Of a stretch of 42,796 nt of DNA, positions 1 through 42,796 are shown piece after piece (positions within the stretch are counted from its first letter, which is position 1; each line of letters begins with the position of its first letter). Made by a program: the position numbers and the translations under genes. Source of the stretch: Desulfobacula sp. (GTDB lineage Bacteria > Desulfobacterota > Desulfobacteria > Desulfobacterales > Desulfobacteraceae); contig NZ_JABZFL010000036.1 in assembly GCF_014237455.1 (NCBI RefSeq), positions 1 through 42,796 of the forward strand, written 5' to 3'. Below the pieces are notes generated by a model. The model did not search any database. It was given only the letters and a program-made list of their open reading frames with translations, and had not been told where the DNA came from.

Positions 1-34
1 ATGTTAGGCTTCAAAATCATAAAGAAAAAAGGAT

Positions 35-108
35 GACTCAAATGAGTCTCTGGAAATAATAACTTGACCCTTTTAGGGTCTCCATTATGCCACCCTTTTT
101 AGGGGTGG
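35..108. other. three short hairpins at left edge
   Basis: Three small inverted repeats follow one another: GACTC/GAGTC at 35-39/44-48, GACCC/GGGTC at 66-70/76-80 and CCACCC/GGGTGG at 90-95/103-108. None has a proper T-run behind it, so terminator activity for a gene left of the window is possible but unproven. No coding region is seen in 1-176. Confidence 0.35.
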
Positions 109-176
109 TTGTTAACTGGTGGTTCTGAGGTATGAAAGAAATGCGGCTGTAAAGGAATCTTCTAAAAAACCCTTTC

Positions 177-206
177 TTGACAGAAATCGGTTGCGTATCC
201 TATTAT
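177..206 (+). promoter_or_regulatory. sigma70-type promoter of the DisA-like gene
   Basis: A perfect -35 box TTGACA lies at 177-182 and a -10 box TATTAT at 201-206, with an 18-bp spacer; an overlapping TATAAT sits at 204-209. Transcription should begin near 213, which leaves a leader of about 80 nt before the ATG at 295. This argues against the upstream in-frame TTG at 217 as the start. Confidence 0.6.
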
Positions 207-238
207 AATTCCATATTTGAAAGTATCCAAAAAGTTCA

Positions 239-255
239 GCAACACATTTTTTTCG
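239..255 (+). repeat. 17-bp dispersed repeat, copy 1
   Basis: The string GCAACACATTTTTTTCG, followed by ATCTTG, lies in the leader of the DisA-like gene. An identical 17-mer occurs at 17883-17899, there followed by GTATCTTG. The function is unknown; part of the match is a T-run. Confidence 0.4.
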
Positions 256-294
256 ATCTTGATTAAGGTGAAAATTTTGAAATTGGAGAAATTT

Positions 295-1737
295 ATGGAT
301 GAATGTACTTTTATTCACAGGTGTATCGTTGAAACCATAGATGGGTTACAGGAGGGACTGACCCATTTTTCAGGGCCAAGCCGAACAGCTGTTATTTATT
401 CTATTAAGCCGGATGATTCCATACAAATTTATGATCCGCAAGGCCTTCTGACAGGTCATGAGCCAAAATTCAAAGAATTGTATATAGATACGGATGAGTG
501 GCGAAAAAAGACAGCCATTTCTTATGACAAAAAAAAATTCAGCAATTTGATTCCGGAAAAAAATTTGGGATTGGCCGGGCTGATCTCATATGGCGGGCGT
601 TCAAGCTCTGCTGTTTATCAAATGTGGTTTACAGAACACCATCCGGATATGTGCTCTATCGGTCCTACTGAACGGTGGCTGGAGCAGGCTGCCTGGAGGC
701 TCTCCCATGATATCGCCAATGAAGAAGATCTGTACACCGGTATTTCAGGAAGTTTTCTGAAGGAATACGCTACTCATGCTGTCCGGGATTATCTGGTCGA
801 TGAAATGAATGTTTTGATTGGGTGGGACACGCAGCTTCGGATTTACCCGGTTCTGGAAGCAGTCCTCAAAATATCAAGAACCCCTGAAGAAGGTGCCTGG
901 CCAAAAGGCAAATTGATTTTTGTTGAAAAGCGGTCATTACCAAAAATGGAGTTTATTGCAAAATTTTCTAAAGCAGAGCAACCAAAACTGGATAATATTA
1001 AGCACATCCGAAAGCTTCTCCAATCTGTTGAAAACTCGGATCGGAGGTTGGTGTCAGATGAAAAAACAATTATCGGCATTATCAAGGGGGATAACCCGGA
1101 TTTTTCTATCACTGCTGATTTCAAAGGACGGCATGGCTTTTTAAAGCTAAATGATAATGCTGTCTGCAGTTTTTCAGATGGCAGTTTCAAGTCAACCACT
1201 CGTAAAGCCAAACTTGTGCAGGTTGAAGAAGCCTTGCTTGAATCCAATATGGATCCGGAAGCTGCTTCCACTCTATTTAAAATTGTTACCAGTATTGTTC
1301 ATGGTGCGGCAAAGCAACGGCATGGCTGCTCTATTGTAATAGACCTGAATAAAAAACCCATTTTTATCTCTGGGCATTCTCTTGAGTATCCTCTTGATCT
1401 TGAAAATTATGAGTATTTGGAATTGATCAAATCTTTGTCAAAAGTGGATGGTGCCCTGCATCTTGGGGCTGATTTGAAACTTCATGGTTTTGCCTGCCTT
1501 CTGGCAGGTCATTATATTTCAGGTGAAGACCGGGCACGTGGTGCACGGTATAATTCAGCTCTCCGATTCACTGCAGAGCACGACAATATCATTGTCATTG
1601 TGGTTTCATCTGATGACTCTGTCTCCATCATGATGGATGGCGTAGCCCTGAACACCCGGAGTCAGTGGAAATCTTCATTTTTTTGCAATGCGCCTGTGCC
1701 ACTCGAAAAATGGTGGACAGCCTCAGGGTTATCCTAA
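295..1737 (+). CDS. DisA_N-type (diadenylate cyclase-like) protein with N-terminal sensor domain
   Basis: The 480-residue product ends in a DisA_N/DAC-like nucleotide-binding domain at about residues 320-480. The conserved DGA motif is present at D385-G386-A387. The second motif, usually containing RHR, reads GARYNSA at 416-422, so His and the second Arg are replaced by Tyr and Asn. The family makes c-di-AMP from two ATP; whether this variant is active cannot be told from sequence. Residues 1-200 (for example the AVYQMWFTEHHPD stretch) resemble the sensor region called DACNV that is fused to some such cyclases; this assignment is from memory. No membrane segment is evident, so it is probably cytoplasmic. 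The ATG at 295 is chosen because GGAG stands 6 nt upstream and the promoter maps just before; an in-frame TTG at 217 lacks a ribosome site. It appears monocistronic. Confidence 0.72.
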   Translation: MDECTFIHRCIVETIDGLQEGLTHFSGPSRTAVIYSIKPDDSIQIYDPQGLLTGHEPKFKELYIDTDEWRKKTAISYDKKKFSNLIPEKNLGLAGLISYGGRSSSAVYQMWFTEHHPDMCSIGPTERWLEQAAWRLSHDIANEEDLYTGISGSFLKEYATHAVRDYLVDEMNVLIGWDTQLRIYPVLEAVLKISRTPEEGAWPKGKLIFVEKRSLPKMEFIAKFSKAEQPKLDNIKHIRKLLQSVENSDRRLVSDEKTIIGIIKGDNPDFSITADFKGRHGFLKLNDNAVCSFSDGSFKSTTRKAKLVQVEEALLESNMDPEAASTLFKIVTSIVHGAAKQRHGCSIVIDLNKKPIFISGHSLEYPLDLENYEYLELIKSLSKVDGALHLGADLKLHGFACLLAGHYISGEDRARGARYNSALRFTAEHDNIIVIVVSSDDSVSIMMDGVALNTRSQWKSSFFCNAPVPLEKWWTASGLS

Positions 1738-1801
1738 TATCTAATTACCGCGACATATTGTAATAACGGCTCGGCCCTGGCTGTCGTCCATTTTTCGAGT
1801 G
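1700..1801. repeat. long imperfect inverted repeat at the 3' end of the DisA-like gene
   Basis: The arm at 1700-1728, inside the last codons of the gene, is nearly the reverse complement of 1775-1801. Fourteen bases from CACTCGAAAAATGG pair without a break, then ACAGCC and AGGG pair after small mismatches and a 2-nt bulge. The loop is 46 nt. There is no T-run, so a classic terminator is unlikely; an mRNA 3'-stabilising fold or a duplicated, inverted scrap of the gene end are both possible. Confidence 0.6.
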
Positions 1802-1837
1802 TCTTATTGCGTGAAAGATAATCTTCGGTGTTTCAAG

Positions 1838-1866
1838 TTGACCATAAAAATAATATCAGATAATAT
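1838..1866 (+). promoter_or_regulatory. predicted dinB promoter
   Basis: TTGACC at 1838-1843 and TAATAT at 1861-1866 are separated by exactly 17 bp. The expected start of transcription, about 7 nt past the -10 box, falls on the A of the dinB ATG, which would make the message leaderless. No LexA-type palindrome was recognised nearby. Confidence 0.45.
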
Positions 1867-1872
1867 AAAAAC

Positions 1873-3066
1873 ATGATCTTGCATATTGATATGGACGCAT
1901 TTTTTGCGGCTATTGAACAAAGAGACAACCCGACCCTGAAAAATAAACCTGTCATCATATCAGGCAAGTCAAAAAGAAGTGTGGTAGCAACGGCAAGTTA
2001 TGAAGCAAGATTATTTGGCATCCGGTCAGCCATGCCGGTATTCCAGGCAAAACAGAAGTGTGACCACCTGGTGATTGTTCCCGGAAACATGAAAAAATAC
2101 CGTGCCGAATCAAAAAAAATGATGGAAATCATTTCACATTTTTCCCCTCTGGTGGAACAGGTTTCCATTGATGAGGCGTATATTGATATCAAAGGCTGTG
2201 AAAGACTGTTCGGATCTCCAGAAAATATTGCCCGTTCAATAAAAAAATATATATATAATGAACTGTTTTTAACCTGCTCGGTCGGGATTGCGCCCATTAA
2301 ATTCCTCTCCAAGATTGCATCAGACATGAACAAACCCGATGGAATAACCATTATTAAAAGATCCCAGGTAAAAAACTTTATTTTTTCCCTGCCTATTCAG
2401 AAAGTATCGGGGATTGGAAAAAGTGCAATGAAAAAAATGGAAATCTTGCAGATCAAAACCCTGGGAGACATAAATAAATATACCCTCCCCATATTGACCC
2501 AAAAATTTGGCAAAATGGGTCAAAAGCTGATAGCGCTTTCAAATGGTATCGATCCGTCAAGGGTTGAAACCAATTATACAAGAAAATCCATTTCCAGTGA
2601 AACAACCCTGTCAAAAGATATCTTTGATTTTGAAACTATTAAACAGATGATACTGGACAGATCTCAAAGCGTTGGAAGGGAGCTAAGAAAAAAAAATTTT
2701 GTGTGTGAAAATGTGTTTATAAAGCTTAAGTTTTCTGATTTTTCACAAATTACCAGGAGCAAAAAGCTTGATACATCCATCTGCTCTTCCGCTGCTATTT
2801 TTAACGAAGCACTTGCCCTGTATAAAAAAGTTCAGTTAAAAAAGAGAATAAGATTGGTGGGTGTCGGTGTCACAGCACTCAAAGATAAAAACACCCCGGT
2901 CCAGATGCAGTTGATTCAAGACCAGTCCAGGCAGAAAAAGCAATGGGAATCGGTGGATTCGGCGGTAGATTCAATATCGGAAAAATTTGGCACCCATATC
3001 ATTAAAAAAGCATCACTAAGCGAACTAAATTATAGGAGAAATTCCGATGCAAAAAACTCAAATTAA
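1873..3066 (+). CDS. dinB: DNA polymerase IV (Y-family translesion polymerase)
   Basis: The 397-residue protein is a Y-family polymerase, which copies past damaged bases with low fidelity. The first metal-binding motif IDMDAFFAAIE holds D6 and D8, and the second, SIDEAYIDI, holds the catalytic pair D100-E101. A helix-hairpin-helix thumb (IQKVSGIGKSAMKKMEIL, about 180-196) and a C-terminal little-finger region follow, and the length is slightly above E. coli Pol IV. The beta-clamp motif expected near the C-terminus is not obvious. No Shine-Dalgarno sequence precedes the ATG. The last 20 nt overlap the acylphosphatase gene, so the two are probably co-transcribed. SOS control is common in the family, but no operator is visible here. 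Confidence 0.95.
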   Translation: MILHIDMDAFFAAIEQRDNPTLKNKPVIISGKSKRSVVATASYEARLFGIRSAMPVFQAKQKCDHLVIVPGNMKKYRAESKKMMEIISHFSPLVEQVSIDEAYIDIKGCERLFGSPENIARSIKKYIYNELFLTCSVGIAPIKFLSKIASDMNKPDGITIIKRSQVKNFIFSLPIQKVSGIGKSAMKKMEILQIKTLGDINKYTLPILTQKFGKMGQKLIALSNGIDPSRVETNYTRKSISSETTLSKDIFDFETIKQMILDRSQSVGRELRKKNFVCENVFIKLKFSDFSQITRSKKLDTSICSSAAIFNEALALYKKVQLKKRIRLVGVGVTALKDKNTPVQMQLIQDQSRQKKQWESVDSAVDSISEKFGTHIIKKASLSELNYRRNSDAKNSN

Positions 3067-3325
3067 AGTTATTATCAGCGGCAGAGTCCAGGGCGTCTTT
3101 TACCGGGCCCATACCAAAGATACGGCCGACAGGCTTGGAATCAAAGGATATGTTAAAAACCTGTCCGATGGCTCTGTAGAGGCTGTCTTCGAAGGAGAGC
3201 AACCAGTCATCACCCAGATGATGGAGTGGTGCCATAAAGGGCCTGCCGCAGCAAAAGTTGACCATGTCCTGGCTGAAAAGACAGAAGCATCATCGAATTT
3301 TGAAACATTTGAAATCAGATATTAG
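3047..3325 (+). CDS. acyP: acylphosphatase
   Basis: The 92-residue protein hydrolyses acyl phosphates such as acetyl phosphate or carbamoyl phosphate. The family signature GRVQGVFYR ends at the phosphate-binding R20, and the second signature GYVKNLSDGSVEAVFEG carries the catalytic N38. The length is typical. GGAG about 8 nt upstream of the ATG lies inside the end of dinB, with a 20-nt overlap between the genes. The stop codon abuts the stop of the convergent DUF166 gene with no gap. Pairing with dinB is probably incidental. It is a soluble cytoplasmic enzyme. Confidence 0.93.
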   Translation: MQKTQIKVIISGRVQGVFYRAHTKDTADRLGIKGYVKNLSDGSVEAVFEGEQPVITQMMEWCHKGPAAAKVDHVLAEKTEASSNFETFEIRY

Positions 3326-3967
3326 TTAATCAATCCTACTACCTGGATTTTTTTTCTTTAACCCGGCTTTCAAAACAGCGCTATGAACGTCTGCCGCGAG
3401 ATGAACCGGACTTTTTCCCCAAAGCGGGTCCCAGTTTGCAGGATCTGCTGAACAAAAAAACTGAACCTCAAGACCAAATCGTGTTAATGCCTTTTCAATG
3501 GGCATATTTTTTATTTTGTCTGCTGCATTCCATGTCGCACCGCAGGGCGCACCCTTTGAGACCTTGATATTTGTAATTATATCTTTTTGGGTTATCACTT
3601 CAATTTCAGGTGTACCAAAAGCCCTGCCATAATCCCCAAGCCCTGCCTGCCTGGAAAGAGCACAGCATATGGGAGGGCAGATGGCATCCCCGGTAATTAT
3701 CTTCTTTCCTGAAGCAACCACAGGGACACCTATTTTTTTACATAAAACACTTAAATCATCGGAAAGATCCCTGTGTTTTAAATAATCAAGTACAATATCT
3801 GCATCAATCTTATCAGGCAGATATTGTGATGTATCATCAAGCACAAGCGGCAATGATTCATCAATGTCGAATGTTTCAATAATAAATTGTTTTTCACCAA
3901 ATTTATTAATACCCTCTATTTTACTCTTTCCCGACCCATTCTGCTGGAAAACCATAATTTTCTGCAT
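3326..3967 (-). CDS. DUF166-family protein (DfsP-like)
   Basis: The 213-residue protein matches the DUF166 pattern known from methanogens and sulfate reducers. The diagnostic KGAPCGATW box includes C142, and a later FFCSADP box includes C172, corresponding to the family's APCGSTW and PCTAS motifs. A further cluster, ICPPICC, gives C97, C101 and C102. The cysteines suggest metal or Fe-S binding; the biochemical role is unknown to me. I recall the family name DfsP and that some members are selenoproteins; here all these positions are ordinary Cys codons and the frame ends at TAA. The gene follows the LUD gene with a 3-nt gap, so they form a two-gene operon. It converges tail to tail with acyP. 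Confidence 0.7.
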   Translation of the reverse strand: MQKIMVFQQNGSGKSKIEGINKFGEKQFIIETFDIDESLPLVLDDTSQYLPDKIDADIVLDYLKHRDLSDDLSVLCKKIGVPVVASGKKIITGDAICPPICCALSRQAGLGDYGRAFGTPEIEVITQKDIITNIKVSKGAPCGATWNAADKIKNMPIEKALTRFGLEVQFFCSADPANWDPLWGKSPVHLAADVHSAVLKAGLKKKNPGSRID

Positions 3968-3970
3968 ATT

Positions 3971-4624
3971 TTAAAATCCCAAATCTTCATTAACGAGAAT
4001 AATTTTAATCCTGTTTTTTATAAAACTTTTTTCTAGTATTGTCCAGTAATTGCAAATCCTGTCAGGGCTGCTGCAATCATGACAAATACCTGTTTTCCGG
4101 CAGGGTGTTTTTTTATCAAGATTCATGGTATTTACAGGGGCAGCATAATTTTTTATCCTGATCATGGCATCTTCCAGGTCGCCTGTAATTTTATTTCTGC
4201 CAATAATTAGTAATACGGTTTTAGGACCCCACATTATAGCTGCAACCCGGTTTCCCATCATATCAAGATTCACCAGGTGGCCTGCCTCTGTGAGGGCATT
4301 GGTACCGGTAATAAAAAGATCCACCATTAAGGACTGTCTTCTTTTGTCCATCATTTCTTCTTTTGAAAGGCTTTGATCAAATGTATTGAGGACATCAATA
4401 TCCGGGTTATCCTTGAGCTCATGAAAAAGGCCTGTGGCTACAAAGGACATTGAGCCGCCCCAGGAGACACTTTTAATGTCAAGCTTCGGTATAATATCAT
4501 TCATGGCAATTTCTTTTGCGGCTTTTGCGTCCTGGGCTATAAAAACTTCAAAATTATTATTCTCAAGATTTTCTTTTACAGATTCCAATTTGAGGTTCCA
4601 GTAATTATCAATAGGTTTCTTCAT
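3971..4624 (-). CDS. LUD-domain protein (lactate-utilisation LutC/YkgG type)
   Basis: The 217-residue protein is a LUD-domain (former DUF162) protein. The fold's typical segments are SVSWGGSMSF at about 52-61, the MDKRRQSLMVDLFITGTNALTEAG stretch split around residues 92-115, and GNRVAAIMWGP at 124-134. Four cysteines near the C-terminus (C175, C181, C184, C191) form a metal-site-like cluster found in many stand-alone anaerobe LUD proteins. LutC acts in lactate oxidation with LutA and LutB, but those partners are absent here, so a lactate role is not established. It is the first gene of the operon with the DUF166 gene and is divergent from acs. Confidence 0.82.
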   Translation of the reverse strand: MKKPIDNYWNLKLESVKENLENNNFEVFIAQDAKAAKEIAMNDIIPKLDIKSVSWGGSMSFVATGLFHELKDNPDIDVLNTFDQSLSKEEMMDKRRQSLMVDLFITGTNALTEAGHLVNLDMMGNRVAAIMWGPKTVLLIIGRNKITGDLEDAMIRIKNYAAPVNTMNLDKKTPCRKTGICHDCSSPDRICNYWTILEKSFIKNRIKIILVNEDLGF

Positions 4625-4835
4625 TTTTTATCCTTTTTTTTTATTTTAACAAATCAATAATCCAGGACACTATAAACGAAAGCTTTCTTTTCATGCAATA
4701 AAAATTTATTATTAACAATGTGCGAAATAATGGACCAATTACACAATCCACCGAAATTTGCGATTCCATGCTTGGGAAAACCTCAATTTTATTTATTTAT
4801 TTTAATGCAAAATATGGTTTTTACTTAAAAATTTC

Positions 4836-4856
4836 TTGTTTGAAGAGATCAAACAA
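4836..4856. promoter_or_regulatory. palindromic operator candidate
   Basis: TTGTTTGA and TCAAACAA form a perfect 8-bp inverted repeat around a 5-bp centre. The size and symmetry suit a dimeric transcription factor; the regulator is not known. Confidence 0.35.
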
Positions 4857-4914
4857 TGTTTAAGAGCCTTTATTCCCAAGGATTTTGGCAAGTTAGCATT
4901 TTTTTCTTACCAAG

Positions 4915-4928
4915 CAATACAGGTATTG
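4915..4928. promoter_or_regulatory. short palindrome
   Basis: CAATAC and GTATTG form a perfect 6-bp inverted repeat with a 2-bp centre. It could be half of a regulatory site in the acs control region, but it is short enough to occur by chance. Confidence 0.2.
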
Positions 4929-5211
4929 TAAATCTTAACAGAAATTTTCTTCTTTTTTATTTAAAAAAAGTGTTTTTTTTGTTGACTTCCGCCCTCGTTC
5001 TTAATAATTCATACACTACGACATAAATCGAATTCACTAAATGACTACGATTTTTCTTCTCACTTGGTACGTTACCTGTACTTGGCCTGAACTGGGAAAA
5101 GCAGACTGCTCTAAGTAAAAAGAAATTTAAGTTGCAAGATATATATTTTTATTAATACCATTATTTATTTGTTGTAAAAATATTTGCAAAAATTTGTAAA
5201 AAAGGGAGGTG

Positions 5212-5289
5212 GTGCCCCATTCATTATTTCTTTATAATTTTAACGACTTAGCAGGCAAACCAATATCAACCAAAGGAGATGATTCATGA
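5212..5289 (+). other. possible 25-codon leader reading frame before acs
   Basis: A GTG at 5212 opens a frame of 25 codons whose TGA overlaps the acs ATG as ATGA, an arrangement seen in translational coupling. The GGGAGGT at 5204-5210 is only one base from the GTG, which is too close for efficient initiation, so real translation is doubtful. The acs gene has its own good ribosome site. Confidence 0.15.
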
Positions 5290-7322
5290 GCAAAAAACAA
5301 GATGAAGTTGTCGAAACCACTGAGGCCCAGATAGCTGTTCACTGGAAAGAGGAAGACTATTATTATCCATCCACAAAATTTATTGCTCAGGCCAACCTCA
5401 CCGATGAAGGAATTTTTGACAGGTTCAGTCTGGATAATTTTCCGGATTATTATACAGAATTTGCTGAACTGCTGACATGGTACAAGTACTGGGACGAAGT
5501 ACTGGATAGCAGTGACGCCCCCTGCTACAAATGGTTTAAAGGCGGAAAACTTAATGCCAGCTACAATTGTATTGATCGCCATTTAAAAGACAATAAAAAT
5601 AAAACTGCCATCCATTTTGTTCCTGAACTGGAGGAAGAACGCGTTCAGCATATCACCTACCAGGAACTGTATGTAAGAGTGAATGAATTTGCAGCCTTGT
5701 TAAGGGATACGGCAAAACTTAAAAGAGGGGACCGGGTCACCATCCACATGCCCATGTCGGCGGAACTTCCCATTACCATGCTGGCCTGCGCAAGATTAGG
5801 TGTGATTCACTCGGTTGTTTTTGGTGGATTTTCAGCCAGTGCCAGTGCTGACAGAATCGTTGATTCCCAGTCCAGAGTTTTGATCGTTACGGATGCTTAT
5901 TACAGGGCAGGGAAGCTTCTTAATCATAAATTCAATGCTGATGAAGCAGTTAAAATTGCCGAAGACCAGGGACAGACAGTTGATACAGTACTGGTATGGC
6001 AGAGATATCCGGGTAAATATTCTTCTGAAACCCCCATGGTTGAAGGAAGAGATATTTTTGTAAATGAAAAATTAAAAGACTATTATGGTGCCAGGGTTGA
6101 ACCCGAACAAATGTTGAGTGAAGATCCTCTCTTTTTAATGTATACCAGCGGGACCACGGGCAAACCCAAAGGCTGCCAGCATGGTACCGGCGGATACCTT
6201 GCCTATGTGACGGCAATGTCAAAATACATTCAGGATATTCATCCTGAAGATGTTTACTGGTGCATGGCAGATATCGGATGGATCACAGGTCACTCCTTCA
6301 TTGTTTACGGCCCGCTTGCCCTGTGTGCCTCTTCTGTGATTTTTGAAGGGGTCCCAACCTATCCGGATGCGGGTCGATCCTGGAGAATTGCCCAGGAGCT
6401 TGATGTCAACATTTTCCATACCGCACCCACCGCCATCAGGGCTTTAAGGAAACTGGGTCCGGATGAACCCGCCAAATATAACTATCATTTCAAACACATG
6501 ACCACCGTTGGTGAACCCATCGAACCGGCTGTATGGAAATGGTATGAATCTGCAGTCGGCAAGGGAGAAGCTATTGTTGTTGACACCTATTGGCAGACAG
6601 AGAACGGCGGATTCCTCTGCAGTACCGTGCCGGCTCTCAAACCCATGAAACCGGGCAGTGCAGGTCCTGGTGTTCCCGGTATCCATCCGATTATCTTTGA
6701 TGATGAGGGCCATGAGGTTGCCGAGCCCGGTATTGCAGGTAATATCTGTATCCAGAATCCCTGGCCCGGCATGTTCCAGACCATCTGGGGTGACAGGGAC
6801 AGGTTTGTTGATACTTACTTTGCAATGTATAATACAAAACCAGACAGTAAAGACTGGAGAGACTGGCCATACCTGACCGGTGATGCAGCCACCATGTCCG
6901 AAGACGGCTATTACAGGGTCCTTGGAAGAATTGATGATGTCATCAATGTATCCGGTCACAGACTGGGCACCAAAGAAATTGAATCGGCATCCCTGGTTGT
7001 GGATGAAGTTGCAGAAGCCGCAGTTGTACCGGTTGCCCATGAAATTAAAGGCAAGGAACCTGATCTGTATATTGCGCTTAAGCCTGGCATCCCTGCAACG
7101 GATGAACTGGCGCAGAAAATTTCAGACGCCATATGTGAGCAGATCGGGAGAATTGCCAAACCCAGAAAAGTATGGCTGGTTCCGGATATGCCCAAAACAA
7201 GGTCAGGAAAGATTATGCGAAGGGTGCTGGGTGCTATCTCCAATAAAGGTGATGTGGGTAATGTCATGACACTTGCTAATCCGGAAGTTGTAGAAGAAAT
7301 CAAAAACATGGTTCAAAAATAA
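5286..7322 (+). CDS. acs: acetyl-CoA synthetase (AMP-forming)
   Basis: The 678-residue enzyme makes acetyl-CoA from acetate, ATP and CoA through acetyl-AMP. The N-terminal linker region (residues 1-120) is typical of the family. The P-loop-like YTSGTTGKPKG begins near S288, the TVGEPI box keeps the Val that lines the acetate pocket, and W436 in TYWQTENGG matches the Trp that limits acyl size. Residue 440 is Asn where TETGG is usual. GRIDDVINVSGHRLGT marks the hinge and A8 region, and PKTRSGKIMRR contains K642, the Lys that is acetylated for control in other species. AAGGAG lies before the ATG. It starts the acetate/propionate cassette, 35 nt ahead of prpE. A cytoplasmic enzyme for acetate assimilation or for activation before oxidation. 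Confidence 0.93.
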   Translation: MSKKQDEVVETTEAQIAVHWKEEDYYYPSTKFIAQANLTDEGIFDRFSLDNFPDYYTEFAELLTWYKYWDEVLDSSDAPCYKWFKGGKLNASYNCIDRHLKDNKNKTAIHFVPELEEERVQHITYQELYVRVNEFAALLRDTAKLKRGDRVTIHMPMSAELPITMLACARLGVIHSVVFGGFSASASADRIVDSQSRVLIVTDAYYRAGKLLNHKFNADEAVKIAEDQGQTVDTVLVWQRYPGKYSSETPMVEGRDIFVNEKLKDYYGARVEPEQMLSEDPLFLMYTSGTTGKPKGCQHGTGGYLAYVTAMSKYIQDIHPEDVYWCMADIGWITGHSFIVYGPLALCASSVIFEGVPTYPDAGRSWRIAQELDVNIFHTAPTAIRALRKLGPDEPAKYNYHFKHMTTVGEPIEPAVWKWYESAVGKGEAIVVDTYWQTENGGFLCSTVPALKPMKPGSAGPGVPGIHPIIFDDEGHEVAEPGIAGNICIQNPWPGMFQTIWGDRDRFVDTYFAMYNTKPDSKDWRDWPYLTGDAATMSEDGYYRVLGRIDDVINVSGHRLGTKEIESASLVVDEVAEAAVVPVAHEIKGKEPDLYIALKPGIPATDELAQKISDAICEQIGRIAKPRKVWLVPDMPKTRSGKIMRRVLGAISNKGDVGNVMTLANPEVVEEIKNMVQK

Positions 7323-7357
7323 TAAAATTATCCGCTGAAATTTTGGGAGGTTATTCT

Positions 7358-9259
7358 ATGTCCAATTTGTATGACCAAGCGTATGATCAATCCATAAATG
7401 ATCCTGATGGATTCTGGGGAGCTATTGCTGAAGACTGCCACTGGTATAAAAAATGGGATAAAGTACTGGATGATTCAAACAAGCCGTTCTACAGGTGGTT
7501 CACAGGTGGAGAAACAAACACCTGTTACAATGCGGTTGATCTTCATGTGGAGAATGGCCTGGGTGATCAGGATGCCATTATCTATGACAGCCCGGTAACA
7601 GGTACCATCAGAAAATATACCTATTCTAAGCTTAAAGAGATTGTTGCAGAATTTGCCGGGGTTCTGGCATCTAAGGGAGTCGGCAAGGGTGACAGGGTTG
7701 TTGTTTATATGCCCATGATCCCGGAAGCAGTTTTTGCAATGCTGGCCTGTGCCAGGATCGGGGCTGTCCATTCTGTGGTATTCGGCGGATTTGCAGCCAA
7801 TGAGCTGGCCACCCGTATTAATGATGCCAAACCCAAAGTAATTGTATCGGCATCCTGTGGTATTGAGGTGAAAAAGGTCATTGAATACAAGCCGCTTTTA
7901 GATGAGGCCATTGAATTGTCCGATTCCAAACCTGATGCCTGTATTATTTTACAAAGGCCCCAGGCCAAAGCAGAGTTGATAGACGGCCGGGATTTTGACT
8001 GGAATGATGAAATGGCAGCAGCCGTCCCTCATGATTGTGTTCCTGTAAAAGCCACTGATCCGCTTTACATCCTTTATACTTCCGGCACAACAGGTGAGCC
8101 CAAAGGGGTTGTAAGAGATAACGGCGGACACATGGTGGCTTTAAAATGGACCATGTCAGCCATTTACGGGGTTGACGCGGGTGATGTATACTGGGCAGCC
8201 TCAGATATTGGTTGGGTCGTAGGCCATTCATATATTGTCTACGGCCCCCTTCTTAAGGGATGTACCACCATTCTTTTTGAAGGAAAGCCTGTCGGGACTC
8301 CTGATGCCTCTGTGTTCTGGAGAATTATATCCCAGCATAAGGTTAACACCCTTTTTACGGCTCCCACAGCATTCAGGGCCATTAAAAGGGAAGATCCAAG
8401 TGCTCAAATGATGCGGGATTTTGACCTGTCCTGCTTTAACTATCTGTTTCTGGCAGGTGAAAGACTGGACCCGGACACATTGACCTGGGCAGAGAATGCT
8501 CTAAAGATACCGGTAATTGATCACTGGTGGCAGACCGAAACCGGGTGGGCCATTGCAGCTAATTGTGTCGGGATTCATCAATTTGACGTCAAACCGGGAT
8601 CTCCTACAAAAGCGGCTCCGGGATGGAATCTGGCCGTTCTGGGAGATGACGGAAACCCGATTGGTGCAGGAGACATCGGTGCTATTGTCGTCAAACTGCC
8701 CCTGCCTCCGGGCACACTGCCCACGCTCTGGCAGAAGGATCAAAGATATATCGATTCCTATCTGAGCGTGTTCCCCGGATACTATGAAACTGCTGATGCA
8801 GGATTTATTGATAAAGATGGCTATGTCTTTGTCATGGCCAGAACAGATGACATTATCAATGTTGCCGGCCACAGGCTGTCCACCGGCGGCATGGAAGAAG
8901 TCATTGCAGAACATCCGGATGTGGCCGAGTGTGCGGTCATGGGCGTTGCAGACCAGCTCAAAGGCCAGATACCCCTTGGGATGATGGTATTGAATGCCGG
9001 TGTTGACAAAGACCATGCACAGGTGGTCAAAGAAGTCATTGGCCTGGTCAGAACCAAGATCGGGCCGGTTGCTGCGTTTAAAACAGCCACTGTGGTCAAG
9101 CGGCTTCCCAAAACAAGATCCGGTAAAATCTTAAGGGGAACCATGCGGGCCATTGCAGATAAAAAAGATTATAAAATCCCTGCTACTATTGATGATTACA
9201 CCTCTCTGGATGAAATCGAAGAATCCTTAGGGAAAATCGGATATGGCAACAAGGCATAA
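7358..9259 (+). CDS. prpE: propionyl-CoA synthetase (AMP-forming)
   Basis: The 633-residue protein is an acyl-CoA synthetase closer to PrpE/ACSS3 than to Acs. It has YTSGTTGEPKG, the PrpE-like FLAGERLDPDT, DHWWQTETGW and HRLSTGGMEEV boxes, and the catalytic K590 in PKTRSGKIL. It should activate propionate and perhaps acetate or butyrate; substrate choice cannot be fixed from sequence. The ATG at 7358 is chosen because GGGAGG lies at 7345-7350; an in-frame TTG at 7343 overlaps that site and is unlikely. It shares only family-level identity with the preceding acs, so this is a paralogous pair rather than a recent duplication. No prpBCD genes are nearby. Confidence 0.88.
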   Translation: MSNLYDQAYDQSINDPDGFWGAIAEDCHWYKKWDKVLDDSNKPFYRWFTGGETNTCYNAVDLHVENGLGDQDAIIYDSPVTGTIRKYTYSKLKEIVAEFAGVLASKGVGKGDRVVVYMPMIPEAVFAMLACARIGAVHSVVFGGFAANELATRINDAKPKVIVSASCGIEVKKVIEYKPLLDEAIELSDSKPDACIILQRPQAKAELIDGRDFDWNDEMAAAVPHDCVPVKATDPLYILYTSGTTGEPKGVVRDNGGHMVALKWTMSAIYGVDAGDVYWAASDIGWVVGHSYIVYGPLLKGCTTILFEGKPVGTPDASVFWRIISQHKVNTLFTAPTAFRAIKREDPSAQMMRDFDLSCFNYLFLAGERLDPDTLTWAENALKIPVIDHWWQTETGWAIAANCVGIHQFDVKPGSPTKAAPGWNLAVLGDDGNPIGAGDIGAIVVKLPLPPGTLPTLWQKDQRYIDSYLSVFPGYYETADAGFIDKDGYVFVMARTDDIINVAGHRLSTGGMEEVIAEHPDVAECAVMGVADQLKGQIPLGMMVLNAGVDKDHAQVVKEVIGLVRTKIGPVAAFKTATVVKRLPKTRSGKILRGTMRAIADKKDYKIPATIDDYTSLDEIEESLGKIGYGNKA

Positions 9260-9279
9260 AATTTTAAACATAAAAGAAA

Positions 9280-9303
9280 GGGGACAGATTTAAACCTGTC
9301 CCC
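9280..9303. repeat. REP-like GGGGACAG palindrome
   Basis: GGGGACAG at 9280-9287 pairs with CTGTCCCC at 9296-9303 around an AT-rich loop; the pairing extends by three A-T pairs beyond one mismatch. Palindromes of this wording are, to my knowledge, dispersed repeats in sulfate-reducing Desulfobacterota genomes, linked to REP-type Y1 transposases. Here it sits between prpE and the symporter gene, where it could attenuate or stabilise the operon message. It is the only copy in this window. Confidence 0.6.
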
Positions 9304-9419
9304 AATCACAAATTAAAGGAGGTGGTGTGATATGCCCTGATTATCCTTAATCAAAAATGATAATCATGAAGTGATCCATCCAAATTCAAAAGAACTATGA
9401 TACAGGAGGAAAAAAATTT

Positions 9420-11207
9420 ATGGAACCGAAAACTTGGGTATTTCTAATGTTAGGAATATACATTATTTATTGTTTCTGGTGGGGTTTAAAAGGTTTTTTT
9501 ACGGAAAAAACCGCATCAGGCTATGGAATTGCAGGGCGTTCCATCCCTTTTATAGCATTTTTGATGGCCGCAACTGCTGCTTCCTTTTCCGGGTGGACAT
9601 TTGTAGGGCATCCAGGTTTGATCTGGAAGGTGGGGCTGGTATATGCTTTTGCCTCGTTCTATGTCTTGACCATTCCCATTACAGGAGCGTTCTTTGCTAA
9701 AAGAAACTGGCTCATGGGCAAACGCTACGGCTTTATTACCCCGGGTGATATGTTTGCATATTACTATAATAATGAATTTATTCGATGGTTGACTGTTCTG
9801 GCAGCACTTTTATATTCAATCTTTTATTCAGGCATTCAGCTGATCGCAGCATCAAAACTATTTTACTGGGTAGCCGGCGTTCCACCGACCATTGGTCTGA
9901 TATTCATGGCCTTTATTGTATGGTTCTATGTGGTCACCGGTGGTCTTAAAGCCAGTACCTGGGTAGGCGTTCTCCAGTTTGTGCTTTTGGTCGGCGGTAT
10001 TATACTGTTAGGGTTTTATGTTGTCACATCCGAGGTTTTTGGCGGATGGTCCGGCATGTCAAAGTCTTTAGCGGCCCTTCCTCCTAACTTTACGCAAGTG
10101 CCGGGGATTATCCATTTTGGTATCGGAGGCGGCTGGACTGCGGTGATGGTCTTGACCTATATGTTTGCTCTTATGGGTATTCAGTCATCACCGGCTTTTA
10201 TTCTGTGGAACTTTGGTATTGCATCTCCTAAACCTTTGGCATGGCAACAGGTTTTCATGTCAACATTTGTTGTCGGGGTTTGTTTGTTTTTCTTTTCAGC
10301 TTTCCAGGGAATGGGTGCTAAAATTCTCGAGCTGTCTGGTGAAATGATCATTGCCAATAACGGAGATGTTGTCCCTAAACTCATGACAAAATTCTTACCA
10401 GGACCTATCCTGGGCCTTGTTTTCCTTGGCGCCATTGCAGCCATCCACTCCACCTCCGCTCCCTATATCGGTACCGGTGGTACCATCATCCAGAGAGATG
10501 TCTGGTGGAGATATGTCAGAGGCCAGAAAGGGTCTCATAGTGAACAGATCTGGACCAACCGGGTCATGGCAACCCTCCTAACAGCAGCTGCGGTGGTGGT
10601 GAGTCTCACCTCATCGGATGCCATTGTTATGATCGGCGGGTTTGCAACGACCTTTGGCACCATTATGTACCTGATGCTCTGCGGTGTTCACTGGGGTTTT
10701 AAATTTCCCAGCACTGGCGCAGCCCTAGGCCTTGCTGTCGGTATTGCCGTCAACATGTTAACCTATTTTGTCTGGAAATATCCCTTATCAATGCATACGG
10801 CATTCTGGGGCATTTTTGCAGGGTTTGCCGTGGCATACGGCTGCCGCGGACTTGGATTCAAAAACACTGAAGAAACCGATGCCCGCCAAAAAGAAGTCAG
10901 AGAATGGCTTGACAGTATTGACGGACCTTCTGAAAGTGGCAAAATATGGCGTGCCAGGATGAAAATTATTATTCCGATATGGTATTTCTTTGCTCTTGGC
11001 CCTGCTATTATGCTGGGGAACAATGCATTCTCCTTTTGCGGATTTCCAGCCCTATGGTCATGGCAGATTGTCTGGTGGATCGTTGGTATTATCATGATGT
11101 GGGCTCTTTGCTTCAAAGCTGAAATGTCTACCACTTCTGAAGAACAGATCAGACGTGCAGATGTTGAAACCATGGATGTAACCAAAGAAGCAGATGATAT
11201 GGCATAA
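9420..11207 (+). CDS. sodium:solute symporter (SSS family), probable acetate/propionate uptake
   Basis: The 595-residue protein is a polytopic membrane transporter with roughly 13 hydrophobic segments. The SSS core is recognisable in GYGIAGRSIPF, TAASFSGWTFVGHPG and the VTGGLKASTWVGVLQF segment around TM5, which corresponds to the Gly-Gly-Leu signature of the family. The C-terminal tail after the last segment is charged and short, with no kinase or STAC domain. Position behind acs and prpE suggests sodium-driven uptake of acetate or propionate, as with ActP, but the substrate is inferred from neighbours. GGAGG lies 10 nt before the ATG. A further AGGAGG at 9317-9322 upstream leads only to an abortive two-codon frame, so no gene lies between prpE and this one. 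Confidence 0.85.
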   Translation: MEPKTWVFLMLGIYIIYCFWWGLKGFFTEKTASGYGIAGRSIPFIAFLMAATAASFSGWTFVGHPGLIWKVGLVYAFASFYVLTIPITGAFFAKRNWLMGKRYGFITPGDMFAYYYNNEFIRWLTVLAALLYSIFYSGIQLIAASKLFYWVAGVPPTIGLIFMAFIVWFYVVTGGLKASTWVGVLQFVLLVGGIILLGFYVVTSEVFGGWSGMSKSLAALPPNFTQVPGIIHFGIGGGWTAVMVLTYMFALMGIQSSPAFILWNFGIASPKPLAWQQVFMSTFVVGVCLFFFSAFQGMGAKILELSGEMIIANNGDVVPKLMTKFLPGPILGLVFLGAIAAIHSTSAPYIGTGGTIIQRDVWWRYVRGQKGSHSEQIWTNRVMATLLTAAAVVVSLTSSDAIVMIGGFATTFGTIMYLMLCGVHWGFKFPSTGAALGLAVGIAVNMLTYFVWKYPLSMHTAFWGIFAGFAVAYGCRGLGFKNTEETDARQKEVREWLDSIDGPSESGKIWRARMKIIIPIWYFFALGPAIMLGNNAFSFCGFPALWSWQIVWWIVGIIMMWALCFKAEMSTTSEEQIRRADVETMDVTKEADDMA

Positions 11208-11243
11208 GTTATTTTGCTTAACATTTTTTAAGGAGGACATATC

Positions 11244-11330
11244 ATGACTAAAGATGTTCAATATCTGATCGCAACAATTGCTTTTTGTATTCTGTTAACT
11301 GCCAGTTTCGGCTGGGGATGGTGGGGATAA
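11244..11330 (+). CDS. 28-residue single-span membrane peptide
   Basis: A tiny frame of 28 codons begins with ATG 8 nt after a perfect AGGAGG (11231-11236) and ends at TAA. The product has a short polar start (MTKDVQ), a hydrophobic span of about 17 residues (YLIATIAFCILLTASFG) and a Trp/Gly end, WGWWG. It lies 36 nt behind the symporter gene and before a strong hairpin, so it is the last gene of that transcript. Small one-span proteins accompany SSS transporters in other bacteria; I infer an accessory subunit here. The perfect ribosome site and the membrane-peptide composition are the evidence that it is real. Confidence 0.7.
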   Translation: MTKDVQYLIATIAFCILLTASFGWGWWG

Positions 11331-11362
11331 CCACCCTACTTAAATAAACATTAAATCTTAAA

Positions 11363-11406
11363 AAGAAGAATTCCATGATGAATCCTTTCATCATGGAATT
11401 CTTCTT
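11363..11406. terminator. 20-bp perfect hairpin ending the symporter transcript
   Basis: The arm AAGAAGAATTCCATGATGAA at 11363-11382 is perfectly complementary to 11387-11406 with a 4-nt loop (TCCT). The following GTCTTTGG is a poor U-tail, so it may act as an RNA-stabilising or partly terminating hairpin. It ends only 13 nt before the ATG of the next gene and may hinder ribosome access there. Confidence 0.65.
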
Positions 11407-11419
11407 GTCTTTGGATTGA

Positions 11420-13522
11420 ATGAAGCAGACCAACCGATTCTGGAAAATTATTTTTGTTACCCTGTTTACAACAATGGTTGTTATCAGCGGTATTTTATTT
11501 TTTTTATGGCAGACATTGACTGAAGAACAAATTCATGCTGTCACTACCATCACCAACGATCATTCTTTATATATTATCAGCGCTATTTTTATTTTTGCTT
11601 TTGTAGCATTTGCCGGGCTTGAATTTATATTTATTGCCTATATTGAGCCGTTGAAAAAAATTTCTGCCGAAGCCTCCATGATTTATTCATCTAACCCTTC
11701 CCACCGGTTAAACATTACGGGTAACAAGGATATTAAAAATCTATCATCTGTTATCAATGATTTTGCAGATATGTTTGAAAACCTGAACAAAAACATTACC
11801 CAACAGATACTGGTTGCCAGAAAAGAGACTGAAAAAGAAAGAAATCTTTTGGCTGCCATCATGGCTGAACTCCCCCAGGGGGTTATTATCTGTAATACAA
11901 GCGGCAGAATTTTATTGTTTAATTCCCTTGCAAAAAAAATATTTACAAAAGAAACCAGTTCAAACACAGCTGAATATTTTATCGGGCTTGGCAGATCCAT
12001 ATTTCACCTGATTGATAAGGAACTAATTGCCCATGCCGTTGAAGAAATTGAAGAACATCTGAATAACGGCAGACAGAGTGTGGCCTCTTATTTTTTTACC
12101 CCTATTTATACCGGACGCTTGATCAGCATTGAAACCACACCTGTCCTTGATCAGAGTAATCTGATGACCGGTTTTATTCTTACGTTCCAGGATATGTCGG
12201 ATGATATTGACCGGTATGAGAATATCAATCAAACTCTCTTGTCTTTTAAACAAATGCTGGGCAACAATATTTTACAGGAAGGATCGGTTGTCAGCGATAT
12301 AGTCAAACAGACGGATAAAGAGCTTTCCAGGGATTTTAAGCTCATTAACGAGAAATACCTTCATATGTCCAGTTTTATTCTTGATTCAACATTGAATAAA
12401 CTGCCTTTAACGACCCTCTCTCTGAGCTATTTTCTTTCTTCTCTACAAAAAAGGCTGTGGGATGAGAATGGGATAAATCTCAATTTATTGAATAATGACA
12501 CTGACACACGGATCTTGGCAGACACCTATTCATTCACCGTGGCACTTGTTTTTCTCCTGGTAAATTTATCAGAATTCACTACACAAAATGAATTTGATCT
12601 GGAAACTTCAACACAAAAAAAAGAAATCTGGTTTGATATAAAGTGGCAGGGGAATACTGCAAGTCCACCCCAGATTAAAAATATACTTTCAAAAAAAATA
12701 AGAGGGTTGCCTTCCTTTGGATATGTTCTAAAGCAGAACAGGGCTGAATTTGAAATTATTGCACACAACAATCAAGCCTGTTCACAGGTCAGGATTAAAG
12801 CAAAATCCCAATTAAAATATTCCTCTACCAGGGAAAACAGACCTGCTGTAATGGCAGCAAGCAGACCGGAGTTTTATGATTTTGATCTTTTTGATATTAA
12901 AGATGCAAATTTTGATCTTCTGGACACCAGTTTAAAAAATATCACCTACACGGTTTTTGATACTGAAACAACCGGCCTGAACACGGATGGCGGTGATGAG
13001 ATTATCGCCATCGCTGCCGTAAGAATTGTCAACAATAGAATCGTATACCAGGATATTTTTGAGGAACTGGTGGACCCGAAAAGAGATATCCCTATGGAAT
13101 CTTATAAAATTCATGGTATTAATTATGAAATGGTGGCCGGGAAAAAGGATATCAACACGATTTTACCTGTATTTAAAAAATTCACTTCAGACACGGTGTT
13201 TGTGGGGCATAATATCGCTTTTGACATGAAGATGTTGAAAAACAAGGAAAAGGCCACCCATATTAAATTTCTAAACCCCGTACTTGATACGCTTCTTTTA
13301 TCTGCAATTTTGCATCCCCTCCATGAACAACATGATATGGAAAATATTGCAAAACGCCTGGGGGTTAATATTATCGGAAGGCACACAGCCCTTGGGGATG
13401 CCATAGCAACAGCAGAAATTTTTTTAAAATTGCTCCCCATTTTAAACAGCAATGGAGTCCTGACCCTCAAAGATGCCATTAAGGCATCTAAAAAAACTTA
13501 CTATTCACGATTAAAATATTAG
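11420..13522 (+). CDS. membrane PAS/degenerate sensor-kinase protein fused to a DnaQ-like (DEDDh) exonuclease
   Basis: The 700-residue protein has two membrane spans (about 9-31 and 49-72), a HAMP-like linker, a coiled stretch and a PAS domain (about 145-255). A region at about 270-460 resembles the end of a sensor kinase: it has an N-box-like ALVFLLVNLSEF but no phospho-acceptor His or clear ATP-binding G boxes. Residues 505-700 form a 3'-5' exonuclease of the DnaQ family with all five catalytic residues: D514 and E516 in FDTETTG, D602 in HNIAFDMK, H655 and D660 in HTALGDA. Separate DnaQ-like and DUF294 proteins accompany acetate symporters in other proteobacteria, for instance pseudomonads, and kinase-like sensors regulate acs there. 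Here sensor and nuclease are one chain. Only a weak GGA precedes the ATG. Substrate and signal are unknown. Confidence 0.82.
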   Translation: MKQTNRFWKIIFVTLFTTMVVISGILFFLWQTLTEEQIHAVTTITNDHSLYIISAIFIFAFVAFAGLEFIFIAYIEPLKKISAEASMIYSSNPSHRLNITGNKDIKNLSSVINDFADMFENLNKNITQQILVARKETEKERNLLAAIMAELPQGVIICNTSGRILLFNSLAKKIFTKETSSNTAEYFIGLGRSIFHLIDKELIAHAVEEIEEHLNNGRQSVASYFFTPIYTGRLISIETTPVLDQSNLMTGFILTFQDMSDDIDRYENINQTLLSFKQMLGNNILQEGSVVSDIVKQTDKELSRDFKLINEKYLHMSSFILDSTLNKLPLTTLSLSYFLSSLQKRLWDENGINLNLLNNDTDTRILADTYSFTVALVFLLVNLSEFTTQNEFDLETSTQKKEIWFDIKWQGNTASPPQIKNILSKKIRGLPSFGYVLKQNRAEFEIIAHNNQACSQVRIKAKSQLKYSSTRENRPAVMAASRPEFYDFDLFDIKDANFDLLDTSLKNITYTVFDTETTGLNTDGGDEIIAIAAVRIVNNRIVYQDIFEELVDPKRDIPMESYKIHGINYEMVAGKKDINTILPVFKKFTSDTVFVGHNIAFDMKMLKNKEKATHIKFLNPVLDTLLLSAILHPLHEQHDMENIAKRLGVNIIGRHTALGDAIATAEIFLKLLPILNSNGVLTLKDAIKASKKTYYSRLKY

Positions 13523-13590
13523 TTGAACTATTTGTTATTTAAATGATACTTGAGTGAACACTAACCGTTAATACTAAAAAGGAGTGACCT

Positions 13591-14205
13591 ATGTCGCATC
13601 GATTGTTGCAATTTGCCGGATTCTGTTCTGTTTTTTTTGGAATTGTGTTGTTTTGTGTTGTTTTGGGGGGGTACACCAGTTTTTGGAGATCCCAGAATCG
13701 AATTGAAGCTTCAAAGGCACTTTTGACGGATGCCTGTCAAAACAGGTTGGATTTATTACCCGAGCTTATTGAAATAACAAAAAAAAATAAGATGCAAGCT
13801 ATTGGTCCAGAGATAAACCAGGCCGCTCAAAAAGCAATGACCATTTTGCAAAAGACCATTACTCAAGAAACACCCCTTGAAAAGGCTCTGATAAAAGAAT
13901 TTGAAATTTCCCAGTCAAAATTGACGTTGCAATTAAAAGACCTGTTCACTCAATTGGAAGGGTCTTCTGATAAAAATTTTCAACAATTTAAAGCCGTAAG
14001 AAGCCTCTTGTTTGCAGCCCAGGACAACCTGTTTGTGACAAAGAAACGTTATAACGATGAAGCAAACTATTTTAATACAAGAGCAGCGGCATTTCCGACG
14101 TCTTTATTTGCAAAATTGTTTAGATTTAATAAAATGAAATATATAGAAATTTCAAAAGATCTGTTTTTGCCTGCAAATAAAGTTTTTGCACCATCAACAT
14201 CATGA
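13591..14205 (+). CDS. LemA-family membrane protein
   Basis: The 204-residue protein begins with one membrane span (about 7-29) followed by a helical extracytoplasmic or cytoplasmic domain. LemA hallmarks are NRLDLLPELIEITKK near residues 49-63 and, near 156-178, RYNDEANYFNTRAAAFPTS with the following KLFRFNKMKYIEI. The length is usual for LemA. The biochemical role of the family is not settled. AAGGAG stands about 8 nt before the ATG. It lies between the sensor-exonuclease gene and the DUF294 gene in the same direction with small gaps, so it is probably part of the same regulatory unit. Confidence 0.8.
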   Translation: MSHRLLQFAGFCSVFFGIVLFCVVLGGYTSFWRSQNRIEASKALLTDACQNRLDLLPELIEITKKNKMQAIGPEINQAAQKAMTILQKTITQETPLEKALIKEFEISQSKLTLQLKDLFTQLEGSSDKNFQQFKAVRSLLFAAQDNLFVTKKRYNDEANYFNTRAAAFPTSLFAKLFRFNKMKYIEISKDLFLPANKVFAPSTS

Positions 14206-14229
14206 GATTTAAGAAAGGGTGAATTTTAC

Positions 14230-16104
14230 TTGAAAAAAGAATCACAGACGTATCCGTTCTCAGTGCTTTCAAAACAAGACCAGGAGGAATTGACCCCTGC
14301 GTTTTCCTATGAAAAAGTCAAGAAAGACACTGTTCTTTTTGAACAGGAAATCACAAGAGTTGAAAAACTCTATATCCTCTCCAAGGGCCATGCCCAATAC
14401 TATTATGAGCTGAACAATACAAAAGTACTGACCGGAGAAGTGAACATCGGAGATAATTTTGGCGGACTTTCAATTCTATTGAACGATGCGGTTTCCATCA
14501 GATCTTTAAAAATTCTTGAAGATTGTATTTTTATAACACTTAAAGCAGATATTTTTTTAAGCTTATGCAAGGCAAATCCAAAGTTTCAAGATTATTTCAC
14601 CAATGAATTCGGCAAATGCATGCTGAACAAATCCTTTGCCGGCATCATTTCAAGACGGATAAAAGACAAGGAATTTAACCTGCCCTTTTTCAATCGACCC
14701 ATCCGGACCATTTTTCAACCCAATATTATCACCTGCCCAATGGAAACCAGCATTGAAAATGCTGCCATTAAAATGAACCGGAACAATGCCAGTGCTATTT
14801 TGATAAAAAAAGACAGGCGAACCATTCAAGGTATTGTCACTGATGCAGACTTAAGGAAAAAAGTGATAGCAACACATATGGATCTGTCCCAGCCTGTCTC
14901 AACTATCATGTCATCCCCCCTTATCTCTATTTCAGCTGATAGTCAGGTATTTGAAGTGTTTTTATCTATGATTGAAAATGATAAAAGACATTTGGCTGTT
15001 TATGGCCAATCAGGCGATATTACCGGTATCGTCAGTGAAAAAGATCTTATATCCGCCCAGACAAAATCAACCTATCTTCTGATAAAAACCGTTAAATCCG
15101 CCAAGACCATTCAGGAAATTGAAAATATTCATTCAAAGCTTGAAAAAATGCTTCTTGATCCCATAAAAAATGGTGCCAGTCCTGAATACATCACGCGCCT
15201 GATCACTACATTTTCAGATGCAATAATTGATAAGATCATAAGATTCTCCCTTGATAAAATGGGCCCCGCACCTTGTAAATTTGTATTTTTAACCATGGGG
15301 TCGGAGGGCCGTGAAGAACAGACCCTGATATCTGACCAGGATAACGCCATTGTCTATGAAGACGGGCAACACCCTGAAAAGGCAAAAAAATACTTTGACA
15401 AACTTTCACAACTCATCTGCGATCAGCTGGATATGACAGGATACAGGTTTTGTGACGGCAATAACATGGCAAAAAACCCGAAATGGTGTCAACCTTTATC
15501 CAAGTGGAAAAAATATTTCAACACCTGGATTCGAACCTCAAATCCGGAAAATCTTCTTCATTCCAGTATATTTTTCGATTTCAGGGGGACCTGGGGAGAC
15601 ATGGCCCTGGCAGATGACTTAAAAGAGTATCTTTTGAGTGCCATAGGAAGCTGGGCCGGGTTTTTAAGAAATCTCACAGAAAATGCGGTTTATTTTAAAC
15701 CACCCATTGGTCGGTTCGGCAAACTGATAGTAAAAACTCAGGGCGAGCACAAAGGGTCTCTGGATATCAAACTGGGCATGCTGCCACTCACTGATTTTAT
15801 AAGGGTTCATGCCCTTAAAAACGGTATTTCTCAAACCAACACCTTGACACGGCTGTTCAGACTCTACACCCGGCATGCAATAACCAGCAAAGAATACACG
15901 GATATTATCAGGGCCTATAACTATATGATGCAATTAAGATTCATGCGACAGATCACCACCATTATGGATGAAGAAAAGAGCCCTGATAATTATATCAATC
16001 CCCATAATCTTTCCGCCCTGGATCAAACCATGCTAAAAGAAATTTTTAAAATGATTGAAAAACTTCAACGAAACCTGGACGTTGAATTCACCGGAGTTGT
16101 TTAA
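14230..16104 (+). CDS. cNMP-binding / CBS-pair / DUF294 nucleotidyltransferase-like protein
   Basis: The 624-residue protein has an N-terminal cyclic-nucleotide-binding-type beta barrel (about 10-140), two CBS domains (about 165-280) that usually sense adenine nucleotides, a GlnD-like nucleotidyltransferase domain (DUF294) and a helical C-terminal domain. The nucleotidyltransferase site is well kept: GSEGREEQTLISDQDN starts at G357, with D369 and D371 as the metal ligands. No target is known; by analogy with GlnD it may modify a protein in response to energy state. The start is TTG at 14230, with GGG 10 nt upstream and no other Met before residue 130. Proteins of this build sit beside acetate symporter genes in other proteobacteria, matching the neighbourhood here. 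Confidence 0.88.
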   Translation: MKKESQTYPFSVLSKQDQEELTPAFSYEKVKKDTVLFEQEITRVEKLYILSKGHAQYYYELNNTKVLTGEVNIGDNFGGLSILLNDAVSIRSLKILEDCIFITLKADIFLSLCKANPKFQDYFTNEFGKCMLNKSFAGIISRRIKDKEFNLPFFNRPIRTIFQPNIITCPMETSIENAAIKMNRNNASAILIKKDRRTIQGIVTDADLRKKVIATHMDLSQPVSTIMSSPLISISADSQVFEVFLSMIENDKRHLAVYGQSGDITGIVSEKDLISAQTKSTYLLIKTVKSAKTIQEIENIHSKLEKMLLDPIKNGASPEYITRLITTFSDAIIDKIIRFSLDKMGPAPCKFVFLTMGSEGREEQTLISDQDNAIVYEDGQHPEKAKKYFDKLSQLICDQLDMTGYRFCDGNNMAKNPKWCQPLSKWKKYFNTWIRTSNPENLLHSSIFFDFRGTWGDMALADDLKEYLLSAIGSWAGFLRNLTENAVYFKPPIGRFGKLIVKTQGEHKGSLDIKLGMLPLTDFIRVHALKNGISQTNTLTRLFRLYTRHAITSKEYTDIIRAYNYMMQLRFMRQITTIMDEEKSPDNYINPHNLSALDQTMLKEIFKMIEKLQRNLDVEFTGVV

Positions 16105-16121
16105 TCATCTTTTTTTTATTT

Positions 16122-17108
16122 CTATCTCAGATGGCCGGACAGATGTATCTGCTTTCCATTTCTATAAATTAAAAGTAATATTTCCCCGCCGGATTCTGTA
16201 TTCTTAATTTCTTCTACAAGCACCTGAGGTTCGTTTGTGACCTTATTGTTGACTGCAAGAATAAGGTCCTGTTTTTGTACTCCCATCTCCTGAGCCAAAC
16301 TATTTTCAGCTATTTTCAGGACAACAATACCTTCCTTTTTATCAAGGCCCAAGGTCTTCATATGTTCCTGGGTCAATGGTGCGATTGTTACCCCAAGACG
16401 CTCTTTCCCTGTGAACTGGCCTATACTATGAGTATTGGCGGGACCTTTTTTTATCTGGAGAACCTCTGGACCGTTCGACTCGACCTTGACCTCCAGTTTT
16501 TGCCCTGTATTTGTCTCGAAATAAGGTCTTCCGGCAGCAATTATATGGGGTAGCGCAATCCGTAAATCAGAAGTACTTCCTTCGCTTTTCAAAGTGGTTT
16601 TCCACACTTGAGAATGGTTTTTTGAGTCATAGGCCTCTAAGATTAAAAATCTCGCATACGTCGTTTTTTTGGTTGTTACTGTCTCTGTTGTAGGCGGCAC
16701 ATGTACCCATGTCCACCCGACCGGGTAGCTGTATCCGCCGGAAGTCGTATAAGTGTTGGTGGAGGTCTCTGTTTTAGGACTCCCTATCCCATATGCCATG
16801 CGGACAAGCAGATCTGCGCCTTCTTTATTGGTTACACGGTTGTATCCTTTCTGTGACAGGGCATTTCCTACATACCTTGCAAACTCTTTGAATTGCAGGT
16901 CGTTATCGCTGACATTTTTCATGGCGGATGATATGATATAAGTCTTGCCTTTTAAATCGGCGCCGGTATCAGCTATCGAGTCAACTGATACATGGTAATA
17001 GTTACGGGGTGCTACATAGGGAGTAGGAGTGGTAGCACACGCAGTTAACAATAGAGTAAATATGGTAAAAATACCTGAAATTAATACAGCAGTCTTTATT
17101 CTTTTCAT
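16122..17108 (-). CDS. PDZ-domain lipoprotein with DUF4136-like region
   Basis: The 328-residue protein carries a lipoprotein signal with lipobox LTAC at C24. Residues about 35-215 resemble the DUF4136-type envelope domain, with a Thr/Tyr/Pro-rich insert around 120-145. Residues about 235-328 form a PDZ domain (RLGVTIAPL, GIVVLKIAENSLAQEMGVQ, DLILAVNN). It is probably anchored in the outer membrane facing the periplasm; no protease domain is present. The ATG at 17108 is chosen because GGAGGAAAC lies directly before it; an upstream in-frame ATG would add 12 charged residues before the signal peptide. It converges with the DUF294 gene, whose stop lies 17 nt away. Confidence 0.8.
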   Translation of the reverse strand: MKRIKTAVLISGIFTIFTLLLTACATTPTPYVAPRNYYHVSVDSIADTGADLKGKTYIISSAMKNVSDNDLQFKEFARYVGNALSQKGYNRVTNKEGADLLVRMAYGIGSPKTETSTNTYTTSGGYSYPVGWTWVHVPPTTETVTTKKTTYARFLILEAYDSKNHSQVWKTTLKSEGSTSDLRIALPHIIAAGRPYFETNTGQKLEVKVESNGPEVLQIKKGPANTHSIGQFTGKERLGVTIAPLTQEHMKTLGLDKKEGIVVLKIAENSLAQEMGVQKQDLILAVNNKVTNEPQVLVEEIKNTESGGEILLLIYRNGKQIHLSGHLR

Positions 17109-17170
17109 GTTTCCTCCAGTCTTGTTTCCTCTTTTTTTAATCAAGTTTCAAGTCGATTTTCAGTCGGTTA

Positions 17171-17201
17171 ATTATTTCTTCTTTTTTTACGGTATTGTCA
17201 A
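17171..17201 (-). promoter_or_regulatory. possible promoter of the PDZ lipoprotein gene
   Basis: On the minus strand TTGACA (17201-17196) is followed after 19 bp by AATAAT (17176-17171). The spacing is longer than ideal, so the call is weak. It would leave a leader of about 60 nt. Confidence 0.35.
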
Positions 17202-17259
17202 GTTTATTGAGTAAAAACGGGATATTTATCATAGGGGGATTTCATCTGGTCATGTCCTC

Positions 17260-17360
17260 GGCTGGTTAACTTACAGCCTGTTACAGACTGCTTACCCCAT
17301 GTCTGCTCCAGGCTGATCACCTTACATCTGTTGAAGGCTGATTCCCTTACGTCCGCTGGA
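17260..17360. repeat. four degenerate 25-bp tandem repeats
   Basis: Units begin at 17260 (26 bp), 17286, 17311 and 17336 (25 bp each). Each opens with GGCTG or GACTG and shares a TTAC or CCAT core and a CTGTT or CTGCT end. The approximate consensus is GGCTGATTACCTTACA followed by TCTGTTGAA. The copies are diverged but in register. They lie in the gene-free stretch next to the maturase remnant. Function unknown. Confidence 0.55.
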
Positions 17361-17533
17361 TGGACATTGCAACACGTTTTAAGCTTACCTTCGCTGACCG
17401 CCCTGAACTCGCTCATTCTTCGCTCAAACACCATGGCGGCTTAACCGCTGTGGCAATCAAAACCGTGTAAGCAAAGATCCATATGCTCCCGTAAGGCAAA
17501 CAGCCTTCAACTAACGAAATCAAAATTTAATGC
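17361..17533. other. non-coding stretch beside the intron remnant
   Basis: No credible gene is seen. A small hairpin at about 17432-17454 joins CCATGGCGG and CCGCTGTGG-like arms around TTAA. The base composition is more GC-rich than the flanking genes, as is the adjacent maturase fragment, which suggests foreign, decayed DNA. A minus-strand frame of 76 codons across 17204-17434 is judged spurious. Confidence 0.4.
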
Positions 17534-17731
17534 TTCCTGCGCTATGCCCGGACCAAAGTTCGCAACCTCCTCAAACTGGGAACTTCCAAAAGACAGGCCA
17601 TTATGACAGCGATTAGTCGCAAAGGGCCTTGTCACCTTGCCAGAACCCTGACTGCGCAAACCGGTATGACCAACAAATGGCTATCTGAACAGGGGTTATT
17701 GGGTGGCGATGTATTGTTTCCGTGGGTATAA
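17534..17731 (+). pseudogene. 3' remnant of a group II intron reverse transcriptase/maturase gene
   Basis: A frame of 65 codons that starts right after an in-frame stop (17528-17530) and ends at TAA encodes the typical C-terminal tail of group II intron maturases: ARTKVRNLLKLG, then TAISRKGPCHLARTL and MTNKWLSEQGLL. The reverse transcriptase core, the X domain start and any start codon are missing, and no domain V/VI RNA hairpin is recognised downstream. It is therefore a dead fragment of a former retroelement, roughly a tenth of the usual gene. Confidence 0.65.
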
Positions 17732-17801
17732 TGTAATGTGGTGCCTCATATCTATTTCTTTTTGCCGTTCAATGAAAGACCTTTGTGAACTTTAAAAAAT
17801 T

Positions 17802-17835
17802 ATTCGGGCACTAGGGAGGATAAGTCACCCCGAAT
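17802..17835. repeat. short inverted repeat near the intron remnant
   Basis: ATTCGGG at 17802-17808 pairs with CCCGAAT at 17829-17835 across a 20-nt loop. It could be an RNA hairpin or a remnant end of a mobile element. No T-run follows. Confidence 0.3.
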
Positions 17836-17882
17836 CTCCACTTTGTCAGGTATACAGTGGGTGAAAAGTTATTTGTTTTTTT

Positions 17883-17899
17883 GCAACACATTTTTTTCG
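17883..17899 (+). repeat. 17-bp dispersed repeat, copy 2
   Basis: The string GCAACACATTTTTTTCG is identical to 239-255. Here it lies about 130 bp upstream of prfC, between the intron remnant and that gene. Both copies are followed within two bases by ATCTTG. Confidence 0.4.
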
Positions 17900-18031
17900 G
17901 TATCTTGTTCTCGTCTAATGAATTGAAATCATTTGAAATTTTCCGCACTAAAATATTTTCTTATTGATTAATGGGAAAAATACTGTTAAATTTCCACCCT
18001 TGAAATTTGGACTATGGGAAGGTTTAAGGGA

Positions 18032-19636
18032 ATGAACTCAAAGAATATGGATAAGACACTTTTAAAACAAATTAATAAACGCAGGACATTTGCGATCATC
18101 AGTCATCCTGATGCCGGGAAGACAACCCTGACAGAAAAATTATTATTATTTGGCGGTGCCATACAGCAGGCCGGTGCTGTTAAATCAAGGAAAGCTGCAA
18201 GGGCTGCAACAAGTGATTTTCTCTCTATTGAACAGGAGAGAGGGATCAGTGTATCTTCTTCTGTTATGAAGTTCACTTATAAAGATTATGAGATTAATCT
18301 TCTGGACACCCCCGGGCACAAAGATTTTTCTGAAGATACATACCGTGTGTTGACTGCTGTGGACTGTGCCGTCATGATCATTGACAATGCAAAAGGGGTT
18401 GAACCGCAGACCCAGAAATTGATGGAAGTCTGCAGGATGCGGAATACGCCGATTATTACCTTTATTAATAAACTGGACCGCGAAGGCCTTGAACCGCTGG
18501 ATATTTTTGAAGATATTGAGGATAAACTCCAGATTGAATGTGTTCCTTTAACCTGGCCCATTGGTATGGGCAAGAGATTTAAAGGCGTTTATAATCTTGA
18601 AAAAAAAGAGCTGGGTATTTTTTCTCCCGGGTTTACGCCCAGGGATGATGATGGCGTTTTTATCGATGACCTGACAGATTCAAGGCTTGATGAACTGATT
18701 TCTGAAACCCAGGCAGAACAGCTCAGGGAAGATGTGGATTTAATTGTTGGCGCATCAGATCCGTTTGACCTTGATTTATATTTGAATGGTACCCAGACAC
18801 CTGTTTTTTTTGGATCAGCTGTTAATAATTTCGGGGTTAGAGAGATGCTGGATGCGTTTGTCAAAATCGCACCCCGGCCAGGAAAGCGCCACACGGCTAC
18901 AAGAGATGTAGAACCCCATGAAAACGCATTTTCCGGATTTACATTTAAAATTCAGGCCAATATGAACCCGGAACACAGAGATCGTATTGCGTTTTTCAGG
19001 ATTTGTTCAGGAAAATTTACCAAAGGGATGAAAGTAAAGCACCACAGAATTGGAAAAGAGATCAAAATTTCCAATGCCACCATTTTCATGGCCCAGGAAA
19101 GAAATAATATCGAAGAAGCTTATCCAGGCGATATTATAGGGATACACAACCATGGAACCATCAAAATCGGTGACACATTTACTTCCAGAGAACCTTTAAA
19201 GTTTTTAGGCATTCCCAATTTTGCTCCCGAGCACTTCAGACGGGTAATCTTAAAAGATCCTTTGAAGGCAAAGGCGCTTCAAAAGGGGTTGATCCAGCTT
19301 TCAGAAGAGGGAACCATACAGGTGTTCAGGCCTTTAATCGGGAACATGTACATTATTGGTGCGGTCGGAGTGCTTCAGTTTGATGTGACCATGGCACGGC
19401 TTAAAGCGGAATATAATGTGACCGCTGATTATGAAACTATTGATTTATCCGTTGCAAGGTGGGTAACATGTAAAGATGAGAAAATACTGAAAGACTTTAA
19501 AAAGAAAAATGAATCCAGTCTGACCCTGGATTCCGAAGAATGGCTGACCTTTTTGACAACCAGTGAGTATCAGCTGGGATTCACCATGGAAGAGTGGCCT
19601 CAGATAGAATTTCATAAGACAAGAGAGCATAATTAA
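18032..19636 (+). CDS. prfC: peptide chain release factor 3 (GTPase)
   Basis: The 534-residue translational GTPase removes RF1 or RF2 from the ribosome after peptide release. G1 is SHPDAGKTT near residues 22-30, G3 is [14 protein letters not shown], and G4 is INKLDRE, all intact. The switch region [12 protein letters not shown] is typical of RF3, and domains II and III follow at the usual length (E. coli 529 residues). The ATG at 18032 is preferred because GGGAAGG stands 9 nt upstream; ATGs at 18014 and 18050 are in frame alternatives. The gene leads a co-directional run with serC 31 nt downstream, but a functional link to serine synthesis is not evident. Confidence 0.93.
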
Positions 19637-19667
19637 TTAACCTACTTAAAGATAAAGGAAAATAAAA

Positions 19668-20756
19668 ATGACAGATAAACGAATCTTTAATTTCAATGCC
19701 GGCCCTGCTGCGTTACCCTTACAGGTCCTGGAAGAAATAAAAGCCTCTTTTTTAAATTTTAATCAATCGGGTATGTCCATTACAGAAGTCAGTCACAGGT
19801 CTTCTTATTTTGATGATGTCATCAACGACGCGGTCGACCGGGCAAAAAGACTTTTAAAACTGGATGACCGGTTTCATGTTCTTTTTATACAAGGCGGCGC
19901 CTCTCTTCAATTTGCCATGATTCCCATGAATTTTCTTTCCGGAGATGACACAGCAGATTACGTCAATACCGGCACATGGTCAACAAAAGCGATAAAAGAA
20001 GCTGAAATCCTAAAAAAGAATTATACGGTTGTTGCCTCTTCGGAAGACAAGAATTTTTCATATATTCCCCAAAATATCGAGTTTTCAAATGATGCCAAAT
20101 ATGTTCATCTGACATCCAACAATACCATTAAGGGAACCCAGTTTCATGAGTTTCCGGATACAAACGGTATTCCCATTCTCTGTGATATGTCTTCAGACAT
20201 TTTTTCACGGCCCCTTGATATGGAAAAATTTGGTTTAATATATGCCGGAGCTCAAAAGAATCTTGGGCCTTCCGGTACCTGTATGGCGATTATCAGGCAG
20301 GACATGCTGGATATGGCAAAAGAAGCTCTGCCGTCCATGTTAAAATATTCGACCTATTCATCAAAAAATTCAATGTATAATACACCCCCCTGTTTTGGAG
20401 TATATACGATTGATCTTGTTTTAAAGTGGATTGAACAAGAGATGGGCGGGATTGAAAAAATGGAAGAATATAATATTAAAAAAGCAGGCCTTTTATATGA
20501 TTTTATCGATTCAAGTTCCTTTTACAGAACCACAGCCGCAAAAGACTCAAAATCCTTAATGAATGTGACCTTCAGACTTCCTAACGAAGAGTTGGAGAAA
20601 CAGTTTGTTGTCAAAGCGACTGAAAACGGGCTTGGCGGACTTAAAGGGCATAGATCGGTCGGCGGGTGCAGGGCTTCCATTTATAATGCAACAACCATGG
20701 AGGGCATCAATACGTTAATTCAATTTATGGAAACCTTTGAAAAGGAGAACAAATAA
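19668..20756 (+). CDS. serC: phosphoserine aminotransferase
   Basis: The 362-residue PLP enzyme transfers an amino group from glutamate to 3-phosphohydroxypyruvate, giving phosphoserine and 2-oxoglutarate. The N-terminal FNFNAGPAALP motif and the PLP-Schiff-base lysine K197 in AGAQKNLGPSG are present, and the C-terminal GLKGHRSVGGCRASIYNA box is typical. Length equals the family norm. AAAGGAA precedes the ATG. Its stop overlaps the serA start by one base (TAATG), so the two are translationally coupled. No serB is in the window. Confidence 0.95.
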   Translation: MTDKRIFNFNAGPAALPLQVLEEIKASFLNFNQSGMSITEVSHRSSYFDDVINDAVDRAKRLLKLDDRFHVLFIQGGASLQFAMIPMNFLSGDDTADYVNTGTWSTKAIKEAEILKKNYTVVASSEDKNFSYIPQNIEFSNDAKYVHLTSNNTIKGTQFHEFPDTNGIPILCDMSSDIFSRPLDMEKFGLIYAGAQKNLGPSGTCMAIIRQDMLDMAKEALPSMLKYSTYSSKNSMYNTPPCFGVYTIDLVLKWIEQEMGGIEKMEEYNIKKAGLLYDFIDSSSFYRTTAAKDSKSLMNVTFRLPNEELEKQFVVKATENGLGGLKGHRSVGGCRASIYNATTMEGINTLIQFMETFEKENK

Positions 20757-22336
20757 TGAAAGTTCTTGTCAGCGATAAGATGGGGGAAGCCGGTTTAGAG
20801 ATATTTGAAAATCAGGAAGGAATCGAACTTGATGTAAACACGGGGCTTACTCCCGAGGAGTTAAAGCAGATCATTGGCCAATACGATGCACTGGCCATCA
20901 GGAGCGCTACTAAAGTCACAAAAGAGATTCTTGATGTTGCCACAAATCTTAAGGTGATTGCAAGAGCCGGGATAGGGCTTGATAATGTCGATATTGACGA
21001 GGCCACAAAAAAGGGTGTGGCAGTTATGAATACCCCAGGTGGAAACACGGTAACCACAGCAGAGCATGCCATTGCAATGATGATGGCGTTGACAAGGAAT
21101 ATTCCACGAGGCACCCAGTCCATGAAGGAAGGGAAATGGGATAAAAAACTGCTCCAGGGAAGAGAAATCAGTAACAAAATATACGGTGTCATCGGGTTTG
21201 GAAATATCGGCTCTATTGCGGCAAACCTTGCAAAAGGATTGAGGATGAAAGTCATTGTATTTGATCCCAATATTTCTTCCGAACATATTGAAAAGGCCGG
21301 ATTTGAATACGTCTCCTTAGATGAATTGTATGAACGATCTGATTACATCACTATCCATGTTCCTAAAATGGATGCCACGATTGATTTGCTCGATGCCGAA
21401 GCGTTTGCCAAAATGAAAGACGGCGTCATGGTCATCAATTGTGCAAGGGGAGGGATTATTAATGAGTCTGCCCTTTATGATGCCATCCAGTCCGGTAAGG
21501 TCGCAGGTGCTGCCCTTGACGTGTTTTCTACCGAACCTCCGGGAGAACATCCTTTGTTGACGCTTGATCAGGTCATCGCTACCCCCCATCTGGGAGCATC
21601 CACCAAAGAAGCCCAGACAAATGTTGCGGTTGCAGCAGCAAACCAGATTATTGCCTACTTGTTACAGGATACCGTCATTAATGCGGTCAATGTGCCCTCT
21701 GTTACCGGGGAAGTGTTAAAGCAGCTTGCCCCCTTTTTATATCTTGCAGAAAAAATGGGTATAATGCAGGCGCAGATTACAAAGGGCGGGGTCAAGGAAA
21801 TCAATATCGAATATATTGGCAAATTTCCTGATTTTGATTTGAAACCCATTACCATATCAACGATTAAAGGATTCCTCGCACAATTTGTTCAACATGAGGT
21901 CAATTCTGTTAATGCAATTTCTCTTGCCAATGAAATGGGAATCAAAATTTCAGAATCAACTTCACAGGAAGCCGGAAATTTTTTAAACCTTATAAGGATA
22001 ACAATTGTATCGCAAGAAGAAACCAATATCGTTGAAGGGACCATTTTCGGCAAAGATGATGCCAGAATTGTCAGAATTAATAAGTTCCGATTAGAGGTCA
22101 TTCCCGAAGGGCATCTCAGTTTGATCCACAATCTTGACAAGCCTGGTTCCATCGGTTCCATGGGTGTGACACTTGGAAAACATGATATTAATATTTCCCG
22201 TATGATGGTGGGTAGAGAAGAAGACGGGCAGAGAAATATTATATTTTTGAGAACAGATACCCCTATTCCTCCTGAAGTTGTAAAAGAAATTGAAGACCTG
22301 GAGCTTGTCATCAGTCTGAAAACCTTTGAATTGTAG
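20756..22336 (+). CDS. serA: D-3-phosphoglycerate dehydrogenase
   Basis: The 526-residue enzyme oxidises 3-phosphoglycerate with NAD, the first step of serine synthesis. The NAD fold has GFGNIG at 147-152; catalytic residues are R231 (NCARGGIINE), E260 and H278 (TPHLGAST). It is the long form with an intervening ASB domain (about 315-445) and a C-terminal ACT domain (about 450-526; LDKPGSIGSMGVTLGKHDIN), which suggests serine feedback. SerA enzymes can also reduce 2-oxoglutarate to D-2-hydroxyglutarate, which gives meaning to the oxidoreductase gene that follows 2 nt downstream. Confidence 0.95.
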   Translation: MKVLVSDKMGEAGLEIFENQEGIELDVNTGLTPEELKQIIGQYDALAIRSATKVTKEILDVATNLKVIARAGIGLDNVDIDEATKKGVAVMNTPGGNTVTTAEHAIAMMMALTRNIPRGTQSMKEGKWDKKLLQGREISNKIYGVIGFGNIGSIAANLAKGLRMKVIVFDPNISSEHIEKAGFEYVSLDELYERSDYITIHVPKMDATIDLLDAEAFAKMKDGVMVINCARGGIINESALYDAIQSGKVAGAALDVFSTEPPGEHPLLTLDQVIATPHLGASTKEAQTNVAVAAANQIIAYLLQDTVINAVNVPSVTGEVLKQLAPFLYLAEKMGIMQAQITKGGVKEINIEYIGKFPDFDLKPITISTIKGFLAQFVQHEVNSVNAISLANEMGIKISESTSQEAGNFLNLIRITIVSQEETNIVEGTIFGKDDARIVRINKFRLEVIPEGHLSLIHNLDKPGSIGSMGVTLGKHDINISRMMVGREEDGQRNIIFLRTDTPIPPEVVKEIEDLELVISLKTFEL

Positions 22337-22338
22337 CA

Positions 22339-25300
22339 ATGATAGATCCAAAAAGGAAGATACCCTACAACTATACCTCAGCCGATGATGACCAGATCAT
22401 CAAACATCTTTTTGGATCTAAACTGCTCAATGTCATTAAGAGATTTGAACCCGAAAAAGACTCCGGCAGATCCTCCAGACTCCTTTACAGGTTTATGGGG
22501 GATCTGTTTATTATCCAGCGAAATTCCTTTCTTTTTCAGGAACTTGTTGAGAATCCACACCAGAGGAAAAGATTGTTTTTTGAATTTAAAAACGATCTTA
22601 TCACCATTGAAAATACTGCCGGACAAGAAGATGTTCTTGTCATTCTTGAAAAGTGTAAAAAAAAGCTGAACAGGCTTTTAGAAAAAATCAGAACCGTCCA
22701 ATCCGATCAGAATCGCATTTTAAAGCATTTGTCACCGATTATTGGTAAGGCCAATATTTATTTTGATCCGTTTAATATAACCGCCCATGCAACCGATGCC
22801 ACAGACTGGCGACGTTACACCCCTGTTGCAGTTTTGCGCCCTGATAAAGAATCTCAGGTGCCAAGGCTTGTAAAAAAGATTGAAAAACTTGGGTTTCAAA
22901 TCATTCCAAGGGGTGCCGGCACCGGATTGACAGGAGGGGCAACCCCTTTGACATCCTCTTGTGTCATGCTCAATACTGAAAAGTTGAATCGAATTTCAGA
23001 TATTGTGGTTGAAAAGGACAAAAAGGGAAAAGAGTATGCCGCCATTACAGTTGAGGCAGGCGTCATTACGCAGGATGCGATCGCAGCTGCAAAAAAACAG
23101 GGATTTATTTTTGCAACCGATCCGACCAGTTCCTGGGCATGCACCATCGGCGGGAATCTATCTGAAAATGCAGGCGGGAAAACGGCTGTTTTATACGGAA
23201 CTGCCATTGACAATGTGCTGTCCTATCATATTACCATGCCCGATGCGGTATCCTATACGGTTAAAAGGAAAGATCATCCCTTAAGAAAAATACTTCCGCA
23301 AGACATTGTCGTTTTTGATATATATGATCAGAAAAACCAATTGTTCAAAACTATCATACTTAAAGGCAGCCAGATTCGAAAAAAAGGACTGGGTAAGGAT
23401 GTTACCAATAAAACCTTGAACGGGCTTTTGGGTATTCAAAAAGAAGGGTGCGATGGCATTATTACCTCTGCTACGTTTGTTTTATATCCCCAATTTCAAT
23501 TTAAAAAAACCGTTTGCATAGAGTTTTTTGGTAATGATATGAGCCAGGCAGGATTGGTGATCGCAGACATTTCCAGGGCATTCTCTACTCAGCGGCCAGC
23601 TTTGATGGCGTTAGAACATTTTGATGAGCAGTATATTAAGGCCATAAAATATAAAACCAAAACATCTGTCGGAACAAGACTTATTGCTGTACTTCTCGTT
23701 GATATGGTTTCAAATGATAAAAAACAATTGCAAACAGGGGTTAAAACCCTTGAAACCTTACTTGAACCTTATGACAAGACCGGTTTGAGTGTTGCTGAAA
23801 ATGACAGGCAGGTTCAAAGATTCTGGCAGGACAGAAAACGCTTGGGGGCGATTGCCGCCCATACCAATGCCTTTAAATTAAATGAGGATGTTGTATTGCC
23901 GATAGATTCATTGGCAGAGTTTGCCAGGTTTGTCGATCAATATAATATTCAAGAGAAAAAATTTAATCAGACTCAGATTATATTAAATATTATTCAGTAT
24001 CTTGATACGGCAATTCCGCTGTCAGATCCTGAGCTTTTACGAAAAAGGGTGGGGCAGGCAAAGGATCTGGCATATAGAACAAGGAAAAAACTGGATATTG
24101 CCTCCAGAGATGCGCTTGAAGCCGCCATTCATTCTAAAAATTTTTACAGGGAGGTCATTAACAATTTACACGGGTATACGTTTGTTATTGAAAATGTAAC
24201 CCGGGTTTATGAAGAAACAAAGGCAAGGCTTATTGTCATTGCCACCCATATGCATGCCGGTGATGGGAATGTCCATGTCAATATTCCGGTTTTGTCAAAT
24301 GACCGCCACATGATGGAAAGAGCGAATTTTACAGCAGATAAAATAATGGAAAAGGCAGTTCGGTTAAATGGAGTTGTTTCCGGGGAACATGGAATTGGAA
24401 TCACAAAATTTAAACACCTTGATCCGGAAAGGATAAAAGAGTTTACAGACTATCGTAAAAAGGTTGATCCTAACGGATTAATGAATCCCGACAAACTCTT
24501 TGATTCGAATATTCTTGAAAAAGTGTTTACGCCGTCTTTTAATTTTCTTGAGCTTGAAGCCAGGATTTTAAAATATGGATCCTTATCAAAACTTGCCATG
24601 AATATTGCCAATTGTGTGCGGTGTGGAAGATGCAAGCCTCAATGTCCGGTTTTTTATCCTGGGCAAAACATGTTTTTTCATCCGAGAAATAAGAATTTAT
24701 CCATAGGGGCATTGATCGAGGCATTGCTCTATATTACCCAGCGGACACAATCTACGGGATTTGAAATTTTAAAAAACATAGAGCAAATTGCAGATCATTG
24801 TACCATTTGCCACAAGTGTTTTATGAAATGCCCGGTGAATATTGATTCGGGAAACATCTCCATTGAAGAGAAGGATATCCTGCAGAATATGGGGTTTAAG
24901 CACGCATCTTTGTCAACAAACCTGACCCTTAAATATCTTTCCAGTAAAAGCAAGGCATTGAATCCTGTACTGAGAACCTCTCTTCTGGGTATTGGCGGAA
25001 CCCTTCAGAGGGCAGCAACAAGTGTTTTTTCGCCGCTGATAAAAACAAATGGGTTGAAACAGAACACCTTTTTTCAATTGCTTAAATCACCGGTAGCAAA
25101 ATTTGATTCCGGAACTTTAAGGACTTTTTTATCAAATATAAATAAAAATCAAGCGGTTATTTTAGAACCTGAAACCAAAATCAGGGCGACTGTTTTTTAT
25201 TTTCCCGGGTGTGGAAGCGAAAGGATTTTTTCTAAAATATCAATGGCCGCAATTTTCCTTTTATTGGAAAATCAGAACAGGGTGATTTTACCGCCTCCCT

Positions 25301-25935
25301 ATATGTGTTGCGGTTATCCTTTTCTCGTCAATGCAAAGAAAAAAATGTATGATCAGATGGTGCTTGAAAATATTATTATTCTGACCCAGATAAGAGATAT
25401 GTTCAGGGATCTGTCATTTGATGCATACATTGTCAGCTGCGGAACCTGTATGGAATCTCTCAATGAAATCAATGTTCCCCGGATATTTGACTGCCCGATT
25501 CAGGATATTTCAGAATATGTATTGAATCAGGATCACTCCATACAACTGAATCAAGATTATCTCTATCACACCCCCTGCCATGATTCTTTAGAGGATAATG
25601 CAATGGCATTGTTGAAAAACCATTTAAAGGCAAATACCATTCGAAAAATTCCTTATTGTTGCTCTGAAGCCGGAACAATGGCACTTTCAAGGCCGGATAT
25701 TACCAATGCAATGCTGGAACGAAAAAAGAATGCATTAAAAAAAGACGACACAAAAGACGGATTAAAAAAAATATTAACCAATTGCCCGTCATGCATACAG
25801 GGGCTTTCCCGGCATCAAAATTCAAAATTGCAGCCCATCCATCTTGCACAGGAACTTGCGTTCCTCAAAGGCGGGAAAAACTGGGAAGGAAAATTGAAAA
25901 CCCATATACGCCAGAATGAGGTTGTTACATTTTAA
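22339..25935 (+). CDS. FAD-linked D-2-hydroxyacid dehydrogenase with Fe-S and CCG domains (probable D-2-hydroxyglutarate dehydrogenase)
   Basis: The 1198-residue protein joins an N-terminal helical extension (about 1-150, perhaps the DUF3683 type), a GlcD-like FAD domain (PRGAGTGLTGGATPL near 195; SWACTIGGNLSENAGG), the FAD-oxidase C domain (THMHAGDGNVHVN, SGEHGIG), a two-cluster ferredoxin domain and a CCG region. Cluster ligands are C759, C762, C765, C769 and C821, C824, C827, C831. CCG-type motifs are FPGCG, PPYMCCGYPF, TPCHD and IPYCCSE. Such chains pass electrons from D-hydroxyacids to a quinone or electron-transfer protein. D-lactate or glycolate are alternatives, but tight linkage to serA favours D-2-hydroxyglutarate. 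It is probably at the inner face of the membrane; no membrane span is seen. Confidence 0.85.
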   Translation: MIDPKRKIPYNYTSADDDQIIKHLFGSKLLNVIKRFEPEKDSGRSSRLLYRFMGDLFIIQRNSFLFQELVENPHQRKRLFFEFKNDLITIENTAGQEDVLVILEKCKKKLNRLLEKIRTVQSDQNRILKHLSPIIGKANIYFDPFNITAHATDATDWRRYTPVAVLRPDKESQVPRLVKKIEKLGFQIIPRGAGTGLTGGATPLTSSCVMLNTEKLNRISDIVVEKDKKGKEYAAITVEAGVITQDAIAAAKKQGFIFATDPTSSWACTIGGNLSENAGGKTAVLYGTAIDNVLSYHITMPDAVSYTVKRKDHPLRKILPQDIVVFDIYDQKNQLFKTIILKGSQIRKKGLGKDVTNKTLNGLLGIQKEGCDGIITSATFVLYPQFQFKKTVCIEFFGNDMSQAGLVIADISRAFSTQRPALMALEHFDEQYIKAIKYKTKTSVGTRLIAVLLVDMVSNDKKQLQTGVKTLETLLEPYDKTGLSVAENDRQVQRFWQDRKRLGAIAAHTNAFKLNEDVVLPIDSLAEFARFVDQYNIQEKKFNQTQIILNIIQYLDTAIPLSDPELLRKRVGQAKDLAYRTRKKLDIASRDALEAAIHSKNFYREVINNLHGYTFVIENVTRVYEETKARLIVIATHMHAGDGNVHVNIPVLSNDRHMMERANFTADKIMEKAVRLNGVVSGEHGIGITKFKHLDPERIKEFTDYRKKVDPNGLMNPDKLFDSNILEKVFTPSFNFLELEARILKYGSLSKLAMNIANCVRCGRCKPQCPVFYPGQNMFFHPRNKNLSIGALIEALLYITQRTQSTGFEILKNIEQIADHCTICHKCFMKCPVNIDSGNISIEEKDILQNMGFKHASLSTNLTLKYLSSKSKALNPVLRTSLLGIGGTLQRAATSVFSPLIKTNGLKQNTFFQLLKSPVAKFDSGTLRTFLSNINKNQAVILEPETKIRATVFYFPGCGSERIFSKISMAAIFLLLENQNRVILPPPYMCCGYPFLVNAKKKMYDQMVLENIIILTQIRDMFRDLSFDAYIVSCGTCMESLNEINVPRIFDCPIQDISEYVLNQDHSIQLNQDYLYHTPCHDSLEDNAMALLKNHLKANTIRKIPYCCSEAGTMALSRPDITNAMLERKKNALKKDDTKDGLKKILTNCPSCIQGLSRHQNSKLQPIHLAQELAFLKGGKNWEGKLKTHIRQNEVVTF

Positions 25936-25936
25936 T

Positions 25937-26647
25937 ATGAACCTTGTCCTTTTGGAAAATAAAGATTTTATCGGCAATGAACGGGTGGTTATTCAAGGAA
26001 GACGGTTCAAGCACTTGATCTCGGTAAACAAGGTGAAGAAAAGCGATCGACTGGTCTGCGGCCTTTTAAATGACAAGATCGGAACCGGGTTGATTACAAA
26101 TCTATGGAAGGATTCTTTTGAAATGGAAGTTCATCTGACTGATGATCCACCCGAACCATTACCCCTGATCCTTGTTTTAGCCCTTCCAAGGCCGAAAATG
26201 CTGAAGCGGATTATAGAGAGTGTTACAAGTCTCGGGGTTAAAAAAATTTATCTGATAAATTCATGGAGAGTGGAAAAAAGCTTTTGGCAAACTCCGTTGC
26301 TTAAAGAAGATCAGCTTAGAAAATATATGATTCTGGGACTGGAACAAAGCCGTGATACAGTATTACCCAGGATTTATCAAAAAAGATTTTTTACTCAATT
26401 TGTAAAAGAGGAACTTTCTCAAATTTCAAAAAACACTTTGTGTATTACAGCCCATCCTAAATCTTTAAAAATCTGTCCGTCTGGTGTAAACAAAAAGATA
26501 ACACTTGCCATAGGTCCTGAGGGCGGGTTTATTGACATTGAAGTTGCAACATTAAAAAAACAAGGGTTTTTTTCATGCCATATCGGACAAAGAATTTTAA
26601 AGGTTGAAACCGCTGTAACCTGTTTAATTTCACGGCTGTATTCATAA
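25937..26647 (+). CDS. rsmE: 16S rRNA (uracil-1498-N3)-methyltransferase
   Basis: The 236-residue protein is a SPOUT methyltransferase that modifies U1498 of 16S rRNA with S-adenosylmethionine. The SAM-binding knot motifs are AIGPEGGFIDIE and LKVETAV, as in RsmE. The N-terminal PUA-like part contains the RRFKHLISVNKVKK segment. The ATG at 25937 is one base behind the stop of the oxidoreductase gene; an in-frame ATG at 25916 would add seven residues and overlap that gene. Neither has a clear ribosome site. The first option gives a more usual N-terminus (MNLVLLENKDF). Confidence 0.88.
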   Translation: MNLVLLENKDFIGNERVVIQGRRFKHLISVNKVKKSDRLVCGLLNDKIGTGLITNLWKDSFEMEVHLTDDPPEPLPLILVLALPRPKMLKRIIESVTSLGVKKIYLINSWRVEKSFWQTPLLKEDQLRKYMILGLEQSRDTVLPRIYQKRFFTQFVKEELSQISKNTLCITAHPKSLKICPSGVNKKITLAIGPEGGFIDIEVATLKKQGFFSCHIGQRILKVETAVTCLISRLYS

Positions 26648-26661
26648 AAGAGGAACCACAT

Positions 26662-26829
26662 ATGAAAGACAAAAAGAAAATCGACAAAGAACGGAAAATG
26701 TCTTATGACAGTTTGCCCTCAAGTGTTAAAGACAGCTTGACCGAGGAAGAAAAAGAGCTTTTTCTTTATGCTGAGCAATGGCCGGATTCTCTGTTTGAAA
26801 AACTGGAAGAATTTATCATTAAAGATTAA
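26662..26829 (+). CDS. 55-residue small acidic-tailed protein
   Basis: An ATG with AGAGGA about 7 nt upstream opens a 55-codon frame 14 nt after rsmE. The product starts very basic (MKDKKKIDKERK) and ends acidic with a helix-forming stretch (TEEEKELFLYAEQWPD and EKLEEF). There is no membrane span and no domain I recognise. Its last 11 bp overlap, tail to tail, the end of the ABC-F gene on the other strand. The ribosome site, spacing and balanced composition support a real gene co-transcribed with rsmE; function unknown. Confidence 0.6.
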   Translation: MKDKKKIDKERKMSYDSLPSSVKDSLTEEEKELFLYAEQWPDSLFEKLEEFIIKD

Positions 26830-28645
26830 TTTTTGTCTTTATCTTTTTTTTATCAAGGTATTCCCATCTTTCATAAAGATGATGTACCTTTTCCTGTGTC
26901 TGTTTGAGCACAGAACAATAGTGTTTCATTTTTTCAGGTGTGTTCATGATTTCAGGTTCTTGTATTTTATTGGAAAGCAATTGAACCTCGTCTTCACCCG
27001 CTAAAATTTTTTCTTCGATATGGTCCAGTTCATATTTGTCTTTATATGAAAAACTTAAGGGAGGGGTGGGTTTTTTTCTGTCTGTTTTTTTTGTTTTTCG
27101 GGGTTTTTCAAGGCGTGTTAAACGGTGGTTCAGGATCTGATTAAAATCTTTAAAAAATTTGGCTTTTGAGCCAGGATCAAGATATAAAATTCGATGACAG
27201 ACCCTGTCCATAAGAAAACGATCATGGGAAACAATAACAACAGCACCCGGAAATTGCCTTATACTGTCTTCAAGAACTTCCAGAGATAAAATATCCAGAT
27301 CATTGGTGGGTTCATCCAACAGAAGGATATCACAAGGAGAAAGCATGATATTGGCAAGGATAATTCTTGCCTTTTCACCGCCGGATAGTCTTTTGACCGG
27401 CATATCAAGCTGGTCCGGCATAAACAGAAACCGTTTTGCCCAGGTGACGATATGAATGGATCTGCCTTTATAATTAACACTGTCTCCACCGCCTGGATTA
27501 AGGGCTTCTTTTAAAGTTAATGTAAGGTTTAACCCGGAGTTTAATCGGGAACGATCTTGATCGAAGACAGCAATTTTTAAATTTTCCGCCCATTGGATTT
27601 TACCTTCATCCGGGAGGATTTTTTTTTCAAGGATGGATAAAAATGTAGACTTGCCACTGCCGTTTTCTCCAACAACACCGAGGCAAACCTCAGGTCCAAG
27701 TTCAAAGGAGATATCAGAAAATAGTTCTTTGCCATTGATACTTTTTTTAAGATGATAGGCTCTTAGCAATTTTTTGGTCTGTCTGCCGGTAGCATGAAAG
27801 TCAATATCCACTATAGCTGTATTTTTATTCCTGTCTTTTAAGGCAAGCAATTCCATTCTTAATTTCTGAGCCTGTTCAATTCGATATTTTGCTTTTGTGG
27901 TTCTGGCTTTAGGCCCTTGCCTGAGCCATTCGTCTTCCCTTCTCATTTTGCTGGATAAAGACGCTTGTTTTTTTTGCTGCCCTATTAAAAACTTTTTTCT
28001 TTCTTTTTCAAATTTTTTATACTGGCCGGCAATTTTAAAATATCCTTCAGGATAATATTTTGCGATTTCCATTACATTGAAACAGACATTTTCAAGGAAG
28101 GTACGATCATGACTGACAACGATAAATGAAAACGGTGCAGATTTTAATATATCTTCCAGCCACAAAATGCCGTTAATATCAAGATGATTGGTCGGCTCAT
28201 CCAATAAAAGGATATCAGGTTTACAGCAAAGTGCTCTTGTGACAGCTAATTTTTTTTTCCACCCGCCGGACAGATTCCCCACCCGCATATTTGGATCTTC
28301 AAACTCACCTTTCCCCAATAATTTTTGAACAATTTTATGACGCTCCCTGTCATCAAAAGGGCTGTCCTTTGTACTGTCATATAAAAGCTGTTCCACTGTT
28401 TGATCGGGATTGAGACGGTCTTCCTGGGAAAGATATATAAATCTTAAGCCGGTTTTGGTAATCAGCTCTCCGGTATCAGGTTCAATTTTATTTGCAATGA
28501 GTTTTAGCAGCGTGGATTTACCGGAACCATTCATTCCAATAAGCCCCAGCTGCTCATTTAATTTAAAGTCAATGGAAAGGTCGTGAAAAAGCGTATCATC
28601 CCCATAGGTTTTTGAAACATTTTTCAGACTGAAAACAAGATTCAT
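26819..28645 (-). CDS. uup: ABC-F family ATPase (Uup type)
   Basis: The 608-residue soluble protein has two ATPase domains in one chain and no membrane spans. Walker A motifs are GMNGSGKST and GENGSGKST, signatures LSGGWKKK and LSGGEKAR, and Walker B motifs DILLLDEPTNHLD and DILLLDEPTNDLD. The RQGPKARTTKAKYR linker and a basic, coiled C-terminal tail (about 520-608) match Uup rather than EttA or the resistance-type ABC-F proteins. Members act on ribosomes or on DNA-associated processes; Uup affects transposon excision and ribosome function in E. coli. The start overlaps the stop of the small membrane protein gene by 4 nt (ATGA), so they are one operon. Confidence 0.88.
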   Translation of the reverse strand: MNLVFSLKNVSKTYGDDTLFHDLSIDFKLNEQLGLIGMNGSGKSTLLKLIANKIEPDTGELITKTGLRFIYLSQEDRLNPDQTVEQLLYDSTKDSPFDDRERHKIVQKLLGKGEFEDPNMRVGNLSGGWKKKLAVTRALCCKPDILLLDEPTNHLDINGILWLEDILKSAPFSFIVVSHDRTFLENVCFNVMEIAKYYPEGYFKIAGQYKKFEKERKKFLIGQQKKQASLSSKMRREDEWLRQGPKARTTKAKYRIEQAQKLRMELLALKDRNKNTAIVDIDFHATGRQTKKLLRAYHLKKSINGKELFSDISFELGPEVCLGVVGENGSGKSTFLSILEKKILPDEGKIQWAENLKIAVFDQDRSRLNSGLNLTLTLKEALNPGGGDSVNYKGRSIHIVTWAKRFLFMPDQLDMPVKRLSGGEKARIILANIMLSPCDILLLDEPTNDLDILSLEVLEDSIRQFPGAVVIVSHDRFLMDRVCHRILYLDPGSKAKFFKDFNQILNHRLTRLEKPRKTKKTDRKKPTPPLSFSYKDKYELDHIEEKILAGEDEVQLLSNKIQEPEIMNTPEKMKHYCSVLKQTQEKVHHLYERWEYLDKKKIKTKINL

Positions 28646-28878
28646 GGCTGCTGTTTATCATTATTGAGTTGACGATAGACTCTGACCATTTTGATCAAAA
28701 AACTGATCGCCAACGCTAAACTGATCAGTATGATAAAGCTTGCAGAAAAAAAGGTCATGATAAAACTAAAAGGGTCTTTCAAAGTGTAGGAGCCAATCAT
28801 CAGATCAAATCCGAAAATCAGAAAAAAAATAGAGACAAGCATCATACCCGCCTGAAAAACCCACCACGTATATTTCAT
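28642..28878 (-). CDS. small two-span membrane protein
   Basis: The 78-residue product has two hydrophobic segments (about 8-29 and 40-63) and a basic C-terminus (KMVRVYRQLNND). No family is recognised. It is the first gene of the pair with uup and overlaps it by 4 nt. Upstream it is divergent from the two-component regulator gene across 159 bp. The membrane topology and tight coupling support a real gene; its function is not known. Confidence 0.6.
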   Translation of the reverse strand: MKYTWWVFQAGMMLVSIFFLIFGFDLMIGSYTLKDPFSFIMTFFSASFIILISLALAISFLIKMVRVYRQLNNDKQQP

Positions 28879-28958
28879 AAAGAGAAATTTTCCTTATTAA
28901 AAATTTTACAAATCCAAAATCAGGGCAAGTCTACAGGGATACGTTTAAAAAATCAAAT

Positions 28959-29001
28959 CCATTGATAAACCCATTGATTTGTTTTACCAAGACATTATAA
29001 T
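28959..29001 (+). promoter_or_regulatory. promoter with direct repeats before the response regulator gene
   Basis: A -10 box TATAAT at 28996-29001 is preceded after 16 bp by TTGATT at 28974-28979. CCATTGAT occurs twice, at 28959-28966 and 28971-28978, 12 bp apart and touching the -35 box. OmpR-type regulators bind direct repeats of this kind, so autoregulation by the downstream regulator is plausible. Confidence 0.5.
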
Positions 29002-29037
29002 GCAGTTAATAAAGAATAATAGAACAGGAGCAGTATT

Positions 29038-29709
29038 ATGAGAATTCTGGTTGTCGAAGATGATTTAAAAATTGCAGAATTCATTCAAAAAGGCCTTAAA
29101 TCATCAGGATTTGCAGTTGATCATGCCGCAACAGGAAACCAGGGGTTTGAAATGGCCTTTGAAGAGCCTTATGATACAATGGTTGTGGATATTATGCTGC
29201 CGGAACTGGATGGTATATCATTAATCAAAAAAATTCGAGAAAATAATAATAATACACCGATTATTATTTTAAGTGCAAGAGATCGAGTGGATGACAGGGT
29301 AAATGGTCTTCAGGCCGGAGCTGATGATTATCTGACAAAACCTTTCGCATTTTCTGAGCTTCTTGCAAGGATACAGGCGCTTATCAGACGAGCCAGCAAT
29401 ATTACAGATCCCGTGAATCTTTCATATGCCGATTTAAGCATTGATATATTGAAGCGCCAGGTAAAAAGGAATGATGAAATTGTCGAATTGCAACCCCTGG
29501 AATTTTCTCTTCTGGAGTATTTGTTGCGTAACAGGGAACGTGTGGTGTCAAGAACCATGATTATGGAACATGTCTGGGATTACAATTTTGATCCGATGAC
29601 CAATGTTGTTGAAGCAAGAATTTGCAGACTGAGAGATAAAATTGACAAAGACTTTGAACCCAAATTGATTCATACGGTTCGGGGTGCAGGGTATGTGCTG
29701 AAAGTTTAA
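29038..29709 (+). CDS. OmpR-family response regulator
   Basis: The 223-residue protein has a receiver domain with acidic pocket E7-D8-D9, phospho-acceptor D51 (VVDIMLPELDG) and K101 (LTKPF), followed by a winged-helix DNA-binding domain of OmpR type (about 125-223; EFSLLEYLLRNRERVVSR, IDKDFEPKLIHTVRGAGYVL). Its closest-looking relatives are heavy-metal or envelope-stress regulators such as CusR and CopR; the signal is not known. AGGAG lies about 8 nt before the ATG. Its stop overlaps the kinase start (TAATG), and htrA follows, suggesting an envelope-stress role. Confidence 0.93.
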   Translation: MRILVVEDDLKIAEFIQKGLKSSGFAVDHAATGNQGFEMAFEEPYDTMVVDIMLPELDGISLIKKIRENNNNTPIIILSARDRVDDRVNGLQAGADDYLTKPFAFSELLARIQALIRRASNITDPVNLSYADLSIDILKRQVKRNDEIVELQPLEFSLLEYLLRNRERVVSRTMIMEHVWDYNFDPMTNVVEARICRLRDKIDKDFEPKLIHTVRGAGYVLKV

Positions 29710-31115
29710 TGATGTATAAAATTTTTAATACAATAGCGTTTAGATTGGCACTCTGGTTTACAGGAATTTTCACCATCTGTTCCGGTGTTGCCTTTGTTTT
29801 GTTTTATTTTCTTGCCACTCAAACCATTCAGAGTCAAATCGATCAGGAGCTTTTAGATAATGCATCCAAATTTTCTGCTATTATTCACAGGAACGGATTG
29901 ATGGGTGCAAGAGAGCTTGCTGTGGTAGAAGCCCAGGCAGCAGGAGAAAAAGTGATTTTTTTCAGACTTGTATATCCAACAGGAGAAGTGTTTGCTTCGT
30001 CCCACATGTCTTACTGGAAAGATGTCCATGTCGGCAAACAGGCCTTAAGAAGTCTTATTATAAATCAAAGCAGTATTTTTGAAACCATTCAAATTCCATT
30101 AACCAGACAAAAAGCAAGAATCCTTTATAGTTATGTGGCAACAAATGTCATTTTACAAACTGGAATAGCAATGGAGTTTCATTCTAAATTTTTATCGGCC
30201 TTTAAAAAGGTTTTTATCGGTGCCATGTGCTTCATTGTCATTTTTTCTGCAGTGTCCGGCTGGCTTTTGATAAGAAAAGCATTGTCCGGTGTTGCGACCA
30301 TAACAAAAACAGCTCAAAATATTACTGGCAGTAATCTTGAAGCCAGGGTTGCCGGAACCGGGAACAAGGATGAGCTGAATCATCTTGTAATAACCTTTAA
30401 TTCAATGCTTGACAGAATCGAAGAACTGGTGAAAAGCATCAGGGAGATGAGTGATAATATTGCCCACGATTTAAAAAGTCCGATTACCAGGGTCAGAGGA
30501 TTTGCAGAACTTTCACTTACCCATGAGGAAAGTCTGGAAGACTATCGTATCATGGCTTCCAATACGATTGAAGAGTCAGACCGTCTCCTGGATATGATCA
30601 ATACAATGCTGGTAATTTCAAGGGCAGAGGCAGGAGAGGGTGATTTTGAGTTTAAAAAAACAAATCTTTCTATAATGATTAAAGAGGCATGTGATCTTTT
30701 TGCTCCTCTTGCCGAAGATAAAAATATCAAATTTCACCAAACTATTGAAGAACAGATATTTATTGCCGCAGACGTAAAAATGCTTCAAAGGGCATTTTCC
30801 AACCTGTTAGATAATGCAATCAAATATACACCTGAAACCGGGAAGGTAAGTATTCTTGCATTTAAAGAAAATCATCAGGTGGTAATCAAAATTGAAGATA
30901 CAGGAATCAGTATAGCACCGGAATTTTTCGAGAAAATATTTGAAAGGTTCTACAGAGCAGAGTCATCCAGAACAAGTGCCGGAACCGGTTTGGGTCTTAG
31001 CCTTGCCAGAACCATTGTCCGACAGCACAAAGGGGATATTTCAGTGTCAAGCCGGCAGGGCAAGGGCTCTGTATTTGTGATGACATTACCATATAGTAAT
31101 CCTGAGGTCATTTAA
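29709..31115 (+). CDS. membrane sensor histidine kinase
   Basis: The 468-residue kinase has two membrane spans (about 12-38 and 167-188) enclosing a periplasmic domain of about 125 residues, a HAMP domain (about 188-242), a HisKA domain with phospho-acceptor H253 in NIAHDLKSPITR, and an ATPase domain with NLLDNAIKYTP, EDTGISIAPEFFEKIFERFYR and GTGLGLSLAR. It is the cognate partner of the preceding regulator, with a one-base overlap. The input signal cannot be read from the sequence. A second ATG at 29712 is an alternative start. The htrA gene follows after 71 bp. Confidence 0.93.
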   Translation: MMYKIFNTIAFRLALWFTGIFTICSGVAFVLFYFLATQTIQSQIDQELLDNASKFSAIIHRNGLMGARELAVVEAQAAGEKVIFFRLVYPTGEVFASSHMSYWKDVHVGKQALRSLIINQSSIFETIQIPLTRQKARILYSYVATNVILQTGIAMEFHSKFLSAFKKVFIGAMCFIVIFSAVSGWLLIRKALSGVATITKTAQNITGSNLEARVAGTGNKDELNHLVITFNSMLDRIEELVKSIREMSDNIAHDLKSPITRVRGFAELSLTHEESLEDYRIMASNTIEESDRLLDMINTMLVISRAEAGEGDFEFKKTNLSIMIKEACDLFAPLAEDKNIKFHQTIEEQIFIAADVKMLQRAFSNLLDNAIKYTPETGKVSILAFKENHQVVIKIEDTGISIAPEFFEKIFERFYRAESSRTSAGTGLGLSLARTIVRQHKGDISVSSRQGKGSVFVMTLPYSNPEVI

Positions 31116-31186
31116 TCGTCATATTTATGGTTTATTATTAAAGTCGGTAAGGGAAATATCGATTTTAAAATTTATGGGAGGTTAAA

Positions 31187-32605
31187 ATGAAACAGATAAA
31201 TAAAATATTTTTTATCATTATTGTGATAGCCCTGGTGGCCGCACCGGCAATTGCTAAAAAGAATTTTAAAAATACCAGAATGGTGCCGGTAAGTTTTGCT
31301 GAGCTTGCCAAACAGGCAAAACCGGGTGTTGTAAATATACAGACAGTTAAAACAATTGATGGTGGGGGAAGGGTTTACAAACATTTTTTTGGCCAGCCCT
31401 TTGGTGGGAAACAAAACCCGTTTGATGAATTTTTTGCCCCTTTTTTGAATCAGCGGCCGCAAAACAGAAAAGAGAAAAGTCTGGGTTCCGGCTTTGTTAT
31501 CAGTAAAGACGGATATATTGTCACCAACAACCATGTGATTAAGGATGCAGATCAAGTCAAGGTTATATTACACGATAAAACAGAATATGATGCAAGTATC
31601 ATAGGAACTGATCCAATGACAGATCTGGCACTTATTAAAATTAAGGCAAAGGATTTGGCACCCTTAAAATTTGGAAGTTCCTCTGAAGCGGATGTTGGAT
31701 CATGGGTGGTCGCCATTGGCAGTCCGTTTGGACTTGAGCAGACAGTAACTGCCGGGATTGTCAGTGCAAAAGGAAGAATTATTGGATCCGGACCCTATGA
31801 CGATTTTATCCAGACCGATGCCTCCATTAATCCGGGTAATTCAGGCGGACCCTTGTTGAACCTTGATGGTGAAGTTATTGGTATCAATACAGCGATTGTC
31901 AGATCAGGGCAGGGCATCGGTTTTGCTATCCCTTCAGATCTTGCAACCGGTGTTATTGATCAATTGAAAGAACAAAAAACGGTTTCCCGGGGCTGGATGG
32001 GCGTGGCCATTCAAAATGTCACGGAACAGCTGGCCAAATACTATGGAATTAAAGAGACCAAAGGTGTATATATTGCCAAAGTATATGAGGGAGATCCCGC
32101 AGATAAGGCTGGTGTCAAGGCCGGGGATGTTATCTTTATGATCAATGACAAAAAAATTGATTCATCAAGGGACCTTACTTTTTCCATTGCCGGTTCATCT
32201 GTCGGGGAAACGGTTAATGTCGGGCTGATGCGGAATGGTAAAGAAAAAATCGTAAAGGTTAAACTTGGGAAAAGACCGGACCAGGATCCTGAAATGATTG
32301 ATACAAATGATGGGTATGATCTGTTCGGGTACAGGTTAAGGCAGATGGATTCCGATATCGCACAAAGACTTGGCTATCCTGACGATATCAAAGGACTTGT
32401 CGTTATTGATATAGAATCAGGCAGCCAGGCATCAAAAACAAATGTTCGCCATGGAGATCTGCTGATGGAAGTGAATCGTCATAAAATTGATAGCAACGAA
32501 GAATACAGGCAATATTTGGAAAAAATAAATAAAGGCGGGATAGTTCAGCTTCTGTTCAGAAGAGGTAACAGCCATGTTTTTGTTGTGAGTTTTGAAAAAC
32601 CATAG
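31187..32605 (+). CDS. htrA: periplasmic serine protease of the HtrA/Do family
   Basis: The 472-residue protein has a signal peptide (about 1-24, ending AAPAIA), a trypsin-like domain with the complete triad H116 (TNNHVIKDAD), D146 (MTDLALIK) and S219 (NPGNSGGPL), and two PDZ domains (about 270-360 and 380-470). It degrades or refolds damaged proteins in the periplasm. GGGAGG precedes the ATG. It is downstream of the two-component system and is a probable target of it, as degP is of CpxR in enterobacteria. Confidence 0.93.
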   Translation: MKQINKIFFIIIVIALVAAPAIAKKNFKNTRMVPVSFAELAKQAKPGVVNIQTVKTIDGGGRVYKHFFGQPFGGKQNPFDEFFAPFLNQRPQNRKEKSLGSGFVISKDGYIVTNNHVIKDADQVKVILHDKTEYDASIIGTDPMTDLALIKIKAKDLAPLKFGSSSEADVGSWVVAIGSPFGLEQTVTAGIVSAKGRIIGSGPYDDFIQTDASINPGNSGGPLLNLDGEVIGINTAIVRSGQGIGFAIPSDLATGVIDQLKEQKTVSRGWMGVAIQNVTEQLAKYYGIKETKGVYIAKVYEGDPADKAGVKAGDVIFMINDKKIDSSRDLTFSIAGSSVGETVNVGLMRNGKEKIVKVKLGKRPDQDPEMIDTNDGYDLFGYRLRQMDSDIAQRLGYPDDIKGLVVIDIESGSQASKTNVRHGDLLMEVNRHKIDSNEEYRQYLEKINKGGIVQLLFRRGNSHVFVVSFEKP

Positions 32606-32660
32606 CACATAATATTTTATTATTAGCAAACGGCATTCGTAACGATTTTACCAGAAAGTA

Positions 32661-32714
32661 GGCTATTCTTAACTATTTTGTTGACAACTGGCTATTTTCT
32701 AACTATATTACCAG
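32661..32714 (+). promoter_or_regulatory. fic promoter overlapped by direct repeats
   Basis: TTGACA at 32681-32686 and TATATT at 32704-32709 are 17 bp apart, a near-consensus sigma70 promoter. GGCTATTCTTAACTAT at 32661-32676 recurs as GGCTATTTTCTAACTAT at 32690-32706, so one copy lies upstream of the -35 box and the other fills the spacer and -10 box. A flanking TTACCAG also occurs twice (32647-32653, 32708-32714). This looks like an operator for repression. Confidence 0.6.
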
Positions 32715-32742
32715 CAGAATAATAATTTTACGAGGATGCCCT

Positions 32743-34254
32743 ATGGAAATAAATGTTTTGGAATCTCGTCCTGCTGGCTATGCTTATCTGCTTGAAAATC
32801 TCGAGCTGACTGGCATGCCTCATTGGCATACCTCATTTGTGTCCTCTTCAGGAACTCACAGATCGAAAGTTCAGGATGGAGCAATTGAAGACATATACCC
32901 GACAAGATACTGGCCTGGAGAAAAAGTCGGTGATCATCTTGAGTTTGCGCTGAAGTATGACGGGGTCAACCTGAGCTTGCTGGCTCTAATCTTCGAGCAC
33001 GTTTCTCAGGAAGATCTCACCGAGTACATCAAATCCAAGCCAACCGGAAAGTACGCTCGAAGGATCTGGTTTTTCTATGAGTTCATGGTCGGCAAAATGC
33101 TTCCTATCGATGACATTACTTCCGGTAACTATGTCGATGCACTGGAGACAAAGAAATATTACACAGTCCAAAACGGGGATAAATCCCCGCGCCATCGCAT
33201 CGTCAACAACCTCCTTGGCCCTCAAACCTTCTGTCCGCTCATCAGAAGAACTGAAAAGCTTCCCAAACTGGATTCCGCCGATCTGCGTAAAAGATGCGAG
33301 AATATTGTCACCGCATATCCACCGGAACTGCTTCGCCGGGCACTGAGCTACCTCTATAACAAAGAGACAAAGTCGTCTTTTGAAATTGAGCACATCAAGC
33401 CCAATGCCTCCCGAACTGAAAAATTCATTACCTCCTTAGAGCTTGCTGAAAAAGAGGACTTCTGCGAGAAGGAAAGACTGATAGAGCTTCAAAACCGGAT
33501 TGTTGACCCGCGATTCAAAGACAGCGATTATCGGGAAAGCCAAAATTACGTCGGGCAAATGGTCGCCTATCAAAAAGAGATTATACATTCCATCTGCCCA
33601 AAGCCTGATGACCTGCCCAGCCTGATGGCGGGACTGATTGAATCCCACAAGCGGATGAAAGCTGGGAATATTTCTCCGGTTATCCATGCAGCGGCGATTG
33701 CCTACGGTTTTGTATTTCTGCACCCGTTTGAAGATGGAAATGGCCGAATTCATCGGTTTTTGATACACAACATCCTTTCGCTGCAGGAAATGGTTCCGCG
33801 CGGGCTCATGTTCCCGGTTTCGGCAGTCATGCTCAAGAATCCAGCGGATTATGATGCATCGTTGGAGGCTTTCTCGCGGCCTCTACTTAAACTCATCAAT
33901 TATCAGCTGGATGAAATGGGGCAAATGACCGTCGAGAACGATACTGCGTGCTGGTATCAGTATATGGATATGACAGCTCAGGCAGAGGCTTTGTATGAGT
34001 TTGTAACCAAAACCATTGAAGAAGAACTTGTGGAGGAGCTCAGCTTTCTGGCCAACTATGACAATACCAAGAAGGCGATACAGGACATCATCGATATGCC
34101 TGACCGCTTGATTGATTTGTTCATCCAACTGTGCCTGAAGAACAACAGGAGTCTTTCTGGCAGAAAAAGATCCACTTACTTTGATTTCCTGACCGACGAG
34201 GAACTCGTTGCCATGGAGCAGGCAGTTAAAGATGGCTACAACCGACCGGACTAA
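32743..34254 (+). CDS. Fic-domain protein (probable AMPylase)
   Basis: The 503-residue protein has the full Fic motif HPFEDGNGRIHR at 327-338, with H327 as catalytic base. Fic enzymes usually transfer AMP from ATP to a protein hydroxyl. The segment SFEIEH at 212-217 resembles the inhibitory motif (S/T)xxxE(G/N) of class II Fic proteins, with E216 in place and His instead of Gly or Asn, so self-inhibition is likely. The N-terminal 200 residues are not assigned; the C-terminus (about 425-503) is helical and may bind DNA or partners. GAGG lies 7 nt before the ATG. Codon and base use looks richer in G and C than the neighbours, which suggests acquisition. There is no antitoxin gene beside it. Confidence 0.87.
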   Translation: MEINVLESRPAGYAYLLENLELTGMPHWHTSFVSSSGTHRSKVQDGAIEDIYPTRYWPGEKVGDHLEFALKYDGVNLSLLALIFEHVSQEDLTEYIKSKPTGKYARRIWFFYEFMVGKMLPIDDITSGNYVDALETKKYYTVQNGDKSPRHRIVNNLLGPQTFCPLIRRTEKLPKLDSADLRKRCENIVTAYPPELLRRALSYLYNKETKSSFEIEHIKPNASRTEKFITSLELAEKEDFCEKERLIELQNRIVDPRFKDSDYRESQNYVGQMVAYQKEIIHSICPKPDDLPSLMAGLIESHKRMKAGNISPVIHAAAIAYGFVFLHPFEDGNGRIHRFLIHNILSLQEMVPRGLMFPVSAVMLKNPADYDASLEAFSRPLLKLINYQLDEMGQMTVENDTACWYQYMDMTAQAEALYEFVTKTIEEELVEELSFLANYDNTKKAIQDIIDMPDRLIDLFIQLCLKNNRSLSGRKRSTYFDFLTDEELVAMEQAVKDGYNRPD

Positions 34255-34266
34255 TCAATAGCCTGG

Positions 34267-34287
34267 AGAGACGGGTTGTCTTTTTTT
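34267..34287 (+). terminator. weak terminator after fic
   Basis: AGAGAC and GTCTTT form a six-pair stem (one G-U) with a GGGTT loop, followed by a run of seven T at 34281-34287. It lies 13 nt past the fic stop. Confidence 0.5.
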
Positions 34288-34290
34288 AAA

Positions 34291-34366
34291 TGGTGGAGCT
34301 GAGGGGGATCGAACCCCTGACCTTACGGCTGCCAGCCGTACGCTCTCCCAGCTGAGCTACAGCCCC
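34291..34366 (-). tRNA. tRNA-Ala (anticodon GGC)
   Basis: Read on the minus strand the 76-nt cloverleaf is complete: acceptor GGGGCTG pairs with CAGCTCC (one G-U), the D-arm is GCTC/GAGC, the anticodon stem TACGG/CCGTA carries the loop CTGGCAG with anticodon GGC, the T-arm has TTCGATC, and CCA is encoded at 34291-34293. It reads GCC and GCU alanine codons. Its 3' end points to the fic gene. Confidence 0.95.
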
Positions 34367-34455
34367 ATGGTAAAAGCATTACTTAAATAATAGATTGAAT
34401 CTGTTGTGTCAACAAAAAATTATTTATAAATATTTAAAGTTAAATTAATAAAATA

Positions 34456-34485
34456 TTGACACATGGTTTTATGAAAAGATAATAT
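34456..34485 (+). promoter_or_regulatory. promoter of the PpiD-like gene
   Basis: TTGACA at 34456-34461 is followed by GATAAT at 34478-34483 (16-bp spacer) or TAATAT at 34480-34485 (18 bp). The leader to the ATG is about 50 nt and AT-rich. Confidence 0.5.
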
Positions 34486-34540
34486 AAGCGTTTATTTAAT
34501 TAAAATATTTTTATTTTATACGAGAGTTAAGGAGAAAGTG

Positions 34541-36433
34541 ATGCTGCGTTACTTGCGTGAAAATACCGGAAACTGGATCATTAAAATATTTCTTGGGATT
34601 ATTGTCATTGTATTTGTATTTCTCGGTGTGGGATCATTTGGAACAAAAAGGAATAATTCAATTGCAACCATTAATGATGAACCCATTACCATGGAGGAAT
34701 ATCAGCAGGCGTATAAGGCTATTGTTGATCAGATGAGAGCAAGATTCGGGAAAAACCTGAATGATGATATCCTGAAGGCACTCAATGTAAAACAACAGGC
34801 GCTTGACTCATTAATTGAACAAAAACTAATTTTAGCCCAGGCAGACAAACTGGAAATTGTAATTTCTGATAAAGAACTTCAGCAATCTTTACTGTCCATT
34901 AAAGCCTTTCAGAAAGAGGGGAAATTTAATTTGGATCAGTATAAAAAGGTGTTAAGCTTGAATTCTTTGAATTCTGAAGTTTTTGAACAAAACCAGATCA
35001 ATTCGTTAAGACAGCAAAAAGTAAGGGATATGGTGTTAAGTGCGGTCAATGTATCAGACCTTGAAGCACGCGATTGGTATCTTTTTCAAAATACAAAAAT
35101 TGCGGTTGATTACCTCTTGTTTAACCCCGGCAGCTATTCCGATATTCATCCTGATGAAGAACAGATCAAAAATTTTTATACTGAAAATAAAGACAATTAT
35201 AAATCCGATCCTAAAATCAAGGCAGTATATTTAAAGTTTTCCCCTGAAGATCATAAAGACAAAGTAACTGTCAGTGAAACCAATATCAAAGAGTATTACG
35301 AAGAACATCAGGAAGAATTTAAAATACCTCAAAAGGTTGAAGCCAGGCATATTTTAATTAAAGTTGCCAAAGATGCCGAAGAAGCAGAAGTTAAGTCGGC
35401 AGAAAAAAGAGCGTTGGAAATTTACGAGATGATTGGTAAAGGCCAGGATTTCGAACAGCTTGCAAAACAATATTCAGAAGGCCCCTCAAAAGAGGGCGGT
35501 GGATATCTGGGTATATTTGAAAAACAAAGCATGGTAAAACCTTTTGCCGACAAGGCGTTCTCCATGAAAGCCGGTGAAATCGGCAAACCTGTAAGAACAA
35601 TGTTTGGCTGGCATATCATTAATGTGATAGCTAAATTTGACGCTTCCACTCAGGCTTTGGCGCAGGCTTCAGGAAAAATAAAAAAAGAACTTGAACAACA
35701 GGAACTGCAAAATTTTGCCTATGATAAAGCCGGAGAGGCATTTGATGCTGTGATTGACGGAGATGATTTTGAACAGGTCTCCCTGATTGCCAACAAAAAA
35801 ATTATTAAAACCAAAGAATTCAGTATGAATGGTGAAGGACTTGATATCGTCGACAATACAGGATTTGCAAGTGCTGCTTTTGGGCTTTCTGTTGATGATA
35901 TCAGTGATGTAAAACAATTCGGTGACGCTTATTATTTGATTAAGCCAGTTTTAAAAATCGAACCGGTTGTTCAAGAACTTGATCTTGTTAAAGACAGAAT
36001 TTTAAAAGAACTGACTGCAAAACTTCAAAAAGAACAGGCAGAAAAAGAGGCTCAATTGTATATAACAAAAGCCAATGATGAAAAAACACTGGATCAACTG
36101 GCCAAGGAACATCATCTGAAAGTCAAATCCACAAATTTATTCACAAGGAACAGCACTATTGAAGGTGTGGGAAATTCCCCCGAATTTATCCAGGCAGGTT
36201 TTTTATTAAATCAAAATAATAAAATTCATTCTGAAATAATTGAAACACCGGCCGGGTATTATATTATCGGGTTTAAAGAAAAAAAATCCCCTGAAGAATC
36301 TGAAATTTTAGAAAATCTTAAAACTGTAAAAAACGAAATCAGCTGGAGAAAACAGACACAATCTTATCAGGCATGGATCAATGAATTGAAAAAAAATAGT
36401 GAAATCAATTATGATCCTCAAATTTTGAACTAA
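34541..36433 (+). CDS. ppiD: membrane-anchored periplasmic peptidyl-prolyl isomerase/chaperone (PpiD/SurA type)
   Basis: The 630-residue protein starts with MLRYLRENTGNW and one membrane span (about 13-32), as in PpiD. A SurA_N-like chaperone region follows (about 35-170). A parvulin domain lies at about 267-363, with EARHILIK, FEQLAKQYSEGPSKEGGGYLG split around 305-325, and FGWHII. A second, degenerate region extends to the C-terminus. It helps newly exported proteins fold at the outer face of the inner membrane. The ATG at 34541 is preferred over the GTG at 34538 because AAGGAG stands 6 nt before it. It is co-directional with the M16 peptidase gene 8 nt downstream. Confidence 0.88.
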   Translation: MLRYLRENTGNWIIKIFLGIIVIVFVFLGVGSFGTKRNNSIATINDEPITMEEYQQAYKAIVDQMRARFGKNLNDDILKALNVKQQALDSLIEQKLILAQADKLEIVISDKELQQSLLSIKAFQKEGKFNLDQYKKVLSLNSLNSEVFEQNQINSLRQQKVRDMVLSAVNVSDLEARDWYLFQNTKIAVDYLLFNPGSYSDIHPDEEQIKNFYTENKDNYKSDPKIKAVYLKFSPEDHKDKVTVSETNIKEYYEEHQEEFKIPQKVEARHILIKVAKDAEEAEVKSAEKRALEIYEMIGKGQDFEQLAKQYSEGPSKEGGGYLGIFEKQSMVKPFADKAFSMKAGEIGKPVRTMFGWHIINVIAKFDASTQALAQASGKIKKELEQQELQNFAYDKAGEAFDAVIDGDDFEQVSLIANKKIIKTKEFSMNGEGLDIVDNTGFASAAFGLSVDDISDVKQFGDAYYLIKPVLKIEPVVQELDLVKDRILKELTAKLQKEQAEKEAQLYITKANDEKTLDQLAKEHHLKVKSTNLFTRNSTIEGVGNSPEFIQAGFLLNQNNKIHSEIIETPAGYYIIGFKEKKSPEESEILENLKTVKNEISWRKQTQSYQAWINELKKNSEINYDPQILN

Positions 36434-36441
36434 GGTTTCAT

Positions 36442-39279
36442 ATGAAAAATAGTACCATTGCCTTTAGAATTGTAGTTTTAGGGCTCTTACTCTTATTTTC
36501 ATGTGCCCCTAAACATTCGATTGTCCTGTCCAATAATGGCATTCAAACTGATCCTGCCGTTGTTTACGGAATTCTGCCCAATGGATTTCAATATTTCCTT
36601 ATGGAGAATTCCACACCAGAGGACAGGGTTAATATTCATCTTGATGTTTTTGCGGGTTCAATGAATGAGACAAATGAACAACAGGGTGTTGCCCATTACC
36701 TGGAACACATGCTGTTTAACGGATCAGAGCACTTTAAACCCGGAGAATTAATCCAATATTTTCAATCCATTGGTATGGACTTTGGTGCAGACGCCAATGC
36801 CCACACCTCTTTTTTTAATACTGTTTATGATCTGTCTCTCCCAAACGCAGATCAAAAGCATATGGATGAAGCCTTTGTTGTCATCCAGGATTATGCAAAG
36901 GGTGCACTTCTCCTGGAAACCGAAGTGGATCGTGAACGGGGAATTATTTTAGCTGAAAAGAGAGAGAGAGACTCGGTATCTTACAGGACTTTCAAAAAAT
37001 CACTGGAATTTGAACTTCCAGATTCACTTTTTAATCAAAGATTTCCCATTGGGACTGACGATGTCATAAAAAAAGCGGATCGAAAACTTTTAAAAGCCTA
37101 TTATGATCAATGGTATCGCCCTGATAATATGGCGTTAATTGTTGTAGGTGATTTTGATATCAAGACTGTCCAGCCTATGATTATTAAAAGATTTTCCAAG
37201 CTTAAACCCCGCACGCCTTTTTTTAAAGATTTTTTATCAACCAAATGGAAAGAACATCAAGGGATAAAAACATTTTATCATTATGAGCCCGAAGCAGGCA
37301 GCACTGATATCACGATAGAGACCATTTCCCGGATACCGTTTGAAACTGAGACCCCGGAGACCATAAAAAAAAGAACTTTAAATCATATTGCAAATTCAAT
37401 ATTGCAAAACAGGCTTTCAAGAATGGTAAACAGGCAAACTGCCGATTTTTCTGAAAGCTCTGTTTTTTCAGGAGCATTTTTGCATCATATTTCATTGTCT
37501 GCCATTCATGCCACCAGTGAACCGGATAAGTGGGAAAAGGCGCTTCATCAGATCGAAAATGCTTTGAGACAGGGGCTTACATACGGGTTCACACAAAAAG
37601 AACTGGACAGGGTTAAGGCTGATTTTATTTCTTCTCTTGAAAAAGAGCTGGATCAGGCTGAATCACGGAAAAGTCCAGATCTGTCCAGAAAGATTTTGAG
37701 AACCATCAATCGAAAGGAGCTGTTTTTATCTCCTGAACAGAGAAAAGATTTTTTAGAGCCCTATATTGAATCGATTTCATTGCAGGATGCCCATGAGGCT
37801 TTAAAAGAATCATGGTCAAAAGATCACAGGCTGGTACTGGTAACAGGGAATGCTGATATAAATGCAGAAGAGCCTGAAACAGCCATTCTCGATGTATATC
37901 AGAAAAGTCTTATGAATAAGGTGAGCCAGTATGAAGGGTTTGAATCAAAAAAGTTTCCTTATCTTGAATTGCCGTCTGCAAAAGCCGGGATACGGGTAAG
38001 AGAAAAAAACGTCAAGGATCTTGGCATTACTATAATCGATTTTCATAATAATGTTCGATTGAATTTTAAAAAAACAGATTACAAACAAAATGAATTCCAA
38101 TTTAAGGTTTGTTTTGGAGAAGGGAAAAAATCTGAGCCTGTATCAAAGCCTGGTTTAGCGCTTGTCAGTGAGAGTGTTTTCAGGACAAGCGGGCTTGGAA
38201 ATCTTGATGCGGACCAGTTGGAAGAAGCCCTGGCCGGTAATAAGATCCGTATCGGATTTGGAATTAATGAGAATTATTTTTCTTTATCCGGTTCTGGCGA
38301 CCCGAAAGAAGCCGAGCTTGTTTTTCAACTCATCTATCATTATTTCAATGATCCGGGATACAGAGATGAAGCGTTGAATCTTGCAAAAATTCGATATAAA
38401 CAGCGATATGACAACCTTATCCGAACACCCGAAGGCATCATGCAGATAAAAGGAGATCTTTTCCTTGCCAAAAATGATTCAAGATTTGGGCTGCCTCAGC
38501 CTGAGACGATTCATCAGTATACGTTAAATGATATTAAAAACTGGCTGTCCCCCTATTTTCAAAACTCACCTGTTGAGGTGTCTATTGTGGGAGATTTTGA
38601 TCTTGAAAATATGATCAGTCTTGCTTCAAAATATATGGGAACATTTAAAAAAAGGAAAGAATTTTCAAATGAAGTGAACACGCCCGGGGAAATATATTTC
38701 CCAAAAGGAGAGCAGCTTGAACTGAAAACAGAGACAAAAATTAATACGGGTGTTGTTCGTGTCGCATTTCCAACCGATGATTTTTGGGATATTATGCAGA
38801 CCCGAAAGCTCTCTATTTTATCCAGGGTTTTTTCCGAAAGATTGAGAATTGCCATTAGAGAGGAGCTGGGTGAAACATATTCTCCTTATGTATATAATGA
38901 TTCGTCCATGAGTTTTGATGGCTATGGAATACTGCATGTGGTTGTCAATGTAAAACCTGAAAGCCATAAATTTATTTACCATAAAATTAAAGAAATCATT
39001 ATTTCTTTAACCACAAAGGGTATTTCAAAAAAAGAGACGGATTTAGCTTTAAAACCGGTTCTAAATCATCTAAAAGTTCTTCGAAAGACGAATGGGTATT
39101 GGTTGAATTCTGTTATGGCTAACTCTTTAACGTATCCACAAAAATTTGACTGGGCCAATAATATGATGGCAGGCTACAATACCATCACCAATGATGATTT
39201 AATACTGCTCGCAAAAAAATACCTGAATATCGATAAAAGTGCATTGATCGTAATAAAACCAGAAAATAGTACGGATTAA
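36442..39279 (+). CDS. M16 (pitrilysin-like) zinc metallopeptidase, lipoprotein
   Basis: The 945-residue protein has a lipoprotein signal with lipobox LFSC at C21. The inverted zinc motif HYLEH gives H85, E88 and H89, and the third ligand is E161 or E165 in the ETEVDRERG segment. The chain has two M16 halves: the first active, the second (about 530-945) an inactive partner domain with the R..Y-like EELGETYSPYVY segment. Such enzymes degrade peptides up to small proteins in the periplasm or at the outer membrane. It follows the PpiD-like gene with an 8-nt gap, so the pair may serve envelope protein quality control. Confidence 0.9.
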   Translation: MKNSTIAFRIVVLGLLLLFSCAPKHSIVLSNNGIQTDPAVVYGILPNGFQYFLMENSTPEDRVNIHLDVFAGSMNETNEQQGVAHYLEHMLFNGSEHFKPGELIQYFQSIGMDFGADANAHTSFFNTVYDLSLPNADQKHMDEAFVVIQDYAKGALLLETEVDRERGIILAEKRERDSVSYRTFKKSLEFELPDSLFNQRFPIGTDDVIKKADRKLLKAYYDQWYRPDNMALIVVGDFDIKTVQPMIIKRFSKLKPRTPFFKDFLSTKWKEHQGIKTFYHYEPEAGSTDITIETISRIPFETETPETIKKRTLNHIANSILQNRLSRMVNRQTADFSESSVFSGAFLHHISLSAIHATSEPDKWEKALHQIENALRQGLTYGFTQKELDRVKADFISSLEKELDQAESRKSPDLSRKILRTINRKELFLSPEQRKDFLEPYIESISLQDAHEALKESWSKDHRLVLVTGNADINAEEPETAILDVYQKSLMNKVSQYEGFESKKFPYLELPSAKAGIRVREKNVKDLGITIIDFHNNVRLNFKKTDYKQNEFQFKVCFGEGKKSEPVSKPGLALVSESVFRTSGLGNLDADQLEEALAGNKIRIGFGINENYFSLSGSGDPKEAELVFQLIYHYFNDPGYRDEALNLAKIRYKQRYDNLIRTPEGIMQIKGDLFLAKNDSRFGLPQPETIHQYTLNDIKNWLSPYFQNSPVEVSIVGDFDLENMISLASKYMGTFKKRKEFSNEVNTPGEIYFPKGEQLELKTETKINTGVVRVAFPTDDFWDIMQTRKLSILSRVFSERLRIAIREELGETYSPYVYNDSSMSFDGYGILHVVVNVKPESHKFIYHKIKEIIISLTTKGISKKETDLALKPVLNHLKVLRKTNGYWLNSVMANSLTYPQKFDWANNMMAGYNTITNDDLILLAKKYLNIDKSALIVIKPENSTD

Positions 39280-39283
39280 CAGA

Positions 39284-39769
39284 TTATATTTTTTCTTCAA
39301 ATAATTTTAAGATTCTGTTTTTCCTGACATTCTCCGGTGTAAAAATTCTGCCGCTGATGGCAAGATATACACCATTCGATAATGTTTGAACTGCAGCGAC
39401 CGCAGCCCCTAAATTAAAAATAGCATCACTTGATTTGAATTTGGCCGGTTCCATGGCACCGGTAAGGACAATAACCTTGTCTTTAACAGTACCCAATACT
39501 TTTGCCGTTTCAATCATGGTGTCAGTGCCGTGGGTGATGATAACTTTATTGTTTGGTTCGTTTTGCACCGCCTGCCGGATAGCTAACCGATCTTTGTCCG
39601 TCATTTCAAGAGAATCTTTTTTCAATATGGAAGAAATATCATATTCAAAATTTACCCTTGCATTTTTTAGAATATCATCAATATTGGATTCTCCAACCTC
39701 ATATTTACTTAAAGCATCAAAGTATACTTTATCAATGGTTCCGCCCACAGCAAAAAATTTAATTTTCAT
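39284..39769 (-). CDS. minimal asparaginase-domain protein
   Basis: The 161-residue protein consists only of the N-terminal domain of type I/II asparaginases, which normally reach about 330 residues. All nucleophile-site residues can be matched: T11 (GGTID), Y23 (SKYEVGE), T82 and D83 (HGTDTM), and K150 (ENVRKNR); the chain ends eleven residues past this Lys. The stop is natural, with no trace of a lost second half downstream, so it is a stand-alone short family rather than a truncation. Activity on asparagine is uncertain because the C-terminal domain usually completes the site across subunits. It lies one base behind recX in the same operon. Confidence 0.82.
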   Translation of the reverse strand: MKIKFFAVGGTIDKVYFDALSKYEVGESNIDDILKNARVNFEYDISSILKKDSLEMTDKDRLAIRQAVQNEPNNKVIITHGTDTMIETAKVLGTVKDKVIVLTGAMEPAKFKSSDAIFNLGAAVAAVQTLSNGVYLAISGRIFTPENVRKNRILKLFEEKI

Positions 39770-39770
39770 T

Positions 39771-40253
39771 TCAACCCTCTTTTATTGAGTCTTTTGATTC
39801 TAAAAAAAAGTTCAGTGTTGACAGGCAGATATCATAATTAAATCCTCGGTACCGTAGAAAATTCATCATTTTTTTTTTAAACTTATCTTCATCAAGATTT
39901 TGCCACATCCTGATTTTCGGTCTTACCGCTTTTAAAGCCAGATCCTGATCATCATATTGCTCTAAAACAGCATCAACGATTGAAGTGTTAACCCCTTTTT
40001 TTTTGAGTTCATACTGAAAGGCAAATTTTGATTTGGGTTTGTTTCTTACTTTACTTTCTACAAACAGGGTTGTAAAATTTTTATCATTTAAATGATTTTG
40101 TTCCAGTAAAATCTCAATAATTTTTTTAATAATATCTTCACTAAACCCTTTCTTTTCGATGTATCCCTGCATTTCATAAACCGTTCTTGGTCGATAGGAT
40201 AAATATTTTATCGCAAGATTTAAAGGCAGTTTAATTGATTTAATATCATTCAC
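39771..40253 (-). CDS. recX: RecX family regulator of RecA
   Basis: The 160-residue protein has the helical-repeat build of RecX: AIKYLSYRPRTVYEMQGYIEKKG at the start (written here in part: YLSYRPRTVYEM), the KNFTTLFVESKVRNKPKS segment in the middle and MMNFLRYRGFNYDICLS at the end. RecX inhibits RecA filament growth and recombinase activity. The recA gene is not beside it. Its start overlaps the end of the AsmA-like gene by 8 nt, so it is translated from the same message. Confidence 0.85.
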   Translation of the reverse strand: MNDIKSIKLPLNLAIKYLSYRPRTVYEMQGYIEKKGFSEDIIKKIIEILLEQNHLNDKNFTTLFVESKVRNKPKSKFAFQYELKKKGVNTSIVDAVLEQYDDQDLALKAVRPKIRMWQNLDEDKFKKKMMNFLRYRGFNYDICLSTLNFFLESKDSIKEG

Positions 40254-42796
40254 TATATACTTTATCCCATAACTTGACAGGGGTTTTTAAGATATTGGAC
40301 ATCATATTGATAAGACTTTTGCCAACCGAAGAGGGGTGCAAAGGGATAACTGTCGGATCGGAAAGCGTTCCGGTCGCTTTTACCGGAACCGATACCAGCC
40401 GTCCTTCAAGGAATGTATTTATAATGGGAATATGTTCGATAATAAGATCAACCGTTTTAAAAGGAGCAACCAGACAAGTCAGATTTATTTTATCATTTAT
40501 CGGATCAATCCAGCCACTGAATATAAGTGTCATGTCCTGGCCGTCAATTATTGCTTTGGTAAGATAAATTATACTATCCTTGATATCTGCTTCTATGGAA
40601 ATATTTTTATAAGCAAATCCATCTTGTGTCACATTTGGAATTTTCCCTTTAAAAATTTTTGAAACATTTAAAACAGATAAAATTCTTGAAAGAAGCGTTA
40701 ACTTATAAATACGCCCTTTTTCAGCGTTAAATATAAATGCGCCTGTTAATTTATTTAAAAAGTCTTTTTTAGTGCCATTTGACAGGAGTCTGCCGGTTAA
40801 AGAATATTGACCATCCATCAAATCATTTTTTTGGAAAAGACAGGTCAATAGATCCTGAATATTGGCTTTGTTATTGGCCTCAAAAGGAATATTTGCATCA
40901 ATCATATCTTTTTTTAAATTGATATAACCGCTTGTTTTTAAATCACATAAAAAGGCCTTATTTAATTTGATATATGAATGATCTTTTTTTAAAGATAATT
41001 CACTGTCAATATGGGTAAGGGTCAGATTTTTAATTTTCAGTTTATCTGTCTTGAAATTGATGGTTTTATCCGGTAATAGCTGCTTGTCCATTGAGATAGT
41101 TTTCGATTGAGAAATAAGCGAATTTAGATTTATGCTCTTGGTTATGATATTTAAACTAGAATCTTTATTTGTATGTATTAATATGGGTTGTCCCTCAGTA
41201 AGATCATCAAGTTTTTTTGCCCAGAAACTGTCAGGTACAACAACTTTATTTAATGTTGCTGTATCTAAGATCCCCTTAAAATCAAACAGGGGTTTGTCAT
41301 TATTGTGATTTAAAGATACGGCTCCATTTGAAACTCCCTGATCAACAAATTTTATTGAATTTAAGGTGAATGATGCAGGTGTTTCACCTTTTAGATCAAT
41401 ATAGAGTTCCGGCCCACTGGCGAAATTAAGGCTACTTTCAAAAAAAGACTCTTTTGTGCTGATATGGAAATTGCCCTTTTCCATATCAAATGGTACTAAA
41501 ATACTGTCAAGATATTTTTTTTCAATGAAAGGTTCCATCCATGAAAGATCATTCATTTTCATCTGAATCTGCTTCAAACTTAACAGATTATTCGATAGAT
41601 GATATTGACAGGACAGGTTTTCTATTTGTTTATGACTCAATCGTGTCGTCACATCAATTTCGATTCCCATACCTTTTAAATCATATTTCCACAGGTCCGG
41701 GTTTAATATGGGTCCGGCCAGATCTATTGATGTGACATAAATTTTACCGTTTCCACCTTTGACGGGTGAAATAATTTCTTTGGTTTTTTCATAGGACATC
41801 AGCCAGGGGATCATTGAATCCAGATCAATCATACCGGAACCTGACTGAATGCTGATCCGCGTTTCATCCTTAAAATCGACTAGCGTATTAAGATCATAAA
41901 TTGCACTGCCGTTAATAACACCATTAAGGCGTTTGAGATATACGATGTCCGGCTCATAGTGAAAATTTACATTTTCAAGGGCGATATCACCGGGGATACG
42001 ATCATATTTGCCAAAAACAGAAAAATCATTTGTATTAATTTTAACATTAAGATCAGTGGACTCTGTTTCCAATAAAAGATTTAATTTGACTTTTGAACGT
42101 CCTGTAACATTATGGACAAGCGATAACTCCTTTGCCAGAAGAGTGTCTGGCAAAAGTGATATCAAGGTTTGTGGAATCATTGAAAGATCAACGTCAAGTA
42201 AAAACTCACCTTGAAACGGAACATCTATATGATTTAAAAGGTCGATAGTGAGACGGCCCTTTCCAATTTTTGAACTTTGAATTATCGCGCTGTCTGTATT
42301 TATATCAAGAACGCCATTATGGATATGGGCATCCCCGTTTACGTGAGAAGCAGTCAAATCTGTTTGGGGAATATGTACCAGACCATCCTCAATATTTCCC
42401 TTAAGTGTTAAATGATTCCCATTAAAAAGATCTTTAAGGTCTTTGCTTTGAAAAGATACATTAACTTGAGGTGCAATACCGCTATGGAGAATTCCAAAAA
42501 TACTTTTTGTGATGTCGTTATCCTTGAATAATAATAAGGACATTTCTCTTGCCTGATCAATATGAATACGGGTTCCGCTGAATCGTATTTCTGATTTTTT
42601 TTTGGCTCGATTGTTTTCAAAATGAATGGCAACCGATCCATTCGGATAATTCAGTTTAAATGGGTTTATATCGATTTGATAAAAATTATCAGACAATTTA
42701 AAAGATGACTCAATAAGGTTTGAATCGAACAATATGTGGTTGTTTCTGGATTTAAGTTTTGGCGCAATGAAGCTGCATTGTCCGTTGATTTTGCCC
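40246..42796 (-). CDS. AsmA-like envelope protein, 5' end outside the window
   Basis: At least 849 residues are encoded, and the frame stays open to the window edge, so the true start lies to the right; an in-frame TTG at 42732 is not a convincing start. The chain is built of repeated beta-rich segments with the AsmA/DUF3971-type C-terminal region (about the last 200 residues: GAFIFNAEKGRIYKL, TLIFSGWIDPINDKIN, LEGRLVSVPVKATGTLSDPTV split across it). Large AsmA-like proteins such as YhdP and TamB are thought to bridge the inner and outer membranes and move phospholipids. A membrane anchor would be in the missing N-terminus. It heads the operon with recX and the short asparaginase gene. Confidence 0.78.
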   Translation of the reverse strand, partial: GKINGQCSFIAPKLKSRNNHILFDSNLIESSFKLSDNFYQIDINPFKLNYPNGSVAIHFENNRAKKKSEIRFSGTRIHIDQAREMSLLLFKDNDITKSIFGILHSGIAPQVNVSFQSKDLKDLFNGNHLTLKGNIEDGLVHIPQTDLTASHVNGDAHIHNGVLDINTDSAIIQSSKIGKGRLTIDLLNHIDVPFQGEFLLDVDLSMIPQTLISLLPDTLLAKELSLVHNVTGRSKVKLNLLLETESTDLNVKINTNDFSVFGKYDRIPGDIALENVNFHYEPDIVYLKRLNGVINGSAIYDLNTLVDFKDETRISIQSGSGMIDLDSMIPWLMSYEKTKEIISPVKGGNGKIYVTSIDLAGPILNPDLWKYDLKGMGIEIDVTTRLSHKQIENLSCQYHLSNNLLSLKQIQMKMNDLSWMEPFIEKKYLDSILVPFDMEKGNFHISTKESFFESSLNFASGPELYIDLKGETPASFTLNSIKFVDQGVSNGAVSLNHNNDKPLFDFKGILDTATLNKVVVPDSFWAKKLDDLTEGQPILIHTNKDSSLNIITKSINLNSLISQSKTISMDKQLLPDKTINFKTDKLKIKNLTLTHIDSELSLKKDHSYIKLNKAFLCDLKTSGYINLKKDMIDANIPFEANNKANIQDLLTCLFQKNDLMDGQYSLTGRLLSNGTKKDFLNKLTGAFIFNAEKGRIYKLTLLSRILSVLNVSKIFKGKIPNVTQDGFAYKNISIEADIKDSIIYLTKAIIDGQDMTLIFSGWIDPINDKINLTCLVAPFKTVDLIIEHIPIINTFLEGRLVSVPVKATGTLSDPTVIPLHPSSVGKSLINMMSNILKTPVKLWDKVYSE

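Follow-up and report, generated by a model that had tools for sequence, protein, structure and literature searches.

A predicted sensor–pseudokinase–exonuclease receptor encoded with a DUF294 nucleotidyltransferase in an acetate/propionate cassette of Desulfobacula

Genes of the cassette

We analysed a stretch of 42,796 nucleotides from Desulfobacula sp. (contig NZ_JABZFL010000036.1; hereafter, the window). One of its genes encodes a protein, here called P0001, that an initial annotation made from the sequence alone had described as a sensor with a degenerate kinase module fused to a DnaQ-type exonuclease. It lies in the following cassette:

5286–7322, + strand: acs, acetate–CoA ligase (TIGR02188, 756.4 bits; cut-off 724.95)
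7343–9259, + strand: propionate-CoA-ligase-like (prpE-like) acyl-CoA synthetase (best NCBIfam match PRK10524, 755.5 bits, below the cut-off of 955)
9420–11207, + strand: SSS-family symporter (PF00474, E 3.1e-32)
11420–13522, + strand: putative sensor–pseudokinase–exonuclease (P0001), a single ORF of 700 aa
13591–14205, + strand: LemA-family protein (PF04011, E 1.9e-13)
14230–16104, + strand: cNMP-CBS-DUF294-DUF294_C nucleotidyltransferase-like protein (PF00027, PF00571, PF03445, PF10335)

The acetate setting proposed in the initial annotation is borne out, as an acetate/propionate cassette. The order acs, prpE-like, SSS, P0001, LemA, DUF294 is common to many genomes of the genus and, with losses, extends to the family and order. 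Within the host genus, the symporter had no match in the cassettes of loci L040, L129, and L131. LemA had none in those of L038, L040, L129, and L131. The DUF294 protein of the window carries GSEGREEQTLISDQD, which we take to be an intact nucleotidyltransferase (NTase) signature. Scans for promoters (34 found, 26.2 expected, sd 4.9) and for terminators (18 found, 11.6 expected, sd 3.7) gave numbers little above chance and lend no support to operon limits, and Rfam identified one tRNA in the window and nothing else.

The gap separating the SSS gene from the prpE-like gene contains an inverted repeat of ten pairs (9280–9303), which on the minus strand has a T run like that of a terminator. The LemA gene, which separates the sensor from DUF294, matches the MamQ (magnetosome) model weakly (27.2 bits, cut-off 250). 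Convergent to the cassette, on the minus strand, lies a gene (16122–17144) whose DUF4136 product ends in a PDZ domain.

Domain architecture of P0001

We divided P0001 into the following parts:

11438–11653, + strand: two membrane helices, aa 7–34 and 47–78, with a short loop between them (hydropathy, AF2 helices)
11642–11809, + strand: HAMP-like/signalling-helix linker, about aa 75–130 (NarQ, Tsr, and VicK aligned there by the family profile)
11849–12196, + strand: PAS domain, aa 144–259 (PF00989, E 1.1e-06)
12197–12394, + strand: DHp-like helices lacking the phospho-acceptor His, aa 260–325 (profiles, alignment, AF2, Foldseek)
12410–12811, + strand: CA-like (HATPase-shaped) domain, aa 331–464, with W409 and N382 (profiles, alignment, AF2, Foldseek)
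12860–12892, + strand: linker motif SRPEFYDFDLF, aa 481–491 (conservation in the 101-row alignment)
12947–13459, + strand: DEDDh 3'-5' exonuclease domain, aa 510–680, with D514, E516, D602, H655, and D660 (Pfam, Foldseek, alignment)

Pfam matched the PAS domain (aa 144–259) and RNase_T (aa 512–668) and left the middle region empty: searched with P0001 alone at E ≤ 1, HisKA, HATPase_c, and HAMP gave no match. At the same threshold, 4 of the 61 family members matched HAMP and 7 matched HisKA. The AF2 model has a pLDDT of 85.5 and a pTM of 0.78, with low confidence at aa 281–300, in the DHp-like part. The chain contains no symporter domain, and its N-terminal membrane part consists of the two helices. 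Together, the Pfam matches and the alignment of the family profile with VicK uphold the domain order first proposed (membrane spans, HAMP-like linker, PAS, kinase-like region, exonuclease).

A kinase-like region that keeps the fold and lacks signature residues

The middle region was identified by profiles built from the family. The 61-sequence profile aligned with VicK (PDB 4i5s) over profile positions 53–480 (E 1.6e-28), and likewise with ThkA, ZraS, DivL, and others; the kinase shape of P0001 is therefore real. A profile of the kinase region (40 sequences) retrieved 17 PDB sequences at E ≤ 0.01, of which 12 are histidine kinases (best E 1.7e-11) and five are helical designs or unrelated proteins. 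Structure comparisons point the same way. With the full model, Foldseek matched WalK/VicK-type kinases with E values down to 2.1e-19; TM-scores are low (0.15–0.22 of the query, rmsd 16–28) because the domains are oriented differently or because the match is partial. The kinase region alone matched ZraS, DivL, and CpxA, and its CA part matched the CA domain of VanS (139 columns, rmsd 3.6). Profiles and Foldseek thus both place a DHp + CA histidine-kinase fold in this family. P0001 shares with WalK/VicK-type kinases this fold and the order HAMP-PAS-DHp-CA but has lost the H-box and the G1 box and gained an exonuclease.

We scored residue conservation in an alignment of 101 sequences, one of them P0001. 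At the H-box position, none of the 88 non-gap rows has a His; Glu (31), Asp (19), Gln (13), Arg (7), and other residues occur instead. The Asp of the G1 box (DxGxG) is replaced by Trp in 89 of 93 rows, including P0001 (W409). In the N-box column, Asn is found in 14 of 93 rows; P0001 is among those that keep it (N382) and may therefore retain residual nucleotide binding. The GTGLGL-like G2 stretch (ATP lid) of three active kinases falls in an inserted segment to which the family profile has no counterpart, and no GxG loop was found. The phospho-acceptor His reported missing in the initial annotation is thus missing from all 88 rows, and the refuting combination of an intact H-box and ATP-binding boxes was not found. 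The sole His of P0001 within aa 255–335, H315, is a Gln in an orthologue that is 92% identical (L032). The H-box is unrecognisable in P0001 and still visible in distant relatives, e.g., LTEGSRAALANIRAAVE.

From these columns, kinase function looks long dead across the family, as a prediction. A decayed kinase of one lineage is ruled out by the 88 of 88 non-gap rows without the H-box His. Tethered exonucleases without a kinase-like region also exist (L104 and L168/L169 types), and the region is therefore dispensable in those proteins. Such a family of conserved pseudo-histidine kinases, whose nucleotide pocket contains a Trp, would be useful to study in signal transduction.

An intact exonuclease domain and a conserved linker motif

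The C-terminal domain is clear-cut. RNase_T (PF00929) matched P0001 with 123.6 bits (cut-off 24, E 1.6e-35) and was found in all 61 family members. The five catalytic residues described as intact in P0001 are invariant in the alignment, with 98–100 non-gap rows for each among the 101. Foldseek matched the exonucleases of PolC, DnaQ, and DinG with rmsd of about 1.5–2.3; for PolC, E values go down to 1e-12, with an rmsd of 1.5. P0001 shares with these enzymes the DEDDh fold, the five residues, and membership of the broad epsilon-subunit family TIGR00573 (91.4 bits, cut-off 71.5). It differs from them in being tethered to a sensor, and its chain lacks both a polymerase and a helicase. We rejected its assignment as DnaQ proper: although it passes TIGR00573, it falls below the cut-offs of the equivalog models TIGR01406 (97.2 versus 222.7 bits) and PRK05711 (90.6 versus 196).

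Just upstream, the motif SRPEFYDFDLF ranks among the most conserved segments beyond the active site (R482 in 93, D487 in 91, F488 in 93, and L490 in 91 of 101 rows), and it sits in a stretch of low AF2 confidence. A loose version of the pattern occurs in 79 of 107 fused exonucleases and in none of 29 stand-alone ones. It is found in tethered forms with and without the kinase region, and, altered, in the DUF294 chimera described below. It is possibly a docking or switch element. We also considered a beta-clamp-binding motif. Clamp motifs start with Gln; here, Asp stands at the expected place in 91 of 101 rows, and a form of the motif is kept in the chimera, which lacks the exonuclease. This candidate was rejected.

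Distribution and genetic linkage

Matches to P0001 (E ≤ 0.001) were found in 47 of 58 genomes, its own included, many of the weak ones being merely PAS or DnaQ domains. In an even sample of the phylum, 45 of 247 genomes match at E ≤ 1e-20: as read from the individual matches, 21 have tethered forms (open frames of 470–1185 aa) and 24 have stand-alone exonucleases only. A scan of named genomes confirmed at least 335 relatives, from which 80 loci were kept; 20 of these either were put aside or contain forms that are short, cut, or stand-alone. Titles among the matches listed include Desulfobacteraceae, Desulfuromonadales, Beta-, Gamma-, and Alphaproteobacteria, Magnetococcales, Nitrospirota, and Acidobacteriota, as well as MAGs of Caldilineaceae and Flavobacteriales. 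A search of viral contigs gave no match. The architecture recurs across Alpha-, Beta-, Gamma-, and Deltaproteobacteria, with some occurrences in a small number of further groups. It is not peculiar to this genome, nor is it the product of recent decay. The P0001-type family is real, old, and conserved.

We counted neighbours in flanks of up to 9 kb around the named loci; since many flanks end at contig ends, the presence counts are lower bounds. Among the 80 loci listed, a DUF294 nucleotidyltransferase gene is found in the flank of at least 63, an SSS symporter in at least 47, and acs in at least 26; DUF294 was not seen in the available flank of the remaining 17. PF03445 matches 1–4 times per genome, often weakly, in 37 of 38 related genomes, so, by our rough estimate, the chance of meeting DUF294 in a 20-kb stretch is a few per cent.

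At least 28 of the 80 loci listed also have an ORF for an SSS-type histidine kinase (CrbS/CbrA class), 27 of them within 600 bp. This count is based on the symporter half alone, and a profile including the kinase domains gave 31. The Pfam SSF model does not match the host-genome example (L122, 5272–8091); we recognised the class because its symporter half matches PDB 10ED (E 1.8e-67), while HisKA and HATPase_c both match, intact, in its C-terminal half. According to PMC13022988, 10ED is the SLC5-STAC part of CbrA. Like P0001, SLC5/STAC histidine kinases (CrbS, CbrA, RpuS) occur in carboxylate loci, and an ORF of this class lies within 600 bp in at least 27 of the 80 loci listed. Unlike them, P0001 lacks the symporter domain and the phospho-acceptor His, and its predicted output is an enzyme instead of phosphotransfer. 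The one-chain fusion beside a symporter, on which the initial annotation was centred, is thus real and recurs in relatives. It belongs to a widespread family, it often has a symporter-type kinase close by, and its symporter neighbour is absent from some cassettes of the genus, so this part of the early picture had to be revised.

Stand-alone exonucleases beside DUF294

We examined all 29 stand-alone exonuclease matches of the 247-genome sample with their neighbourhoods. A full DUF294 gene is near 19 of them, mostly adjacent, as counted match by match; the other ten have no counted DUF294 gene in the stretch. Counted in the same way, a gene of the acs type occurs in 13 cases and one for SSS in 12. 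Elsewhere, exonuclease and DUF294 are thus separate neighbours, as the initial annotation stated. In the midpoint-rooted exonuclease tree, one clade (SH 0.991) unites the 19 DUF294-linked proteins with two more sequences; the tethered forms make up a second clade (0.939), and a third (0.923) consists of eight plain exonucleases. The presence of DUF294 beside both of the first two clades shows that the link is common to tethered and free exonucleases. Two loci (L139:2734–6638 and L140:6228–10117) have a stand-alone exonuclease between two different DUF294 genes, with SSS adjoining, and in L140 also acs.

A chimera in which DUF294 replaces the exonuclease

The best clue lies outside the window. 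The host genome encodes a second, soluble protein related to P0001 (748 aa; G000:C26, L122:8553–10799) that has the order PAS, kinase-like region, linker, DUF294-DUF294_C, so that DUF294 stands where P0001 has its exonuclease. BLAST aligns it with P0001 over 404 columns (E 3e-25), and its HisKA score (26.0 bits) is just below the Pfam cut-off of 26.9. We found ten copies (L122, L123–L130, and L133). Aligned with P0001-type proteins, they keep the linker up to 'ELSYT', immediately before the first exonuclease strand, and then continue into DUF294. Confirmed chimeras occur in 10 of 26 genomes of the genus, with a fragment in an eleventh (G019); the 32 other genomes among the 58 gave no match of this kind, and G000 is the one genome of the 247 in the phylum sample with a full-length match.

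The NTase part of the chimera is 45.8% identical to residues 284–623 of the window's DUF294 protein and 59% identical to the DUF294 of G037, from another family of the order. Its source is therefore probably a different or an earlier version of the cassette. Among relatives at the level of the order (L024, L027), the sensor-exonuclease and DUF294 genes overlap or abut, which suggests that a deletion between such neighbours could create the chimera.

An SSS-kinase-like ORF lies near the chimera in seven of the ten copies, six of them 84%–94% identical or identical over the symporter half; none was found near it in L127, L129, and L130. The chimera of the host genome also adjoins a receiver-only protein, and that of L129 lies about 2.6 kb from the main cassette, on the same contig.

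Proposed function and alternatives

We consider it roughly 60% probable that P0001 is a pseudo-histidine-kinase receptor with an exonuclease output, paired with DUF294 in the acetate/propionate cassette. The argument at the level of sequence combines the architecture, the family-wide loss of the H-box His and the G1 Asp, the intact exonuclease residues, the linkage to DUF294, SSS, and acs, and the exchange of effectors in the chimera. From it we infer that kinase activity is absent, that the signal is relayed in a dimer, that the sensor controls the exonuclease, and that exonuclease and nucleotidyltransferase share a target. Several observations weigh against this reading: the 17 named loci and ten stand-alone exonucleases with no DUF294 gene seen nearby, the cassettes of the genus in which SSS is not seen, the tethered exonucleases that lack the kinase-like region, the N-box Asn of P0001, and the low TM-scores of the full-model kinase matches. 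In this model, a signal (acetate, the state of the symporter, or a cytoplasmic PAS ligand) would alter the PAS/HAMP dimer of a membrane-anchored receptor; the DHp-CA pseudokinase would relay the change through the linker without phosphate transfer, and the DEDDh exonuclease would be released or blocked. Exonuclease and DUF294 nucleotidyltransferase would form one regulatory device serving the cassette for acetate/propionate uptake and activation. In receptor guanylyl cyclases, too, a dead kinase-like module connects the input at the membrane to an enzyme as output; P0001 would share with them the kinase-homology relay and differ in its unrelated kinase fold and its output enzyme. It appears to be an enzyme-output receptor on a histidine-kinase frame, within a little-studied acetate module.

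Since the same relay is joined either to the exonuclease or to the nucleotidyltransferase, and since acetate cassettes contain both enzymes whether or not the relay is present, a shared target is suggested. The nucleotidyltransferase is linked by gene or by chain to the predicted removing enzyme: by gene in at least 63 of the 80 named loci listed and in 19 of the 29 stand-alone cases, and by the shared sensor in the chimera. Our boldest reading, put forward tentatively, is a writer–eraser chemistry with a logic like that of GlnD/GlnE. DUF294, controlled by cNMP/adenylate, would attach nucleotides to a target that is either protein or RNA, and the PAS-pseudokinase-controlled DEDDh exonuclease would remove them; effectors could be swapped on the relay, as in the chimera of this genus. 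Such a system, undescribed, might exist in many Proteobacteria.

The exonuclease might instead degrade a small nucleotide that serves as a signal or arises as an end product (pGpG, nanoRNA, a linear dinucleotide) and so tune a second-messenger circuit of acetate metabolism, with no link to DUF294 chemistry. RNase T and ERI-type enzymes share the DEDDh fold in the Foldseek matches, and the DUF294 neighbour has cNMP-binding and CBS domains. We find this unlikely, because the closest profiles and structures are those of PolC, DnaQ, and DinG, and because the repeated pairing with DUF294 and the effector swap would be left unexplained. It is less probable still that the kinase-like region continues to serve a response regulator, as its phosphatase or by handling phosphate in some other way, and that the exonuclease is an accessory. 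The variety of residues at the His position, with no single one conserved, and the Trp at the G1 Asp in 89 of 93 rows speak against it, even if SSS-type kinases are frequent neighbours (at least 28 of the 80 loci listed), the structure matches include DivL (PDB 4q20, whose title calls it a tyrosine kinase), and N382 is kept in P0001. An ordinary DNA-maintenance exonuclease (Pol III epsilon-like), coincidentally tethered to the membrane in acetate users, is highly improbable given the failed equivalog models and the linkage to acetate genes, despite the DnaQ/PolC-type domain and the TIGR00573 match.

If the receptor reading of P0001 is true, a dead histidine kinase would serve as a built-in relay that switches a nuclease, and carbon uptake would be tied to a pair of nucleotide-adding and nucleotide-removing enzymes. 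The pairing would also give a direct experimental handle on the DUF294-type protein under CrbS/R. Pflu5625 of Pseudomonas fluorescens has a cNMP-CBS-nucleotidyltransferase make-up like that of the window's 14230–16104 gene product; PMC5715377 reports that its abundance rises on acetate under CrbS/R, mentions a mutant lacking a phenotype, and leaves the target open. A search for the words exonuclease and nuclease in that text found neither, word searches of PMC5436829 and PMC9100948 gave no match, and exonucleases go unmentioned in the CrbS/R-type papers searched by word. We found no description of a sensor-exonuclease fusion in the accessible open-licence literature, and one may exist outside that scope.

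Tethered forms longer than P0001 also occur (L165:6488–9892 and L166:7285–10497, with open frames of 1134 and 1070 aa); their length would accommodate additional input domains ahead of the exonuclease.
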